Assembly: GCA_029931535.1 (NCBI GenBank)
Contig: JAQPZY010000951.1
Location: forward strand, 750,535-814,534
Source of the DNA: Margaritifera margaritifera
Taxonomy: Eukaryota > Mollusca > Bivalvia > Unionida > Margaritiferidae
Direction of reading: 5' to 3'
Length of the DNA stretch: 64,000 bases
The translations under genes were made by a program, and so were the position numbers. Numbering within the stretch: the stretch's first letter is position 1; every line of letters begins with the position of its first letter. The notes below the pieces were generated by a model, which saw only the letters and a list, made by a program, of their open reading frames with translations, was not told the DNA's origin and did not search any database. Below are positions 1-64,000 of the stretch, piece by piece.

Positions 1-399
1 TTTACAAACGTAACATATGTGAGTGCGACAGATAAAATAATGTCATACATTCTTGATTTATCTATCAATGCCTTCCTTACATTTACTTTTAATGACAATA
101 AAATGTTCCAACATTAATACTCTATAACTTGCACTAACGTCATAACGAGATCATATGAAAATGATGTCAATGAAGACGTATTATCACATAAAATGATTTG
201 TGACGCATAGGATATATACTTTCCGTCTTCGTTTCTAACTCAAATATAATGGGAATTCTAACCCTTTTGGATCGATTAACTTGTATCAGAGACAATTTGG
301 TGAACATTTGAAAATGAAATGGAACACTCTGCACTGCAAAATATAATAAAAGTCAGGGCCTAAAACGCAGGTGTGAAGTATTTTTTATTTTTTTTTTAT
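1..399. other. AT-rich non-coding sequence
   Basis: No exon, RNA gene or recognisable repeat is seen here. A T-rich run ends directly at the left edge of the inverted-repeat element that follows. Confidence 0.5.
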
Positions 400-979
400 C
401 TGGCGATCGTTTCACACAAAATTCGTAACTTGCAACTAGCAATAAATCCGCACGTAACCCACACATAAGTGAAAATACCCGTTTCACCCCGCGTACTGAA
501 GTTAAGATTAGTTGTAAACAACGTGCAAAACATAGCGTAAGTTCCTTGCATTCACTTATAATTCATGTAAGCAAATATGATGATAAATCCGAACGTAACC
601 CACACATAAGTGAAAAGTATGGCGTAAGTAGAAAAGAAATGGAAGAAAATGATAGATTAAAGGCAAGATATTTTTAGTTAAAATTATTACAAAAACACAT
701 ACATGATTCATTTCTCCCTGAATTTTTACCTTTTATACTAATATGGTGTTTAGTTTCATAGATACTTATCAAGAAGGGTTGACGTACACGGCTGGAAAGC
801 TTCACATTCAGAATAAACATGTACAAAGAAACAAAACAACGTTCAATTGCACCATTAAATATTAAAGACCGGTCCTGTGCAATTACACAAAATTTACACT
901 GACATGTGCGCAATAACGGAAATAGTTACCTCAACTGTTTTCGAACTTGCCACTTACAACATGAAGCGCACATTGCACT

Positions 980-1005
980 GAGAGAGAGAGAGAGAGAGAG
1001 AGAGA
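980..1005. repeat. (GA)n microsatellite
   Basis: Uninterrupted GA dinucleotides inside the TIR element. Confidence 0.97.
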
Positions 1006-1867
1006 TAGCTATGAGATGTTACACTTATTGCCTGGTGGTGGTGATGATGATGACGAAGATGTCGAAGAAAAAATCAGCAACAACATAGTCGTTCACCATC
1101 AGCATCAACTCTTATCGTGATCGTCCTTACTGACATCATCTGTATTACTTTTGTTGCTTAGCATGGTAGTAACACCACAAATAGTAGCAGTAGTTGGTAA
1201 AACAACAGTTTGTAAGTTTAGTCATACTTTAATATTTATTTTGCAATTTTCGGATGCAAAGTAAACTGAAATGAGTAACAAACTTCATACAGACCATTTA
1301 AAGATCGTAATAGAGACGGCAGCCTTCGCCGACAGTCACACAACACAAACACACACACATTTCGGACACACACAAAATCAAACGAAAAATCGTAATGTAC
1401 ATGTATCTTTAGAAGTTATAATACGTGTATTGTACAGATTGAAAAATATGTATTTACAGTGTTGAGAAAACTATGATACGATGTTATGAACCTTATTAGA
1501 TTGCATGTATGTAACTGAAGAAAGCTCCTGCATTCTTCCATATATCATAGACTCCTTTTTAAAACAGAAAATCTTCAGGGGTAGGCTTGACAACTCACAG
1601 ACCAAGTGATAGTAAAGTTACCATGTTAAATGTCCATTTCTTCTTACATAGACAGTTTTACAAAATATCTAAATTATGTTTGAAAACAACTAGACCTATG
1701 TAGAAATATAATGCTTTAAGACATAAGTGAAACAATGATCAAGTGCTCTATTTGCTCGCTTTAAAATATTTCATAAGGTCGCTCAAAGATCCGATTTTGT
1801 TTCCAAGATGCTCTTCACAGTATATGGGCAAGTGCCAGAATATTGTATTTGCCCCCAACCCCTTTCT

Positions 1868-1918
1868 CCCCCCCCCCCCGCCCAGAAAGCAAAAAAGTCA
1901 ACATGCCCAAAATTACTG

Positions 1919-1955
<37 letters not shown>
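1868..1955. repeat. Poly-C tract and (TC)n microsatellite
   Basis: A run of C at 1868-1879 is followed by (TC)n at 1923-1955. The overlapping open frames on both strands here are translations of these runs. Confidence 0.95.
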
Positions 1956-1958
<3 letters not shown>

Positions 1959-3459
1959 CGGGGGAACACAATGAAACAAATGCATTAATCGATAGAAAGA
2001 CAGACAGAGAAAGACAGAGAGAGGTAGAGGTTCGAAAGTAATCAATTACGAATCATATCGTCAACTAAAAATAAGTTCTGCAATCGTGGAGAGATCAAAC
2101 ATTTTTATTTTGCTTGGGTCAACAGAAATCAAACTGCCACGGCCAAATTTGAAAAAAAAAGAGTGGTAAAATTCCAAGTTTACACCTTACTTTCGTCTTT
2201 GCAGAGGGTAAGGTTAACCACAAGAAAACATTGTTTCATTGCCAAAGGAAAAACTGATCTACTATATCCAATAATATTCTTCTGTTTCATCCCTTTTTCT
2301 TTCCTTTCTTGCTTTTCTTAAACAAGGAAAACGTCAGGGAATGTAACGAGTTAGAGAATTAACGAATTTAAGTTTACATACGATAAAACTTTGTGAGCGT
2401 AAGCAATAATTGCAGCGCACATAAACGGAAAGCCTATGCTATCATGTCTCCTGATTAATAGAGTATTCAAGTCCTATTTATCAATAAAAGATAACAGATA
2501 TTTTAGAGCAAAATCTCTTGTTGGTATGTTATCAACTTATCCTTCTCTGGACATGTTTCCATTAACCGGGGAAAAAGAAGATGAGAAAAAACTTGCGATT
2601 CTTTTCACATCCGGTTGTGGGTTGCATTTTTAAACGACCGTCGCATCAATGTTATGTTTTACAACTTGGGTTACATGTTCATGTTAACATTGACCTCTAT
2701 TCATTCAATCACTTGTTTACAATTCTCTATTATTTATGTGGTGTTCAATATGAAGATTTGAAACAAACACGAACATACAGTCCCTTTGATTTTTCTTTTC
2801 TTTTCTTATTTAATCTTACAGGAAAAATCATAAAATCACTCGTATTCAGTGGAATTGAAGAAAGATTTTTTGAAACGTGTTATGATAATATGCATTTAAC
2901 TTACGTGTGCACGGGTTACGTACACTAATATTACAATCCACTTACAGACGCTTTCATGAAACGTAACATACGTAAATTACGTACGGTCACTTACGTACAC
3001 GTAAATCCCCTTTGCCATTTGTAAGTTACATAAGCTTTGTGAAACGATCGCCTAGTAAAGGAACTTAGTTTTAGGAATGGTTTCGCCAGATTTGTACGCC
3101 CCGTCCATTACCGAATGTTTATAATATAGAGATCTGTCTGAATTACATTTTGAGGGTGATAATCAATGTTCTGTGTGAAGTGGCTGTAGAAAATTAACGT
3201 AATGCAATCATTGTACGTGTCCTAATTGTGATTTTTTTTTTTAAATATTTCTCTCATACACACACACGTACGTCGGTTTTTATTGGTTTCATTATTCTAT
3301 TTTTGGTTTATTTAGTATTTTTTTTACCTTACTTTTGGAAAAGGATATTAATAAGAACATATTTTCTTTGGAAGAGGATTTGTATAAATATGTGTTATGA
3401 TTGTTGTGTAGTTTGCATCGCATTTCCTGTTACATGTAAATAATCGGGCAGAACATTTT

Positions 3460-3720
3460 AACTTTATTTTGTTCTGACACATCATTGCACATCGAAAAAC
3501 CAGGATAAACCACCATCGTAAAATGGGCTACTGAAAGTTGTATCGGGCACAGCAGAGTTGGAAATGTACATGTTATAGTGATGAAGTAATTATTCTAAAG
3601 ATGGAGGCAAAGTAATACTGCGTAGGCATGGCTACAGAAAATAAATGCCACCACAACTAGCTTCCTCGTTGTATACACGGGTGCGTTGAAGTTTAGGAGA
3701 AATTGTTTCTGATGTGTATT
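3460..3720 (+). repeat. Dispersed repeat, copy 1
   Basis: The stretch around 3490-3620 (AAACCACC, CTACTG, CAGCA-GAGTTGGAAAT-TACATGT, GAGGCAAAGT) matches 14515-14640 in the same order and orientation, with substitutions. No coding capacity is seen. The family is unknown. Sequence from 3056 to 3460 shows nothing recognisable. Confidence 0.55.
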
Positions 3721-4021
3721 AGAGCAGCGACTATGTTTCTTTATATAAGTAAGTGTTAAGTCCATAATACCCTCCTATCAGGTGTGCTTATCTATATGTG
3801 AGTTAACAATGACGTACAATTAGGTGTGGTGTTGTTATTCACGAAGCGGAAATGTCAGGAACATACAATATTTTCATTACGTTATTCGTCAGGTGGGCAC
3901 TTTACAAGCATCCTTTGTAAGAGTCAAGGTAAAATCGTAGTTAATCAAAGATGGTGAAATTCTATATAATGTGCTTCTAGCACATATGTCGAGCAAATTA
4001 GTGATTATCAGTTCTAACTCC

Positions 4022-4023
<2 letters not shown>
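3721..4023. other. Non-coding, nothing recognised
   Basis: Unique-looking AT-rich sequence without splice-bounded open frames or repeats. Confidence 0.5.

Positions 4024-4090
<67 letters not shown>
4024..4090. repeat. (TA)n microsatellite
   Basis: About 33 TA units, directly abutting the hairpin element on its right. Confidence 0.98.
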
Positions 4091-4092
<2 letters not shown>

Positions 4093-4093
<1 letters not shown>

Positions 4094-4251
4094 TTATCAC
4101 AGTTACGCGATCTTGATTGCTAGATCACGTCGAGTTGTCAGCATTAGAAAATCCGGATCATTACGAGACGCGAAGCGTCGAGTCATGATCCGGATTTTTA
4201 TGCTGACAACGAGACGTGATCTAGCAATCAAAATCGCATTACTGTGATAAT
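4093..4251. mobile_element. Near-perfect 159-bp foldback (MITE-like) hairpin
   Basis: The left arm from 4093 (ATTATCACAGT...) is the reverse complement of the right arm ending at 4251 (...ACTGTGATAAT). Pairing runs through the whole element down to GACGC-GAA-GCGTC centred at about 4173, leaving a 3-nt loop. Only a few mismatches or single-base gaps are visible, for example TTACGCGATCTTG on the left against CAAAATCGCATTA on the right. No coding capacity. It sits at the end of a TA microsatellite, which fits TA-targeted insertion. A palindromic miniature element is most likely; a structured RNA is possible but untested. Confidence 0.8.
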
Positions 4252-5240
4252 GATATTTTTGTTATATACCTTTCAATTTTCAGATAATTTAATAAAATCA
4301 CTATATGTAGTTGAAAAAAAAAACACAAGAAATTGCTAAACATTTCAACCTCTATAATACGAACTTCATCTTAAAGCATAAACCGAATTACTTTTCGAAA
4401 GGCTGACATGCACATGAATATTAGTTTATGAAGTAAGTTTGTGAAAAAACGCTCGCTCAGTTTGACTACCATCACTGTCAGTAACACGAATTCTTCGACG
4501 CTTGAGGGCAGACTACTCATATATGTGATTTACAGTTATTGTACAGTTCTGAAATTTTGCATCACGGAAGTTTTCACCAGATGAATGACTGGAAGTTCCT
4601 TCCAGAGGCCAGGTTGAATGCGGTTGAACTGTTTATGGAGAAACATTGTGAGAGGCTCCGATGGGAACTTGACACGGGAATGACAACATTATTTTGACAA
4701 TTATTTACAACAGGATTGGAGAAATTGTTGGAACTTGATGGTACAGATTTTTTGCAGAGAATATTACTCATTTATAATTTCAAATTCATCGATTATGCGT
4801 GAAACTCACTAACGTTACCATTTGTGAATTTCCGTAAATGGGTTGTACTGTACAACTGTAATGTTTTGGTACGCGATTTCCGAATATGATCTTTTTTCAG
4901 ACGAACATTTTGGGAATATTTTACTACTTCAAAATAAGGAAAAAATGCTTTTTTATTGTTGTTGTGACAAAAACATGTTTTAGACCTTTCAGATATTTTA
5001 CATATAGCGCAAGGTTTCTTAACTAACGTCACTGTGAGAGCTTTGTTTACTGCTAGTGTTGGCATTCCATCGCTAGGGGCGCTGATATTGTCACCAGGAA
5101 ACCTCGAGGATAAAGTAGTCTCAGCCTCGTTTGAGAGTATGGTGATACGGGTTTGGAAAACGATAGTATCGTTTTCCTGCTTGTATGAAATGACGGTAAA
5201 ATTCTGGCTATTGCTTCGGTAGAAAATTGGTAGGTGTATA

Positions 5241-5243
<3 letters not shown>
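4252..5243. other. Non-coding, nothing recognised
   Basis: Open frames here are short, lack splice contexts and have no recognisable product. Confidence 0.5.
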
Positions 5244-5298
<55 letters not shown>

Positions 5299-5316
5299 GA
5301 TGGATAATCTGTATTG

Positions 5317-5351
<35 letters not shown>
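5244..5351. repeat. Two (TA)n arrays with a repeated junction
   Basis: TA arrays at 5244-5296 and 5319-5351 are each followed by TATGGGATGGATA. A short unit (TA array plus junction) has therefore probably been duplicated. The 150-codon minus-strand frame across here is microsatellite translation. Confidence 0.9.
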
Positions 5352-5353
<2 letters not shown>

Positions 5354-5844
5354 GATGGATACTTGTAGACTTGTTTTGTTTGCAAATGTTCTAGCCATGT
5401 GTAGCGTCTTAGAGCTGCCTGAAAATGATATTTATGACACTTGTATATGTACGTCAGTAGCACTCTGCCCCATATTGCTCTCTCTCTTGCTGACCTGGTG
5501 AACATCTAATCTAAATGAACTGTATGGCAAGAGGTTTAAGAAGGAAAAATACCCACAATCAGTGTACACGCATTTTATTCTTTATTCATAGGTTTTTTAA
5601 AATATTGTTCTTCCAAAAATACTTTGATAGAGCAATCGGCATATACTTCTATCATAAAACATTTACATTTATATTTGAAGATCACGTGAGCATGTATTAG
5701 GATATGAGTTGCAAAAAATCAACTAAGGTAATATTTATTTATTCTGTGTATGAATTGTACCGTAGCGATTTTGCGGCATATTTGGAATATATGTGTATAT
5801 GTATCAATGAATGAAATCAAAAGACATAATTACCTCTTCAGAAA
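5352..5844. other. Non-coding, nothing recognised
   Basis: No feature could be supported in this AT-rich stretch. Confidence 0.5.
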
Positions 5845-6091
5845 CAAAATAGATTTATTTAGAGACAAAAGCCAAAGGCCAAATTCACCGACGACATAAA
5901 GAGATTAAAACTTAAACAAAGGGCGTAACCGGCTGCGCTACGGTGAACATATGACGGCTTGGTTGGTATTCTTTAATAACTGTAGCAAAATAGATTTATT
6001 TAGAACAAAAGCCAAACATTTAATTCACCGACGACACAGAGAGATTAAATATTAAACAAAGGGTTGGTTGGTGTGCTTTAATAACTGTAAC
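5845..6091. repeat. Imperfect tandem duplication
   Basis: AAAATAGATTTATTTAGA, then AAAAGCCAAA, AATTCACCGACGACA, AGAGATTAAA and GGTTGGT-TTTAATAACTGTA occur in the same order at 5845-5985 and 5986-6091. The second unit lacks about 38 bp present in the first. On the minus strand that extra piece reads TAGCGCAGCCGGTTA, which resembles a tRNA A-box, so the unit may derive from a SINE. Confidence 0.75.
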
Positions 6092-7369
6092 ATCAAAAAT
6101 GCAACGAACAACACGAACCTTTTAAAATGACAATCAAATCCGGAAAGCGATAATCACTTATTAAAGACAAAGCAAAGAACGCATTCATTCCAGGCATTTC
6201 GGATTGACTTCAAAGACAAGCGACGTACTCGACCTCTACAGACACGTCCTTTAAAAAGGTATCTCATTTATGACATTATCGGCGTTGTGCGGTTTTTCAC
6301 AAAGATAAAGAGTCGATACGAAACGTTAAATTGACCATATGCATCCTTGACTACTCTCTTTGAAGGAGGAATAGTTCATCGTAATGGGGATTTACATGTC
6401 TTCGGCACTAGAATGGTGGTTAGCGACATGCACTTTATTTACGCTCTGCAGCATATAACGCTGCCTGCATGACCTGTAGATTTTAGCAAATTCGTAGCCA
6501 GACTTGTTTTTTTTTTTTTTTTTTTTTTTCGTTGTTGTTTAGAGCAAGTGTCCTAAGCGGCCATGTTTACAATGGATTCAATACAAGATCAGTGGAGTTT
6601 GTCTCTGTTTATGTGATGTTGATCGTTCACAGCAGTGTCGTTGAGACCGATCGGCACTTTGCACAAATTAGAAAACTCCAACCCTATGAAAAATGGGCAA
6701 GCCCATCCGCAGAATAAATACAGAATTAAAAAATTAACAAAACAATTAGAAACAAAAAAAAAAGAAACAGAAAGATTCGCATATACTAATATAAGTATAC
6801 AATTATATAGGTAACACATCTAAATGTAACAAGGAAACAACAGAGGTGCCTTTAAGTAAGAGGTGAGGACGATGAGAGGCTATACGATGAAAGCGCTGCG
6901 CGAGGTAGTAAGACTCACATAAGAGGCTCAGAAAATAAGGGCACAAGAAAAAATATACACAAGACACAACAAGAGCATGGAGAAACACAAACAAATACTA
7001 ACACATGCGAATCGTAAACGCACAGAGCATACAGACCTAAAATGCAAGAAACACGGTTTCTTTTTTCTTGAAGTAATATGTTTATTTGCATAGATAGTTA
7101 ATATACTCACTACGTAGAGATTACCTACTTAATCCTTTAATCCTTTTGCTACTACAACTATATCTTTAAGTACAGTTTGCAAAGAAATAGCTATTGTACG
7201 CAAGAATTAATACAATTGCATTATCAGCTCTTCCATTTTTTTAAAAGGAAAAAAAATAATAACTGTTTAGGCTATGTTAAAAGCCAGCTTATTACCAATT
7301 ATACGAGGCAATGCTCCTGTTGCTTTTTAAAGAGTAATTAATATTTTGTATATCTTTTTAGAACTTATG
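6092..7369. other. Non-coding with poly-T tract
   Basis: Contains a T run at 6507-6529. No exon, RNA gene or repeat relationship was recognised in the rest. Confidence 0.5.
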
Positions 7370-7690
7370 AATGCACGAATCAGCGTTGCCGCTACCGCTG
7401 CTACCACCACAGCTTCAGCTGCTACCTACTGTTAATCCTTTTATAAAATTTGCTATGGTTAGACCAAGAGTTGCTCCTATCATACCAATAACTTGAACAA
7501 CAGTAGCAATTGTTACACCTTTTTCTTTGATAAGGTGTTTTAAAAATTTCACTTAATGGTAACTTTTCTGTAACTTTGTGATGTATTTTGTCCATAATTG
7601 TCTAAAGTGATTTGCCATATTTGCTACATGATCAACTATTTGTTTTCTAGTTTGATTTTCCCTTTTTGCAAACGTTCGTGCAGTTTAGCT
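7370..7690 (-). pseudogene. Decayed multi-gene element, copy 1, minus-strand gene remnant
   Basis: Reading leftward from about 7690, fragments appear in successive frames: KQIVDHVANMANHFRQLW, then a hydrophobic stretch GVTIATVVQVIGMIGATLG, then a Gly/Ser-rich tail (GGSSGSGNADS). The same order of basic helix, CVTIETVLTAIGMT-type hydrophobic segment and SSGGRSGSGS tail is found at 14640-14950 on the minus strand, so the two are paralogues. Frameshifts and stops break the frame. The hydrophobic-then-Gly/Ser architecture suggests a membrane-associated or structural protein; I do not recognise the family. Confidence 0.55.
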
Positions 7691-7699
7691 TTTGAATAC

Positions 7700-8560
7700 G
7701 TATAAGATATTGGAGTCAGTAGTATAAATGAAGACGGGATAAGCAAAGTCTACAAACAGAAATTAAAACATAATATAGTAAAGCAACATTCAAGGAAATA
7801 ACTGGTAAACAACTGTAGTTGGACAAAATGGATTCAAAACAAATCAACAAAAGATAAGGAAGTTTAGTAAATGTTCGATCAGCCAAAATATCAGTCGTTG
7901 TCAGATGTAATACTACTAGGAATAACATCTTTGATGAGTGCATTTATTTCAATTGATAACACAAATCATTACAGAAAGAGCTGAAATAAGACTTCGTAAG
8001 AGCAAACGGAATTAGATACTTTATAAGGTTTGTATCTATTATTTTTCGATTGACAATTTCAGTATTAACTGTTTGCTTGATAACTTTTAAGCACATTATT
8101 TTTAATAAGTAAGATAAAAATCAGGACGTAATTTATAGTAATGACATTACAATACCAACGCCAGATACCTCAAAATGTCACACAAGTAAATCTCTAGAAA
8201 GTTACAACGTTGGTAACTATAAATATTATTACTTTAAGGTATTTTCAAAGTTGATAAAAACGTTACTTGAAACAGGACGTAAGCACTCTTAAAAGAGACG
8301 TCTAGGCTCTTAAACAAGATCAGAAAATGGCTTGAATAACTCTTTACGAAAACTACAATTTTGATGCAAAATAAAAAGATGTGGAGAAAGGAAAACTGAA
8401 GAAAATGTAAAGATTCCTTAAGTCACCAGAGAATGTAACTTTACGAAAGATAAAAGATCTTCAAATAGTTGAATTTAGAAAAAAACTTGTCAATACTTTA
8501 ACATATCACTTTCTGAGAAGATAATTGGTCCAAATAAGCCCATTAAATTCTTGCTGAGTA
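7700..8560 (+). pseudogene. Decayed multi-gene element, copy 1, plus-strand gene remnant
   Basis: From about 7735 the plus strand reads GISKVYKQKLKHNIV, then DVILLGITSL. This aligns by eye with 15840-16030 (GINKAYKQELKLLY and NVIILGITYL), and DNA similarity continues to about 8500 against 15790-16560. Compared with the second copy, the part corresponding to about 14950-15790 is missing, so this copy is an internally deleted derivative joined near 7700. Several frameshifts and stops are present. Function unknown. Confidence 0.55.
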
Positions 8561-8958
8561 TTCTCATTATTGGTTGACTGCGACCGTGGGAATTTTCCTT
8601 GCCCCACCTTCTTTAACCTTTTGTTTTTTTTTAACTATTACTATCAACAATATATGACGGCTGTCCATCCAATCGGTAGCTCAATGGACATTGGGAAAAA
8701 CGGGCGACTATCACAGAAGCCCACAGTAGTGGTTATGTATTTCGGAACATGGCCAATTTACCCTACGTAGAATTCTCCGATTGTCAAACTAAAATTAGAA
8801 CATGAGTAAACCCACTGGACTTTCGCCCAGTTAAACAGAAAGTGTAGGAGAACCGAGAAAATCCAAAACGCTATCCAATACGGAACATATCGAGTTTATG
8901 TAGAGAAACGCCCGGCAGTCTATTGTAATGCAGACAGGACCTTTACATTGCTGCTACC
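8561..8958. other. Non-coding spacer
   Basis: Nothing recognised between the decayed element and the tandem duplication. Confidence 0.5.
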
Positions 8959-11206
8959 ATACAGTACGGGTCTTGCACCCCACCCCAGGACAAGCGTGGT
9001 TCAAGTGTCAACCTATAGCATACAGGAGTAAATAAGCCCACTTCTTTTATGAAGAGAATGTCGACAAATACTGGTCCCTCAACTGAAAAAAAAAGTTATC
9101 AAAAGACAGCATTCTTCCGAGTGAAATAATGCAAATATCCGGTTGCAAAATATTCAACCTGGGAAACACTATAGAGCCATATGAATGCAAACAGGCAGCT
9201 ACATAACACCTTTAAATTTAGTACTCTTTCTACAGCCAGTAATAATCCCTTCAGACAAATATCCAACAAAAAGAATGATATTTCTTCTTCCGTATCCAAT
9301 AATGCATCTGTGGTGAATGTCCATGGTTGAATATGCACTCTTTTTGGTGGACGTTGTAAACAGTCTCATTAAAATCTATGCATATGGCGCCAGCTCCAAC
9401 TCCAGCGGACGTGACCGTGTGAACTGTGTGACATCACACAGAAATTTCCACTTGAGATCCAATGTTAAAGAATGATGTTGTCAAATGTTCTATCAATTGG
9501 AAGGATAGCTGATCTTCGAATTGCAATTTGCATTTTAAAAAATCTACTTCTAAAATGTTATTGGTCATTGAATTGTGCAATATTGCGTCAAGTCGCTTCT
9601 AGGACTATTCTTTTTTCACGCGCAAGTTTTGAAACGTGTCTGAACCAGAATTAAATGAAACGCCGAATATTATTTGTTCTTCTTTCGATCTAGATTCTTC
9701 CCATTCAAAATAAAATCTATGTGACAAACATCATCTCCATTGGGCAAGGCCCGCAAAAGCTGGAAATTATTCAACTCATTTCATAAATTCAATATTAAAT
9801 CATTACCCTTTTGAGATCTTTTATGTATGTTATATGAATAATACAATATCGCAATATCTTACATTGATATTTGTCAAGTGAACAGAACAGTTTTGTATCT
9901 GTTATGTTAACATACAATATTATAATTCATATTTGTTGCATTTGCCGGTTCAGACATATTAAAACTCACATTACAAGCAACCATAATAGATTTTTCAATT
10001 TTATTTCCACGAGAGATTACACAATAAAAGTAAACAAGTATCGGTATATACTTGGAATATTTTACAGATAGCATATAAAAGATTAAATCCTCATATATCT
10101 CGTTTTATTTCAATTAAATAGATGATCGTCCAGGCCAAGTAAGATCATTTTTAAAGGTTCTTCGGTCACTGAAGACCAAAATAATTTTATTCCTTTTTCC
10201 AATTATGTATTACATTCTAGGTAAGTGTTGTCTGTGTGGGAATATCCCCGTCATTGCCTGGCTTTATGCGTGTTTTGAGATTTCAGGACATCACATATGA
10301 ATTGGATTAAACTAGTTTTCGATACGGCACCATCCACATTAACAGGCAAAAATGTAATGCTTTCCAATCTGTCACCGGCCACATTCTGGAACATTCATAA
10401 AAAGCATACTGATACGGCCAGACACTAATTCGTTTAGTGTTTCTTAGATATATTTTGACCTATCAAAACGCGTACATGTCTTTGTTTCTAAGGAACTGTT
10501 CATAATTTACCAGGGCGACGTCTGTAGCTCCTTGAGATACTCAATAAGAAAGATAATCTTTAAAACAATATTCTTCTCTGCTGATTACTGCAGTGCTATT
10601 TAAAATTTGCTATTCCAGAAATTAATGCCTTTTGTTTTATGATAATAATGTGAACAAGCAACAACATGTGAATCAATGCATTTGGCTTTCATATAACTCA
10701 ACATTTAAAGGTGAAAATATCACTACCTAACATTTATAAATTGTGTGTCCTTGAGAATCTTACTGCTTGATATATTTCTTCTTATTATTATTAATATTCT
10801 TCTTCTTTGAAAGGGTTGAATTTCGTGAGAGGTTGCTTGTATGTGTTGGCTGTCAGAGGAGCAGTGCATGTATGTTCCTTTTTAAAATGTATACACGTTT
10901 GTTCATCATGCCAAATTATACTGGATAAATTGAACAAGATATATCTTATCGAAGAAATAGGGATTGACGTGTCTACGTTGTCGATCATTGCTCCTGATAC
11001 ATACATGACATCAACATTAATATTCTAAATATATATCCATTGGGACATTTATTATGGGGACACGATACACAAACCATTCCTTCGTAGGAATCGTAGGCAG
11101 TTTCGGTGCATTCAGGAGGAATATAAACATCAAGGAAATATATATGTGGACAGCGGAGAAAGGCGTCCTGTTAGTTCAAATCTAGAATGACAAATATAAT
11201 GTTGTA
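8959..11206. repeat. 2,248-bp tandem duplication, unit 1
   Basis: This segment and the next match base for base with an offset of 2,248. I see only about seven differences, for example near 9480, 9551, 10589, 10593, 10962 and 11167-11168. The breakpoints are sharp: similarity begins after 8958 and stops after 13454, with no evident microhomology. No coding frame inside looks real. Near identity implies a recent duplication or an assembly artefact (two haplotypes placed in tandem). Confidence 0.95.
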
Positions 11207-13454
11207 ATACAGTACGGGTCTTGCACCCCACCCCAGGACAAGCGTGGTTCAAGTGTCAACCTATAGCATACAGGAGTAAATAAGCCCACTTCTTTTATGA
11301 AGAGAATGTCGACAAATACTGGTCCCTCAACTGAAAAAAAAAGTTATCAAAAGACAGCATTCTTCCGAGTGAAATAATGCAAATATCCGGTTGCAAAATA
11401 TTCAACCTGGGAAACACTATAGAGCCATATGAATGCAAACAGGCAGCTACATAACACCTTTAAATTTAGTACTCTTTCTACAGCCAGTAATAATCCCTTC
11501 AGACAAATATCCAACAAAAAGAATGATATTTCTTCTTCCGTATCCAATAATGCATCTGTGGTGAATGTCCATGGTTGAATATGCACTCTTTTTGGTGGAC
11601 GTTGTAAACAGTCTCATTAAAATCTATGCATATGGCGCCAGCTCCAACTCCAGCGGACGTGACCGTGTGAACTGTGTGACATCACACAGAAATTTCCACT
11701 TGAGATCCAATGTTAAAGAATGATGTTGTTAAATGTTCTATCAATTGGAAGGATAGCTGATCTTCGAATTGCAATTTGCATTTTAAAAAATCTACTTCTA
11801 AAATCTTATTGGTCATTGAATTGTGCAATATTGCGTCAAGTCGCTTCTAGGACTATTCTTTTTTCACGCGCAAGTTTTGAAACGTGTCTGAACCAGAATT
11901 AAATGAAACGCCGAATATTATTTGTTCTTCTTTCGATCTAGATTCTTCCCATTCAAAATAAAATCTATGTGACAAACATCATCTCCATTGGGCAAGGCCC
12001 GCAAAAGCTGGAAATTATTCAACTCATTTCATAAATTCAATATTAAATCATTACCCTTTTGAGATCTTTTATGTATGTTATATGAATAATACAATATCGC
12101 AATATCTTACATTGATATTTGTCAAGTGAACAGAACAGTTTTGTATCTGTTATGTTAACATACAATATTATAATTCATATTTGTTGCATTTGCCGGTTCA
12201 GACATATTAAAACTCACATTACAAGCAACCATAATAGATTTTTCAATTTTATTTCCACGAGAGATTACACAATAAAAGTAAACAAGTATCGGTATATACT
12301 TGGAATATTTTACAGATAGCATATAAAAGATTAAATCCTCATATATCTCGTTTTATTTCAATTAAATAGATGATCGTCCAGGCCAAGTAAGATCATTTTT
12401 AAAGGTTCTTCGGTCACTGAAGACCAAAATAATTTTATTCCTTTTTCCAATTATGTATTACATTCTAGGTAAGTGTTGTCTGTGTGGGAATATCCCCGTC
12501 ATTGCCTGGCTTTATGCGTGTTTTGAGATTTCAGGACATCACATATGAATTGGATTAAACTAGTTTTCGATACGGCACCATCCACATTAACAGGCAAAAA
12601 TGTAATGCTTTCCAATCTGTCACCGGCCACATTCTGGAACATTCATAAAAAGCATACTGATACGGCCAGACACTAATTCGTTTAGTGTTTCTTAGATATA
12701 TTTTGACCTATCAAAACGCGTACATGTCTTTGTTTCTAAGGAACTGTTCATAATTTACCAGGGCGACGTCTGTAGCTCCTTGAGATACTCAATAAGAAAG
12801 ATAATCTTTAAAACAATATTCTTCTCTGCTGATTACTACAGTACTATTTAAAATTTGCTATTCCAGAAATTAATGCCTTTTGTTTTATGATAATAATGTG
12901 AACAAGCAACAACATGTGAATCAATGCATTTGGCTTTCATATAACTCAACATTTAAAGGTGAAAATATCACTACCTAACATTTATAAATTGTGTGTCCTT
13001 GAGAATCTTACTGCTTGATATATTTCTTCTTATTATTATTAATATTCTTCTTCTTTGAAAGGGTTGAATTTCGTGAGAGGTTGCTTGTATGTGTTGGCTG
13101 TCAGAGGAGCAGTGCATGTATGTTCCTTTTTAAAATGTATACACGTTTGTTCATCATGCCAAATTATACTGGATAAATTGAACAAGATATATCTTATCGA
13201 AGAAATAGTGATTGACGTGTCTACGTTGTCGATCATTGCTCCTGATACATACATGACATCAACATTAATATTCTAAATATATATCCATTGGGACATTTAT
13301 TATGGGGACACGATACACAAACCATTCCTTCGTAGGAATCGTAGGCAGTTTCGGTGCATTCAGGAGGAATATAAACATCAAGGAAATATATATGTGGACA
13401 GCGGAGAAAGGCGTTATGTTAGTTCAAATCTAGAATGACAAATATAATGTTGTA
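11207..13454. repeat. 2,248-bp tandem duplication, unit 2
   Basis: Second direct copy of 8959-11206, directly adjacent with no spacer. The short open frames that it contains are duplicated with it and show no sign of selection. Confidence 0.95.
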
Positions 13455-14514
13455 TCCACTGTACACTCATGTTTAGGGCATTATAGTAAGTCTTTAATAT
13501 AAGTAGATTATTATTTATATTAGTATGATAGTTGGTAATGATGGACTCATATTCGTTACTCTGACAACTTTAGAGAATTCTTCATCACATTCTTAATTTT
13601 ATTTCAGAACATACATACATACATACATACATACATACATACATACATACATACATACATACATACATACATACATACATACATAGTGGTGCTTGGGATA
13701 CGTACCCAAATGATAATTATGCGTTTTCATTTTTACTTGAAATCTGGCAAAAACTGTCCAGGTGATCAAAAAAGTACGCACCAAAATATATGAGGGTTTA
13801 GTTCCTCATGAGTGGAAAGAACGAGCTTCGTATGCCATAGTGATGAGTCGAGGCCGTTATTCGTACGCAATGTCAAACGAGTTCTCTGCCCCGACTAAGT
13901 ATAAAACACTCATACGGATCTGTATTACAAACCCTACAGCATTCCGCTTTCCATTTCAGTTTTTTTTTTTCTTTTGTTTTCTACAGTGTGTCTGGAATTC
14001 AAACCAAATTGCGATTTATAGAAGCACGCTTCAGTGCTTCTGAGAATGTTGATGTGCGGAAGTCAGTGAAGAAATCTAAATTGCCTCTATAGTGGTGTGC
14101 GATACGAAGATACTGATTGAACATCCGTATCGAATACCAAATCAATGAGTATGGAATAGCATGTACTTGTTTTGTGCTTCCTCATATACATATACATTAT
14201 ATTTCCTTGATACCTTTGTTTTCCATGGGTATATGAGACAGACAGTCTTGCAAATATGAATTGAATATATACCATACAAAGACATGGACATACAAGAACA
14301 ATAACTTCCTGAAAATCTCTCCTTTCTGAAACATTTGCTAAACCTTGCAAATACATTCTGCAAATAATTTTAGAAAGTAATATGACTACCTATGAGTCTT
14401 TAAGCTGAAAATAAGGACATGCAAAACACAATTAAAATGCTTCCGTTTTCCAACAACTTCCCACAACTTGGGAAAATTTAGATATTAAATAAAGACGCGT
14501 TTGCGGTGCAGTGT
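13455..14514. other. Non-coding with (CATA)n microsatellite
   Basis: A (CATA)n tract occupies 13611-13685. A splice-acceptor-like pyrimidine tract ending CTACAG lies at about 13960-13986, but no matching donor or convincing exon follows. Confidence 0.6.
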
Positions 14515-14640
14515 TACATGGAAGAACCCAGAGAAACCACCTTCTTTAAATGATCTACTGGAAATTGAACCGGGTTCAGCATGAGTTGGAAATATACATG
14601 TGTTGATTCATTATTTTATAGACTGAGGCAAAGTGGAATT
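14515..14640 (+). repeat. Dispersed repeat, copy 2
   Basis: Diverged match in the same orientation to 3490-3620, sharing AAACCACC, CTACTG, CAGCATGAGTTGGAAAT and GAGGCAAAGT. It abuts the left edge of the decayed multi-gene element. Confidence 0.55.
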
Positions 14641-15323
14641 CTTACCTTTCAGTAATACTTTCCACGCCATTTTTGAATTTATCAATGACCAAAACAGTGC
14701 TGCCGCTACCGCTTCTACCACCACTGCTACTGCTATTTTTCAAATGCGCTATGCAGTGAATACAACAAAACGTCAGGCTGATGTCATACCTATAGCTGTT
14801 AAAACAGTCTCAATTGTTACACAATCATCTTTGAACAGGCGTATTAACCTTTCACCTTTAACTTTGAGTTTCATATTGTTCATAATTTCTCTAAATTTGT
14901 TTTCATATATGAACTATTTGTGCTCTTTTCATTTCAGGCTTTTGCGAAAGTTCTTTCAATTAAGCTTTTGCATATGGATCTTTATCTTTAGAAATTTCTT
15001 TCTTAAGATTTTCTATCTTTCTGTCAAACCAATCAAGATCTGTTTTTATTGATTTAATTTTGGGAAAGAGTTAATTTCGCTGCAGCTGCATTACCCTTCA
15101 TTCTCTTTTTTCTTCTAGCTTAGAAATCTCTGAGGCTGTTTATGAATTACAGTTTCTGCTCCTCTTATTTAGTTGTCAAATGGCTCTTTTCTGCTAATTT
15201 CCTGCATATTTCTCAGGAACTCTTATTGTTTGCCTGATTGTAGCTGTTCGCTCTTGAGTCTACCTGCATAGTATCTCATTAGCTTATCTATTTGACATCA
15301 AACTATGCTTCCTTCTGCCCAAC
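14640..15323 (-). pseudogene. Decayed multi-gene element, copy 2, minus gene C-terminal part
   Basis: This continues leftward from the intact frame at 15749-15324. Fragments in several frames include KTDLDWFDRKIENLKKEI (charged helical segment), KELSQKPEMKRAQIVH, CVTIETVLTAIGMT (hydrophobic) and SSGGRSGSGSTVLVIDKF (Gly/Ser-rich). Frameshifts and stops are frequent. Layout matches copy 1 at 7370-7690. I infer one ancestral gene running from about 15750 down to 14640; the function is not recognised. Confidence 0.5.
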
Positions 15324-15749
15324 CTATTGTTTCTCAAAATTAACTTCCACCCATTTGACTATATATATACTGTCAAGTGATAACAACTTTTTTTGATCAA
15401 TTACACTTAGTCTATAAGAAATGTGAAAATCTTTTTTAGCTATTGTTTGATAATATAGTGTTGATTGAACACTATTTAAATCATTTTTAATAAGATCATA
15501 TTGTGTTTCAGTTATTTTTAACTGATCTATGATATCTGTATGGTTTAGATTAGCTACTCTGTTATTTAATTGTTGAGCTGCTTGTTCATGGGAAACAAAT
15601 GCATCATTTGGTAACTCTTGTTTTTGTTTTGTTTTTTTCGTTTTTAATTTTATTTTTATAACAGGCTTATCGATAACAGGATCTGCAATAACAGGATTTT
15701 CATCTTCTTCATAAGTACGATTTTTAAGCTCCTGAAAAAAATTGACTTT
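15324..15749 (-). CDS. 141-codon open frame lacking a start codon, N-terminal part of the element's minus gene
   Basis: The minus strand is open for 141 codons between a TAG at 15752-15750 and a TAG at 15326-15324, with no methionine at all. Features are an acidic start (YEEDENP), a strongly basic patch (KIKLKTKKTKQKQ), a HEQAAQQLNN segment and a Gln/Asn-rich helical region ending KWVEVNFEKQ. Just inside the frame the bases read TTTTTTCAG|GAG, like a 3' splice site, so this may be a downstream exon of a spliced gene. It is the best preserved coding stretch of the element, and the product is not recognised. Being open for this length in such AT-rich DNA is unlikely by chance but not decisive. 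Confidence 0.5.
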   Translation of the reverse strand, partial: KVNFFQELKNRTYEEDENPVIADPVIDKPVIKIKLKTKKTKQKQELPNDAFVSHEQAAQQLNNRVANLNHTDIIDQLKITETQYDLIKNDLNSVQSTLYYQTIAKKDFHISYRLSVIDQKKLLSLDSIYIVKWVEVNFEKQ

Positions 15750-15772
15750 CTACCATTTTACATTATTAAATG

Positions 15773-16215
15773 GATCAAAAACAACTTGAAAATATATTCG
15801 CTTTATTAGAATCCGAACAAGATATTGTTGTTAGTACTATAGAGGAACACGGGATAAACAAAGCCTACAAACAGGAATTAAAATTACTATATTAAATGGA
15901 TCGTGCATGGAAATAACCGGCAAACACTTAACCGAAAAGGTGTTGGGAAAAAATGGATTGAAAACAAATTTTTTAAAAAAAACATGAAAGTTTTGTAAAG
16001 TCACTGCCAAATGTAATAATACTAGGAATAACATATCTTCTAATTGATAACTTAAATGAATTACAGGAAAAGTTCAAAGAAGGTTACTTAAAAACAAACA
16101 TCAATGGATATTTTTCTGAGCTTTTACCTTTTAGGTTTGAATTACTACTTTCAGCAATAAGTGCTAGCTTGATAACTTTTCAGCACATTAATTTTGAAAC
16201 GTAAGATGAAAACCA
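15773..16215 (+). pseudogene. Decayed multi-gene element, copy 2, first plus-strand gene
   Basis: An ATG at 15773 opens a 41-codon frame (MDQKQLENIFALLES...) ending at a TAA near 15896. Related coding then continues in other frames: EITGKHLTEKVLGKNGL, NVIILGITYLLIDNLN, FRFELLLSAISASLITF. The minus-strand frame starts about 25 bp away in the opposite direction, so the two genes are divergent around 15750-15773. Alternating amphipathic and hydrophobic segments suggest a structural or membrane protein. Broken by at least two frameshifts and several stops. Paralogous to 7735-8500. Confidence 0.5.
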
Positions 16216-17306
16216 GGACGTACTTTATAGTAATGACATTACTTTAGTACGCCCGATGCTTCAAAAAGTCATGCCAGCACAACTCTTGATCGTAAGAACG
16301 TTAGTAACTTTAAACACTACTTATTTAAGATATTGTATAAGTTGATCCAGCGTTACTTGAAACATGACGTCGGGATTCTTAAACACGACATCATTGTCTT
16401 TTATAGTAGACGCCAAGTCTTGAAACTAACTCGAGTAAGTCTTTAGGAAAACTGTTATTACCTTGCAAAATAAATTGAAGGTGGGGAAAGTAAAACTGAA
16501 GAAATTGTAAAGGTTCCTAAATCACTGGAAATTGTAACTTTACAAACGACAAAAGATCCACGTTGAGTAGAACTTGAAAAGGTTCACAGGTAACCAGGTA
16601 CAACTTTAAATTAGCAGGATTGATAGTCAGAGACCTAAAATTATATTTACGTAATCAGATACAGTTTATAGATTTCTAAGCCTAAAAAGTTATGTATTAG
16701 CATTGATGAACTAAACATTAGAAAGAATTACTGAGCTGACTAATACTGTACTATTTTAGAGCCCACCTATTACAAATGCATTTCACATTGAATTTATTAA
16801 ATACAATGTTAATAGTCCATAAAAAGGATTACAGATAGGTGATATAAAACTGATTAAATATCACAATTGAAGATGAGGATTAAAAACGTAATAGATTTTA
16901 ATTGGTATGGTGATTAGATATATTTTTAGAATATAATTTTCACGTAGCTTGTAAAACGTGCGCACAGTATGTCAACTATGGGAATTAATTTGCTATATAT
17001 GTCAAATAAATGACAAATATCTGTAAGATGTCCTAATGATTGTAGTTGGGGTTTTTAATATATTTTTTTAGCGAAATATGAAAAAGCTGAAACACTAAGA
17101 AAAATCACTAAACAATGATACACTTGAACAACAAATTTGTTACAAAAACTATGATGCAGTTGCTGGTTGGTACAAACCGCTATTGACTCTACTATACCTA
17201 GGATGTTAGAAAATAATAATCTGAAGCATATAAAAACATGGAGAGAACAAGCTATTGATAAATTATATGCTTTTTTTAGTTTTAGCGGCACTTTAGACGC
17301 ATAAAT
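16216..17306 (+). pseudogene. Degenerate coding-like DNA of the multi-gene element
   Basis: Similarity to copy 1 continues to about 16560. Beyond that only short coding-like islands are seen, such as NAFHIEFIKYNVNS near 16780 and KTWREQAIDKLYAFFSFSG near 17235. No domain is recognisable. Confidence 0.35.
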
Positions 17307-17454
17307 GGCTATATCATACCTAGGAAATTGCAGCTAAGTACCTTTCCCAAGGACTCACCGAGGCAGACGACCCGGGCAAGCCTGGGCAGGTATCGAACCA
17401 TCGACCGTTGGAATAAGAGCCTGACGCTCTACTAACTGAGCAACCGCGGCTCTT
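17307..17454 (-). mobile_element. tRNA-derived SINE
   Basis: On the minus strand the sequence starts GAGCCGCGGTTGCTCAG, with an A-box-like TTGCTCAGTTAGTAGAGCG and a B-box GGTTCGATACC about 45 bases further on. It is followed by a conserved body (CTGCCTCGGTGAGTCC, TTGGGAAAGG) and an end TATGATATAGCCA. The same order and 3' end are found at 44972-45115, so this is one family. It interrupts the decayed multi-gene element and is therefore younger than that element. RNA polymerase III type promoter boxes are present. Assignment to a named SINE superfamily is not attempted. Confidence 0.85.
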
Positions 17455-18660
17455 AATAATAAATTAAAAGATGCGGATAAGAGTATCACATAAAGTAAAT
17501 TGAAAAATTTCAATTTACCAAAATTGAAGTCTTATCAAAACAGATTGATTAAGCAAGAAAAGCTTTTTAGATGGAAAGAACTTGCTTAAACAGAGACTTA
17601 GTACCCTGTTTAATGCTATACAAGCATCGTAAACTATGATAATGGTAAGAAGTAAAAAAAAATACAAGATGGTAGTAATATTCAATAATACTTCCAGCCA
17701 AATGAACAAATGATAAAGTCAGATATAGATGCATTAAAGGCCGACATGGAAACAGTAAATACGTTTATCGGTTATATTACTTAAATAATAAAAAGACCTA
17801 AGTAATAAATTATAGCAAAACGATAAAGAAATTAAAGATCTGGGCGATCATTTTAAAAATAATGTGAAAACGTTGGAAGAGAGAGAGTGACAGCTGTGAA
17901 TAGTAGTCTTTGTAGTTACAGAGGAAGAACGACTTCAAAGAAGTCAACGGAAAGATAGTGGACTTACAGGATAAGGTCATATAATAAGGTTAGTGAGAGT
18001 GAAAATACGATTAATTTTGTGAGGACAATTTAGGGCTGATCTATTTCAGATTTAAAAAGCAATAGAGTAAAATCTTTGGAAGAACAGGACTTAGCAACTC
18101 TGAAGGCTGATATATCTGCTAGGATAGAAAAAGCGACCAATATCTGACAGATAGAAAAGTATATACAGAAGAAGAACTTATTATAACTATATTTGTGGTA
18201 CAAGGAAGTATTGACGAACTAGATTAAAGGGAAATAAAATATTAAGAAGACAATTTCATGATGTAGAAAAAAGATGGAAGCGAAAGCAGACGAACTTGGC
18301 GACAGAATGTAAAGAAGGACTTTACCACTAAGTGAAAGAATTGATACATTTAAATCAGAAATAGAAGGAGGCATAGGCAAAATTAAGATTGATATTAAAA
18401 AATATAACAATATCAGACAAAAAGAAATAACTTAAAAATAAAACACATGACATAATTTAACACTGAGGGACATACAGAAATTCAAAATGAATTAAACTGA
18501 GAAGAAAGAGTAATGCACTAACTACTTCAAGTTTAGAAAAATCCGATGATAAACCACATGCAAGTATAATGTGTTTTATTTACGTAAGAGGCGGCACTAC
18601 TGTTTTTATAAGCCAGGATCATTGTTCTTATTATGTAAAAATAAAGGTGAAAATGTAAAA
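17455..18660 (+). pseudogene. Decayed coiled-coil gene of the multi-gene element
   Basis: Plus-strand islands are rich in Lys, Glu, Leu, Asp and Ile with heptad-like spacing: DIDALKADMETVNTFIGY near 17730, SDLKSNRVKSLEEQDLATLK near 18050, ADISARIEKATNI after it, and LSERIDTFKSEIEGGIGKI near 18335. Many stops and frameshifts separate them. A long coiled-coil, fibre-like protein is inferred; the family is not recognised. Similar islands recur at 21760-22330 (EYVDREVVNNISINNIDST), suggesting that two related coiled-coil genes existed in the element. Confidence 0.45.
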
Positions 18661-18673
18661 TTAAATGGTTTAG

Positions 18674-18676
<3 letters not shown>

Positions 18677-18725
<49 letters not shown>
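18677..18725. repeat. (TA)n microsatellite
   Basis: Uninterrupted TA array. Confidence 0.97.
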
Positions 18726-18728
<3 letters not shown>

Positions 18729-19059
18729 TGCACAGATTGCACCACAAACAACAGCTACTACTTGTGGATTTCATTATACGTTACAACAATTTGCAATTTG
18801 CCCAATATAATTTACGCCAAATTCATTGGAACATCATTATATTGTTAAAATATATAAATCAGTTTTATATTAAATTTTTATAAACTTTAACATGCAGTCT
18901 TTTAAAATTATCAATGTTATATGACATTGATGGTAAATAATAAGTCATACTTACATAGGAAGTTTCAACAAAGATGGATAACATATTTTAACATATCTTA
19001 GAATGAAAGAATGACAAATGTATTATTTTGAAGACAATACTATTTTATTTTTTTCACTT

Positions 19060-19300
19060 AGGTTAGTTGGCGATAATATTCTTAATATTCCTAATATTCT
19101 AAATTTGAAACTTGATACCGCAGACAGAATAACAATGTATTACCATTAAATGGATGGCAACAGGAGCGTTAATAATTGGAGGATCAATTTAAAATGGCCT
19201 AGCATTGACAGGAAGTAATTACTGGTTCACGTTTTTGATCGTAATTGATTTTATATCGAAGGAATAAGACATGACAAGGTACACGAGGAAAGATTAGGGG
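19060..19300 (+). pseudogene. Decayed small membrane-type gene of the multi-gene element
   Basis: Plus-strand fragments: NILNIPNILNLKLDTADRI, GALIIGGSI, GLALTGSNYWFTFLIVIDF (hydrophobic) and RHDKVHEERLG (charged). The combination of a small hydrophobic segment and then a charged helix beginning RHDK resembles unnamed proteins that I recall being common in cnidarian and lophotrochozoan assemblies. That is recollection, not a search result. At least three frame breaks. The sequence 18726-19060 shows nothing recognisable. Confidence 0.35.
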
Positions 19301-19779
19301 TGCAAGGTTTGGTCACTCAGAATTTAAATAATTTTTAGGAAGCTTTTTCTCTATATTCTTCTACTCATCTTGACAATTGTCTTACTTAAGATAGACAGAT
19401 AACTTATCAGCATATATTTACTGCACTTGTAATGGATGTTAGTGTTCTTGTGGGCTATAAATAACTTTGAGAAGTGAGCAAATCTAACAAGTTTTTTTGA
19501 TTCCTACGTCAAGTATAACTAAATTTTACGAAATAAATAGGATAACAAAATACGGACAATATATAACTCCTCACAAACAGGAAGAAAGAAAACAAAACTT
19601 CACAGGGTACTAGACGTTTTAATCCAACACGTCATTGTATTGCCACACTCCACTTACTATAGCAAAAAAATATTTCGAGCCAAACGTTGCAATTGTACCA
19701 CATAGTTTTTTTTCCCTATTCTTCGATGTTAATGTTAAATAAACGGTTACTAATAAAAAAAATGTGAAAAAAACAATTC

Positions 19780-20165
19780 CTCGCCATTTTTCTTGAATCT
19801 ATTGACTATGAAATCTTTATTAAACAAAATATGGGTTTTTTGTCCTTGGTTTTTATCAAATATAATTACCATATCTACTTGTCTGGCTCTATCTCTCTCG
19901 GTGATTTATAACTGGTCTTATACGTTTTTAAACTGGTTCATAAACAATGACTAATATATTACATTCGTTTTCAAATGTTGTTATATCTTTTACATTTACT
20001 GGGCATTTATTAAACCAATGTTATATTTGTCAAAGTTATATTGTTGTGGTCAATACGGATAATCTCTACGTGGCATTTTGTATAGATTCTATTGAATAAA
20101 GAAAACATGTATTGTTTCTATTTTGTACGTTAAGGCAGGCGTTCTTATTTTTTTTTTTTTTTTTT
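19780..20165 (-). pseudogene. Decayed minus-strand gene fragment, unrecognised
   Basis: Minus-strand islands: CPVNVKDITTFENECNILVI near 19995-19935, then QVDMVIIFDKNQGQKTHILF and NKDFIVNRFKKNGEELFF near 19900-19780. The spacing and character (alternating beta strands, then a charged end) look like one protein domain with one frame break. No catalytic motif is visible. A T-run at 20148-20170 borders it. The family is unknown; a decayed piece of a polymerase-type gene is one possibility that I cannot support from motifs. Confidence 0.35.
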
Positions 20166-20934
20166 TTTTATCCAATATGGAAAATTCATGTATGAATTTC
20201 CTCCTAAGGGCTTAAATGTTTAAATTCATCAATATCTAGACATAAACAAATATATTTTTCTAAATAAAAAAAAACATTTTGTATCCACATCCATATTCTG
20301 TCTGAATTTTGCATGTCGTTCATCCAATACTACCATTTCGTTTATATTCAATATGCGTTTTGGTTTTGTTATGTGATATCAATCTACAAGGCTAACATGA
20401 ATTAATCTGCCAGTTATCATGTACTATCTATATCTATTCCAAGTTTAATAGATAAATCAAGCTGGAACTGTACCAGTCCGAAACCCTTATTTTTCTGCCT
20501 ATCATTTTTAACCAATTTATGTATTTCTGAGATGGCACTAAACCATCTATCAAAAATCGATTAAGATACTTTCTTATGGACTAAACACAATTGTTTCCAA
20601 CAAAGAAGAGATAATCAATAATTTGTAATAGGAATTTCTATTTAGAATTCCAGGACAACAATCTCTTAAGTCATGTAATTTTGAAAGCATGTATAAATTT
20701 GAAATATTTACGATGGTTAAATCTCCCTCGTTCAAGCCCTTTATTATAAGTTTTCGCTTTATTTTGTCTTTTCCTCTATTCCATAGAAACTTATTTAGAA
20801 AAGTGCATTTACTTAATTAAAAACCTGTCTGATGGGATTTGGTATAGCTAATAAAAGGTGAGAACGTTTTGAGATCACAAGACATTTGTTATCACTATTA
20901 TCTCTCCAAACGGTGTAAGAATGTGTTTGTGTCA
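20166..20934 (-). pseudogene. Weak coding-like islands, unrecognised
   Basis: Minus-strand islands include DLRDCCPGILNRNSYYKLLI near 20680-20620 and WFSAISEIHKLVKNDRQKNK near 20550-20490. They may continue the preceding fragment. Stops are frequent and nothing is identifiable. Confidence 0.25.
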
Positions 20935-21371
20935 TTATAAAAGTAAAATTTTAATTTCTCTAAATTTGGTCGGCAAGTTAAACTTGTTCACGTAACTTCA
21001 CAAAAGCTTAAAGATCCAAGTATAGTTGAAATTAGTAGAAAATTTGGAAAACGTGCACGTGAATTGGGAAAAGGATACATTCATAGGAATGTAGAAAAGC
21101 CAAAGCTGTAGATTTATACAAACAAAAATAAGAACAAGCAAGATCACAATATGATGCAATCACACTACGTGAAAGAAATGAAACAAATTCACATAGCTCA
21201 AACATCACGATCTATTTATTTCTGATAGGTTATGGTATAGCTGTGTTAGGCATCTTATTAATTTGGTCAAAAGTAAAGTTGTTCTCTTTTAAACCTAAAT
21301 GGAAAAAGACAAAACTAAAAAATAAAGATACACAAGATAAACTTCCAGTTGCGGGGTGCAGTTTGAAATGA
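20935..21371 (+). pseudogene. Decayed single-pass membrane protein gene
   Basis: The plus strand reads KLVHVTSQKLKDPSIVEISR and KFGKRARELGKGYIHRN. A frameshift and a stop near 21137 follow, then 77 open codons to TGA at 21369-21371. That last part has a polar start (SQYDAITLRERNETN), one hydrophobic segment of about 20 residues (IYLFLIGYGIAVLGILLIW) and a basic cytosolic-like tail (KPKWKKTKLKNK). This is a typical small type-III or type-I membrane protein layout. The next ATG overlaps the stop as ATGA at 21368-21371, a compact arrangement. Family not recognised. Confidence 0.5.
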
Positions 21372-21760
21372 AAATTAAGTATATGATGTTTATTGTTTGG
21401 CTGCACGGTACAAGCGCGTAACACTATTGTTTCTCCGGAATATGTGATTAGCACAATTACAATCGACGGTCTCGATGATAAAGAAATCTATGGATAAATC
21501 CAATTGATATTATTGCAGACAATAGATATTGTTCTTGGGTATTACAAAATTTCCGATGAACTCAGAAGAATATATGTTGCCACGTCAATGCCAAAATTGA
21601 AACGAGTACTGTTTTGAATGTTGATGGGTTTAACAGCCTCGAAAAGTACATGAAAAAAGTCAAACAGGGAACGACTATAAATGATGACAACTAAGTAAAT
21701 ATCGATAATGAATGTTTGAAACACCACTCAACAATTAAAATGGCATCTCATTTATGAAAG
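21368..21760 (+). pseudogene. Decayed gene overlapping the membrane-protein stop codon
   Basis: ATG at 21368 opens MKIKYMMFIVWLHG, signal-peptide-like in character, and a frame break follows. Downstream islands are ARNTIVSPEYVISTITIDGL, NPIDIIADNRYCSWVLQNF and VDGFNSLEKYMKKVKQGT. A secreted or surface protein is plausible. Not identified. Confidence 0.4.
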
Positions 21761-22650
21761 CACGATTAGATCTATAAAAACGATGTAAGATTTATATTTC
21801 AGAGATTTGAGTGATAATATCAAAACGATATATTCACTGGCTTTTACAACATAATGCATGCTGAGGTTAAATAATCTAAATAAAATGAAAGAATATGTTG
21901 ATCGAGAAGTGGTTAATAACATAAGTATTAACAACATAGACAGCACGATGAAAAAGATTAAACTGATTTGACACTAGCGTTTATAACGGATATAGATGCA
22001 TTTAAAATGGAAGTAGTTAAACAAAATACGCTCATGTTATTTGTTACAACTGATGCAGTGAAAACTAAAATAAACAAAAAGCATACGGAAAATTCAAATT
22101 GAATTAAACACGGAAATGGTTGTAAATAATATTGCAATTTAAAATTAAATTAGAACATTGACAAAAAAATTACATAAATACAAAAGGAGTTTGGGGAAAA
22201 AAAACTAAATCATAATAGAATGTATACTGCTTTATCATAACAAGTCAGAAGTACCCGAATGGGATTAAATGAATTGTTAATTTTAATCGTCGAAATTAAA
22301 TCAAAAGTTAGGAAACAAAAAAGTTTTGCAATAGTTTGCTTGAAACTACGGCCCAATCGTTAGGCAACAGTTTTAATAATATGGACATAGCAGCCAGTGC
22401 AATTCCGAGAATGAGTTTAAAGGGTGTTTACATACTGTGTACAAAAAGGCATACTTAAATGTTATACAACCCAGCAATGCAAAATCTTCTTGGTAACTAT
22501 AGTGAGTTTCACAAATATGGTTTTGTCCAACAGTTTCCAATCGACACAGCAGTTCACAGGAGCCCCACAGTATTTCCTTGATGAGCAGCCAAAGCACACA
22601 TAAATTAGTAACAAGTGTTAACAATGCGTTTTAACCATTTCATTTGACTT
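21761..22650 (+). pseudogene. Second decayed coiled-coil region and right end of the multi-gene element
   Basis: Charged helical islands (DLSDNIKTIYSLAF, KMKEYVDREVVNNISINNID) resemble in style those at 17730-18400. Near 22340-22430 the plus strand reads LLETTAQSLGNSFNNM and AASAIPRMSLKGVY. After about 22650 coding-like character disappears, so this may be the element's right boundary. No terminal repeat was found. Confidence 0.35.
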
Positions 22651-23194
22651 GATCCGAGAATTCCATATAATTACATATTGAATGGCGGTGGTCTATAATT
22701 AAACAATCTTCAATAAGGTGTTTACTTTCAAATGAACAGAAAAAAACATGTAAATGCTCACAAAATGTATATTTATTTTTGTGTCTTAAGCTAAGGCAGA
22801 CATTTAGAACAAATAACTAAAATCATTTTTGTTTTAGGCATGTATAAATGTATTTGAAATTGCCTCGAAACAATTTAATATGTTGAGTTGTTTAATTGTC
22901 GAAAGGATATGTTTGCACTGAACCTAAGAGAGACTTATACATCAACTTTTGTACTACATAGTTGTCATCTGTCTAACGTTTCAATTCAGCAAGAAGTACG
23001 ATATAATGTGGTAAGTCAAAGACAAGCACGTTGTCCTTGGGATGGTCGCTAGTGGCATAGAACTTCATCTTTCAGGTCATTTTAAAAGTTTTCTGTTTCA
23101 AAACGAATGCATACAGTATACGTCATGAATAGCCTCATTCCATCACCGTATTTTTTTCTCAGTTTGTTGTAGAATTGTTTTTCAGCTTGTTGTA
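22651..23194. other. Non-coding, nothing recognised
   Basis: No feature could be supported here. Confidence 0.5.
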
Positions 23195-23390
23195 GAATAT
23201 CCTCGAAGCGCCATATTTCGTGCCCTTAACGTGAATTTTAACGCGTTCGTTATAATATTGTGAGAATCTATTCAAATAACCATAGAATGTGTTCAACTAT
23301 ATGAACTTCATTTAATCCTCGTTAACAAAGTGTTGGAATTCATGAACATTAGTTCAGAATGTGTATGCGGAAATGACGCATCACTCGAGA
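23195..23390 (+). repeat. Dispersed repeat pair, copy 1
   Basis: CTTAACGTGAATT, GCGTTCGTTATAATATT, AATCTATTCAAATAA and GTGTTCAACTATAT occur here and again in the same order and orientation at 34430-34560, with substitutions and small indels. Family unknown, no coding capacity. Confidence 0.8.
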
Positions 23391-23582
23391 AAACAGCTAG
23401 CTAACGTAGAGGTTAAAGAGTTGAAAATCTGGGACAGTTCTAAAATGAACAGTAATTCTATGGAAATAAAAGAAATTGTAGCGACTAATGTTGCATCTTC
23501 AGTCCATTTGATCATCAACAGCTCGAGAAAGAAACGAAAGAAAACAAAACTTGACAATTATTTGCAGTGCGATCTCTGAGCT

Positions 23583-23632
<50 letters not shown>

Positions 23633-23642
23633 TGTATGTATA
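23583..23642. repeat. (TA)n then (TATG)n microsatellite
   Basis: TA at 23583-23605 passes directly into TATG units up to 23642. Confidence 0.96.
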
Positions 23643-23954
23643 CTGTATATGCTATTATGACATTATGAGGAAATAAATGCCCAAGATCCATATTATAAGT
23701 CAAAATTATAAACATTAACTCTTCGAAATAAGCTGCAGTTCTTTGAACTGCTAAATGGCTGACTCAGTCACTTTACATGTAATTCTTTATCTCCTAAAAT
23801 AATATCTCGTCATTTGCTACTCGATATTTGCTACTCCTATATCAGTGTCACCATCATGAATCAGTAAAGGCAAATGTTTTATGAAAATATGTGTTTGGAG
23901 TTCAAACTGATGTATCTTACGAAAGAGGACAAGAGGATGACATATTTTTCAATA

Positions 23955-23997
23955 TTCTTCTTCTTTTCTTATATCTTCGTCTTCTTCTTCTTCTTCT

Positions 23998-24051
<54 letters not shown>
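23955..24051. repeat. (TTC)n then (TC)n pyrimidine tract
   Basis: TTC-rich from about 23955, regular at 23981-24000, then TC to 24051. The strand asymmetry could allow triplex formation. Confidence 0.95.
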
Positions 24052-24052
<1 letters not shown>

Positions 24053-25187
24053 GCTCGCTTGCTCGCTCTCACATTTTCCCTCGATGATCGCCTAAGTCGT
24101 ATGTCTAAATCTTTGTCCGACTTTTAGAAGGATTTGTGATGATTTGATTGCTTGTAACATGCTTAGAAAAAAGTCAGTATGAGCAGTAAGGCCTACTTGG
24201 AAAGTTATTAATAATAATTCACGCTTTGACGCAATATAATCGGTTGATTCCTAATATCTGCGTCATTCATTTAGAGAATTTGAAGAAAAAAATATACATT
24301 TTCTCGAATTTGTAATATGATATGATCGTGCAGTCAACGCTTCTACATTACTGGCTGGTCGGTTCGTTCTAGAATGAATGCACTTTAAAAGCAAACCGTA
24401 TCAGTACGTTTGGATAAACTAATCCTTCATTAATTATAATGGTAACTTTTACTTCAAAAACGAATTTTTCATCTAAACATTATGTTCTACAATAAGCAAG
24501 AGAAATTAACATTTTGAAGAATTTCTCTATGTTTGACCTTTAAACTCTACTGGAACAATCGGCCGCATTTCCTTGAAACTGTTCTGAGATTTCACACATT
24601 GTTTTCTGTGTACAAATTATGTTCCATTGTAGCTTGTTGCTCTGCTGCCACTGTTATTGTCTTCATATTTTAGTATCGCGTACTTCCTGGAGCATAGAGC
24701 ATAGAGAAGCAATCAAATGTATGTAGCCAGACACAATATTCTTAACGTGTCTGGGATATATTTAGCTCTTAGCTGCCTTTCTGCGCATGCACACTGTCTT
24801 ATCCTTGGCATGGATATTCGACTTTTTTTAAACAATAGACCAATTATTTCTTCAGCCAAACAATTAAATTATCGATGTCTTCAATCAAAATCAAATATTA
24901 AGTGCTGCTTCAAAACAATAAACAACAAAAACGAAAGATTTGCCTCCAGCTATAAGAGTTACTCACTGAAAAGAAACTCCGATAAGTTTAAACTGAAAGC
25001 CTGCGCTTCTGGCTAATCAATTACTTTTATATATATTTATGGCGACATTGTCGCACTTTCTCCTTTTGATCTTGTATGCCTTGTGGTAGATGAACGTTTT
25101 AGGAGTCATAGGTTACATTATTTTAAAAATTTAATTTTACGTCTTTTTTATAAAGTATTTTAATTTTTTGTTATTTACAATATTCAG
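24052..25187. other. Non-coding or intronic, nothing recognised
   Basis: A 99-codon plus frame at 24717-25016 has no recognisable domain or splice context, and I do not call it a gene. Confidence 0.45.
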
Positions 25188-25224
25188 ATAAAGGTCAGAG
25201 AACAGATTCAAGCATATACTCGAG
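25188..25224 (+). CDS. Candidate 37-nt internal exon
   Basis: A pyrimidine-rich tract ends ...TTATTTACAATATTCAG at 25187, and a consensus donor CGAG|GTAAGT starts at 25225. The 37 nt between are open in two frames. Frame 1 gives IKVREQIQAYTR plus one base. If joined to the candidate exon at 27024-27082 the frame continues open. Very short exons with good splice signals occur by chance in 64 kb, so support is moderate at best. Product unknown. Confidence 0.35.
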
Positions 25225-27023
25225 GTAAGTGCACTCACACTTTCTCATTTTCATGCTGGAAAAATTGTACTTGAGAAATTAGTACAATGACCGCATGTAT
25301 AACAGCAGAGGACATTTTAAGTAGCGTCAGTTGCTATGGATATAGCTCATGAGTAAACTATCCTATAGCATAAATACAGAATTGCCTTGCTACAGTGGTC
25401 ACCTTTAATAATTAGGCATCCCAGATTTGCATGTGTCATCCAAAGGCACCAGTTCAAAGTTTCTTGCATATACGTTGCTTCAAAAAAATATAACAAAAGA
25501 AAATGCACCAGTTCCCAAACAGACGATTCTTGTCAGAAATAACAGAAGAGACAAGAATACTATTTTATACATAGCTACTCAACTGCATCGCTGGAACGCC
25601 ATTGTTACATTCGTTTCACGAGCACATTGTACATAGTTTCCTTTATAAAGGCCATAATGACGGTATGGCGCATTCCAGAGTGATGTAGACGTCCAGGCAG
25701 AAATTGTGCCAAAATGAAAGAATGGAGACCCCTGAGTCTGCGCGATTATTGAGGATGAGAAATTTATAATTTCAGTCATTGTAGATTTATATTTGTTCAC
25801 TTTTCATGTTATTTGTTTCTTCGTTTTTCCAAAGATGTGCGTATTGACATATATATTGATCGTATGTTTTTGCTGCCTTTCTTAGGCATTTGTTTGCTTT
25901 TGAAACGAAATTCCAAGAATTAGCTTCCTCTTAAAGTTTAGAAAAAAAATTCTTTCGGAAATTACCGTGACCCACAGAAGCATTTTAAAATTTAAATAAG
26001 GAATTGACCAAAATTAGATAGTTATTAACAGTTCTGGAACTTTAAACCGAACACTAACCCTAAAACAGTAAGCTCGCAACAAATAAAAATACAAAATGAT
26101 CCACTTATAAATTCAAATTGCAGCACTGCAAATAATTAATATATGCATTATGACAGTTACAGAACACTTGTACATTTTAAATCAATTCCATATTGTGTAG
26201 GAGTACGAGGTCGTTGCTTCGAAACAGCTCTCGCACCGAATGGGCAACGATGACATTTCTAGCACACGTGCTTTTTGTGCACTACCACACTCTTAGTGTC
26301 CTCTTAGTCAAACACACCCTAGCAGAATGTAAGCAGGAATGATTTCAAAACTGTTGTAAGGAGCCGGTATAAACATCTTGATATAAGTCAATGTAAAGTC
26401 AATGAAGTCTATACCTGAGCTGTTGTAAATTTTGCATACCAAGATTGCGGACAGATTAGTAGGAGCGCTGTTAACGCTAACCATTTTCTCACTCTGACGT
26501 TTTTATCGTGCCTACATCGACTTTCCTAAGATTAGTGACCCGAGAGACGTACTCGTTTATGTGATCCTAAATATCGATGAGATGAGATACATGCAGTTTA
26601 CTAATCTGCCATTGATCGTCTTACCGCCAACTGATCCATTGTCTTAGAACAGATTCCGCCACTGTTTAACAACAATACGAACCACATATAAAGTGCTATT
26701 CAAACAGTTTTTAATTCTTCTTAATATTCTACTTTGTGGTCAATGTACAAACGTTGCTCCAGTCAAGAACACGTGAAGCATTTTTGACCGTCCCATTGCG
26801 ACAGCTCACAGAGATATCTATTGTGGCATTCTGGGCTGTGGTTCCACATTAAATGTAATTACATTAGCGCAAGTGAATATGTTCAATATACAATCCTTAA
26901 ATATTTCGTCTGGCTGTGTAGAAAGTGTAACTATCTCGACTTATATTCTAATTTGACTTTTATTGACACCTCTTTTTCGTTGGTGCAAAGTCGAGATTCT
27001 CTTCTCTCGTTTTCACAATGCAG
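25225..27023. other. Possible intron, nothing else recognised
   Basis: AT-rich sequence between two candidate exons, with no repeats identified. Confidence 0.4.
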
Positions 27024-27082
27024 GGGAGATAATCAAGACACCGAAACCTTCAACACAACCACAAATTATCTCTCCTCATCAG
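27024..27082 (+). CDS. Candidate 59-nt internal exon
   Basis: Acceptor-like ...CGTTTTCACAATGCAG ends at 27023 and a donor TCAG|GTGAGAATG begins at 27083. Two frames are open: EIIKTPKPSTQPQIISPHQ, which follows in phase from 25188-25224, and GDNQDTETFNTTTNYLSSS. Pro/Thr/Ser-rich composition fits a secreted linker or mucin-like region. Only RNA evidence could decide. Confidence 0.38.
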
Positions 27083-27360
27083 GTGAGAATGCATATGATA
27101 TGTTTACGAGCTGAGAAGCTTTAAAGCTGTAAATCGAGGTGGTATTATTGAGAATCTAGATATAAAATGTCTCAGATATAAATTTGGAGAATTATATTCT
27201 ACGTATGCTCTTCGAACTTAATATATGAGGTTTGATTTGACTATGTATATGAGGTTTTATGTGACTGACTATATGAGGACTGATGTGCCCGGAGACAACG
27301 ACGTAATATAGAAAGTATTTCCCTTACGATATATTATTATAAATTCCTAATGATAATTAG

Positions 27361-27402
27361 AAAGCTCAATACTGTAGAGGCTACATCAAGCTATCAATTG
27401 AG
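27361..27402 (+). CDS. Candidate 42-nt internal exon
   Basis: The bases before it read ...CCTAATGATAATTAG and a consensus donor GAG|GTAAGTG begins at 27403. The 42 nt translate as KAQYCRGYIKLSIE, phase 0 at both ends, consistent with the end phase of the preceding candidate. The acceptor is weak because its pyrimidine tract is poor. Confidence 0.28.
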
Positions 27403-27544
27403 GTAAGTGAAGAAGGCACAGGTATGAAAGGAGTCATTGCATTAGCAGTCATTTATGTACAGCAAACACCCTGCTTATCTTTTATTACGTTTTCTGAAGA
27501 TGAAACGAAAGAGAAAGCATAGACACAAATGCATTCCAAGACTT

Positions 27545-27870
27545 TAGATTGTCAACAATCGACGATAAATATCCTGAAATTGGTATTTGCCTGTTCAGAT
27601 ATATTACAACTTAAATTAAAATAAGTTATAATGAACTTGTTCACTTTTATTCCACGAAAAAAGCACAAAACTTAAACAAGTATCAGTATATACTTTTTAT
27701 ATTTTACAGGTAACACATAAAATATGAAATTTTCATATATCTTGTCTTCCTTCGATCAAACATAAATGTCATACATGAACTCTGCGCCCTTGACAATCTT
27801 TTTGCTTGATATCTGTCTTCTTCATCGTCGTAGTGTAATTTTGAAAATGTGACTGTGAGGTTCAGCAAAC
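27545..27870 (+). repeat. Diverged partial relative of the 2,248-bp duplication unit
   Basis: Positions 27576-27745 align with 9935-10125 (TTTGC-GGTTCAGA-ATATTA, TTTATTTCCACGA, AAACAAGTATC-GTATATACTT, ATTTTACAG). Positions 27785-27850 align with about 10745-10820 (CCTTGAGAATCTT, TGCTTGATAT). The intervening 600 bp or so of the unit are missing. The tandem unit therefore contains, or is, an older dispersed repeat. Confidence 0.65.
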
Positions 27871-28104
27871 ATTTTCAAGTACACACGACCACTAAATGAA
27901 TTCAACAGAGTGGTCTTACTTTTGAGGGTGATTTTAATAACAGGGTTCACATTACATCATATAGCATATTGAGATATGTAGTTAGGTGGGTAGGTAGGTA
28001 GCTATGAATAGAAAACGTGTAAGCAAAGAACTTAATTTGTCTCATATATGCGGTTTTAAGTATATCAGAAAAACCGAAAAAACCTATACAAATGAATTAA
28101 TCTT

Positions 28105-28305
28105 TACATATCAGATTTGATGACAAAGACGTTGAACAGAAGTCCAGTAGCAGAACACTTCTCATCCATAGGCCATAAGAACTGCAATTGCCCACAACCG
28201 CAACTGGAGTTCCGAAACCAGTAAAGAAAAGGAATCCCACTGGATACGCCGTCTAAGAACGTTGAAACCAAGCGGCTTAAATCAAAAAGATTCCAAACGG
28301 ACACC
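28105..28305 (+). pseudogene. Penelope-like element, GIY-YIG endonuclease C-terminal remnant
   Basis: The plus strand reads SPVAEHFSSIGHKNC, matching the 'PVxxHFxxxGH' motif typical of Penelope-like element endonuclease tails. After a frame break it reads KEKESHWIRRLRTLKPSGLN, matching 'RExxWIxxLxTLxPxGLN', the usual C-terminus of that domain. The catalytic GIY-YIG part and the reverse transcriptase are absent, so this is a short dead fragment. The family call rests on these two motifs in the right order and spacing. A second Penelope fragment lies at 46787-47290. Confidence 0.65.
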
Positions 28306-29365
28306 CAAACGCAAATAAAATAAAATCATAATCTGTTAAATCATTTATTGTTTGTTACTATTTAGTAATTGCATTTGACAAAGACTCAGTCAAAGTCGAT
28401 AGCGCTCAGTCTATCAGACTAGTTACAAAAACTAGTGGGGGGTGGAGGGGGAGAGGAAGGACACTGCTGACCGTAGGTGTACCTTTTTGACAGAAAAAGC
28501 CTATGTTAAGAGTTGCGCTGTTATAATGACAGTTATAATTTCACAATGAATATTTACATTGATTTTTTTCCTGTAAAAAAGAAGTAGAATTTATATGTGA
28601 AATAAAGCAAATTAAAGCTAACATTGTGGACAGATATGTATTTTTAAATAAAGAATCAAGATTAAGAGCAAAATGGCAAGTTTACAAATTACATTGTGTA
28701 CTGTGGACTGATTACGTTCTCCACACAATCACTAAATGATAACATGCCAGGATAATCAAGTAAGTATTTAAACTGGATCAGCAATACAACAGAATTGAGT
28801 CAGCCGACTGAAGAGGGTCTTCTTCATATAGTCTGTCATAACTGAAACCAATACAGACAAAAATCTGCATAACATATTTAAAACTTAAGGCTTGTAACGC
28901 CCTGGTCAACAATAACGATAACTATAAAGCAATTAGTAACATTTATTAGGGAACAAGGACAATACTGAAGCTCTAATTCTTACCAATGCCAAATTAAATG
29001 TTTATTTACATACATGGTGACTTATGTATCAGTTTTTGCCGTAATTGATTTAAAATTCTACATAAAGGATTTATTTACCATTACAAAATTAATGTGAAAT
29101 AATTCGTTTATTACTAGCTTTCTCCAAGTTATCCTCTCTGTCACTTTTCATATAGTATGTCCATATTGATTTATCCAGTAATCCAAAAGGACGGCATAAT
29201 TGTGCCAAAAGTTGATCTTACCCGTACGCATTAGAAGTACTAATTGTATATTGCAGCTTCCTTCTAGCAGATGCTAGGCCAAATATAGAATGTTGTCAAT
29301 CCAATAATAGTAACTTCAGCATACGGGGATTAACTTTACGCCGTAGGATTACATGAAATCACACT
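28306..29365. other. Non-coding with a G-rich tract
   Basis: A G-rich run at 28435-28460 (GTGGGGGGTGGAGGGGGAG) could form a G-quadruplex on the plus strand. Nothing else recognised. Confidence 0.5.
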
Positions 29366-29890
29366 TTAGGGTCAAACGGGAATTTAACATGGAAATGGCA
29401 ATATGGGGTTAAACGGGAAATATAATGTTAGAAATGTCCCTCCATTAAGTTTAAAAATATATGGGTCAAACGGGAATTTAACATGGAAATGGCATTATGG
29501 GGTCAAACGGGAATTTAACATGGAAATGGCACTATGGGGTCAAACGGGAAATGTAATGCTAAAATTTGAACATAGGTTTAACATTATAGGATTATATAGG
29601 GTCAAACGAGCAATGTAATGTGAGCTAGTTATGTACTATCCAACATCTACTAATTTACTATCCAACACCCCACACATACTATCCAATACCTAGTTATCTA
29701 CTAATCATCCAACACGCTGTGTGTAGTGACCAAGACCCTACTATCCAATACTGCACATTTACTATCCAACACGCCGTGTGTGACGAACAATACTTAGTCA
29801 TCTACTATCCAACGTCTAATTATCTACAATTATCCAAAACCCCACACATACTATCCCACATGCCACACATACTACCGAACGCTCCAGACA
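29366..29890. repeat. Left arm minisatellites
   Basis: About six copies of a 36-bp unit containing GGTCAAACGGGAATTTAAC at 29366-29612 are followed by about twelve short units containing ACTATCCAACA with CACACATACT at 29635-29885. The same two families, in mirror order and reverse complement, form the right arm. Confidence 0.85.
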
Positions 29891-30037
29891 CTATACCCAC
29901 AAACACAAGAGGGGGATATGGTTTTAAGTTTTAGTATTTTACGAGGAGTTTTGGTTTTTATGAATAGACATACACAACATAAAACACATAGATTTCTCAA
30001 TGATTGAGTAGTATCTCAGTTTCTAAGAGAAATGGGT

Positions 30038-30053
30038 GGCCTTGAAAAGGGCC
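30038..30053 (-). promoter_or_regulatory. Histone-type mRNA 3' stem-loop, left
   Basis: On the minus strand GGCCCT-TTTC-AAGGCC has a six-base stem with one mismatched pair and a four-base loop. It is preceded by CCAAC and followed by ACCCA, the flanks expected of metazoan replication-dependent histone mRNAs. It marks the 3' end of the minus-strand gene remnant. Confidence 0.75.
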
Positions 30054-30690
30054 GTTGGGCGTTGTCCTGGATCGATGATGTTTGTCTATATTCAGAACAA
30101 CTGCACCTCCAAGCCCGGGCTCGGCAACAAGGGCATATCTGGACCAAGTTCTCTGTTGTTCGGCGGACGGAGAGATTGATCCTAACATCAATCCATTCGT
30201 CTCCATCTCCAAGTCCTCTCGTAAGGAAACAAGGGTAGTTGTTGTTGTTGTTGTTGTTATTGTTGTTGCTGCTGCTACTCTTTTTTTCTCTGTCGCAGTC
30301 TCTTTTGCGCCTTCTTCTGGATGCCATTCAGTCTCTGGAAACTCCTTTCTTCTCTTTAGTTACTGTACCCTCCTTTATTCCACCCATGACATCTTGATTT
30401 TCTTCCACATCCTTATCCATGACGTTTTCGTACAGTTTATCTGCATCTTCGTGGGGTATGACTCCATTTCCTCTGCCCGACCCAGGAGGCATTCAACCGA
30501 GTCCATTAAAATGATTTGCCTCTCTTGCCTTTCACACTCTGCAAAGATAACAAATCGCACAAAGTCAAATTGAAGCCATTCTCTTCTGGACGAATACTCG
30601 AAACAACAGCAGAAACCCTGCTATCAATCCGAGTATAAGAGGTATTCAGTGCATGTGCACCCCAAAACAACGTCTTCATTTCAATAATGT
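30054..30690 (-). pseudogene. Minus-strand gene of the stem-loop element
   Basis: An ATG at about 30676 opens 57 codons (MKTLFWGAHALNTSYTRIDS...) to a TAA. Another frame continues (AECERQERQIILMDSVECLL, MQINCTKTSWIRMWKKIKM). Later come a basic stretch (KKAQKRLRQRKK) and a CAA/CAG-rich Gln-rich tract, then the region leading into the stem-loop. The last 250 bp or so match the copy at 50980-51260, including the Gln-rich tract and LVAEPG-GGA. There are several stops and frame changes. It does not resemble any histone. Function unknown. Confidence 0.5.
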
Positions 30691-30740
30691 GTATTGTACT
30701 TGAACTCTTCAGCAGTGGTATATCGTAGGAACTCTCGTGC

Positions 30741-30743
<3 letters not shown>

Positions 30744-30830
<87 letters not shown>

Positions 30831-30831
30831 T
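30744..30831. repeat. (TA)n(GT)n(TA)n microsatellite
   Basis: Composite tract between the two divergent gene remnants, in the likely promoter interval. Confidence 0.97.
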
Positions 30832-30917
30832 AATAGTAAAGACACACGCGTTCTAAATTTTGTCACACGCGTTCTGATTGGTAGAACACCCCAATTAGTT
30901 TCGATCCGGTCCTAGAC

Positions 30918-30928
30918 TCTATATAGAG
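30918..30928 (+). promoter_or_regulatory. TATA box of the plus-strand gene
   Basis: CTATATAGAGG lies about 55 bases before the ATG at 30975. That gives a very short 5' leader, as in histone and many viral genes. Confidence 0.5.
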
Positions 30929-30974
30929 GAACGTTGGCCCACCGTATCATCTGTTCTCAGGACAACCCAACAAG

Positions 30975-31201
30975 ATGTGGGCAAGCGTTGAATACTCCCC
31001 CATCATTTCCAGCATGCTGTTTAAATACGGAGTACCCTATGTATATCCAGGCAACGTGGGCGATCACAAGCATTACCTACACACCTATTTGGAAGAGAAG
31101 AGTCTATGTGGAGAGACAAGGATACCTCAAGCGAGTGTAAGGAGAAGCTTGCAAACAAGATATGTGAAGCAGTGCCACCCGTGTTCAGCTTCTTTGGTTA
31201 A
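30975..31201 (+). pseudogene. Plus-strand gene of the stem-loop element, one apparent frameshift
   Basis: ATG at 30975 opens MWASVEYSPIISSMLFKYGV..., rich in Tyr, Pro and Gly, and runs on as ...DHKHYLHTYLEEKSLCGE. Around 31105-31120 coding character moves to another frame (DKDTSSECKEKLANKICEAV), ending in TAA at 31199-31201, only ten bases before the histone-type stem-loop. TATA box, short leader, short coding region and stem-loop together make a complete minimal transcription unit apart from the frame break. The alternative is that the ATG frame is the real one; it runs through the stem-loop to 31223. The product is not recognised and is not a histone. Confidence 0.5.
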
Positions 31202-31211
31202 CCACCCCAAC

Positions 31212-31227
31212 GGCCCTTTTTAGGGCC
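31212..31227 (+). promoter_or_regulatory. Histone-type mRNA 3' stem-loop, right
   Basis: GGCCCT-TTTT-AGGGCC has a perfect six-base stem and four-base loop. It is preceded by CCCCAAC and followed by ACCAAA. Downstream, TTCTCTTAGAAAC-GAGATACCACT is shared with the left copy and could include a processing element that binds U7 RNA. Confidence 0.85.
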
Positions 31228-31499
31228 ACCAAATTCTCTTAGAAACAGAGATACCACTCGATCATTGCCACTATGCCACTGTGTTTCATGTTTGTGTATG
31301 TATATCTATGTTCATAAAAGCTCAAACTTAAAACACCAGACCCATCCTGTGCGATAGTGGGTATAGTGTTTATTATAAACACTCCTACCCTTTGGGTTGT
31401 GATAATATGCTTGTATGTATGTAAGTATAGTATGTATAATAATACTCCTCTGTGATATTGTGTGATTTTATTCCCTTTCTTTTTCATCCTATCCTTTTC

Positions 31500-31976
31500 T
31501 TTGGATAGTAGGTGTGCGGTTTTGGTCACTACATACAAAGTGTTGGATAGTATGTATGGCGTGTTGGGCAGTATGTGTGTGGTATCGGATAGTAGATATC
31601 TACGTGTAGGATAATAGTTGACTAAGTATTGGTTACTGCACCTGGCATGTTGGATAGTAAATCTGGCGTATTGAATAGTATGTGTGGGATATTGGTCACT
31701 ACACATGGCATGTTGGATAGTGGATAACTGGGTATTGGATAGTACATGTGGGGTGTTGGATACTAGTTCACTGGATGTTGGATAGTAGACAACTTTTTCA
31801 CATTACATTTCCGGTTCGAGCCTATATAATCCCATAATGCTAAACCTATGGACACGTTTTTAAACATTACATTTCCCGTTTGACCCCCTTAGTGCCATTT
31901 CAATGTTAAATTCCCGTTTGACCCCACAGTGACATCTCAATATTAAAAATATTATTTCCAGTCTGACCCCATATTG
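31500..31976. repeat. Right arm minisatellites
   Basis: Reverse complements of the left-arm families: TGTTGGATAGTA-type units at about 31503-31790, then CCCGTTTGACCCC-type units at about 31805-31976. Confidence 0.85.
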
Positions 31977-33298
31977 CCACATATTACTACTCTCAATGAC
32001 ACTCCTGTGTATACTCTAAACACTGCTCTAACCATGTAGGTTTTATCTTTGTAACATGTATTAGATGTTTACCGCACGTATTTTCTCCAAAACCGAATTA
32101 AATATATAGCACCAGTACGACTACTTCTTAAAGATTTAGAAAAAGGTAGGATGGATGATAAAATAGGAAACGTTGCACCACAGGGGTTCGCATCGTTGTT
32201 TACAATTTACCTTTAAATAATAAAGACACTATATATTACAATACATTATATGAAGTACATATACTATTTATAGGTATATTGTAAGCATCGATGCGAGCTC
32301 AAGTGAGTTTTACAATATAATAATAGGCATTCGCATTAAACAGGCACCACTCACAACATTGCAATTACAATATATACCATAACCATAAACAATGATATAA
32401 TGTCAATATCCATGGTTCTAACTATTTTTATATTTAGTGATGTATCTCAAATCGTACCCCAAGTCCATATAGAGTCTCTGTTTAATTAGTCACTCCACGT
32501 GAAAACGAGGCTGGGCACGGGGTCGTGCGTCAGCTAACATGCAGGTATTGATAAACATTGACAACATTGAGTTAGTAAAGAAATTAAATGAAAATAAATA
32601 AAATTGCTTACCTGGCAGAAGCCATCATGACATAAATATATAACGATTGATCATACTATCCAATTATACCACCGTTTTCTTCTGAGCTTTTATCTTTGTT
32701 TTCATGTGATATACTTGCAACATTTATACATGCCCTTGTCAAAAAGTCACACTATTAATTGCTTCCTTTGTCACTTGAAATTGATACATTATGCTGTGAT
32801 CTAAATAAGCATTGTTTTACAAAAATGCGCTCTGAAACAGAGCGGGCGAAACTTATTTTCCAAATGTATTTATAAGTCTGTAGTTTTTGGTTTTGCGAAG
32901 TTTGCTTATAAATTCCATATAATTCTTGATTGTAAGCGTTTGAGCCATGATATACAAATACAACTGACGTCTTCAAACGGCAGTGATCGATCAAATGAGT
33001 ACGACTTTGATGTGATTTATAATATTCTGAGTATCAGTTATAATATTTTCAACGGTTCTGCTTCCGTCGTATTTAAAACAAGTTGGATTGGCGTAAATGT
33101 CGCCATGTGTTTTATCACTAAAAGAGATATACCAGTGATTATACATATTTGTACTGGCTTTTGCAAAGTTTTTTACTACTAAAGTCATGTTATTTCTGGG
33201 TATGTTAGTGTGAGTATCCAAATTTGGTAGAACTGACTGTTTGGATTGTGAGACCTCATTTATGTAGTCTTCTATCACTCCACTTCAGCTATCAAACT
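31977..33298. other. Non-coding, nothing recognised
   Basis: AT-rich sequence with several short overlapping open frames on both strands that look random. A poly-C run follows at 33299-33309. Confidence 0.45.
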
Positions 33299-33622
33299 CC
33301 CCCCCCCCATATAACTTTTCCTAATTTAGAATATTTTAAAATGTCTTTTGTTTATCTTATCGAAGGAGTCATACTGCCCAGAACGCCAAACGCATGAATT
33401 CTCAGGACGGATTTACCAAACACTAAGGATAAAACCGTATACGCCATTACAAAGAGGATTGTCACTGAAATATTTTTTAAATAGAAATGTATCGATTTAG
33501 TGTAGAAATTCAGAGCAATAATGTAGATATTCAATTCAGTCCCATTCGTTCTTGTATAAAACATCCATATGCATAGACAGTGTACAAGAACACAATCAAG
33601 GAAAGATTAGTTACACCTCGCA

Positions 33623-33717
33623 ATTCTATTATCACATTGTATTCTATTATCACATTGTATTCTATTATCACATTGTATTCTATTATCACATTGTATTCTA
33701 TTATCACATTGTATTCT
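33623..33717. repeat. 18-bp minisatellite
   Basis: About five copies of ATTCTATTATCACATTGT. The length is a multiple of three, so the minus strand reads as a repeated YNVIIE hexapeptide. This looks fortuitous. Confidence 0.95.
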
Positions 33718-34404
33718 GCAGTTTTCATTAAAATTGTTTAGTTATCTGAGTGCTCTTTTGTTCTCTAACCAAAGGCATACGTCACAAAACCGCAGAAACC
33801 GCTTTCGTGCTCTCGCTCTGTGTGAGTTTTAATGATATCAGCAATGTGATACGTGATACCACTGATACAGCACACTGAATTATGCTGACACTAGGATTTA
33901 GCGAACATGAAGAATCAAATCGATATCACCGCATCACACCTAAACAATACGATTAGCGGTGCAAATGGATAGGTAGGTCAAATGTGCGACTCCTTCCTTG
34001 TAACTTTTCCATAGAGATTGAAAGACATATAGCCACACGCACAAACACAAATGTCCAGCAGAAAGAAAATATTAAGTATTTTAAGGATGCCTTAACATGG
34101 CTAAAATTATATTTTCACATCCACCTCTCTATTACCTAATATTAAAATAAGATGTCACTAACATGGCTAATGTCCCCTAAATGCCCAAAGTGTGGATTGG
34201 ATGCACTTTGAGAATGTGTACAACATGGAATGAGGATGTCTTTATGCGTCGGACTAACGGACTTTTCAAGACTATGTTGGTATTAACAGATGTCCAAAAC
34301 CTGGGACCAGATTTACAAAAGGAAATTCCTCTCCTTTTCAGCCTTACTATATATCAGTGTAGTAACACTTACTATATATCAGTTTAGTACCAGGCTCTTG
34401 ACAC
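33718..34404. other. Non-coding, nothing recognised
   Basis: TACTATATATCAGT occurs twice near 34345-34385 and again near 35085. No gene is supported. Confidence 0.5.
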
Positions 34405-34640
34405 ATTAACTTACAGTAGCCTCGAGTAATCACCTTTCGCGGACTTAACGTGAATTGTAAGGCGTTCGTTATAATATTATGATAATCTATTCAAATAATC
34501 CATAAAGAGTGTTCAACTATATCTACTTCATTTAATCAGCGTGAAATTTATTTTGGCATTCATGTACATTAGTTAATAATTACCGTTTTTCCGAGCGTGT
34601 GTATGTTTACTTATTTCCGGAAGTGACGTCCATGGTTCGT
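34405..34640 (+). repeat. Dispersed repeat pair, copy 2
   Basis: Same family and orientation as 23195-23390, sharing CTTAACGTGAATT, GCGTTCGTTATAATATT, AATCTATTCAAATAA and CTTCATTTAATC. Confidence 0.8.
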
Positions 34641-35010
34641 AACGCTGACTAAAAAGTCACGTGGCATATGACCGGATAGTGCCAGTTAGACCAAGGTATG
34701 GATATTATTAGTTTATAGCGTCTCCGTGTTTATGAAATTTAAAAAAATTAAATTTACAAATGAATAATTTTTTTCCGTTAATTCAATATGCCGTTTGTGT
34801 ACTTACATTACCGCTTGCTTGTTCTTTACCATATAGACTCAATAGACTGAGAGAGAGACAGACAGACATACAGAGAGACAGAGGGAGAGAGAAATTTAAA
34901 AATAGACACTGGTGAATGGATACACATTTTATTATAATAGATTCAATGTCTTTTGATGTAGAATATATGTTTATTATGAAATAATACTGAGATAGGCCAA
35001 CGACAACTGG

Positions 35011-35160
35011 CCGCTGTACGATACATGATTTGTATACCACACAGTGTCTTAATTTACCTTTTTGCAAAGACTTGTAATAGATATACTTACTATATATCAG
35101 TGTCGTAGCTTACAGTGCATGATTTGTACAGCACACAGTGTCTTAATTTACTTTTTTTGA
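35011..35160. repeat. Short tandem duplication
   Basis: CATGATTTGTA, then CACACAGTGTCTTAATTTAC, occurs at 35024-35057 and again at 35118-35151. A (GA/GACA)-rich tract precedes it at 34850-34892. Confidence 0.85.
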
Positions 35161-35167
35161 AAGATTA

Positions 35168-35350
35168 CTAAACCGAGATCTTGGATTAGTCAATGGAGAT
35201 GTCGGATTAGTAAACAGAGACCTCGGATTAGCAAACCGAGATCTCTGATTCGTAAATCGAGATCTCGGATTAGTAAAACGAGTTTTCATTTTATTAAATC
35301 GAGATCTCGGAGAAGTAAACCGAGATCTCGGATTAGTAAACCGACAAATC
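35168..35350. repeat. Palindromic minisatellite
   Basis: About eight units of 23-24 bp built on ACCGAGATCTCGGATTAGTA. Each unit carries the self-complementary CCGAGATCTCGG, so each can form a small cruciform. Units vary by point changes. Confidence 0.9.
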
Positions 35351-35415
35351 TGATTGAAATAAACGTGAAGTGTGTCCCTTCAGGGGCTCCGTACTTTTGT
35401 AATCTGATATACAAA

Positions 35416-35581
35416 CAAATTAAAAAGCCCCTCCTGAAATACATATCGTATCAGGCGTCGATTTCCTCGGGATGTATATTTTCCTGAAACCGATAGAAAA
35501 ATAAAGACAACCATGTTGTATTTCCTTATTTATTATTCAATTTCCACGACAATGGTACATAAATACAGTTGTTTTAACCCA

Positions 35582-35658
<77 letters not shown>

Positions 35659-36310
35659 TTCGCACAATTTCTTCTATCAAATATGGCAAATATTAAAGTA
35701 ACTTAACACTTTTAAAAAGCCCCTCCTGAAATATATATCGCATCAGATACACACTGTAACGTTGGCTGACACGCGCCAAGTCCCGGATACCAGAGTTCTA
35801 CAGGAGGTTAAAATATACCTTTGAAATTACCTATTTATGAAACTGAAAGAAGGTTTCGATTTCCCGAGGATGTTTATTTTCCTGAAACCGGAAGAAAAAA
35901 AGAGAAAACCAAGTTGATTTCTTTACTTATTATTCAAGTTCCACGACAACAGTATTGAAATACATTTGTGTTTGTCCATTTATCTATCTATCTATCTTGT
36001 AAAAAATAAATGGGGCAATTTTCTCTCAAATATTAAATTAATTCAACACTGTTAAGAAGCCACTCCTGATCTCATCAGTTTCACACTGTAACGTTGGCCG
36101 ACACACGCGTCAAGTCCCGGATATCAGATTTCTACAGGAGATTACAAAATGACTTTGAAACCATCTAATTATGAAATTGAAAGCAGGGGTCTAATTCCTG
36201 GGGATTTTTATTTTCTTGAAACTTGTAGAAAAAAGAAGGAAACCATGTTGTATTTCCTTACTTATTATTCAGTTTGCACCAGAATTACGTTGAAAGCAGG
36301 TTTACATAGA
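35416..36310. repeat. Three diverged tandem units with an internal microsatellite
   Basis: Units begin AAAAAGCCCCTCCTGAAAT at about 35419, 35713 and 36054. They share TTTTCCTGAAACC-GA-AGAAAAA, CCATGTTGTATTTCCTTA, TTATTCA-TTTCCACGACAA and CACTGTAACGTTGGC-GACAC. The first unit lacks about 110 bp. At the same internal position unit 1 has (TA)n (35584-35657) and unit 2 has (TATC)n (about 35982-35997). This layout recalls molluscan satellite-like elements with an embedded microsatellite. Confidence 0.8.
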
Positions 36311-36569
36311 ATTCCTGGATATATATTGCAAGGTGATAGAGACGCCATATTTAATCTTGTTATACTTTCGGGGCTGTTTATGTTGCCTTGGTTAAACTTC
36401 ATTGAAATTTAGAAATTAAAAAAATAAAATGATAGAAACTCCTGGTTTTGAAAACAAGACGTGGCTTATTTTGTTTAATAACGTTTAGTGAAATAATTCT
36501 TCTACTGAATAGAATTTAAACTTTCAGGTAGACAAACAAGTATATGCTGAGGCTGAGACCCACAAACAC

Positions 36570-36581
36570 TCACACACACAC

Positions 36582-36632
<51 letters not shown>

Positions 36633-36650
36633 TGTGTGTGTGTGTGTGTC
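36570..36650. repeat. (CA)n(TA)n(TG)n microsatellite
   Basis: CA at 36570-36581, TA at 36583-36629, TG at 36633-36649. It flanks the outer part of an inverted repeat. Confidence 0.96.
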
Positions 36651-36654
36651 TTTA

Positions 36655-36985
36655 CAAACATAAATATATAGAAGCAAATACGTACACCAACACATCCATG
36701 CATTCATCCATCAATCAAAACATGCATGCATTCAATGATACATATATAGATACTAACTTACGTATTTGTGTACTTGCGCGCATTTACATACATGTATGCA
36801 AACCTACATGAGGGGTTATAATCAAAAAGTTATATATGAATTGTAATTCAACGAAGTTTATAACAGATAATTGGCTGCTACAGTCGTACATCAATGTCGT
36901 ATTTGTTTTGTTTTAAAATAAGTGAAAATTACAAATAAAGGAAAGAGTTAAGCACTTGCCTGGAACCTGTAAGTGTTTTCATTTG
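36655..36985 (+). repeat. Outer inverted repeat, left arm
   Basis: ACGTACACCAACACATCC, GGGTTATAATCAAAA, TTGTAATTCAACG, CTACAGTCGTA and AAAGGAAA-AG-T-AAG-ACTT match, in order, the reverse complement of 46400-46700. Both arms have a TA microsatellite on their outer side. Confidence 0.75.
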
Positions 36986-37089
36986 TGTGCATTGATAAAC
37001 CAAAAAGCAGTCAAGACATATTATTCCTTGAACTTTCTTGTTTCTCCCCTTCTTATCTAAACTGCTTTAAAGCTTTGATAACTCAAACA

Positions 37090-37860
37090 TGATTCTCTCT
37101 AATACTCTACTCAAATCTTTCACTCAGTCCATGTGAATAGCATTCTCTTCTCTGAGACCCCGAAAATCTCGAACCAAACCTGTTCGATATGTTGTTCAAC
37201 ATCGACTTAACCAAAATTTTCAAATAACCGTGACATTGCATGATCGTCGTTGGTAGGATGGTATGGATATGAAAAGGAAGAGTTTCTTGTTTGTACAGAC
37301 AACGTATGGTAGCCATCCCTCCCAATGAGTGAGACCTATGTCAATGCAAAACAATTTTAACTACGCTTTTCAAATGACCTTGACGTTTAGTGAGGTCAGA
37401 TGGATGGTTTGGTCGCACGAATATGAAAGGGTACACATTCCGATTCTACCGTCTAAGTATATCAGCCATCCCACTCAAAGTTTGGAAACAACAACTGAAC
37501 TGATACACTATAACCGAGCACTTGACAAATAGTATAAATTACATTGGCATTGATTTGGGGATAGAGACAGTGTGGGTACGGGAAGTTGAAACGTCAATGC
37601 TTGCTAATTCTACTGTCTAAGTATAAGAGCAATCCCTCAGAGGGTTTACGACTTGTTACTATACAGAAGAAACAAAAATTCCGAAAATATCACCAAGATT
37701 TTCAAACGACTTTGGTCTTGTCAGTGGTGTACAGGAAGTGTGTACATTAGGGACGTTTCATCATAAAGAGAAACTTGAACCAAACCTTAGACAATGTTGA
37801 CCTCGCCGCCGTCAGAATGAGTGAGCCCTATGTCTAACTTATCCTGAAGCAGGCGAAACA
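37090..37860. repeat. Diverged tandem repeat region
   Basis: Words recur about every 150-210 bp: TTTTCAAATAACCGTGAC / TTTTCAAATGACCTTGAC / TTTTCAAACGACTTTGG, and CTAAGTATA-AGC-ATCCC / AGCCATCCCTCCCAATGAGTG. Three to four old units seem present. Non-coding. Confidence 0.55.
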
Positions 37861-38024
37861 AAATTAAAATCTGCAACTACATGACAAACTAATTCCTAAC
37901 AGAGGTTATGATTATTATTATACTGATGATTTTTACAGTTCCCTACCCAGAGGAGTCAGGTTATGGCAGAAAGTGAAGACAACATTCTTCCTCCACCACC
38001 ACCACCACCGCCACCGCCACCCCG

Positions 38025-40450
38025 CTTTTTCCATATTCATTGTTTCCTTGTTTATGTTTTGCTTCCTTATGACTCCGGTATTAAAACCTTACATTTAATT
38101 CATTAATTATTCATTAATAAACAATATGCGTTTAGTTTGCTTATACAATTTTCTGCAATTCAGAATTAAATATTTAATACACTATATTGGTAACATTTTA
38201 TGATTTGATTAATCTTACGAAAGGAACAGTACTGCATAGTTGTGAAACTTTATTGTTTAAATGTTCAATGTGTCTGATTTTAAAGTTTATCCCTGACCTT
38301 TAATGATGTCACAGTTTTAAAAAGTGACAATAAGATGGTCAAGCTTTAACAAGCAGAGTTATTCGCGATTACATCGTGTTAAATATTAAGAAGGTGAAGC
38401 ATAACTACAAGATGTATTTACGTCTTAGGAAGTCTACCATCATCCTTATGTTTGCATTTGCAAAGCAAGGAATCGGTGGCCGCGTGAGCTGAAAGGGCGA
38501 GGTTTGTGCATCTAAGACTATTTTACTCACATTTCGATCAAATGTTTGTGCTAAAATCCATTTCCAAACATTTTGGCTTCAGACCGAAAAATAAAAAATC
38601 CCTCCCATCTTTTGGACTATACGTTTCGACCTAAGCAAGGTTGTCCTCAGTTGGCAAGAAAAATCTTTCATAAAGACACGCACAAAGAGTGACATAAGCA
38701 GGCTATACCTATTTACCTTTTTGGACAGAGAAGCAAACCTATCCCAAGTATAAAGAGCGACCTAGCATATATGTACAAAGTGAACAGTTCAGATGCAAAC
38801 TAGAAACACTATAGTGCTGAATGGCTGTTTAACAATGTTTTTTGTATCATTTATGAAGTATAGGACTAATGTCTAATGCAGATATTTTTTCATATATTGA
38901 TAGTTTCTACGGGGACTATCAAGTGAAAGACCTAGTTCCATTTGTACAATTTATTCGGTAGCAACAAGATTAAAGTTTGTTTAACTTCATTAGAAATACA
39001 AACACTCAGCTGTTCGGTACATCGATTCAGCTCTGAGCATACCAAAATTTGTAATATCTTTCAATGATTCCACTGAATGACAGTGGCATAGTTTACCCTT
39101 CATCGAATTCCATCATGCATCGCGCCTATGTGGCTTTTTACATGCATTATATCATAAACACAGAATACGATTGAAAAGCGATTGCAGCGCAAAAATATTC
39201 ACACGCCTTCTTAGTGCTACTTCTAGTGTTGCCGTATTCCTCTATACGAGTGGATTAAGAATTTGTTAAACCCAACCTCTTTCTCTAGAAGTAGAAATAT
39301 CATTGCCACTCTTGTGTATTACTAACTGGAATATTTCGGAACAGAATGGCTTTTTTACAAATTTTCTTCCTTGATTTCCATAAATTATATTTTTAAAACA
39401 AAATGCTTTCTTAATCTGCCAAACTACGTATCTTTCAATATTAATGTCGATCCTATACTAGTATTAGCTTTAATAAATTCAAAAAATGTATCAGTATATT
39501 GAACCTCGGTATTTTATATAACCCGTTAAAATTGTATGGTAAGTCTGTGTTGTTTCATAGTTACAGACACGCTGTTTTGTAATTCCTATAAAGAATTATG
39601 GATAGTAGGACATGCCTTGTGTACAAAAAGTACAGGTCTACTGGTGAGAATAGACATTGACCCAGAAAAGGAGCGGCATCGCTATTAACCAGGACGATGG
39701 CCGATAGCGGCCGACTGATTACAACATCAAAGTAACATAAATCTGTACATGTACACATTTTGCTAATTTGTATACATGCACAAATTTTTCTTACTCATAA
39801 CTAAAGCCAATTAACAACATTCCTTGCGCAATAATAAATTAGCTTAAATACAGCTTTCTGATAAGGAATGAACCTCTCGTGTTATTTATTTTTTCGTCTG
39901 AACTGGTGTTTACCCGGTAGGTTTTGTTCGAATTCTTCCTTGATGTATCAGTGTGAACTTAAATAGACCAGTTTAATTGGCAAAATGTGTACATCTACAA
40001 ATGTATGTTACTTTAATGTTGTAATCTGGCGGCGCTATCGGCCGTCGGAAACCAGGCTGTTACTGTTGCACAATAACGACACCCACTATGTGACCCGATT
40101 TGAAGATGAATCACATTACCTGGCGAAAGAAACCATCCGAAACTAACGGTGGTAATTTTAGCTGTATCGTTGAAACATCCCACAATAGATAATCTAAATG
40201 TTCTTCTTACTAAGTAAGGCTTAAAGTATATATATTCGTTATTAAAATGAGCAGATGATATTTGTGTCACGAAAGAGGGCAGACGGATTCGGGTAATTCG
40301 ACAGGAACGCGAAATAGTGTTTAGGGAAATTGCGGGTTTGAATAGGGCCCATACAAAGCCGAGTCGGCTCTTGTTATGCGTCGCTGGGCAAAGAAATTTA
40401 ATCGGATTTCCCAGGTGAAATAAATAAACAAAGTTTCTCTCGTTCCTCAC
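38025..40450 (+). repeat. Large inverted duplication, left arm
   Basis: At least seven blocks align in order with the reverse complement of 41411-43905: 38030-38120, 38230-38480, 38545-38645 (GGACTATACGTTTCGACC), 38840-39130 (GACTGAATGACAGTGGC-type), 39310-39400 (TATTACTAACTGGAATATTT), 39505-39655 (AATTCCTATAAAGAA) and 40265-40345 (a SINE-like repeat). Substitutions and indels are common, so it is old. No coding frame is shared. Confidence 0.85.
40250..40450 (+). mobile_element. SINE-like repeat inside the left arm
   Basis: Contains a B-box-like GCGGGTTTGAATAGG. It matches the reverse complement of 41411-41600 (AATTCG-CAGGAACG-GAAA, GCGGGTT-GAAT). It was probably already present before the inverted duplication, since it sits at the mirror position. 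Confidence 0.6.
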
Positions 40451-40536
40451 ATATCTAGCTACTTTCCAAAAGTATATATATGAATCTTTAGTTCTACTGA
40501 TGTATTCCGTCTATATTCATTTAGAGTTAATATATT

Positions 40537-40540
<4 letters not shown>

Positions 40541-40614
<74 letters not shown>
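40541..40614. repeat. (TC)n(TA)n microsatellite
   Basis: TC to 40569, then TA to 40614, in the central spacer between the inverted arms. Confidence 0.96.
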
Positions 40615-40617
<3 letters not shown>

Positions 40618-40787
40618 TTTTCTTCTTTATTGTTGTCCTTTTCCTACCCTTCTTGATTTGTTTTCCTCTTTCCTTCCATCTGTCTATCTATCTCTCTGTT
40701 TGCCCTTCTGGCTGGCTGTTTGTTTATTTTTGTAGTTCTTGTTTCTTGAAAAAGATTAATTAACTCATTATTTTAAAACAAAGGGAT

Positions 40788-40896
40788 TTATGAATAAAAA
40801 TCACCTTAGCCCATGTAAGCGGTTTATGATTGAAAATGAGCTTAGCAATGTAAGGGGTTTAGGACTGAAAATCACCTTAGCCCATTTAAGCGGGTC
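40788..40896. repeat. 35-bp minisatellite, three units
   Basis: Three consecutive units with TGAAAATCACCTTAGCCCAT-type cores followed by TAAGCGG/TAAGGGG. It lies almost exactly at the centre of the large inverted duplication. The rest of the spacer to 41410 shows nothing recognisable. Confidence 0.85.
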
Positions 40897-41410
40897 CGAC
40901 TCAGAAAAGAGGTTTGTGCCTTCTAAAGGACTTAATTATTAAGTCTACTCAGAATAGTTACTTTCTTCTAGAATAAGACATACAAATTACTAAAAGATTA
41001 CAAAACGAATCTATCTCAGATTGCAGTTGGAGATTGTCTATCGTGCTTTATGAAAATTAAACATCGAAAACAAAGATAGAAAATACAGGGATTTATAACT
41101 AGCATAGAAGAGGTTTTACATTAGCTGACAGGCAATTTCGACTTGTAACGTGAGACAAACGACATTTATCAGCTGATTCGTTCGTATTTATTGCGTTACC
41201 ATGAATAAATAGCGAAAGAGAACACTGCAACTGTGATAAATACAGCACATTACTCTTGTAGACGAAAAGTCAGGTTCCATTTTAAAACAAAAAACAAAAA
41301 AAAAACTAAAAAAACACCATAACATAAAATTAGATACTGGACTAAAAGAAATGCAAAAATGTCTGGCGTTAAATGCATATCAACACATGAAAAGTTATAT
41401 TTTTCCGAAG

Positions 41411-41600
41411 AAATTTGGTTGAATTGTTTTGCTCCACGCCAAATAGGGATAGCGGACCCGGCATGGTGTGGGGAGGATTCGAACCCGCAATTTTCTTAAT
41501 AACTTTTCACGTTCCTGCCGAATTATCTGTATCTGTGTGCTCACTTTCAGTCACACAAATAGCATGTACTCGCTTCAGTAACAAGTGTATTTTCCCATAG
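41411..41600 (-). mobile_element. SINE-like repeat inside the right arm
   Basis: On the minus strand a B-box GGGTTCGAATCCTCC is preceded by ATAATTCGGCAGGAACG. It is a mirror partner of 40250-40450. The A-box is degenerate. Confidence 0.6.
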
Positions 41601-43905
41601 CGTGACATATTATGACGAATACTCTGGTTAGCTCTTGTGCGGTTTTACCACCTCATTCCAGTGCATAGAATTACACCTTTACACCTTTACACCAGGGATC
41701 CAGTAGTTCTGTATGGTCGGTTTTGCCTTGTAATGTAATTTGTCTTAAAACAGATCCCAAATTACGTGTTCTTACTGCGTACAAGTCAAGGCTTGGATAA
41801 TAACCATGACATTCATTTGCTGCTGCAGTGTCTATTCTCATCAGTAGACCTGTACTCTTGTACACATGGCATGGTCTACTGTTCAGCTTTCTTTATAGGA
41901 ATTACAAAACAAAATTAGTGTAATAATGAAACGCCGCAGACTTACCATACGGTTTTAACGGATTATATGAAATATCCAGGTTCAATAAACAGATACAGCT
42001 AGCAGCAGGGACGGCTAGTAGACCGCCTGATTTGGCTCCAGTGATGATTTCACCAAGGTGTATATGTTCGGAAAAAAGTAATGCCCAGGGAGAGACCCAC
42101 ATCAATTGCCAACCCAGACGCTGGCTGTGTTATTCTTATCTTTGTTTTCAATTGATGATAATTGTATGCACACTCGCAAGTTCAACACCTGTCGCTCGAA
42201 TTGTGGAGCTTTTCCTGCGAAAAAGAGACCAAAATAGTCTTACTCTTTGTAAGTTTTTGTTTTCCATAGCATTTTCAAGCTCAAGTTCTCGCATAATAAT
42301 TTATGGAGATCAGAGAGGAACATTTGTCATAAAGCCATTCTGTTCCGAAATATTCCAGTTAGTAATACATAACAGTAGTAAGGATACTGCTGCTTCTAGA
42401 GAAACAAAAATACCCTGCACAGTCTGGTGGAGTATAACAAACCCACTAATATAGGGATATGACAACACTAAAAATAAAGCGTAGAAAGTTTTAGAGCAGC
42501 TAGACTGAGAGTGTGTTTTGTGTACTTTTGATGCGCTAGAGTCACTTTTCGATAGAATTCTGTTCCTATAATATCACGCATTCAAAAACCCATATAGGTG
42601 CGATACGTGATGGGATTCGATGGATAATAAAATACGCCACTGTCATTCAGTCGAACCACTGAACGATAATACCAATTTTGGGATGGTCAGAGCTGAAACA
42701 AAGTTCCTAAAATCTTATCTTGTATTTCTAATCAAGCAAACAAGTTTGCATTCTGTTCCTGCTGAATAAACTCGTAGAAATGGAACTTGGATCGGTGATT
42801 TGAGAGTCTTTGTAAAAACTGTCATAATTTCCCCCTCCTGCAAAATATCGTCATCAGAAATTATAAATCCTATGCTTCATAAATGATATCAAACATATTG
42901 TTTAAATGCGAGTGAGCGCTTTTGTGCTTTTTGCTTATGTCTGAACATTTCAACTTGTACATAGATAATAGAGCCTTTCTTTATTCATGCAGTTAAATCT
43001 TTCATTATTTTGTTCTTTTTCCTTTTTTAGTTGTTTCCCTGTCCACAAAATGCAGTATTTCTGTTTTTTATGTGTCACTCATTGTGTGTTTCTCTGTGTA
43101 TATATATATTTTTTTTTTTTTTTTTGCCAAATGCGAATAACCTTGCTTAGGTCGAAACGTATAGTCCAAGAGATAGGATGGTATTTTGTGTTTTATCCGT
43201 CTGAGGCCAAAATCTTTGGAAATGGATTTTAGCTCAAACATATGAGCGAAATGCAAAATAGACAGCTTTACTTGCACAAAACTGGCCAATCCAGCACACG
43301 TAGCCACCTAATTTGTTTCGGATTCATTGCATTGAATGCAAACAAAAGGATGATGACAGGCTTCCTAAAACTAAAACATTAATAAATCTTGCAGTTATGC
43401 TTCAGCTTTTCAATTTTTTGTGTGATTTAGTCGCAAATACTCTGATGTTTAAAGCTTCACCATCTTATTATCACTTTTGCAAGCATTGACATCATCAATG
43501 GGCAAGTATAACTTTTAAAATCATACACACCGAGAATTAAAACAATAAAGTTTCACTACTATTGCAATGTCTTCCCGAGAGTATTTACACTTTTCTGGTC
43601 TTGATAAAGATAAATGCATATAAGTCGGTACCAAAGGTGGTTCATGATCTTGTTGAAGCTGCAAATTTGAAATTTTGTCATAATAATTAGGCTGAAATAT
43701 GCAGCACTATTCCTTTCGTAACGTTAACCAGATCATAAAACAGTACTAGTATATTATATCCTTCTTTTCTGAATTGAAGGGAAACGGAACAGCAAACTAA
43801 AGGCATGTTATTAATTAATGCCTAACTTAAGAATAAAATGTAAGATAAGTGTAATACAGTATATACAATGAAGCAAAACATAAGCTAGAAAACACTTAAT
43901 ATGGA
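41411..43905 (-). repeat. Large inverted duplication, right arm
   Basis: Reverse-complement partner of 38025-40450. It has extra segments missing from the left arm, for example about 140 bp near 43580-43720. A 140-codon plus frame at 42032-42454 lies here; its counterpart in the other arm is not open, which argues against a conserved gene. Confidence 0.85.
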
Positions 43906-44971
43906 AAAAACAGGGGTTTGTGATTTGTGATTATAGTCAATTTGTTCCCTGTTTTGCTAAATTGTAGGACTGCTGCCCTTGCATCTCCCCAAGTTATTTT
44001 TTCCACTTGTCTTGTCTTTGCAGTGTCACCATACAAAGCTTAACAATTTTAACCATTTTATAATATGTATTACCGTTCATCTCTTAATATATTTCGATGC
44101 ATTTTCCAAAGCAAAGTGTCCGAAAGATACCGTTTGTTTGTCCATCATGTGTAGGAGAAGAGATAAAAATGAATTTGTTTCATTTTTATGAGCTTGATCG
44201 CTTAGTACATCAACTGATGGGTTAAAACGTGCTCTAGATCATTTGCACACTGCCAGGAAACTGTATGAAGTATCAGCATTACATTAGCAAATACAAGTAA
44301 GAAGTTGTCTTACCTTTATGTGCTATTAATGACGTGATATTAGACTGAGCTTGATTCTCAGTTTTCCAGTTGCAGCGTGGAACTTGGTAGTGCAGCTATA
44401 ATGAGGACTATCTCCTAGCTTTTAATAATACCGGTACCTTTCACACTCTGTTCACGACACTAATTGGTTTGCAATTTGCACCATTTGTAGGACTCTATTC
44501 CATAAATCATAATGGAAAGTGAGGATTTCCCTTAAGAATTAAAACACTCACTTTGGACCAAGCTAAATCACACTGTCCTATTTATTTATTGTTGTTTAAG
44601 TTACAACGTTATTCTTATCCCCTTTGTATAATCAAGGGAAAACGCTCAATTACTGTCCTTTTTGGGAATATATGCATACAGTTTTAGCAAAATATTTGTT
44701 TCAACATTGTAGAATTTCATGTCAGTGACTTTTTGCAGTCAGCATGAACCAAACATCATCGGCCAAGTTAGGATATTTTGCAGTTAAATCCTCTCATCGA
44801 TGACATATGTTCTTAGACTATACTGTTTTCATTTCATTGTATCTTCCCCCCCCCCCTTCCAAATCGTTGTTCATTTTATTAACCCAGTTTAAATCAGCAT
44901 ACACTAAATTAACAAATTGCAGTTATATTATGATATATCATTCTACCTTTCAATGTTGATCAGTATTTTAT
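43906..44971. other. Non-coding, nothing recognised
   Basis: A poly-C run lies at 44846-44857. No exons or repeat partners found. Confidence 0.5.
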
Positions 44972-45115
44972 ACTGCCTATATCATGCCGAGAAAATGGGA
45001 GTTAAGTGCCTTTCCAAAATACACATAGAGGCAGCCGACCCGGAATAGCCGTAGATGGTATCGAACCTGTGAACCTTGGATGACGAACCCAATTATCTAC
45101 CAACGCCGACTTTCT
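44972..45115 (-). mobile_element. tRNA-derived SINE, same family as 17307-17454
   Basis: The minus strand reads GTCGGCGTTGGTAGATAATT, B-box GGTTCGATACC, then GGGTCGGCTGCCTC, TTGGAAAGGCACTTA and a 3' end GCATGATATAGGCA. Order and 3' end match the copy at 17307-17454. It is more diverged in the A-box. Confidence 0.8.
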
Positions 45116-46399
45116 TTCGATTTTGTATATAATGCAACTGAGACAGAATTAGATAGTTTATGCTTTTATGGTATTTTGAATAAACGTTTATTTCTCAAAC
45201 AATACCCCAGTAAAAAAAATTCGTAATGAAAACAAAACAGCAAGTAATATTTAAGCGTGTAGAAACCAAGAACATAATTCCAGTGTCATGATAATGCTCT
45301 TATATACAGTCTGCTCACAAGATAATGAAATGAAATTAGATATTTTGTATTAGTTTATTACACTTGACATAGTAGATATTCCATGTGGTTTATGGACATA
45401 GCATACATGCAAAACTGTGAAAAGGTCAAACATATTTGTTGTCAAACTGTCAAAACTTGTATCTAATCAGTAATGTTAGTTTATGCTTTATCCATAAGAG
45501 ACTTAATGGAATTTGGCGGTAGCCATTATGAACAAATTTTGTTTCTGTCGTTGTTCCACCAGTTTTAAAATAAAAATGTTACTGCCCAAAGAAAATGTGC
45601 AAAAACATATTTGGGTAGAGTTTAGTGCTTAAAGTGGATGCGCGTTGTTTGAAAAGACACAACACACATCATAATTGTCATATATATTCTACAAAGCTGT
45701 ACATGACGGGAATTGATCCTTCTACAATTTAATGATCCCTGTGCAAGGTATTAGCCTACCTAAGAAAATCACTAGAGAGTAGCAAAGACACAACAAGATT
45801 GCACCAAACTGATTGATGCTTTACTGGCCGTGGAGAATTTCCAGGAATCCAAGATAAGCTAATCTATACTGTTCCTTTATTTTCTGTAGCTACTGAGTAT
45901 TTAAACCATATCTGACATTCTTGAAAACAATTGGTAACAAAAACCGTTTCTTATATGCTTTTTTTTTCTTTTTTTTTTTTCTTTTTTTTTTGCCTGGACA
46001 TCTTGGATTTCCGAACACATTTTGCATTTTGAAATATACAGTATTACCCTATAGTGGCTATGATATTTGAATAATAAAGAATAATTCTTGTTTTATAATA
46101 CAATATATTTACACTTCTGCACTGAAAATTTAAAATTGAAATAAAAATATACAAATTGTACAGCAATGAGGACGGCAAAGAATTCGACATAGATGCTGGG
46201 TGTTTAATACCAACGTTTCCTATTTAGAGACATTGACCCAAAGGTTAGCTTGAATTGAAACTTATATCAACATACTGTGATGTTGTTTTGAAAATCGCAA
46301 GCTTTAACATTATACGGTGAATTGTAGACCACTTTAGTAGTACAATCATATTCTCAGATATGAACTAAAACCCTTTGGCTCATGAATGATCATATAAGA
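45116..46399. other. Non-coding, nothing recognised
   Basis: Includes a T-rich tract at 45959-45992. No coding or RNA feature is supported. Confidence 0.5.
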
Positions 46400-46700
46400 C
46401 AGCACTTTTAGGTCCCAAGGAAGTACTTGACCTGTTTCCTTTTTTAGTAAGATTCGCTCATTTTAATTACAAAACGACAAAGATTGCTATATACGACTGC
46501 AACATCTGATTATATATCATAAACAGCGTTGAATTACAATGTATGTATAAATCTTTTATTATAACCCTGTTTTTAGGTATGCATATATCTATGCAAATAT
46601 AGGCATAATTACAAACGTAAGTAACTAAACGCACGATTGCATACAAGCATATATAGTTTGATGGATGCACGGATGTGTTGGTACACGTATATGCTTATAT
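46400..46700 (-). repeat. Outer inverted repeat, right arm
   Basis: Reverse-complement partner of 36655-36985. It may extend the large inverted duplication outward or be an independent repeat pair. Confidence 0.75.
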
Positions 46701-46705
46701 GTATT

Positions 46706-46778
<73 letters not shown>
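46706..46778. repeat. (TC)n(TA)n microsatellite
   Basis: TC at 46706-46719 and TA at 46720-46778, directly before the Penelope-like fragment. Confidence 0.97.
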
Positions 46779-46780
<2 letters not shown>

Positions 46781-46786
46781 GTCCTT

Positions 46787-47290
46787 TATTCTAAACCAAC
46801 TGCTGACTCTCACCAGTATCTACTCCAAACCAGCTGCCACCCTCACACAAATAAAAACTCCTTACCGTATGTGCACCTGGACCAAACGAATATGCTCTAA
46901 TCCGGTTACATTTGAAAAGAGACTCGGACAGCTCAAGGGGAACCTTAGAAGGAGAGGATACAGAAATAGCTACATCGAAGAGGCTATTAACAAAACTAGA
47001 CTCCTCGATAGAGGAGTCCTCCTGAAATATAAAACCAAGAAAAGCCTCAAAAGCGTCTCGCTCGTGATTACTTTCCACCCCGACGCCCCAAAAATACACC
47101 AGAAACACCGGAAGCATTTGAACCAGATTAAATCCTTGGAAGATCTGAAGGGAATATTTCAAAAAGTTCTTATGGTTGCGTACCCTAGTCCTAAAAATCT
47201 GAAGGTCCATCTGGTACGTGCCAAGGTAACTTCAGACAAGACCACAGATTCAGGCACATAGTGCTGCAAAGACAAGCGTTGCCTAATTAA
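46787..47290 (+). pseudogene. Penelope-like element reverse transcriptase C-terminal part
   Basis: Immediately after the TA tract one frame reads LYSKPTADSHQYLLQTSCHP, the conserved Penelope 'LYxKPTDxHQYL...SCHP' block. A frameshift near 46880 leads to RRICSNPVTFEKRLGQLK, then NLRRRGYRNSYIEEAI, SVSLVITFHPDAPKI, EDLKGIF and NLKVHLVRAKV. These are the characteristic thumb and linker motifs (RRICS, L-RRGY, LVITxxP, LxVRAK). The frame ends at TAG near 47261, where a Cys-rich linker (CCKDKRC) would start. The RT catalytic core is missing (5'-truncated) and the endonuclease is absent. Confidence 0.85.
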
Positions 47291-47300
47291 AGTATTATCT

Positions 47301-47579
47301 GAGAGAATAAGGTTTAGTTTTGGTTTGGTTTTTATGGGTTTAATGCCATTTTTCAGCACATGATAGGCTACACATGGCTGCCAGTATATCTGGTGGAGGA
47401 AGAACCCGGGAAAATCCCAGGAAGAACCACCGACCCACGGGAAGCTACTGGCAAGCGTTCTCACATAACCACAATGGCCGAGCCGAAGACTCGAACCCAC
47501 GCGGACAGAGAAGAGATGTCAGTGATCGGTAAAGGCGAGCGCCTTAGACCACTAGGCCACCCGGGGCCCGAGAGAATAA
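47301..47579 (-). mobile_element. tRNA-derived SINE with target-site duplication
   Basis: The SINE body at 47569-47311 on the minus strand starts GGCCCCGGGTGGCCTAGTGG. It has an A-box-like TGGCCTAGTGGTCTAAGG and a B-box GGGTTCGAGTC about 60 bases later, so it looks like a long-variable-arm (Leu/Ser-type) tRNA head. It ends in a CCAAACCAAAAC-type tail. GAGAGAATAA occurs directly at both sides (47301-47310 and 47570-47579) and is a clean 10-bp target-site duplication, proof of retroposition. The 83-codon frame across it is not a gene. Confidence 0.92.
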
Positions 47580-47726
47580 ATTACGCATTTTATTTTTTAA
47601 ACGATATATAGATAGATAGATAAGTTGGTAAACAACAAATTCATTTTGTACTGTTGTTCTGCAGGTTTAGGGAAACAAATATGAGAAAAGTAGTGACTGA
47701 AATGTTTCTTATAGTATGTGAGTAAT

Positions 47727-48535
47727 TTAGAAAGCCTAGATCTTAGGTCACTTATCTTTTTTTGGACTCATTGTTTTCCTTTCTTGATATATGTTTTAAA
47801 AGTTTGGTCAAAAATATTGTTTTGAAGTACTTTTCGATTACATTTTGTGACCTAGTGTTTTCATGAAAATTTTATGAAAACCCAAGGTCCTGGGACAGTG
47901 AAATCCCTATACGGTCTAGGTTCATCTGTAGATTCTACTACAATTTTGACCCATATTTTTGCTCTTTTCGTTTTGGTCGATTTTCAAAATATTGTTTCCC
48001 AAAAAGCTGTTCCAAAGACCTTTTTGACTAGAATTTTACTTTTCACCCTAAAATCTAAATTGTTTGCCCTACTTTCTAAGAATATTAACTGATTTATTTA
48101 AACTTTGACACAAAAAACACAGGAAAAACATTTTATCCCAAATTTCTAACTTTAGTGTTTAAATCTTAACTATTTTGCAAAATTTTGATTGTTAGTGGCC
48201 TGGTGTTTTTAGTAAAATTTTATGAAAAAGCGGCAGGTTCCCAAAGCCTAAACTATTTCATTTATTTTTAAGTATCTGAATTATCTGAACTATTTGAAAA
48301 TATAGTACTTCTACGTATTAGTGGCCTAGTATTTAAATGAAAATGTCTGAGAAACCGTAGGACAATTTCTATTCTATGAAAAACACAAGGCCACTAACGC
48401 TCAAAATTGAGTGAAAAGGTGTTTTAAAACAGTATTCTCTACCAAACGTTTTAAAAATCGATCTAAAATGCAAACAATAGGTAAAACAAAATGAGGTAAG
48501 TGTTCCACAACTTAGGCTTTCTATACTGCTTATGT
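47727..48535. mobile_element. Foldback element with long inverted ends
   Basis: The left end AGAAAGCCTA..., continuing through TTTTAAAA-GTTTGGT and GTG-CCT-GTGTTTTCAT to about 47890, matches the reverse complement of 48360-48535. Inverted ends are about 170 bp. Related GTGGCCT-GT-TTT units recur inside at 48200 and 48320. No open frame is convincing. Confidence 0.65.
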
Positions 48536-49735
48536 ATATCATTTAGCTGTATATCAGCACTTCATCATAAAGTTCGACATCAATTATTGCTCTATATTTA
48601 GTTGAGTATCTACCTTTTCATTAATGTGTTTTTCACTGAATCTGACTTTGTTCTCAAACTTGTCATGTGTGGTACAAATGACCTTGATTTTGTTATTATT
48701 TCTTTATATTTTCACGGTACCTTGATTAGGGGAAAGTGATAAATATGAAGGACTTATAAAGTACAAGAAGCACATATCTAATGCTACATTAAAAGCCTGT
48801 TTGTCATGTATCACTACAATAAGCCACAAGAACGACGCCAATTAATGAAGATACTTTTGTATACTGAGATTTCAACCTCCTTTTGTAACCTGATATACAA
48901 AAAATGACCATGTATGTCTTACTATACGTTACCATGTGTGTCTGATGCAGGCGCATTTTCCAGCGTGGTCATCATCAGGTTATTTAATTTATTTGTCATT
49001 TCAAAGAAACAGTAGCATACCTTTTGTTTCCTTTAGTCTGAATTTCGTCTCTGTAAAAGTTCACAGCAGGTTTGGCATATCTCCTGATCATACTTGAATG
49101 GTAGAATAATATATCTGTTTTGTTAAAATCGTGAAAATTATGGAAATGACTAGAAAAGAAGGTTATGGTCAATAAACCATTTCTAAGATCACTGTACAGT
49201 TTGGTTTTTAATTTTATTGTAATATATAATGCATTTCATCCTTAATTGTATCAATACAGAAAGGACACGTTTTCACTCATTAAGACTCCCATATCTCCTC
49301 GTTTCAATTCTTAGTGGGGAAATATTACGCCTATATTTGGCAAGAAATTACTTATGATTTAAAGACATCTTGCAATAAATCTCCACATTATATTCAGTTG
49401 TAAGAAGTATGCACGTGCTCAACCAACTTCGACCATGTACATTGATGCTACAACCCGGTTGAAAATAAACAAGGAATATTTAGCACGAAATTCAAAGACA
49501 CTTGACGTTGACAAAAATAGTCGTAATTTTGTCAGCTTATGGTAGTATTACAGTAGTATGTTTGAAGTGATGCTAATCAGTGAGAATTGGGAAAAATCTA
49601 AGGGTATCAGCCACATGCATGTATATAATGTTATGTTTTGTATTTATACTAGAGAGAAATAAAATATCCTCTCAGTACAAGGAAGCCGAATGACTTGTGG
49701 TGGCTGTTTTATGACATTTCTTATTATTTTTTGTC
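48536..49735. other. Non-coding, nothing recognised
   Basis: No repeats, exons or RNA genes were supported. Confidence 0.5.
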
Positions 49736-49739
49736 GCCG

Positions 49740-49885
49740 CAACAAAACTACAGATCGATAGAACGACAACACGATAATTTAATAACACGACAAAAGTTAC
49801 GTGGCAAAGTGACAAATGTAGCTCGACAATACGACGGAATCCCATCATATTTATCGTGTTGTTACTCTATCGTGTTATCTCGTTA
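49740..49885. repeat. Inverted ACGACAACACGATAA-type repeat
   Basis: GAACGACAACACGATAATTTAA near 49760 and its near-reverse complement TTTATCGTGTTGTTACTC near 49850, each followed or preceded by further AACACGA words. It could fold into a hairpin of about 45 bp per arm with mismatches. Confidence 0.6.
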
Positions 49886-50799
49886 GGTGTGTTGTGTTGA
49901 CGTATTCTCGAACATTTCTCGACCATTATTTATAAAAAGGGTTGTATTTGTTCATTCAGCATGACACAGAGCAAAATACACTGGTGAAAATGATTTTTTT
50001 TTGTTTTTAAGATATACATTGCGGCTCCGTGTCCGGTCAATTGTAAGGAATACCCAACATTTTCAGCTCTAAAGGTATCAAATTATCAACTTCACCACCT
50101 TCATCAATTTAAATAGTTTCAACATACAAATTATTTGATGACTCTTGTTTTGATTCCAAAGCGTGTATTGATTCTATTTCTCTCTGATTTTTCCTGGTGA
50201 TTTGCTAACCAGTAAAGAATTCTACTTGCATTCAACAGAAAGCAACCTGAACGAAAACTAAACTTTTTACTGACTTGAGCCTGTTCATCTTTACGCTGGA
50301 TGACAAGGCAAACATTTATAATTCGAACAGTTCAGAAAAGGTCACTTGCACTTGCATCTGTTTATAACTAATGCATTTGATTACAACCAAAATGCAGAAA
50401 AATACAGAAATACAGGGATACATTTAGACCCTATGGAACAAATTACAGAAGGTAATAGTGTTATTTTGTTATTTTTTTTCATATTCCTAATTAAATTGTA
50501 ACAGTCACTCCAATAGAAAGTCAAATCTCTTAAGTATTGAAAAAAGTAATGTGATTGATTCTTGTAATGCATTTAGAATATACCAGCATACGTTTCATTT
50601 TTCTGTAGTAGACTCAAAAGGGACAAAGTGGTTTACAAAAAGATATATCTCATTAATTGATGAGCAACATGTTTACATTTTCATCGCGCTTTTTCATTAT
50701 TCAGTACATTATCGTATCTTTTACAAATGAGAGCATAATTGTTGCAAATTAATACATTACGTCACTGTCTGATGTACAAATCAGGTACTGGAAAAGGGT
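49886..50799. other. Non-coding, nothing recognised
   Basis: No feature could be supported. Confidence 0.5.
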
Positions 50800-51380
50800 A
50801 GGAATATTCACACTGTACACGCAAACATACTTATATACTATCACACACGAAAGGTTAGGAGTGCTCACACACTATACAATACATAGACAAAGACATACAC
50901 ACATAAAAAGATACATGTTTTGGAATCATTTGAGTATTATCCTTGTTTATGATAGAACTGGGTGGCCCTGAAAAGGGCCGTTGGTCTTTGTCCTGCATCG
51001 TTGACGTTATCAATATCCAGGATAGCTGCACCTCCCGGTCCTGGCTCTGCAACAAGAGAACATCTCGTTGTAGTTCTTCTATTCAACGACGGAGACAGAG
51101 AGTCTAAAATTGGGAGCCTCTGCTTCCCATTTCCCAATTTTCTGTCAGTGGGATTAGGAGTTGTTCTAGCTGCTGATATTGCTGCTGCTGCTCCTGTTGT
51201 TGTTGCCAGAGGTATTCCTCCCTCTCATCTTCTTGTTACTTCAGCCTTTGCTGTACCATTATCCAGTTTTTGGCTGAGGCGTTGGAATTATCTCCCCATC
51301 TTCTCTCGCTTCCTTTCCCTCTTCTCCTCCGCACAAGTCATCTTTATCTTCTCCGGAACAATGCTCAAATAATACTTCCA
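50800..51380 (-). mobile_element. Third, partial copy of the stem-loop element
   Basis: Minus-strand coding-like sequence with a Gln-rich tract (CAACAACAACAGGAGCAGCAG) and LVAEPGPGGAAILDID leads into a histone-type stem-loop. That is followed by the arm's inner unique part (ATAATACTCAAATGATT, ACATACACACATA, GGTTAGGAGTG). It corresponds to 30290 down to about 29890 of the full element. Neither arm minisatellite is present, so it is truncated. The upstream part (EEKRERKREKMG) differs more. Confidence 0.7.
50964..50979 (-). promoter_or_regulatory. Histone-type mRNA 3' stem-loop, third copy
   Basis: The minus strand GGCCCT-TTTC-AGGGCC is a perfect six-base stem with four-base loop, preceded by ACCAAC and followed by ACCCAG. 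It is an essentially canonical match to the metazoan histone mRNA 3' end. Confidence 0.85.
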
Positions 51381-51633
51381 ATAGATGCATAATTATGTGA
51401 AGTATTTTAAATTCAAGGTTTTAGTTTGCGTTTGTTGTTTCTCTCTGTATTATAATGCCTTCGAAAAAGACTCATTCAGAATCAACAGACTGTAGGCAAG
51501 TTAAAACTAGTTAAGCACTGTTCATTGCCAGCTTTGTACAATAATCCTAATCAATTCCCTGACTCACTCGATCCTTTTCTGGAGATCCAATGTCTCTGAA
51601 AGAACTGTTATTCGCCATATGATATGATACGAT

Positions 51634-51679
<46 letters not shown>

Positions 51680-52505
51680 ATATATATATATATCTGTGCG
51701 CGTGTGTGTGTGTGTGTGTGTGAAATTTTACTTGCATAATTAACGATTAATTTTTAATGGCAAAAATTTAAGTAGATAACCCGGAATAGCACAGCCGTAA
51801 CTTATCAGCATATAATTTCTAAAACGTTTTGCAGCTCCTATTGATTGAGATTGATATTTTTCTTGCAGAGTTGCTGAGGGATAGACAGCTTTATAGGAAA
51901 CGACACGACTCTTAATAATTAATGACAATTATAGTATAGGGGGTCACTATAATCATTGCGCATGTTAGGAGTTGGGCAGTTATTCTAGGTGACTTTCACG
52001 CACCTCACAGCACATACTCTTTCAGAATATATTACTGCCATTAGGCTGTTTTGACCCCTGTGTCTTCTAAACCTGAGTCTATTGTCTCCGCGCATTTGTC
52101 CATGAGCATACTGACTGGCTCCTACCTTCAGTCTCTGATCACGGATTAGTCTGGTTGCTTATACCTCGTTTTTGATTGGAGTTCAGTCTGTGTTTAGAGA
52201 CGGAAGGTAAGATCCAGTCAATATATACACACATACAAATCATATGGCGAATAACATTCCTTTCAAACGCATTGGACCCAGGAAGGGATCGCGTGTGTCA
52301 GGGATGGATTCAGATAATTATAAAAACTGGCAACAAACAGTGCAAAACTAGTTTTTAACTAGCCGAAGCTCTCTCTTGACTCTTACTGAATCTTTTTCAG
52401 AAGCAATTACAAACAGAGACAAACAATAAACACAAACGAACACGTTGAATTTACAAAACGTGACCTAATTATATATATAATGGAAGAATCCCTTGCAAAT
52501 TGTGG
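51381..52505. other. Non-coding with (TA)n and (GT)n tracts
   Basis: (TA)n with TATG interruptions at 51636-51693 and (GT)n at 51702-51721. Nothing else recognised. Confidence 0.6.
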
Positions 52506-52584
52506 ATATCGCACCTCATCGGTTCGACTCCGATTATAAAATGGCGATTGTCTCATCGGAGTTCGAACCAATCAGGTGCGATAT
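52506..52584. repeat. Hairpin with tRNA T-arm-like arms
   Basis: The left arm 52506-52534 and right arm 52555-52584 are nearly perfect reverse complements (ATATCGCACCT...CTCCGAT) around a 20-nt loop. Each arm itself contains a T-arm or B-box-like unit, ATCGG-TTCGACT-CCGAT on the plus strand. It may be two tRNA-derived fragments in inverted orientation or a MITE-like hairpin. Confidence 0.7.
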
Positions 52585-53204
52585 TTATATTTTACGGTAA
52601 CTTCTACCTGTTTTACCATTACCTGTCGCCCCATGTGTCACTCAAATCACATTTTATGTCGGAATAAATATCAGTTGCAAAAGAGGCTGAAGCAGCAGAA
52701 GTCAACATTAGCAGCACCATATCCAATCTCGCTACTACTACGTCTACTACTAATCCGCTTTTTCGGACGAGAGCTAATGTAGCTGCAAAGCTTTTATACA
52801 GATATGGGTTAAGGAAGATAAACAGTTGTAGGACAGACACAATTTAGCAGCTTGCAGACACCTTTTGGGCACCCATGACTTTCTGGTGAATTGGAATTTT
52901 AACTACATAAGTTAAAGAGAGGATATGTTTATTCATGAATCCAGTACATATGATGAAGAAATAAACGGAAAGTATTGCATACAGTCCTTTTTAGCAGTAT
53001 ATGCAAACATAAATGATGAACAAAATTAAGCAGTTAAAAATGATATACTGAGTTATGAATTTAGATTTCCAGAGTGCTCGTGCATCCAGAGTGGATTCAT
53101 TGGATTATGGTAGAGCCATGTATATAGTGTGAGTAATAAGAAGGTAAGCAGTTCTAAAACACTTTTCCATTGTACACTGGGAATTTTCCATTGATCACAA
53201 GTAA
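52585..53204. other. Non-coding, nothing recognised
   Basis: No feature supported before the LINE fragment. Confidence 0.5.
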
Positions 53205-53942
53205 AATATGAAAACATTTCAGGAACATTCAATTTTTAAACAATCAACTGGTTTAAACATCCTCGAAATCTATATGAAAACGTCTCTAGAACATATATAC
53301 ATGTATAAATCACCATCAATCAGTGTAGCAGTTCAAGAACAAAATGACCATTACCCCGCATTTCTAACTCGCAAGACCAATATTTTCACCCCCATATCAT
53401 CTCACCATACAATTTCATATAGATCTTGCAAAAATTTCAATGAGAAATTCCAAGAGGAATTAAAATATGCTCCATGGGATAATATAAAAATGTTTGATGA
53501 TGTCAGTGATGCTTTAGATTCTTGGTACTCAGTCTTTATGGATGTCAATGATAGGCACACTCCTTTGAAAAAGCACAGAGTTAAACATGTTATTCAACTA
53601 AACTGGATTATACCAGAAATCATACAAGCAATAAAAACAAGTGGTTGATATAAACCACTGGGAAACATTGACCAATACAAAAAAGTGAGAAATGAAGTTG
53701 TAAGGCTCATAAGGTTATAAAAAAAATCTCATTGGCAACAATTGATTGACGAATCGAAACAGAAACCAGGAAACATTTGTAAACTCTTTAAAGAAATTGG
53801 AGCTGGTAAAGGTCATTCCCATTTATATTCTAATAATTGTCACATCTTAAGAAAGGATAGTGTATGCATAAATAACAATGAAGATAGTGCCAATGAGTTC
53901 AGAAACTTTTGTAACTTTTTTAGTACTTTATATCGGAATTGA
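53205..53942 (+). pseudogene. Non-LTR retrotransposon ORF2 fragment (endonuclease end and linker)
   Basis: The plus frame holds TSLEHIYMYKSPS (the 'xLIDHIY' block) and NDHYPAFLTRK (the 'SDHxP' end of the apurinic endonuclease domain). A linker follows, with SYRSCKNFNEKFQEELK, WDNIKMFDDVSDALDSWYSV and HTPLKKHRVK, typical of Jockey/CR1/I-group elements. In-frame stops occur at 53647 (TGA) and near 53717 (TAA). Coding similarity goes on as KKSHWQQLIDESKQKPGNIC up to 53942. The reverse transcriptase is absent. Truncated at both ends. Confidence 0.85.
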
Positions 53943-55333
53943 ACCATTTATTTTCCCGCACACTAGATTCTTTGTCACACTTCATATGTTTGCTATACAA
54001 TGCATCTTTTACGTACACTAGAGGATGTGTCATGTTTCTTGGGGCACGAGGATGTTTAAACCAGTTTTATCCAGTAGATTGTTTTAGAACTGAATGGTCC
54101 AGAAATTTATTCTCATTTCCAGTTCACTATACGTGATAAATGAAAATTTCCCATAGTGTCAGGTGGAACAGTGTTTTAGAACTGTCCACCAACTTAGTAC
54201 TATTATTATTTACTGCATGATATATTGAGTGAGTGTGTCTAGTGTAATAATTCATGTAGACAATAATAGGACATATGGTACATGTATCTACTTTAGAGTT
54301 TTTTCTGTTTATATGTTTACAAGGGATATGATAATTTAGACTTCAGCAACCCTCAACAGGGAGATATGCAAATAAATTCCTCCTCAATCCTCATCGTTAA
54401 AATGACACTGCTACCATCCTCTTTTCCGTATCAGTGTAACTTTTAGTGCATCATTAAGGTTTGTTTTATTAATTCAGCGACACAAGTTTAAATTTGACAA
54501 TCATTTTTTTTACAGCATGCTTATTTGCTATGGCAAATTGACCTTAATGTGCAAAACGTGTCTTGACTCGATCATTAAATCAGAAGAAGATGGAATTTTT
54601 CTTAACAGCCTCTTCCTTTTTCACGGCCTGGTGTCCATGAGACATCTGAGGCAAACGAATGTTTGTGCTAAACTGATAATGGTCACCAAATTATAAAAAA
54701 TGCCCCCCTCCTCCCATCCCTTACAACCACCCCCCCCCCCCCGCCCGTCTCGATTGCAATGATCAATACCTCAAAACGGTAACAATACTTATCAGAAAGT
54801 ATTTATAGTGTACAAAAGAACCAAGAATATTATTTAAAATGTATTGATGGATTTCAGAACATGGTGTATTATACTGACAATTTTAAAAACTTGAAAACAT
54901 TTAACTCACCATAAGTCAAAAACAAGAGTCCCAAGACGAGACCAGGATAATCTGTAAACTATTTCTCACTATCTTGTAAGTCTTCGATGATACTGAAGCA
55001 ACACTTGGAACATTTACTTTGGCTTGAACAGTCTGGCTGGCCGGGGTTGGGGATAAGGGTTGATGGGGTGGTGAACAATATCTTATATTGCAAACGGACA
55101 GACTGGGAGATAGTTAAGTTACCACTAAACACTGTTTGTAGAGTCCTAACGAAGTAATATTTAAGAAAATCGATGCAATCAATCTACAGTTTGTGCACTG
55201 AGAACAATCGCTCAGAGGTAAACTAGTTCAACAATTAGAGACTGCGATTTGCTTTGACGTATATTTTATGACGACTCTCATATCAGGTGCTATAAAATGA
55301 TAGTTTTATGTTGCAAACTGCTCGACAACATTG
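53943..55333. other. Non-coding with poly-C tract
   Basis: C run at 54729-54743. No convincing features otherwise. Confidence 0.5.
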
Positions 55334-55407
55334 GGTCGGATAGTTCAGCTCGTAAAAGACTTGTGTCTTGAGTTAGGGGAAATCTGGGTTCAAGCCCCAG
55401 TCTGACA
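55334..55407 (+). tRNA. tRNA-like sequence (SINE head or tRNA pseudogene)
   Basis: Length is 74 nt. It has a six-pair acceptor (GTCGGA with TCTGAC, one G-T pair), a D-arm region with A-box TAGTTCAGCTCGTAAAAG, and a perfect T-arm CTGGG-TTCAAGC-CCCAG. The anticodon stem does not pair, so this is not a functional tRNA. A second T-arm-like piece near 55636 (GGTACGAGCCTCAGTCTGG) suggests a larger tRNA-derived repeat extending to about 55690. Confidence 0.55.
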
Positions 55408-55825
55408 GCACATTAATTTTCCCTGTGATATATGGCGTCCACAGTGGCACCGTGTTTCGATAAACGGGCACCATAGAATGAGGTTGTCTCGACTTTGACT
55501 GGTGAATTGACATGGACACAGATACGTGTGTGTGTGTGTGAGACGTGGAGAGGACGATGTTGTCGGAAATGGTTGGGAACATCGACTGGAATTTTTCAAA
55601 TGGTGTTGCACCAGGCTAAACATAGGGAGGTTCCAGGTACGAGCCTCAGTCTGGTTACACGTTTTGCTCCCATGTAACACTTTTTGATTCGCGAAGAAAT
55701 CGAAACGGGTAAAGAAACATTATTTTACATTTTGTATTTGATACCGTTTAAAACACATGTCAATTATTTGAACAGTTGTTTTCAAAGGTATCTATCGAGC
55801 AAAATCTTTTTATAAAAATCAAACA

Positions 55826-55848
55826 TTTTTTTTTTTTTTTTTTTTTAA
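55826..55848. repeat. Poly-T tract
   Basis: T homopolymer upstream of the signal-peptide exon. Nothing else recognised from 55690 to 56074. Confidence 0.95.
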
Positions 55849-56074
55849 AGTTAATATAGAGTTGCACGTTATCGTCGGAAGTAGCCTCAAAATGTGCCTC
55901 TTAGCGTGGACTGCATTACTCGAACGCACCCTGGAGTAACAGTGTGCTCTTTTGTTAGATAGGAATTTGTATATGCAAATGTGCAAATAAATCAACTCTT
56001 CCCGGTAGTGTATGAGCGTGCATTTATAGCCACACTATGTAAAACCTGTCATAAGGAACATTATTTCATTTCAG

Positions 56075-56153
56075 AGTCGGATCGGAGCCGATATGGACAG
56101 TATTGGGTTCCTTTGTTTTGCTTTTTCCGTTCTACTAGCGACTGTGTCAACTG
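56075..56153 (+). CDS. First coding exon of a secreted or membrane protein (signal peptide)
   Basis: An acceptor ATTTCATTTCAG ends at 56074 and a consensus donor CTG|GTAAGTA begins at 56154. Inside, after an 18-nt leader, ATG at 56093 starts MDSIGFLCFAFSVLLATVST and the exon ends one base into the next codon (phase 1). The peptide has a short polar start, a hydrophobic core (IGFLCFAFSVLLA) and a small-residue end (ATVST), a textbook secretory signal peptide. A signal peptide alone on a phase-1 exon is common in animal secreted proteins, where extracellular domains follow on phase-1 exons. The 5' non-coding exon and downstream exons were not found; they may lie in or beyond the remaining 8 kb. 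The protein family cannot be told. Confidence 0.72.
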
Positions 56154-56950
56154 GTAAGTATTCAATCTAGAATTCACATGTACCGTCTTATGCCTAAAAA
56201 CGTCTGGTCTGTAGCATACTTGGATATGGCAAAAATGTGAAAGGGAATTATTATATTTTATTCCCTTCACGAAAACTTAGAAGGGGTCTAAATGTCAATA
56301 TACTGAACTTGAGATATTTTATTAATGTTGAATAAGGGCATGCACGCCAGTTTCGTTCTGTACCATGAACCCAAGCGTTACCTACGTGTTTAGTTTTTTA
56401 GTTTTTTACGAAGATGAAAATCAATCTGATATTTCTACGGGTCTTCATATGAATTTTGCCAGAAATTGTCCTTATAAAATTCTTCGCGAAATCCATTCTT
56501 TCATCAACACAAACCTTCTATTATTTCACTAGAAAGATTGCAAACTTCTGGCAATGTTTTACGTCATAATGTCCTACCAAGAAGTATTTGCATAGTTGAC
56601 TTCACGTGTATATTGCAAAAAATGTCGATATTTATAAGCGTTGCAATCAATTACTGTTCATATTAGTTCAAAGACACAATTTTGAACCACATAATTCGAC
56701 TCTCGTATGCTGAACCTAGACAATTACTAAACTGTAATCGTGCAACATATCTACAATAGATGGTATGAAGGGAAGGGGAGAAAGTTGTGATGGCATTGAT
56801 TACATACGTAAATATTTGAATGGAATCAAACAATACAACGATTGCAGTAGTTTTAATGATAAGAGCAAAGTAGATGGAATGTATCACTTTTGTTACTTTG
56901 TATACATCTATTGTGACAGCATGACGGTGAACTAGGGAGTATCAAGTCAC

Positions 56951-56953
<3 letters not shown>
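56154..56953. other. Intron sequence of the signal-peptide gene (inferred)
   Basis: No further exon is recognised. The 74-codon minus frame at 56663-56887 has no support. Confidence 0.4.

Positions 56954-57010
<57 letters not shown>
56954..57010. repeat. (TC)n microsatellite
   Basis: About 28 TC units. Confidence 0.98.
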
Positions 57011-57012
<2 letters not shown>

Positions 57013-57100
57013 ATAGGTATGTCATTATTTCTCGATCATCCATTTGCTTCCTATTCCTTGATGGCGGTCGTTAGTAACTGTATCATACTTTGTATTGTAC

Positions 57101-57190
57101 TACGGAGACTCGAACCCAGGTCCGCAGGTTACGGCGAACAATCGCCTTGCCTGCACGCACCAACCCTATACCCTCTCGACTATGCACACT
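57101..57190 (-). tRNA. tRNA-like sequence, long-variable-arm type (SINE head or pseudogene)
   Basis: The minus strand carries an A-box-like TAGTCGAGAGGGTATAGG, a possible variable arm and a B-box CTGGGTTCGAGTCTCCG. The T-arm is reasonable and the acceptor stem is not. It resembles a Ser/Leu-type tRNA-derived retroposon head; the body is not identified. Confidence 0.45.
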
Positions 57191-57424
57191 TCCCCAAATA
57201 AAGGATGAAACATAGTCGCTGGCATAAGTATTCGTGAGTAGCAAATACACCCGCATGACGACCCAGTAATTAACTCTCCTCGAATGCACAGTCACACCGG
57301 ATTCTTATGGCACACCTGGGTTAGTCTCCGTAGGGAACGAATTAAAAATATTCTCTAACCTGTATGATAGTGTTCTTTCTCAATATATAATAACTTCATT
57401 CTATATTTTCACACATCCTCATGT

Positions 57425-57790
57425 AGGATCCAGGCAGTGCTGGATTACCCAATGGGCAAACTAAGCACGTGCTTAGGGGATCTGCAGAGTCGGGACACCA
57501 AAACAAAATGAGAAATTAGTTGGGGTTTTTATGCTTAGGACACCAACAACAAAATTAGAAATTAGTTGGGGTTTTTATGCTTAGGACACCAACAACAAAA
57601 AATTAGAAATTAGTTGGGGTTTTTATGCTTAGGGCACCAACAACAAAATTAGAAATTAGTTGGGGTTTTTATGCTTAGGGCACCAACAACAAAATTAGAA
57701 ATTAGTTGGGGTTTTTATGCTTAGGGCACCAACAACAAAAAATGAGAAATTAGGTGAGTTTTTTTTTTTTTTTTTTTAATTACATGGGGG
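57425..57790. repeat. 46-48-bp minisatellite
   Basis: Five to six units of AGAAATTAGTTGGGGTTTTT plus ATGCTTAGG(G/A)CACC and AACAACAAAA at 57505-57760. They are preceded by a related single-copy stretch with palindrome TAAGCACGTGCTTA at about 57460-57473, and followed by a poly-T and poly-G stretch. Confidence 0.92.
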
Positions 57791-57882
57791 GGGGGGGCAC
57801 CATAATATTTTCAGTGCTCAGGGATAGCACTTTCCGCTCTGTCGAGTGTATATTTGTATTTGTACATATGTGTCTAGGTTCA

Positions 57883-58014
<132 letters not shown>

Positions 58015-58069
58015 CTGTGTGTGGTTGCAGATGTAAACTCTTTAACGGTTTAGTGCTGCATCCTTGCCG

Positions 58070-58337
58070 ACCTACTAGGAAGTCCTGAATATCATTGTTG
58101 AGTTACTGGAAAATGTAATCTATATACTTTTGCGTTTCTTCCAATCTATGATTCTTTATAACAGCTTCTTGACCTGAAGCAAGCTTTCAGCGGATATCAT
58201 GTTACAATATCGACATATCACACACGTAGAATTATTTTCCTGTGTCCCTCCACCCACTGACGTTGTAAATAGGGCATCTTATTTTATGACTGGAGTGGTT
58301 GGTACAGTTAAAGAATTACTGGGTAATGTAATATGTA

Positions 58338-58422
<85 letters not shown>

Positions 58423-58640
58423 TTGCGTTTCTTCGGATCTATGATTCTTTACCACAACTTCCTGAACTGAATCATGCTTACACCTGGAAACTATCATGTT
58501 ACAAATATCATCGTATAGCACACATAGAACTATTAAACTATTTGTCTGTCCCGCATTCCTCTCTTTCCCCCTCCAACTGACGTTCTACATAGGGCATTGT
58601 TCCATATGGTAGGAGTGTTTGGCACAAAATTCAATATTTT
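58070..58640. repeat. Two diverged tandem units separated by (TA)n
   Basis: TTTGCGTTTCTTC--ATCTATGATTCTTTA, CTATCATGTTACAA, ACTGACGTT-TA-ATAGGGCAT and GTTTGG-ACA occur in order at 58128-58310 and at 58421-58640. A TA array at 58341-58420 lies between. Confidence 0.85.
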
Positions 58641-60287
58641 ACCTGTTGTAAGCAAAACAAATTTATAAATACGTGTACCTCGAGAAGGCAAATTGAAATA
58701 ATCACTTGGAACCAAAATCAGTAAGCGAACCAAATGATATTTCAAGAATACGAATTATTAATAAAATCAGTACATTTTAATTTTTGAAGCAAGCCTCATT
58801 TATTTACACTCAGCTCCATGTAAAACTGACATATAACGTAAATAAACAAGTACAAGTTATCATGTATACGTCTGGAACAGGCATATGAATTGTATCATTT
58901 TGTAAGGAATATGTACATAAACTATTCAGGAGACAATAAACTCACAAATGTTTATAGTGGACTAAACGTATTTTCTATTATTTGTGTAAATCTGCTGATA
59001 TTTCTTAATAATTTGTTAACAGTACTTTGGAATAGATCAGGAAATGTCGAAACATGAAGATGTTTGTAAACCAATTTAGTTATTTCTGAATGTACTGAAA
59101 TGGGGACATGCAAAAAAGGAAAGAAAGGCATCCTAAATATTGTTTGAATAATGCAGATTACAGCATTTTTTATTTTTTTTAATTTTTTTTTTTTTGGGGG
59201 GGGGGGCGGGGTCTAAATATAAATCATGACATCTGCCTTCTTCTATAGGCTTTATATTTTCAGAACTTTACGTTCTAATCGGCACTATAAACACACGATT
59301 ACACTCTATACGTAAATGTCTGTACATATTCTTCTATGGAAAATTTATAGTTTGCTGTACTAAATTTCTCCAAAACGTTTCGCTTTTAACAAAGCGATTT
59401 AAAAAAAAAAAATTTGCAAGAGTTCAATCCGATTTAGAAATACGATATATAGCAACTTTGGCCTTTTCCGAAAATCCAGCCCACGTTGTACTGTGTGTGC
59501 AGAAGTGACTGTTATTCCGTGAACCGAATGTTGTAAGTAATCGTATAGCGCAGCCAGAGCCGAGGGGGAGGGGGGGGGGGAGATAGCTTTCCTCAAAGTT
59601 AGCTCTTATGGCAACGCGTATCATCTGCACAGCGGTTCAGTTGAAAACTTTGCAAAATAATTTCATTACATCAATGATGAGAAGCTTTTAGTAAGTACAG
59701 GACATATAGTGCCACAATAACTCTCATCTGAAGTTTTGTATTAGTCGTGACTGTGCAATCTAACAAACCATTATGCAACATTACTTCATAAACCTTGAGG
59801 TAGTTCGTCAAATTCCGAAAAAGGTCATTTATGCCGAATGCTGCCGGAAAATATTTCTGAATGGTAGTGCATATTTAGCTAACGTGGCCTTAAGGCCAGT
59901 GAGATTATACCTTGGCGCTGCGGCAGTCGTGCATAGTGTGTCGTCCGTCCGTAAACAATTGAATTCTACCCACTCTGGAGTCCATATTTCTTAACCGATT
60001 TCTATAAAACTTGGAATATAGGTCTAGGCCCTATATCAACAAAGTCTCAGACGATTTCGATAATGTGCTAGATTCAAGCACATTAATGAGTTGATCCTGC
60101 ATCTGATTGGCTGACATTATTTTATTCTATTTATTTTTGTGGACATCTCCAGACCTCCAATTAGGATCTAACTAGCGGACCTATGAGGTGCTCCCTCTAT
60201 CCCGCCCCCTTGGTCCGAAAGTTAAAAAGCTTTTATATATGTATATTGCCCCTCCCAGTCTGTATTGTGAGTATATTTCAGAAAAAA
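58641..60287. other. Non-coding, low-complexity G runs
   Basis: T-rich then G-rich tract at 59165-59215 and a G run at 59563-59582. A plus frame at 59773-59994 contains a CGTCCGTCCG motif and looks repeat-derived. Nothing is confidently named. Confidence 0.45.
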
Positions 60288-60530
60288 TCAAAAATAATTT
60301 TTAATATACTTTTGAACGGGATTGTTCTTACTTTTAGATAGGGACGTACTTGTTTTGATCCCCGTTGCCAGGTTTCCATTCTTTCCATCCCCTCCTCGGG
60401 CATTACAACTTATGGATGGTTTATTGGCCCATTTTTTTAAAAAATTAATAGTGATCTTTGCCATCGATCGACAAGTGTTCGTCCACTTTTGTGTTTGCAT
60501 ATTGTGTATTTCAATTATTGTAACGTGCAT
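60288..60530 (-). pseudogene. Possible LINE ORF1 N-terminal fragment
   Basis: An 80-codon minus frame is rich in Lys, Ser, Asn and Gly (GKNGNLATGIKTSTSLSKSK). It lies downstream, in minus orientation, of the tandem monomers at 60920-61480, which could be a LINE 5' region. No RNA-binding motif is visible. Weak call. Confidence 0.22.
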
Positions 60531-60919
60531 TTATCCCTTAATATTTGTAATTGTCAGGACTGGCTTTCATTGTGTCAAATGTTTTACGAGTTGTTTGTTT
60601 AACCATAAAAAAATGTATATTACATATTTGTTTTTGTACTGTCTGTCTACATGATATACGTGGTTTTCTACTCGCAATTATTAGTAAATATTAATGTTTC
60701 CCTCGTTTTCTTGTTGTGCTGTGCTATATGAGAGTCTGTCTACCTCGCTTAACGCCTTGAATGCATAGCCTCTTATCACCCTCACTTCTTACTTAAGGGC
60801 ATAATCCCCTGTTATTTGTTTCTTACATCTAGATGTGTTACCTATCTGTCATGGGTTAAAACTATGTTAGTGGTTGCGAATTTTTCTCTTTTTGTTAAAG
60901 TTAGTTTATTCGTTATAAT
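60531..60919. other. Non-coding, nothing recognised
   Basis: T-rich on the plus strand, no feature supported. Confidence 0.5.
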
Positions 60920-61397
60920 CTTTATGTATGGGCCCGTCTGCTGCTATTAGGGGGTGGACCTTTCTAGCATGTGAGGGTAGGTGTTGGGCCGGCTTAGCGC
61001 ACCACGTCCCCTAGTGGGAGTGATATACCCCCCTCCCAGTGGCTATACTTTGTTCCTCCCCCATCCTGGGTGAACAGGATCCCACTCGTAAAGATATATA
61101 CCATTATAATCATTGTCATTATTATTAGAGGATATATTCATTCGTATACGTGAACGTTCATATTTATTTATTTTACCTTGTTATAAAAAGATGTCAACTA
61201 CTTTATGGGTGGTTCTGTCCACTTCTGTTAGAGGGTGGGACTTTTCTAGCATATGGGGCTGGGGGGTGGGCTGGCTAAGCGCACCAACACGCTAGTGGGA
61301 GTAATATATCCCCCTACCCTCCCCAGTGGCTATGCTTTGTTCCTTCTCAATCCTAGGTGAACAGCGTCTCAGTCTTAAAGATATATATATCATTATC

Positions 61398-61432
<35 letters not shown>

Positions 61433-61480
61433 TGGATATATGCAGTTACACTGTTACAAAAAGATTCTTTTTGAGTCTCG
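60920..61480. repeat. Two tandem monomers of about 290 bp
   Basis: TTAG-GGGTGG-CTTTTCTAGCAT, GGC-GGCT-AGCGCACCA, CTAGTGGGAGT-ATAT-CCCC, CAGTGGCTAT-CTTTGTTCC and AAAGATATATA occur in order at about 60945-61110 and 61225-61395. The second unit carries an (ATT)n tract at 61400-61430. Confidence 0.88.
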
Positions 61481-61639
61481 TTTCATAGTCTCTCTAACCT
61501 TCACTCTTGTATACGAAACCGAAAGCACAAGGGCGGTATTGACGCACAGATTTTTTTTAAATACTAAAATAACTGAACTTCCTCTGCAAAGCTGGTTTAC
61601 ATATATTATATAGTTAATTCACTACATTAGGTAAAGAAA

Positions 61640-61890
61640 ACACGAAATAAAATGGAATTCGAGAATCTAAATCTACACTGGAAGAGAATTTGGGAAATGT
61701 GGTGGAAAATAAGTTAAAGATAAGCAATCGGTATTATTTACATACCTACACAATGCATGGTTAACAGAATCCTTCGCGTACATGAGACATATAAGTCGCG
61801 TCCCATCTTGCCCGAATTGTGGCAGGGATACTACTAAAAACAAACATATTATATTGCAATGTATTAAAACAGAACCCTTAAAAAACTCAA
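61640..61890 (+). pseudogene. LINE ORF2 C-terminal zinc-knuckle fragment
   Basis: After a frame break the plus strand reads HNAWLTESFAYMRHISRVPS, followed directly by CPNCGRDTTKNKHIILQC (61809-61862). That is the Cys-x2-Cys ... His-x4-Cys motif typical of the C-terminus of L1/Tx1-like and related LINE ORF2 proteins. The rest of the ORF is absent. It faces the minus-strand LINE fragment that begins about 50 bp to the right. Confidence 0.65.
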
Positions 61891-61929
61891 TTATATATAT
61901 AATAAACACCTAATTCGGAAATTATAATG

Positions 61930-61959
61930 AGAGTTTTATACTATACACGAATAGAAACG

Positions 61960-62006
<47 letters not shown>

Positions 62007-62007
62007 G

Positions 62008-62087
<80 letters not shown>

Positions 62088-63181
62088 ATAATAAGGTAGT
62101 TATATATATATATATCCGTATTTTTCTGCTGGAATGTTTTTTCTTCTGATTTGTATTGTGTTAGTTTTTCATTTATTTCTTTTCCTGTATTCTTTTCACT
62201 TAAAGTCGTGTTTAAACTATTTGTAATGTTTACATTCTTTTTCTGTATTCCTTCTCTGTGCTTATTTATGTGTGCAAACCGTTTTGTCATTACCTTTATT
62301 TTTAGTTTCAACTTGTCCCATTCATTTATGCTGGTAATATTTCCCTTTTCATAAAAGTCACTAAGTGGTTGTTTTACTTCCTTACAGTATTAGTTATCTT
62401 CTAAAACTGAGTTATTTAATTTCCAAACTTCCGGACACCATTTTGCTTTTACCAGATATTGTGAATGCTAAATTAACTGGATAATGATCACCAATTATGA
62501 ACTTATCTATGTCGGACTGTTGTATGTTCTGTTCACATACCTTGGTGATGTAAAATTTATCAGTTCTACCACTCTCCTCTTGATTATAAATATAAGTATA
62601 GTTTCTCTTATCCATATTGATTTTTCTATATGTACCTATTAAATTATTGGGTTTTTTTGTTGTTTGTTTGTTTGTTTGTTTTTCATTATTAAAGCCTTAA
62701 TATGTTTCATTAATCTTCTATCTTTCTTATTAAACCCTGTACTTCTATTTCTTTTTTTATACTATTGAACTCGCCCCTATTATTAATTTATCCATTACAT
62801 ATTCCTTTATATAATTTTCCAGATGTTTTATAAATTCTGTTTTATATGTATTTTTTTTTTTTTTTGGATTTGAAGTACCATTTATTTGTCTTAAGATGAA
62901 TGAGTCTTTCTTTAAATAATCTTCTATTATTACATATTTAAACTGTAAGTGGCTTAACGGTTTGCTTAACACTATCGCTACTCCAGAGTAGTTGTTGGCT
63001 TTATTTTCATTTGTATATACGATAGTTTAATTCTTGCCCAATATTTAGTGTTAAATCTTCACTCATAGAATGTGTTTCTTGTATAAAAATTATATCATAT
63101 CTAGGATATCTTTTTTCTTTCTATTTTGTTTTTATCTACTCCGTTAAGGTTTATAGAAATGAAACTAAATTTACTCTCCAT
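61930..63181 (-). pseudogene. L1/Tx1-like LINE ORF2 endonuclease, decayed
   Basis: Minus ATG at 63181 starts MESKFSFISINLNG. IQETHS (63084-63067) is the endonuclease 'QETH' metal-binding block, followed by NYSGVAIVLSKPLSH, YVMDKLIIGA (where 'GGDFN' is expected) and GDHYPVNLAF (the 'SDHxP' block). A charged linker (HINKHREGIQKKNVNITN) follows. At least three frameshifts occur. The reverse transcriptase is missing; the left end runs into (TA)n arrays. Domain order and spacing fit an L1-group endonuclease of about 230 residues. Confidence 0.82.
61961..62115. repeat. Three (TA)n arrays with a repeated AAGGTAGTTA junction
   Basis: TA at 61961-62000, 62009-62081 and 62101-62115, separated by copies of (AT)AAGGTAGTTATA. 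It lies within or at the end of the LINE fragment. Confidence 0.95.
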
Positions 63182-63420
63182 GGTATAGTCTGCGTTTTAT
63201 ATGTGTTCTGATTAAAAAAATATATTGCAATTTTTTCAAATAATGTTGTTACAGTTAAAGTTCGTTATATAATTCTATTTTGTGATTTGCTCTCCTGCGT
63301 TATATCTTGCACTTGCTTCTTATTCTGTGGCTGCTTATGTTTCCCTATTTCTTCTAGATTGCAGTTTCACCTCTTCTTATTGCTCTATTTGCTGTTGCTG
63401 TGGTATGCGTTATTCGCCTC

Positions 63421-63427
<7 letters not shown>
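63182..63427. other. Short spacer upstream of the LINE endonuclease start
   Basis: AT-rich, no coding frame recognised on the minus strand. Confidence 0.4.

Positions 63428-63507
<80 letters not shown>
63428..63507. repeat. (TC)n(GA)n perfect palindrome
   Basis: TC repeats to 63462 invert exactly at CTCGAG into GA repeats to 63507. Each strand can fold on itself into a hairpin of up to about 35 bp, and the whole could extrude as a cruciform. All long frames across it are microsatellite translation. Confidence 0.95.
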
Positions 63508-63509
<2 letters not shown>

Positions 63510-64000
63510 CTTCGCACTCATTCTTCTATTGTTTGGTGGATTTTTTCCTTTTCCTCTTCCGAGATTGTCCTTTATCATTTTTTATATTTCTTCTATTTGA
63601 TGTGTTATGCCCGTTCATTTCTTCGCCTTCGCTACCTGAGAGGATTGGAGTTTTTCTCTCCAGTTTCCTTTAACTCCATTTCCATGTCTGGAAAAACGGG
63701 CTATTCTAAAACATACCAATGTTAGTGTGATTTTTCCCCGTGTTTCTTGTTTTTGTTCTTTTTTCTCGTTTTGTTCATTTTCCTTTCCTTTTTTTTTTTT
63801 TGTCTTTCTTTTGTAGATTTCTTGATACAGCTTGTAAGGGATGGGAAAACCTCATCTGTGAATATCGTTATTGGAGTGTTTGGCGATACCCTTTGGGTCT
63901 CTCTTCCCCCCTTTCCCCATTACTGCCCCCGTCTTGTGTTACATTTTCTCCCTTTGTTTCTTCATCCCCTTCGTATATTTCCCCTATTATGTCTCGACTA
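63508..64000 (-). pseudogene. Possible LINE ORF1 remnant
   Basis: Minus-strand islands are rich in Lys, Arg, Glu, Ser and Asn (EGDEETKGENVTQDG, LQKKDKKKKRKGK, GSEGEEMNGHNTSNRRN, KGQSRKRKRKKSTK). This is the composition of ORF1 tails of L1-like LINEs, and it lies directly upstream of the ORF2 endonuclease remnant in the same orientation. No zinc knuckle is seen. The window ends here, so the element may continue. Confidence 0.3.

Follow-up and report, generated by a model that had tools for sequence, protein, structure and literature searches.

Stem-loop 3' ends are treated as a mark of the replication-dependent histone mRNAs of animals. The hairpin, its flanks and a downstream element are the parts recognised by SLBP and the U7 snRNP, and a TATA/CCAAT promoter is typical of the genes concerned. 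To our knowledge, no DNA virus or transposon group is known to make protein-coding mRNAs that are SLBP-dependent, free of poly(A) and gated by S phase. The purine core of the mouse histone downstream element (HDE) is given as AAAGAG in a passage of PMC7026596, and a passage of PMC8097293 reports AGTAGT..ACTACT ends and a 6-bp duplication for vertebrate Mavericks, a superfamily (Maverick/Polinton) that is already known. No description of histone-type stem-loops in Mavericks occurs among the literature matches listed, which is not proof of absence, and a term search within PMC10120064 and PMC8363768 found none in the text covered. The sole related mention found is a bare count in PMC12220804, where a scan of polinton-like viruses (PLVs) and virophages returned six histone 3'UTR stem-loop matches; the section that holds this count gives no location, gene association or discussion for the six, and for cryptophyte PLVs it reports nothing besides tRNAs and group I introns.

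The element described here was studied within a 64-kb window, the whole stretch of DNA that was analysed, and its copies were sought in the same 2.45-Gb genome. It is very probably a dead, internally deleted Maverick/Polinton, descended from a lineage whose small end genes carry histone-type 3' signals that the host would process.

The window element and a young relative

Three histone-type hairpins were found in the 64 kb by a regular-expression scan, as against none in 100 first-order Markov sequences. When the window was scanned (cmscan) with the Rfam Histone3 covariance model (RF00032), for which the gathering cut-off is 34 bits, two of the three exceeded it, namely the right stem-loop (31207-31252, plus strand, 35.7 bits) and the one in the second left-end fragment (50939-50984, minus strand, 36.8 bits). 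The left match (30013-30058, minus strand) falls under the cut-off at 26.9 bits because one pair of its stem is broken, yet it has an E-value of 9.5e-5 in a local scan. Behind the left stem-loop, in sequence of the terminal inverted repeat (TIR) type, stands ACCCA and then AGAAACTGAGA (30014-30024), which resembles a histone downstream element; behind the right one ACCAA is followed by the similarly downstream-element-like AGAAACAGAGA (31241-31251). All features of the element are collected in Table 1.

Table 1. Positions of the features of the element and of a related fragment in the 64-kb window
Feature	Position	Strand	Remarks
Candidate left target-site duplication, TCCAAT	29300..29305		4/6 letters as on the right side; weak
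Left inverted arm (Maverick TIR, left end)	29306..30059	-	Stem-loop innermost, after unique part
Left terminus, AATAGT	29306		Part of left arm
37-bp minisatellite	~29354-29620		Part of left arm
21-bp minisatellite	~29626-29883		Part of left arm
Left histone-type stem-loop, GGCCCT-TTTC-AAGGCC	30038..30053	-	One broken pair
Left-end gene, 3' part	30060..30549	-	Broken; same type as 50891-51400 and locus L024
Deletion junction of left-end and right-end Maverick pieces	30540..30549		Overlap of up to 10 bp
LEFT gene, 5' part (inward-reading right-end coiled-coil gene)	30550..30679	-	Broken; resembles LEFT 5' parts of L014 and L023
Putative promoter region between divergent genes	30680..30974		Proposed from sequence
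RIGHT gene remnant	30975..31201	+	Frameshifted; other copies have it intact (open frame, 75-77 aa)
Right inverted arm (Maverick TIR)	31206..31991	+	Ends in ACTACT at 31991
Right histone-type stem-loop, GGCCCT-TTTT-AGGGCC	31212..31227	+	6/6 pairs
Candidate right target-site duplication, CTCAAT	31992-31997
Second left-end fragment	50891..51400	-	Gene remnant and intact stem-loop
Third stem-loop	50964-50979	-	Intact; follows the second copy of the 3' part of the left gene

The initial annotation of this DNA had described two outward gene remnants, one on each strand, that end in histone-type stem-loops, and the Rfam matches at the left and right genes bear this out. Both genes are indeed broken, RIGHT carrying a frameshift. 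The inverted arms with a common order and content, to which it had also pointed, were recovered by self-alignment: both contain the 37-bp and the 21-bp minisatellite in identical order plus a unique part, the stretches 29477-29883 and 31539-31947 pairing at 78.8% over 416 columns and the inner stretches 29947-30059 and 31206-31328 at 78% over 123. Overall arm identity now stands at 77.5% over 605 aligned positions, which makes the insertion an old one provided that the two arms started out identical. The stem-loops had been placed at the inner edges of the arms, and that position holds, with the refinement that each hairpin belongs to its arm and forms the inner end of it. The left end of the element differs from AGTAGT by one change, the right end is intact, and the rve-type integrase has been lost from this derivative. 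Between the divergent genes, the region 30680..30974 contains a (TA)n/(TG)n run, ATTGG at 30877, CCAAT at 30891 and TATATAG at 30920-30926.

A young Maverick of the parent lineage lies on contig C72, where two outward-facing stem-loops (124978, minus strand, and 145090, plus strand) stand 20 kb apart, flanked by inverted repeats that are 97% identical over 185 bp. Its ends are AGTAGT/ACTACT, within a perfect 6-bp target duplication, ATCCTC. Two interior stretches, read apart against Pfam, contain an rve integrase (PF00665, E 2e-13) for which 150 genome relatives were scored at 93-100%, a chromodomain (E 2.4e-6), a BIR domain, a DNA polymerase assigned at the level of family B only (DNA_pol_B_2, PF03175, E 1.2e-6) and a weak match, below cut-off, to an adenovirus-type cysteine protease (PF00770, E 0.033). 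Three open reading frames (ORFs) at the expected capsid place are named by position only, two of them being without a Pfam match and the third (150 aa), which was scanned only against PHROGs, matching nothing there; a packaging ATPase was not identified in the stretches read, outside which C72:134001-135999 lies. The element has five stem-loops, one in each TIR, a second, non-TIR hairpin near each end, and one behind LEFT, the last coming from a motif scan and lying below the Rfam cut-off. Neither of the two core stretches yielded a further one behind a core gene.

The genes that end in the hairpin are RIGHT (about 76 aa, with a basic C-terminus), LEFT (about 206 aa, coiled-coil, rich in proline and threonine), P200 (about 180-200 aa, predicted to be helical, frameshifted in the C72 element itself) and the left-end genes; they have open frames in several young copies. 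Of 24 ORFs, 20 have the start of the hairpin 16-35 nt past the stop codon on the coding strand, and the remaining four have a variant hairpin that the search expression missed and that was seen by eye, partly only as its start. The poly(A) signals AATAAA or ATTAAA occur within 200 nt behind two of 14 core-region ORFs (one of the 14 having only 10 nt), as against one of four stem-loop genes of the same element, and these counts are therefore no argument either way.

Convincing relatives of the stem-loop gene products were not found among known proteins. An H4-like reading of RIGHT, made by eye, was dropped, there being no Pfam histone match and no significant match of its alignment in the PDB (best E 0.0093, importin alpha); its predicted structure has a pLDDT of 53.8. 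P200 is predicted to be helical with a pLDDT of 74, and a structure search of the PDB and BFVD gave no match at E <= 0.001. The similarity of the LEFT fragment of locus L018 to DUF5089 (E 0.00069, 19.9 bits against a cut-off of 36.1) was taken as coiled-coil similarity. IMG/VR contained no relatives of the window's frameshifted right ORF, of the integrase or of the polymerase piece, and no instance of the strict stem-loop pattern; a relaxed pattern matched a single contig, rejected since its ORFs were read as phage and it had no Rfam match at cut-off. A phage database gave no match.

It might be argued that the hairpin works at the level of DNA, as a part of the terminal repeat that serves as an origin, packaging or integrase signal and only resembles the histone RNA element. 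This is unlikely. The outermost hairpin does form the inner border of the TIR in both the window element and C72, but more hairpins stand outside the TIR, behind other genes that include the inward-reading LEFT, and the 24 ORFs examined have theirs on the coding strand, past the stop codon. A hairpin that also occurs away from the terminal repeats, and behind a coding frame where examined, is less likely to act in DNA only, and the flanks, loop and downstream element also fit the histone model, beyond the stem.

Copies of the element and the deletion junction

The genome was searched with 29900-31330, the 40 best of 3,956 candidates being scored to give 121 matched rows, and 30 loci were opened, with the window (L002) among them. 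Genome match lists are best-of samples throughout, and counts taken from them are lower bounds. With L024, a left-end copy, set aside, there were 29 right-gene loci, of which 25 are independent. L003, L005 and the more diverged L004 have flanks in common with the window and are therefore duplicates of its one insertion; L006-L031 match the window element at 67-77%. ORFs of the C72 core region were matched in 18 of the 25 independent loci, in 15 of these by the family-B polymerase (PolB), and two loci (L016 and L029) matched none of the 17 ORFs of the young Maverick.

The main homology starts at 30540-30544 in seven of the 25 right-end loci and a second stretch starts there in three more, whilst none of the 25 has a homology start below 30540. 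On the other side, left-end homology in L024 stops at 30549, and a Maverick protease match adjoins that locus. The window element is thus to be read as what remains of a longer element once a deletion had brought its two ends together. The event would have joined a left end (TIR, stem-loop and the 3' part of a left-end gene) to a right end that brought the 5' part of LEFT, the promoter, the RIGHT gene, its stem-loop and the other TIR. A different origin of the short form, by recombination between stem-loops, was dropped; the junction lies some 490 bp inside the left stem-loop. The initial annotation knew of no named family with this design, and here it has to be corrected, for the element is an internal-deletion derivative of Maverick/Polinton and does not stand as a separate family.

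The 2.7-kb form with two genes is improbable as a separate mobile family that lives as a satellite of Mavericks, even though both of its TIRs are kept and would be recognisable by integrase and polymerase. Sixteen of the 29 right-gene loci have a left stem-loop that could be located, and the minisatellite beyond it gave 19 matches each in L002 and L003 but 0-1 in the other 14, so that among these 16 loci arms with minisatellites on both sides exist only in the window and one of its duplicates; L003, L004 and L005 all go back to the one insertion.

Conservation of the 3' signal and its association with Mavericks

Sixty-two hairpins from young loci were picked because 19 or more of 25 letters agreed with two motif strings, the loci mostly by best Rfam scores, and since they were collected by similarity the conservation counts are biased upward: all six pairs are kept in 59 of the 62, ACCCA stands behind the stem in 58, and the loop is TTTA or TTTC in 56. 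Pair 1 is G-C in 60, pair 2 is G-C and pair 6 T-A in all 62, and pairs 3-5 are pyrimidine-purine with rare exceptions (pair 4 being C-G in 35 and T-A in 26). In a set of 31 young hairpins, 26 of them distinct, 97.4% of cells are paired, compared with 12.8-62.8% when the pairing is slid, and AGAAAAGA is nearly invariant behind the hairpin in the 31 aligned copies. Covariation is modest, with three double changes among the 26 distinct hairpins; shuffles reached the observed covariation score in 1 of 500, the number of pairs with a double change in 41 of 500 and the number of pair types in 274 of 500. Amongst 40 old hairpins from decaying copies, at least five pairs are kept in 25 and six in eight. 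Among the old downstream stretches, AAAGAG is present in 22 of 37 (13 of the 23 of right type and 9 of the 14 of left type); the two stretches of the window element lack it, as do the young ones, where AAAAGA stands instead.

Purifying selection acts on the RIGHT gene. The copies in L042 and L033 are unlike at 42 of their 76 third positions, with a dN of 0.176 and saturated dS, and where dS could be computed (two of six pairs) dN/dS was 0.15-0.17. An older alignment of the right gene (28 rows, the window duplicates L003 and L004 included) has a codon periodicity that none of 20,000 shuffles reached. In P200 the third positions are the most variable between its two subfamilies; close copies give no sign of selection, since dN is about equal to dS or half of it.

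These comparisons bear on the idea that a histone 3' end was captured once along with the TIR and has since been carried passively, without function. Hairpins within one element do look alike, as hitch-hiking would have it, but the 16-nt hairpins and ACCCA behind RIGHT are identical between L042 and L033 despite the saturation of their third codon positions, and the signal is present on several types of gene, which makes passive carriage very doubtful.

A search of the whole genome with the Histone3 model gave 508,685 first-look candidates, the best 75 of which all exceed the cut-off (best 45.8 bits), and 30 of these 75 were opened with about 1.5 kb on each side. Core-histone queries were approximate sequences, fit for the conserved core histones and not for linker histone H1; no core histone gene was found within about 1.5 kb of any of the 30, other genes ending there instead. 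Maverick PolB was present in seven of eight interior stretches fetched behind opened stem-loops, the eighth (L071) having no Maverick gene that could be found. Against an expectation of 0.15, ten of the 75 listed stem-loops have an integrase from the list of 150 (the best of 26,382 candidates) no more than 16 kb away, nine integrase places being involved; in all ten, two of which are the ends of C72, the integrase is on the interior side. The view that this was a mobile, virus-like element with non-histone genes is thereby upheld by its Maverick relatives and by the genes beside the opened matches, and stem-loops are present in other copies of the element, so that neither of the two outcomes named in the initial annotation as refuting it has occurred. 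That the genes are decayed true histone genes is scarcely credible, for although a divergent pair with TATA and CCAAT boxes and stem-loops resembles a histone gene pair, the 0/30 result, a Pfam scan that found no histone family in the RIGHT, LEFT and P200 proteins, and the adjacent Maverick genes all speak against it.

Proposed expression and relation to known systems

In the parent lineage the stem-loop belongs to small accessory genes at the ends and, in the stretches examined, not to the polymerase, integrase or other core genes. The accessory genes would be transcribed from TATA promoters. The 3' signal at their ends is complete, consisting of a hairpin that fits Histone3, an ACCCA flank at the cleavage site and a purine-rich downstream element. 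The pre-mRNA would be cut behind the hairpin by the host's SLBP, U7 snRNP and CPSF73, yielding stem-loop-ended messages without poly(A). It is most likely, judging from the sequence, that this Maverick lineage makes such messages for its end genes, because the parts used by SLBP and U7 occur in the right order, on the right strand and at the right distance, and because those of RIGHT have been kept whilst its synonymous sites were randomised. The messages would be made mainly during DNA replication, a timing suggested by analogy since the known histone pathway works in this way, and such timing would profit a DNA element with a polymerase of its own. It is probable, with rather less assurance than for the nature of the window element, that a whole lineage within Maverick/Polinton expresses a dedicated accessory-gene module through the host's replication-dependent histone mRNA pathway, possibly as a programme of early genes that respond to S phase or drive the cell into it.

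If this is true, the histone 3'-end pathway can be used by genes other than those of histones, a self-synthesising DNA element is tied to host S phase through RNA processing, and there is an explanation of how such genes could escape RNA-seq that depends on poly(A). As a practical marker, Rfam Histone3 matches that stand apart from histone genes may indicate the ends of Mavericks. The idea can be tested directly, since young copies have these stem-loop genes as open frames.

Compared with replication-dependent histone genes (RF00032, SLBP/U7), the end genes share the stem-loop, its flanks, the context of the cleavage site, the purine-rich downstream element, a short 3' UTR and a putative TATA/CCAAT promoter, but their proteins are not core histones and the genes are virus-like and dispersed. 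Compared with Maverick/Polinton elements and the related adintoviruses, the young element on C72 has the rve integrase, the chromodomain, the family-B polymerase and a length of about 20 kb, and like Mavericks it has (AGT)2//(ACT)2 ends and 6-bp duplications; its match to an adenovirus-type protease is weak. It differs from the Maverick/Polinton elements described in the literature covered in the histone-type 3' stem-loops that its lineage carries on the end genes.

Integrase copies and duplication of the window locus

Among the best 150 of 26,382 first-look candidates for Maverick integrase across the window's own genome (G000), which were the copies scored, identity is 93-100% and many frames are free of stops, marking a large and recent expansion of Mavericks in this genome. 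The window locus has itself undergone duplication: it matches L005 at 99.4% and L003 at 97.5%, flanks included in both cases, and L004, on the same contig at a distance of about 92 kb, at 79-86%.

Other features of the window

A second Maverick left-end fragment, 20 kb from the internally deleted element, carries an intact stem-loop of the Histone3 type. Two long open frames matched nothing in Pfam and, judged by eye, look like retrotransposon remnants.

Coordinates of features in the window and in the young Maverick on contig C72
Feature	Location	Strand	Details
Left-end fragment	window 50891-51400	-	
Open frame	window 46662-47258	+	
Open frame	window 53205-53645	+	
46-bp tandem repeat	window 57493-57764		5.8 copies, 94% matches
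Second inverted stretch, C72 ends	L041:1857-2027 / L042:773-941		95% over 171 bp
BIR gene	G000:C72:136971-137573 = L063:972-1574 (-)		PF00653, E 2.9e-23

Maverick ends and the BIR gene

Maverick ends frequently have a tandem pair of stem-loop genes that share a strand (loci L034, L042, L046, L047 and others), with hairpins spaced about 740-940 bp apart. The C72 element also has a further inverted stretch common to both ends, inward of the TIR and between the two hairpins of each end, and this looks as if a 5' region had been copied from one end to the other. On the inner side of its polymerase the same element carries a gene with a BIR (inhibitor-of-apoptosis) domain, relatives of which were found by tblastn in loci L068 and L007.
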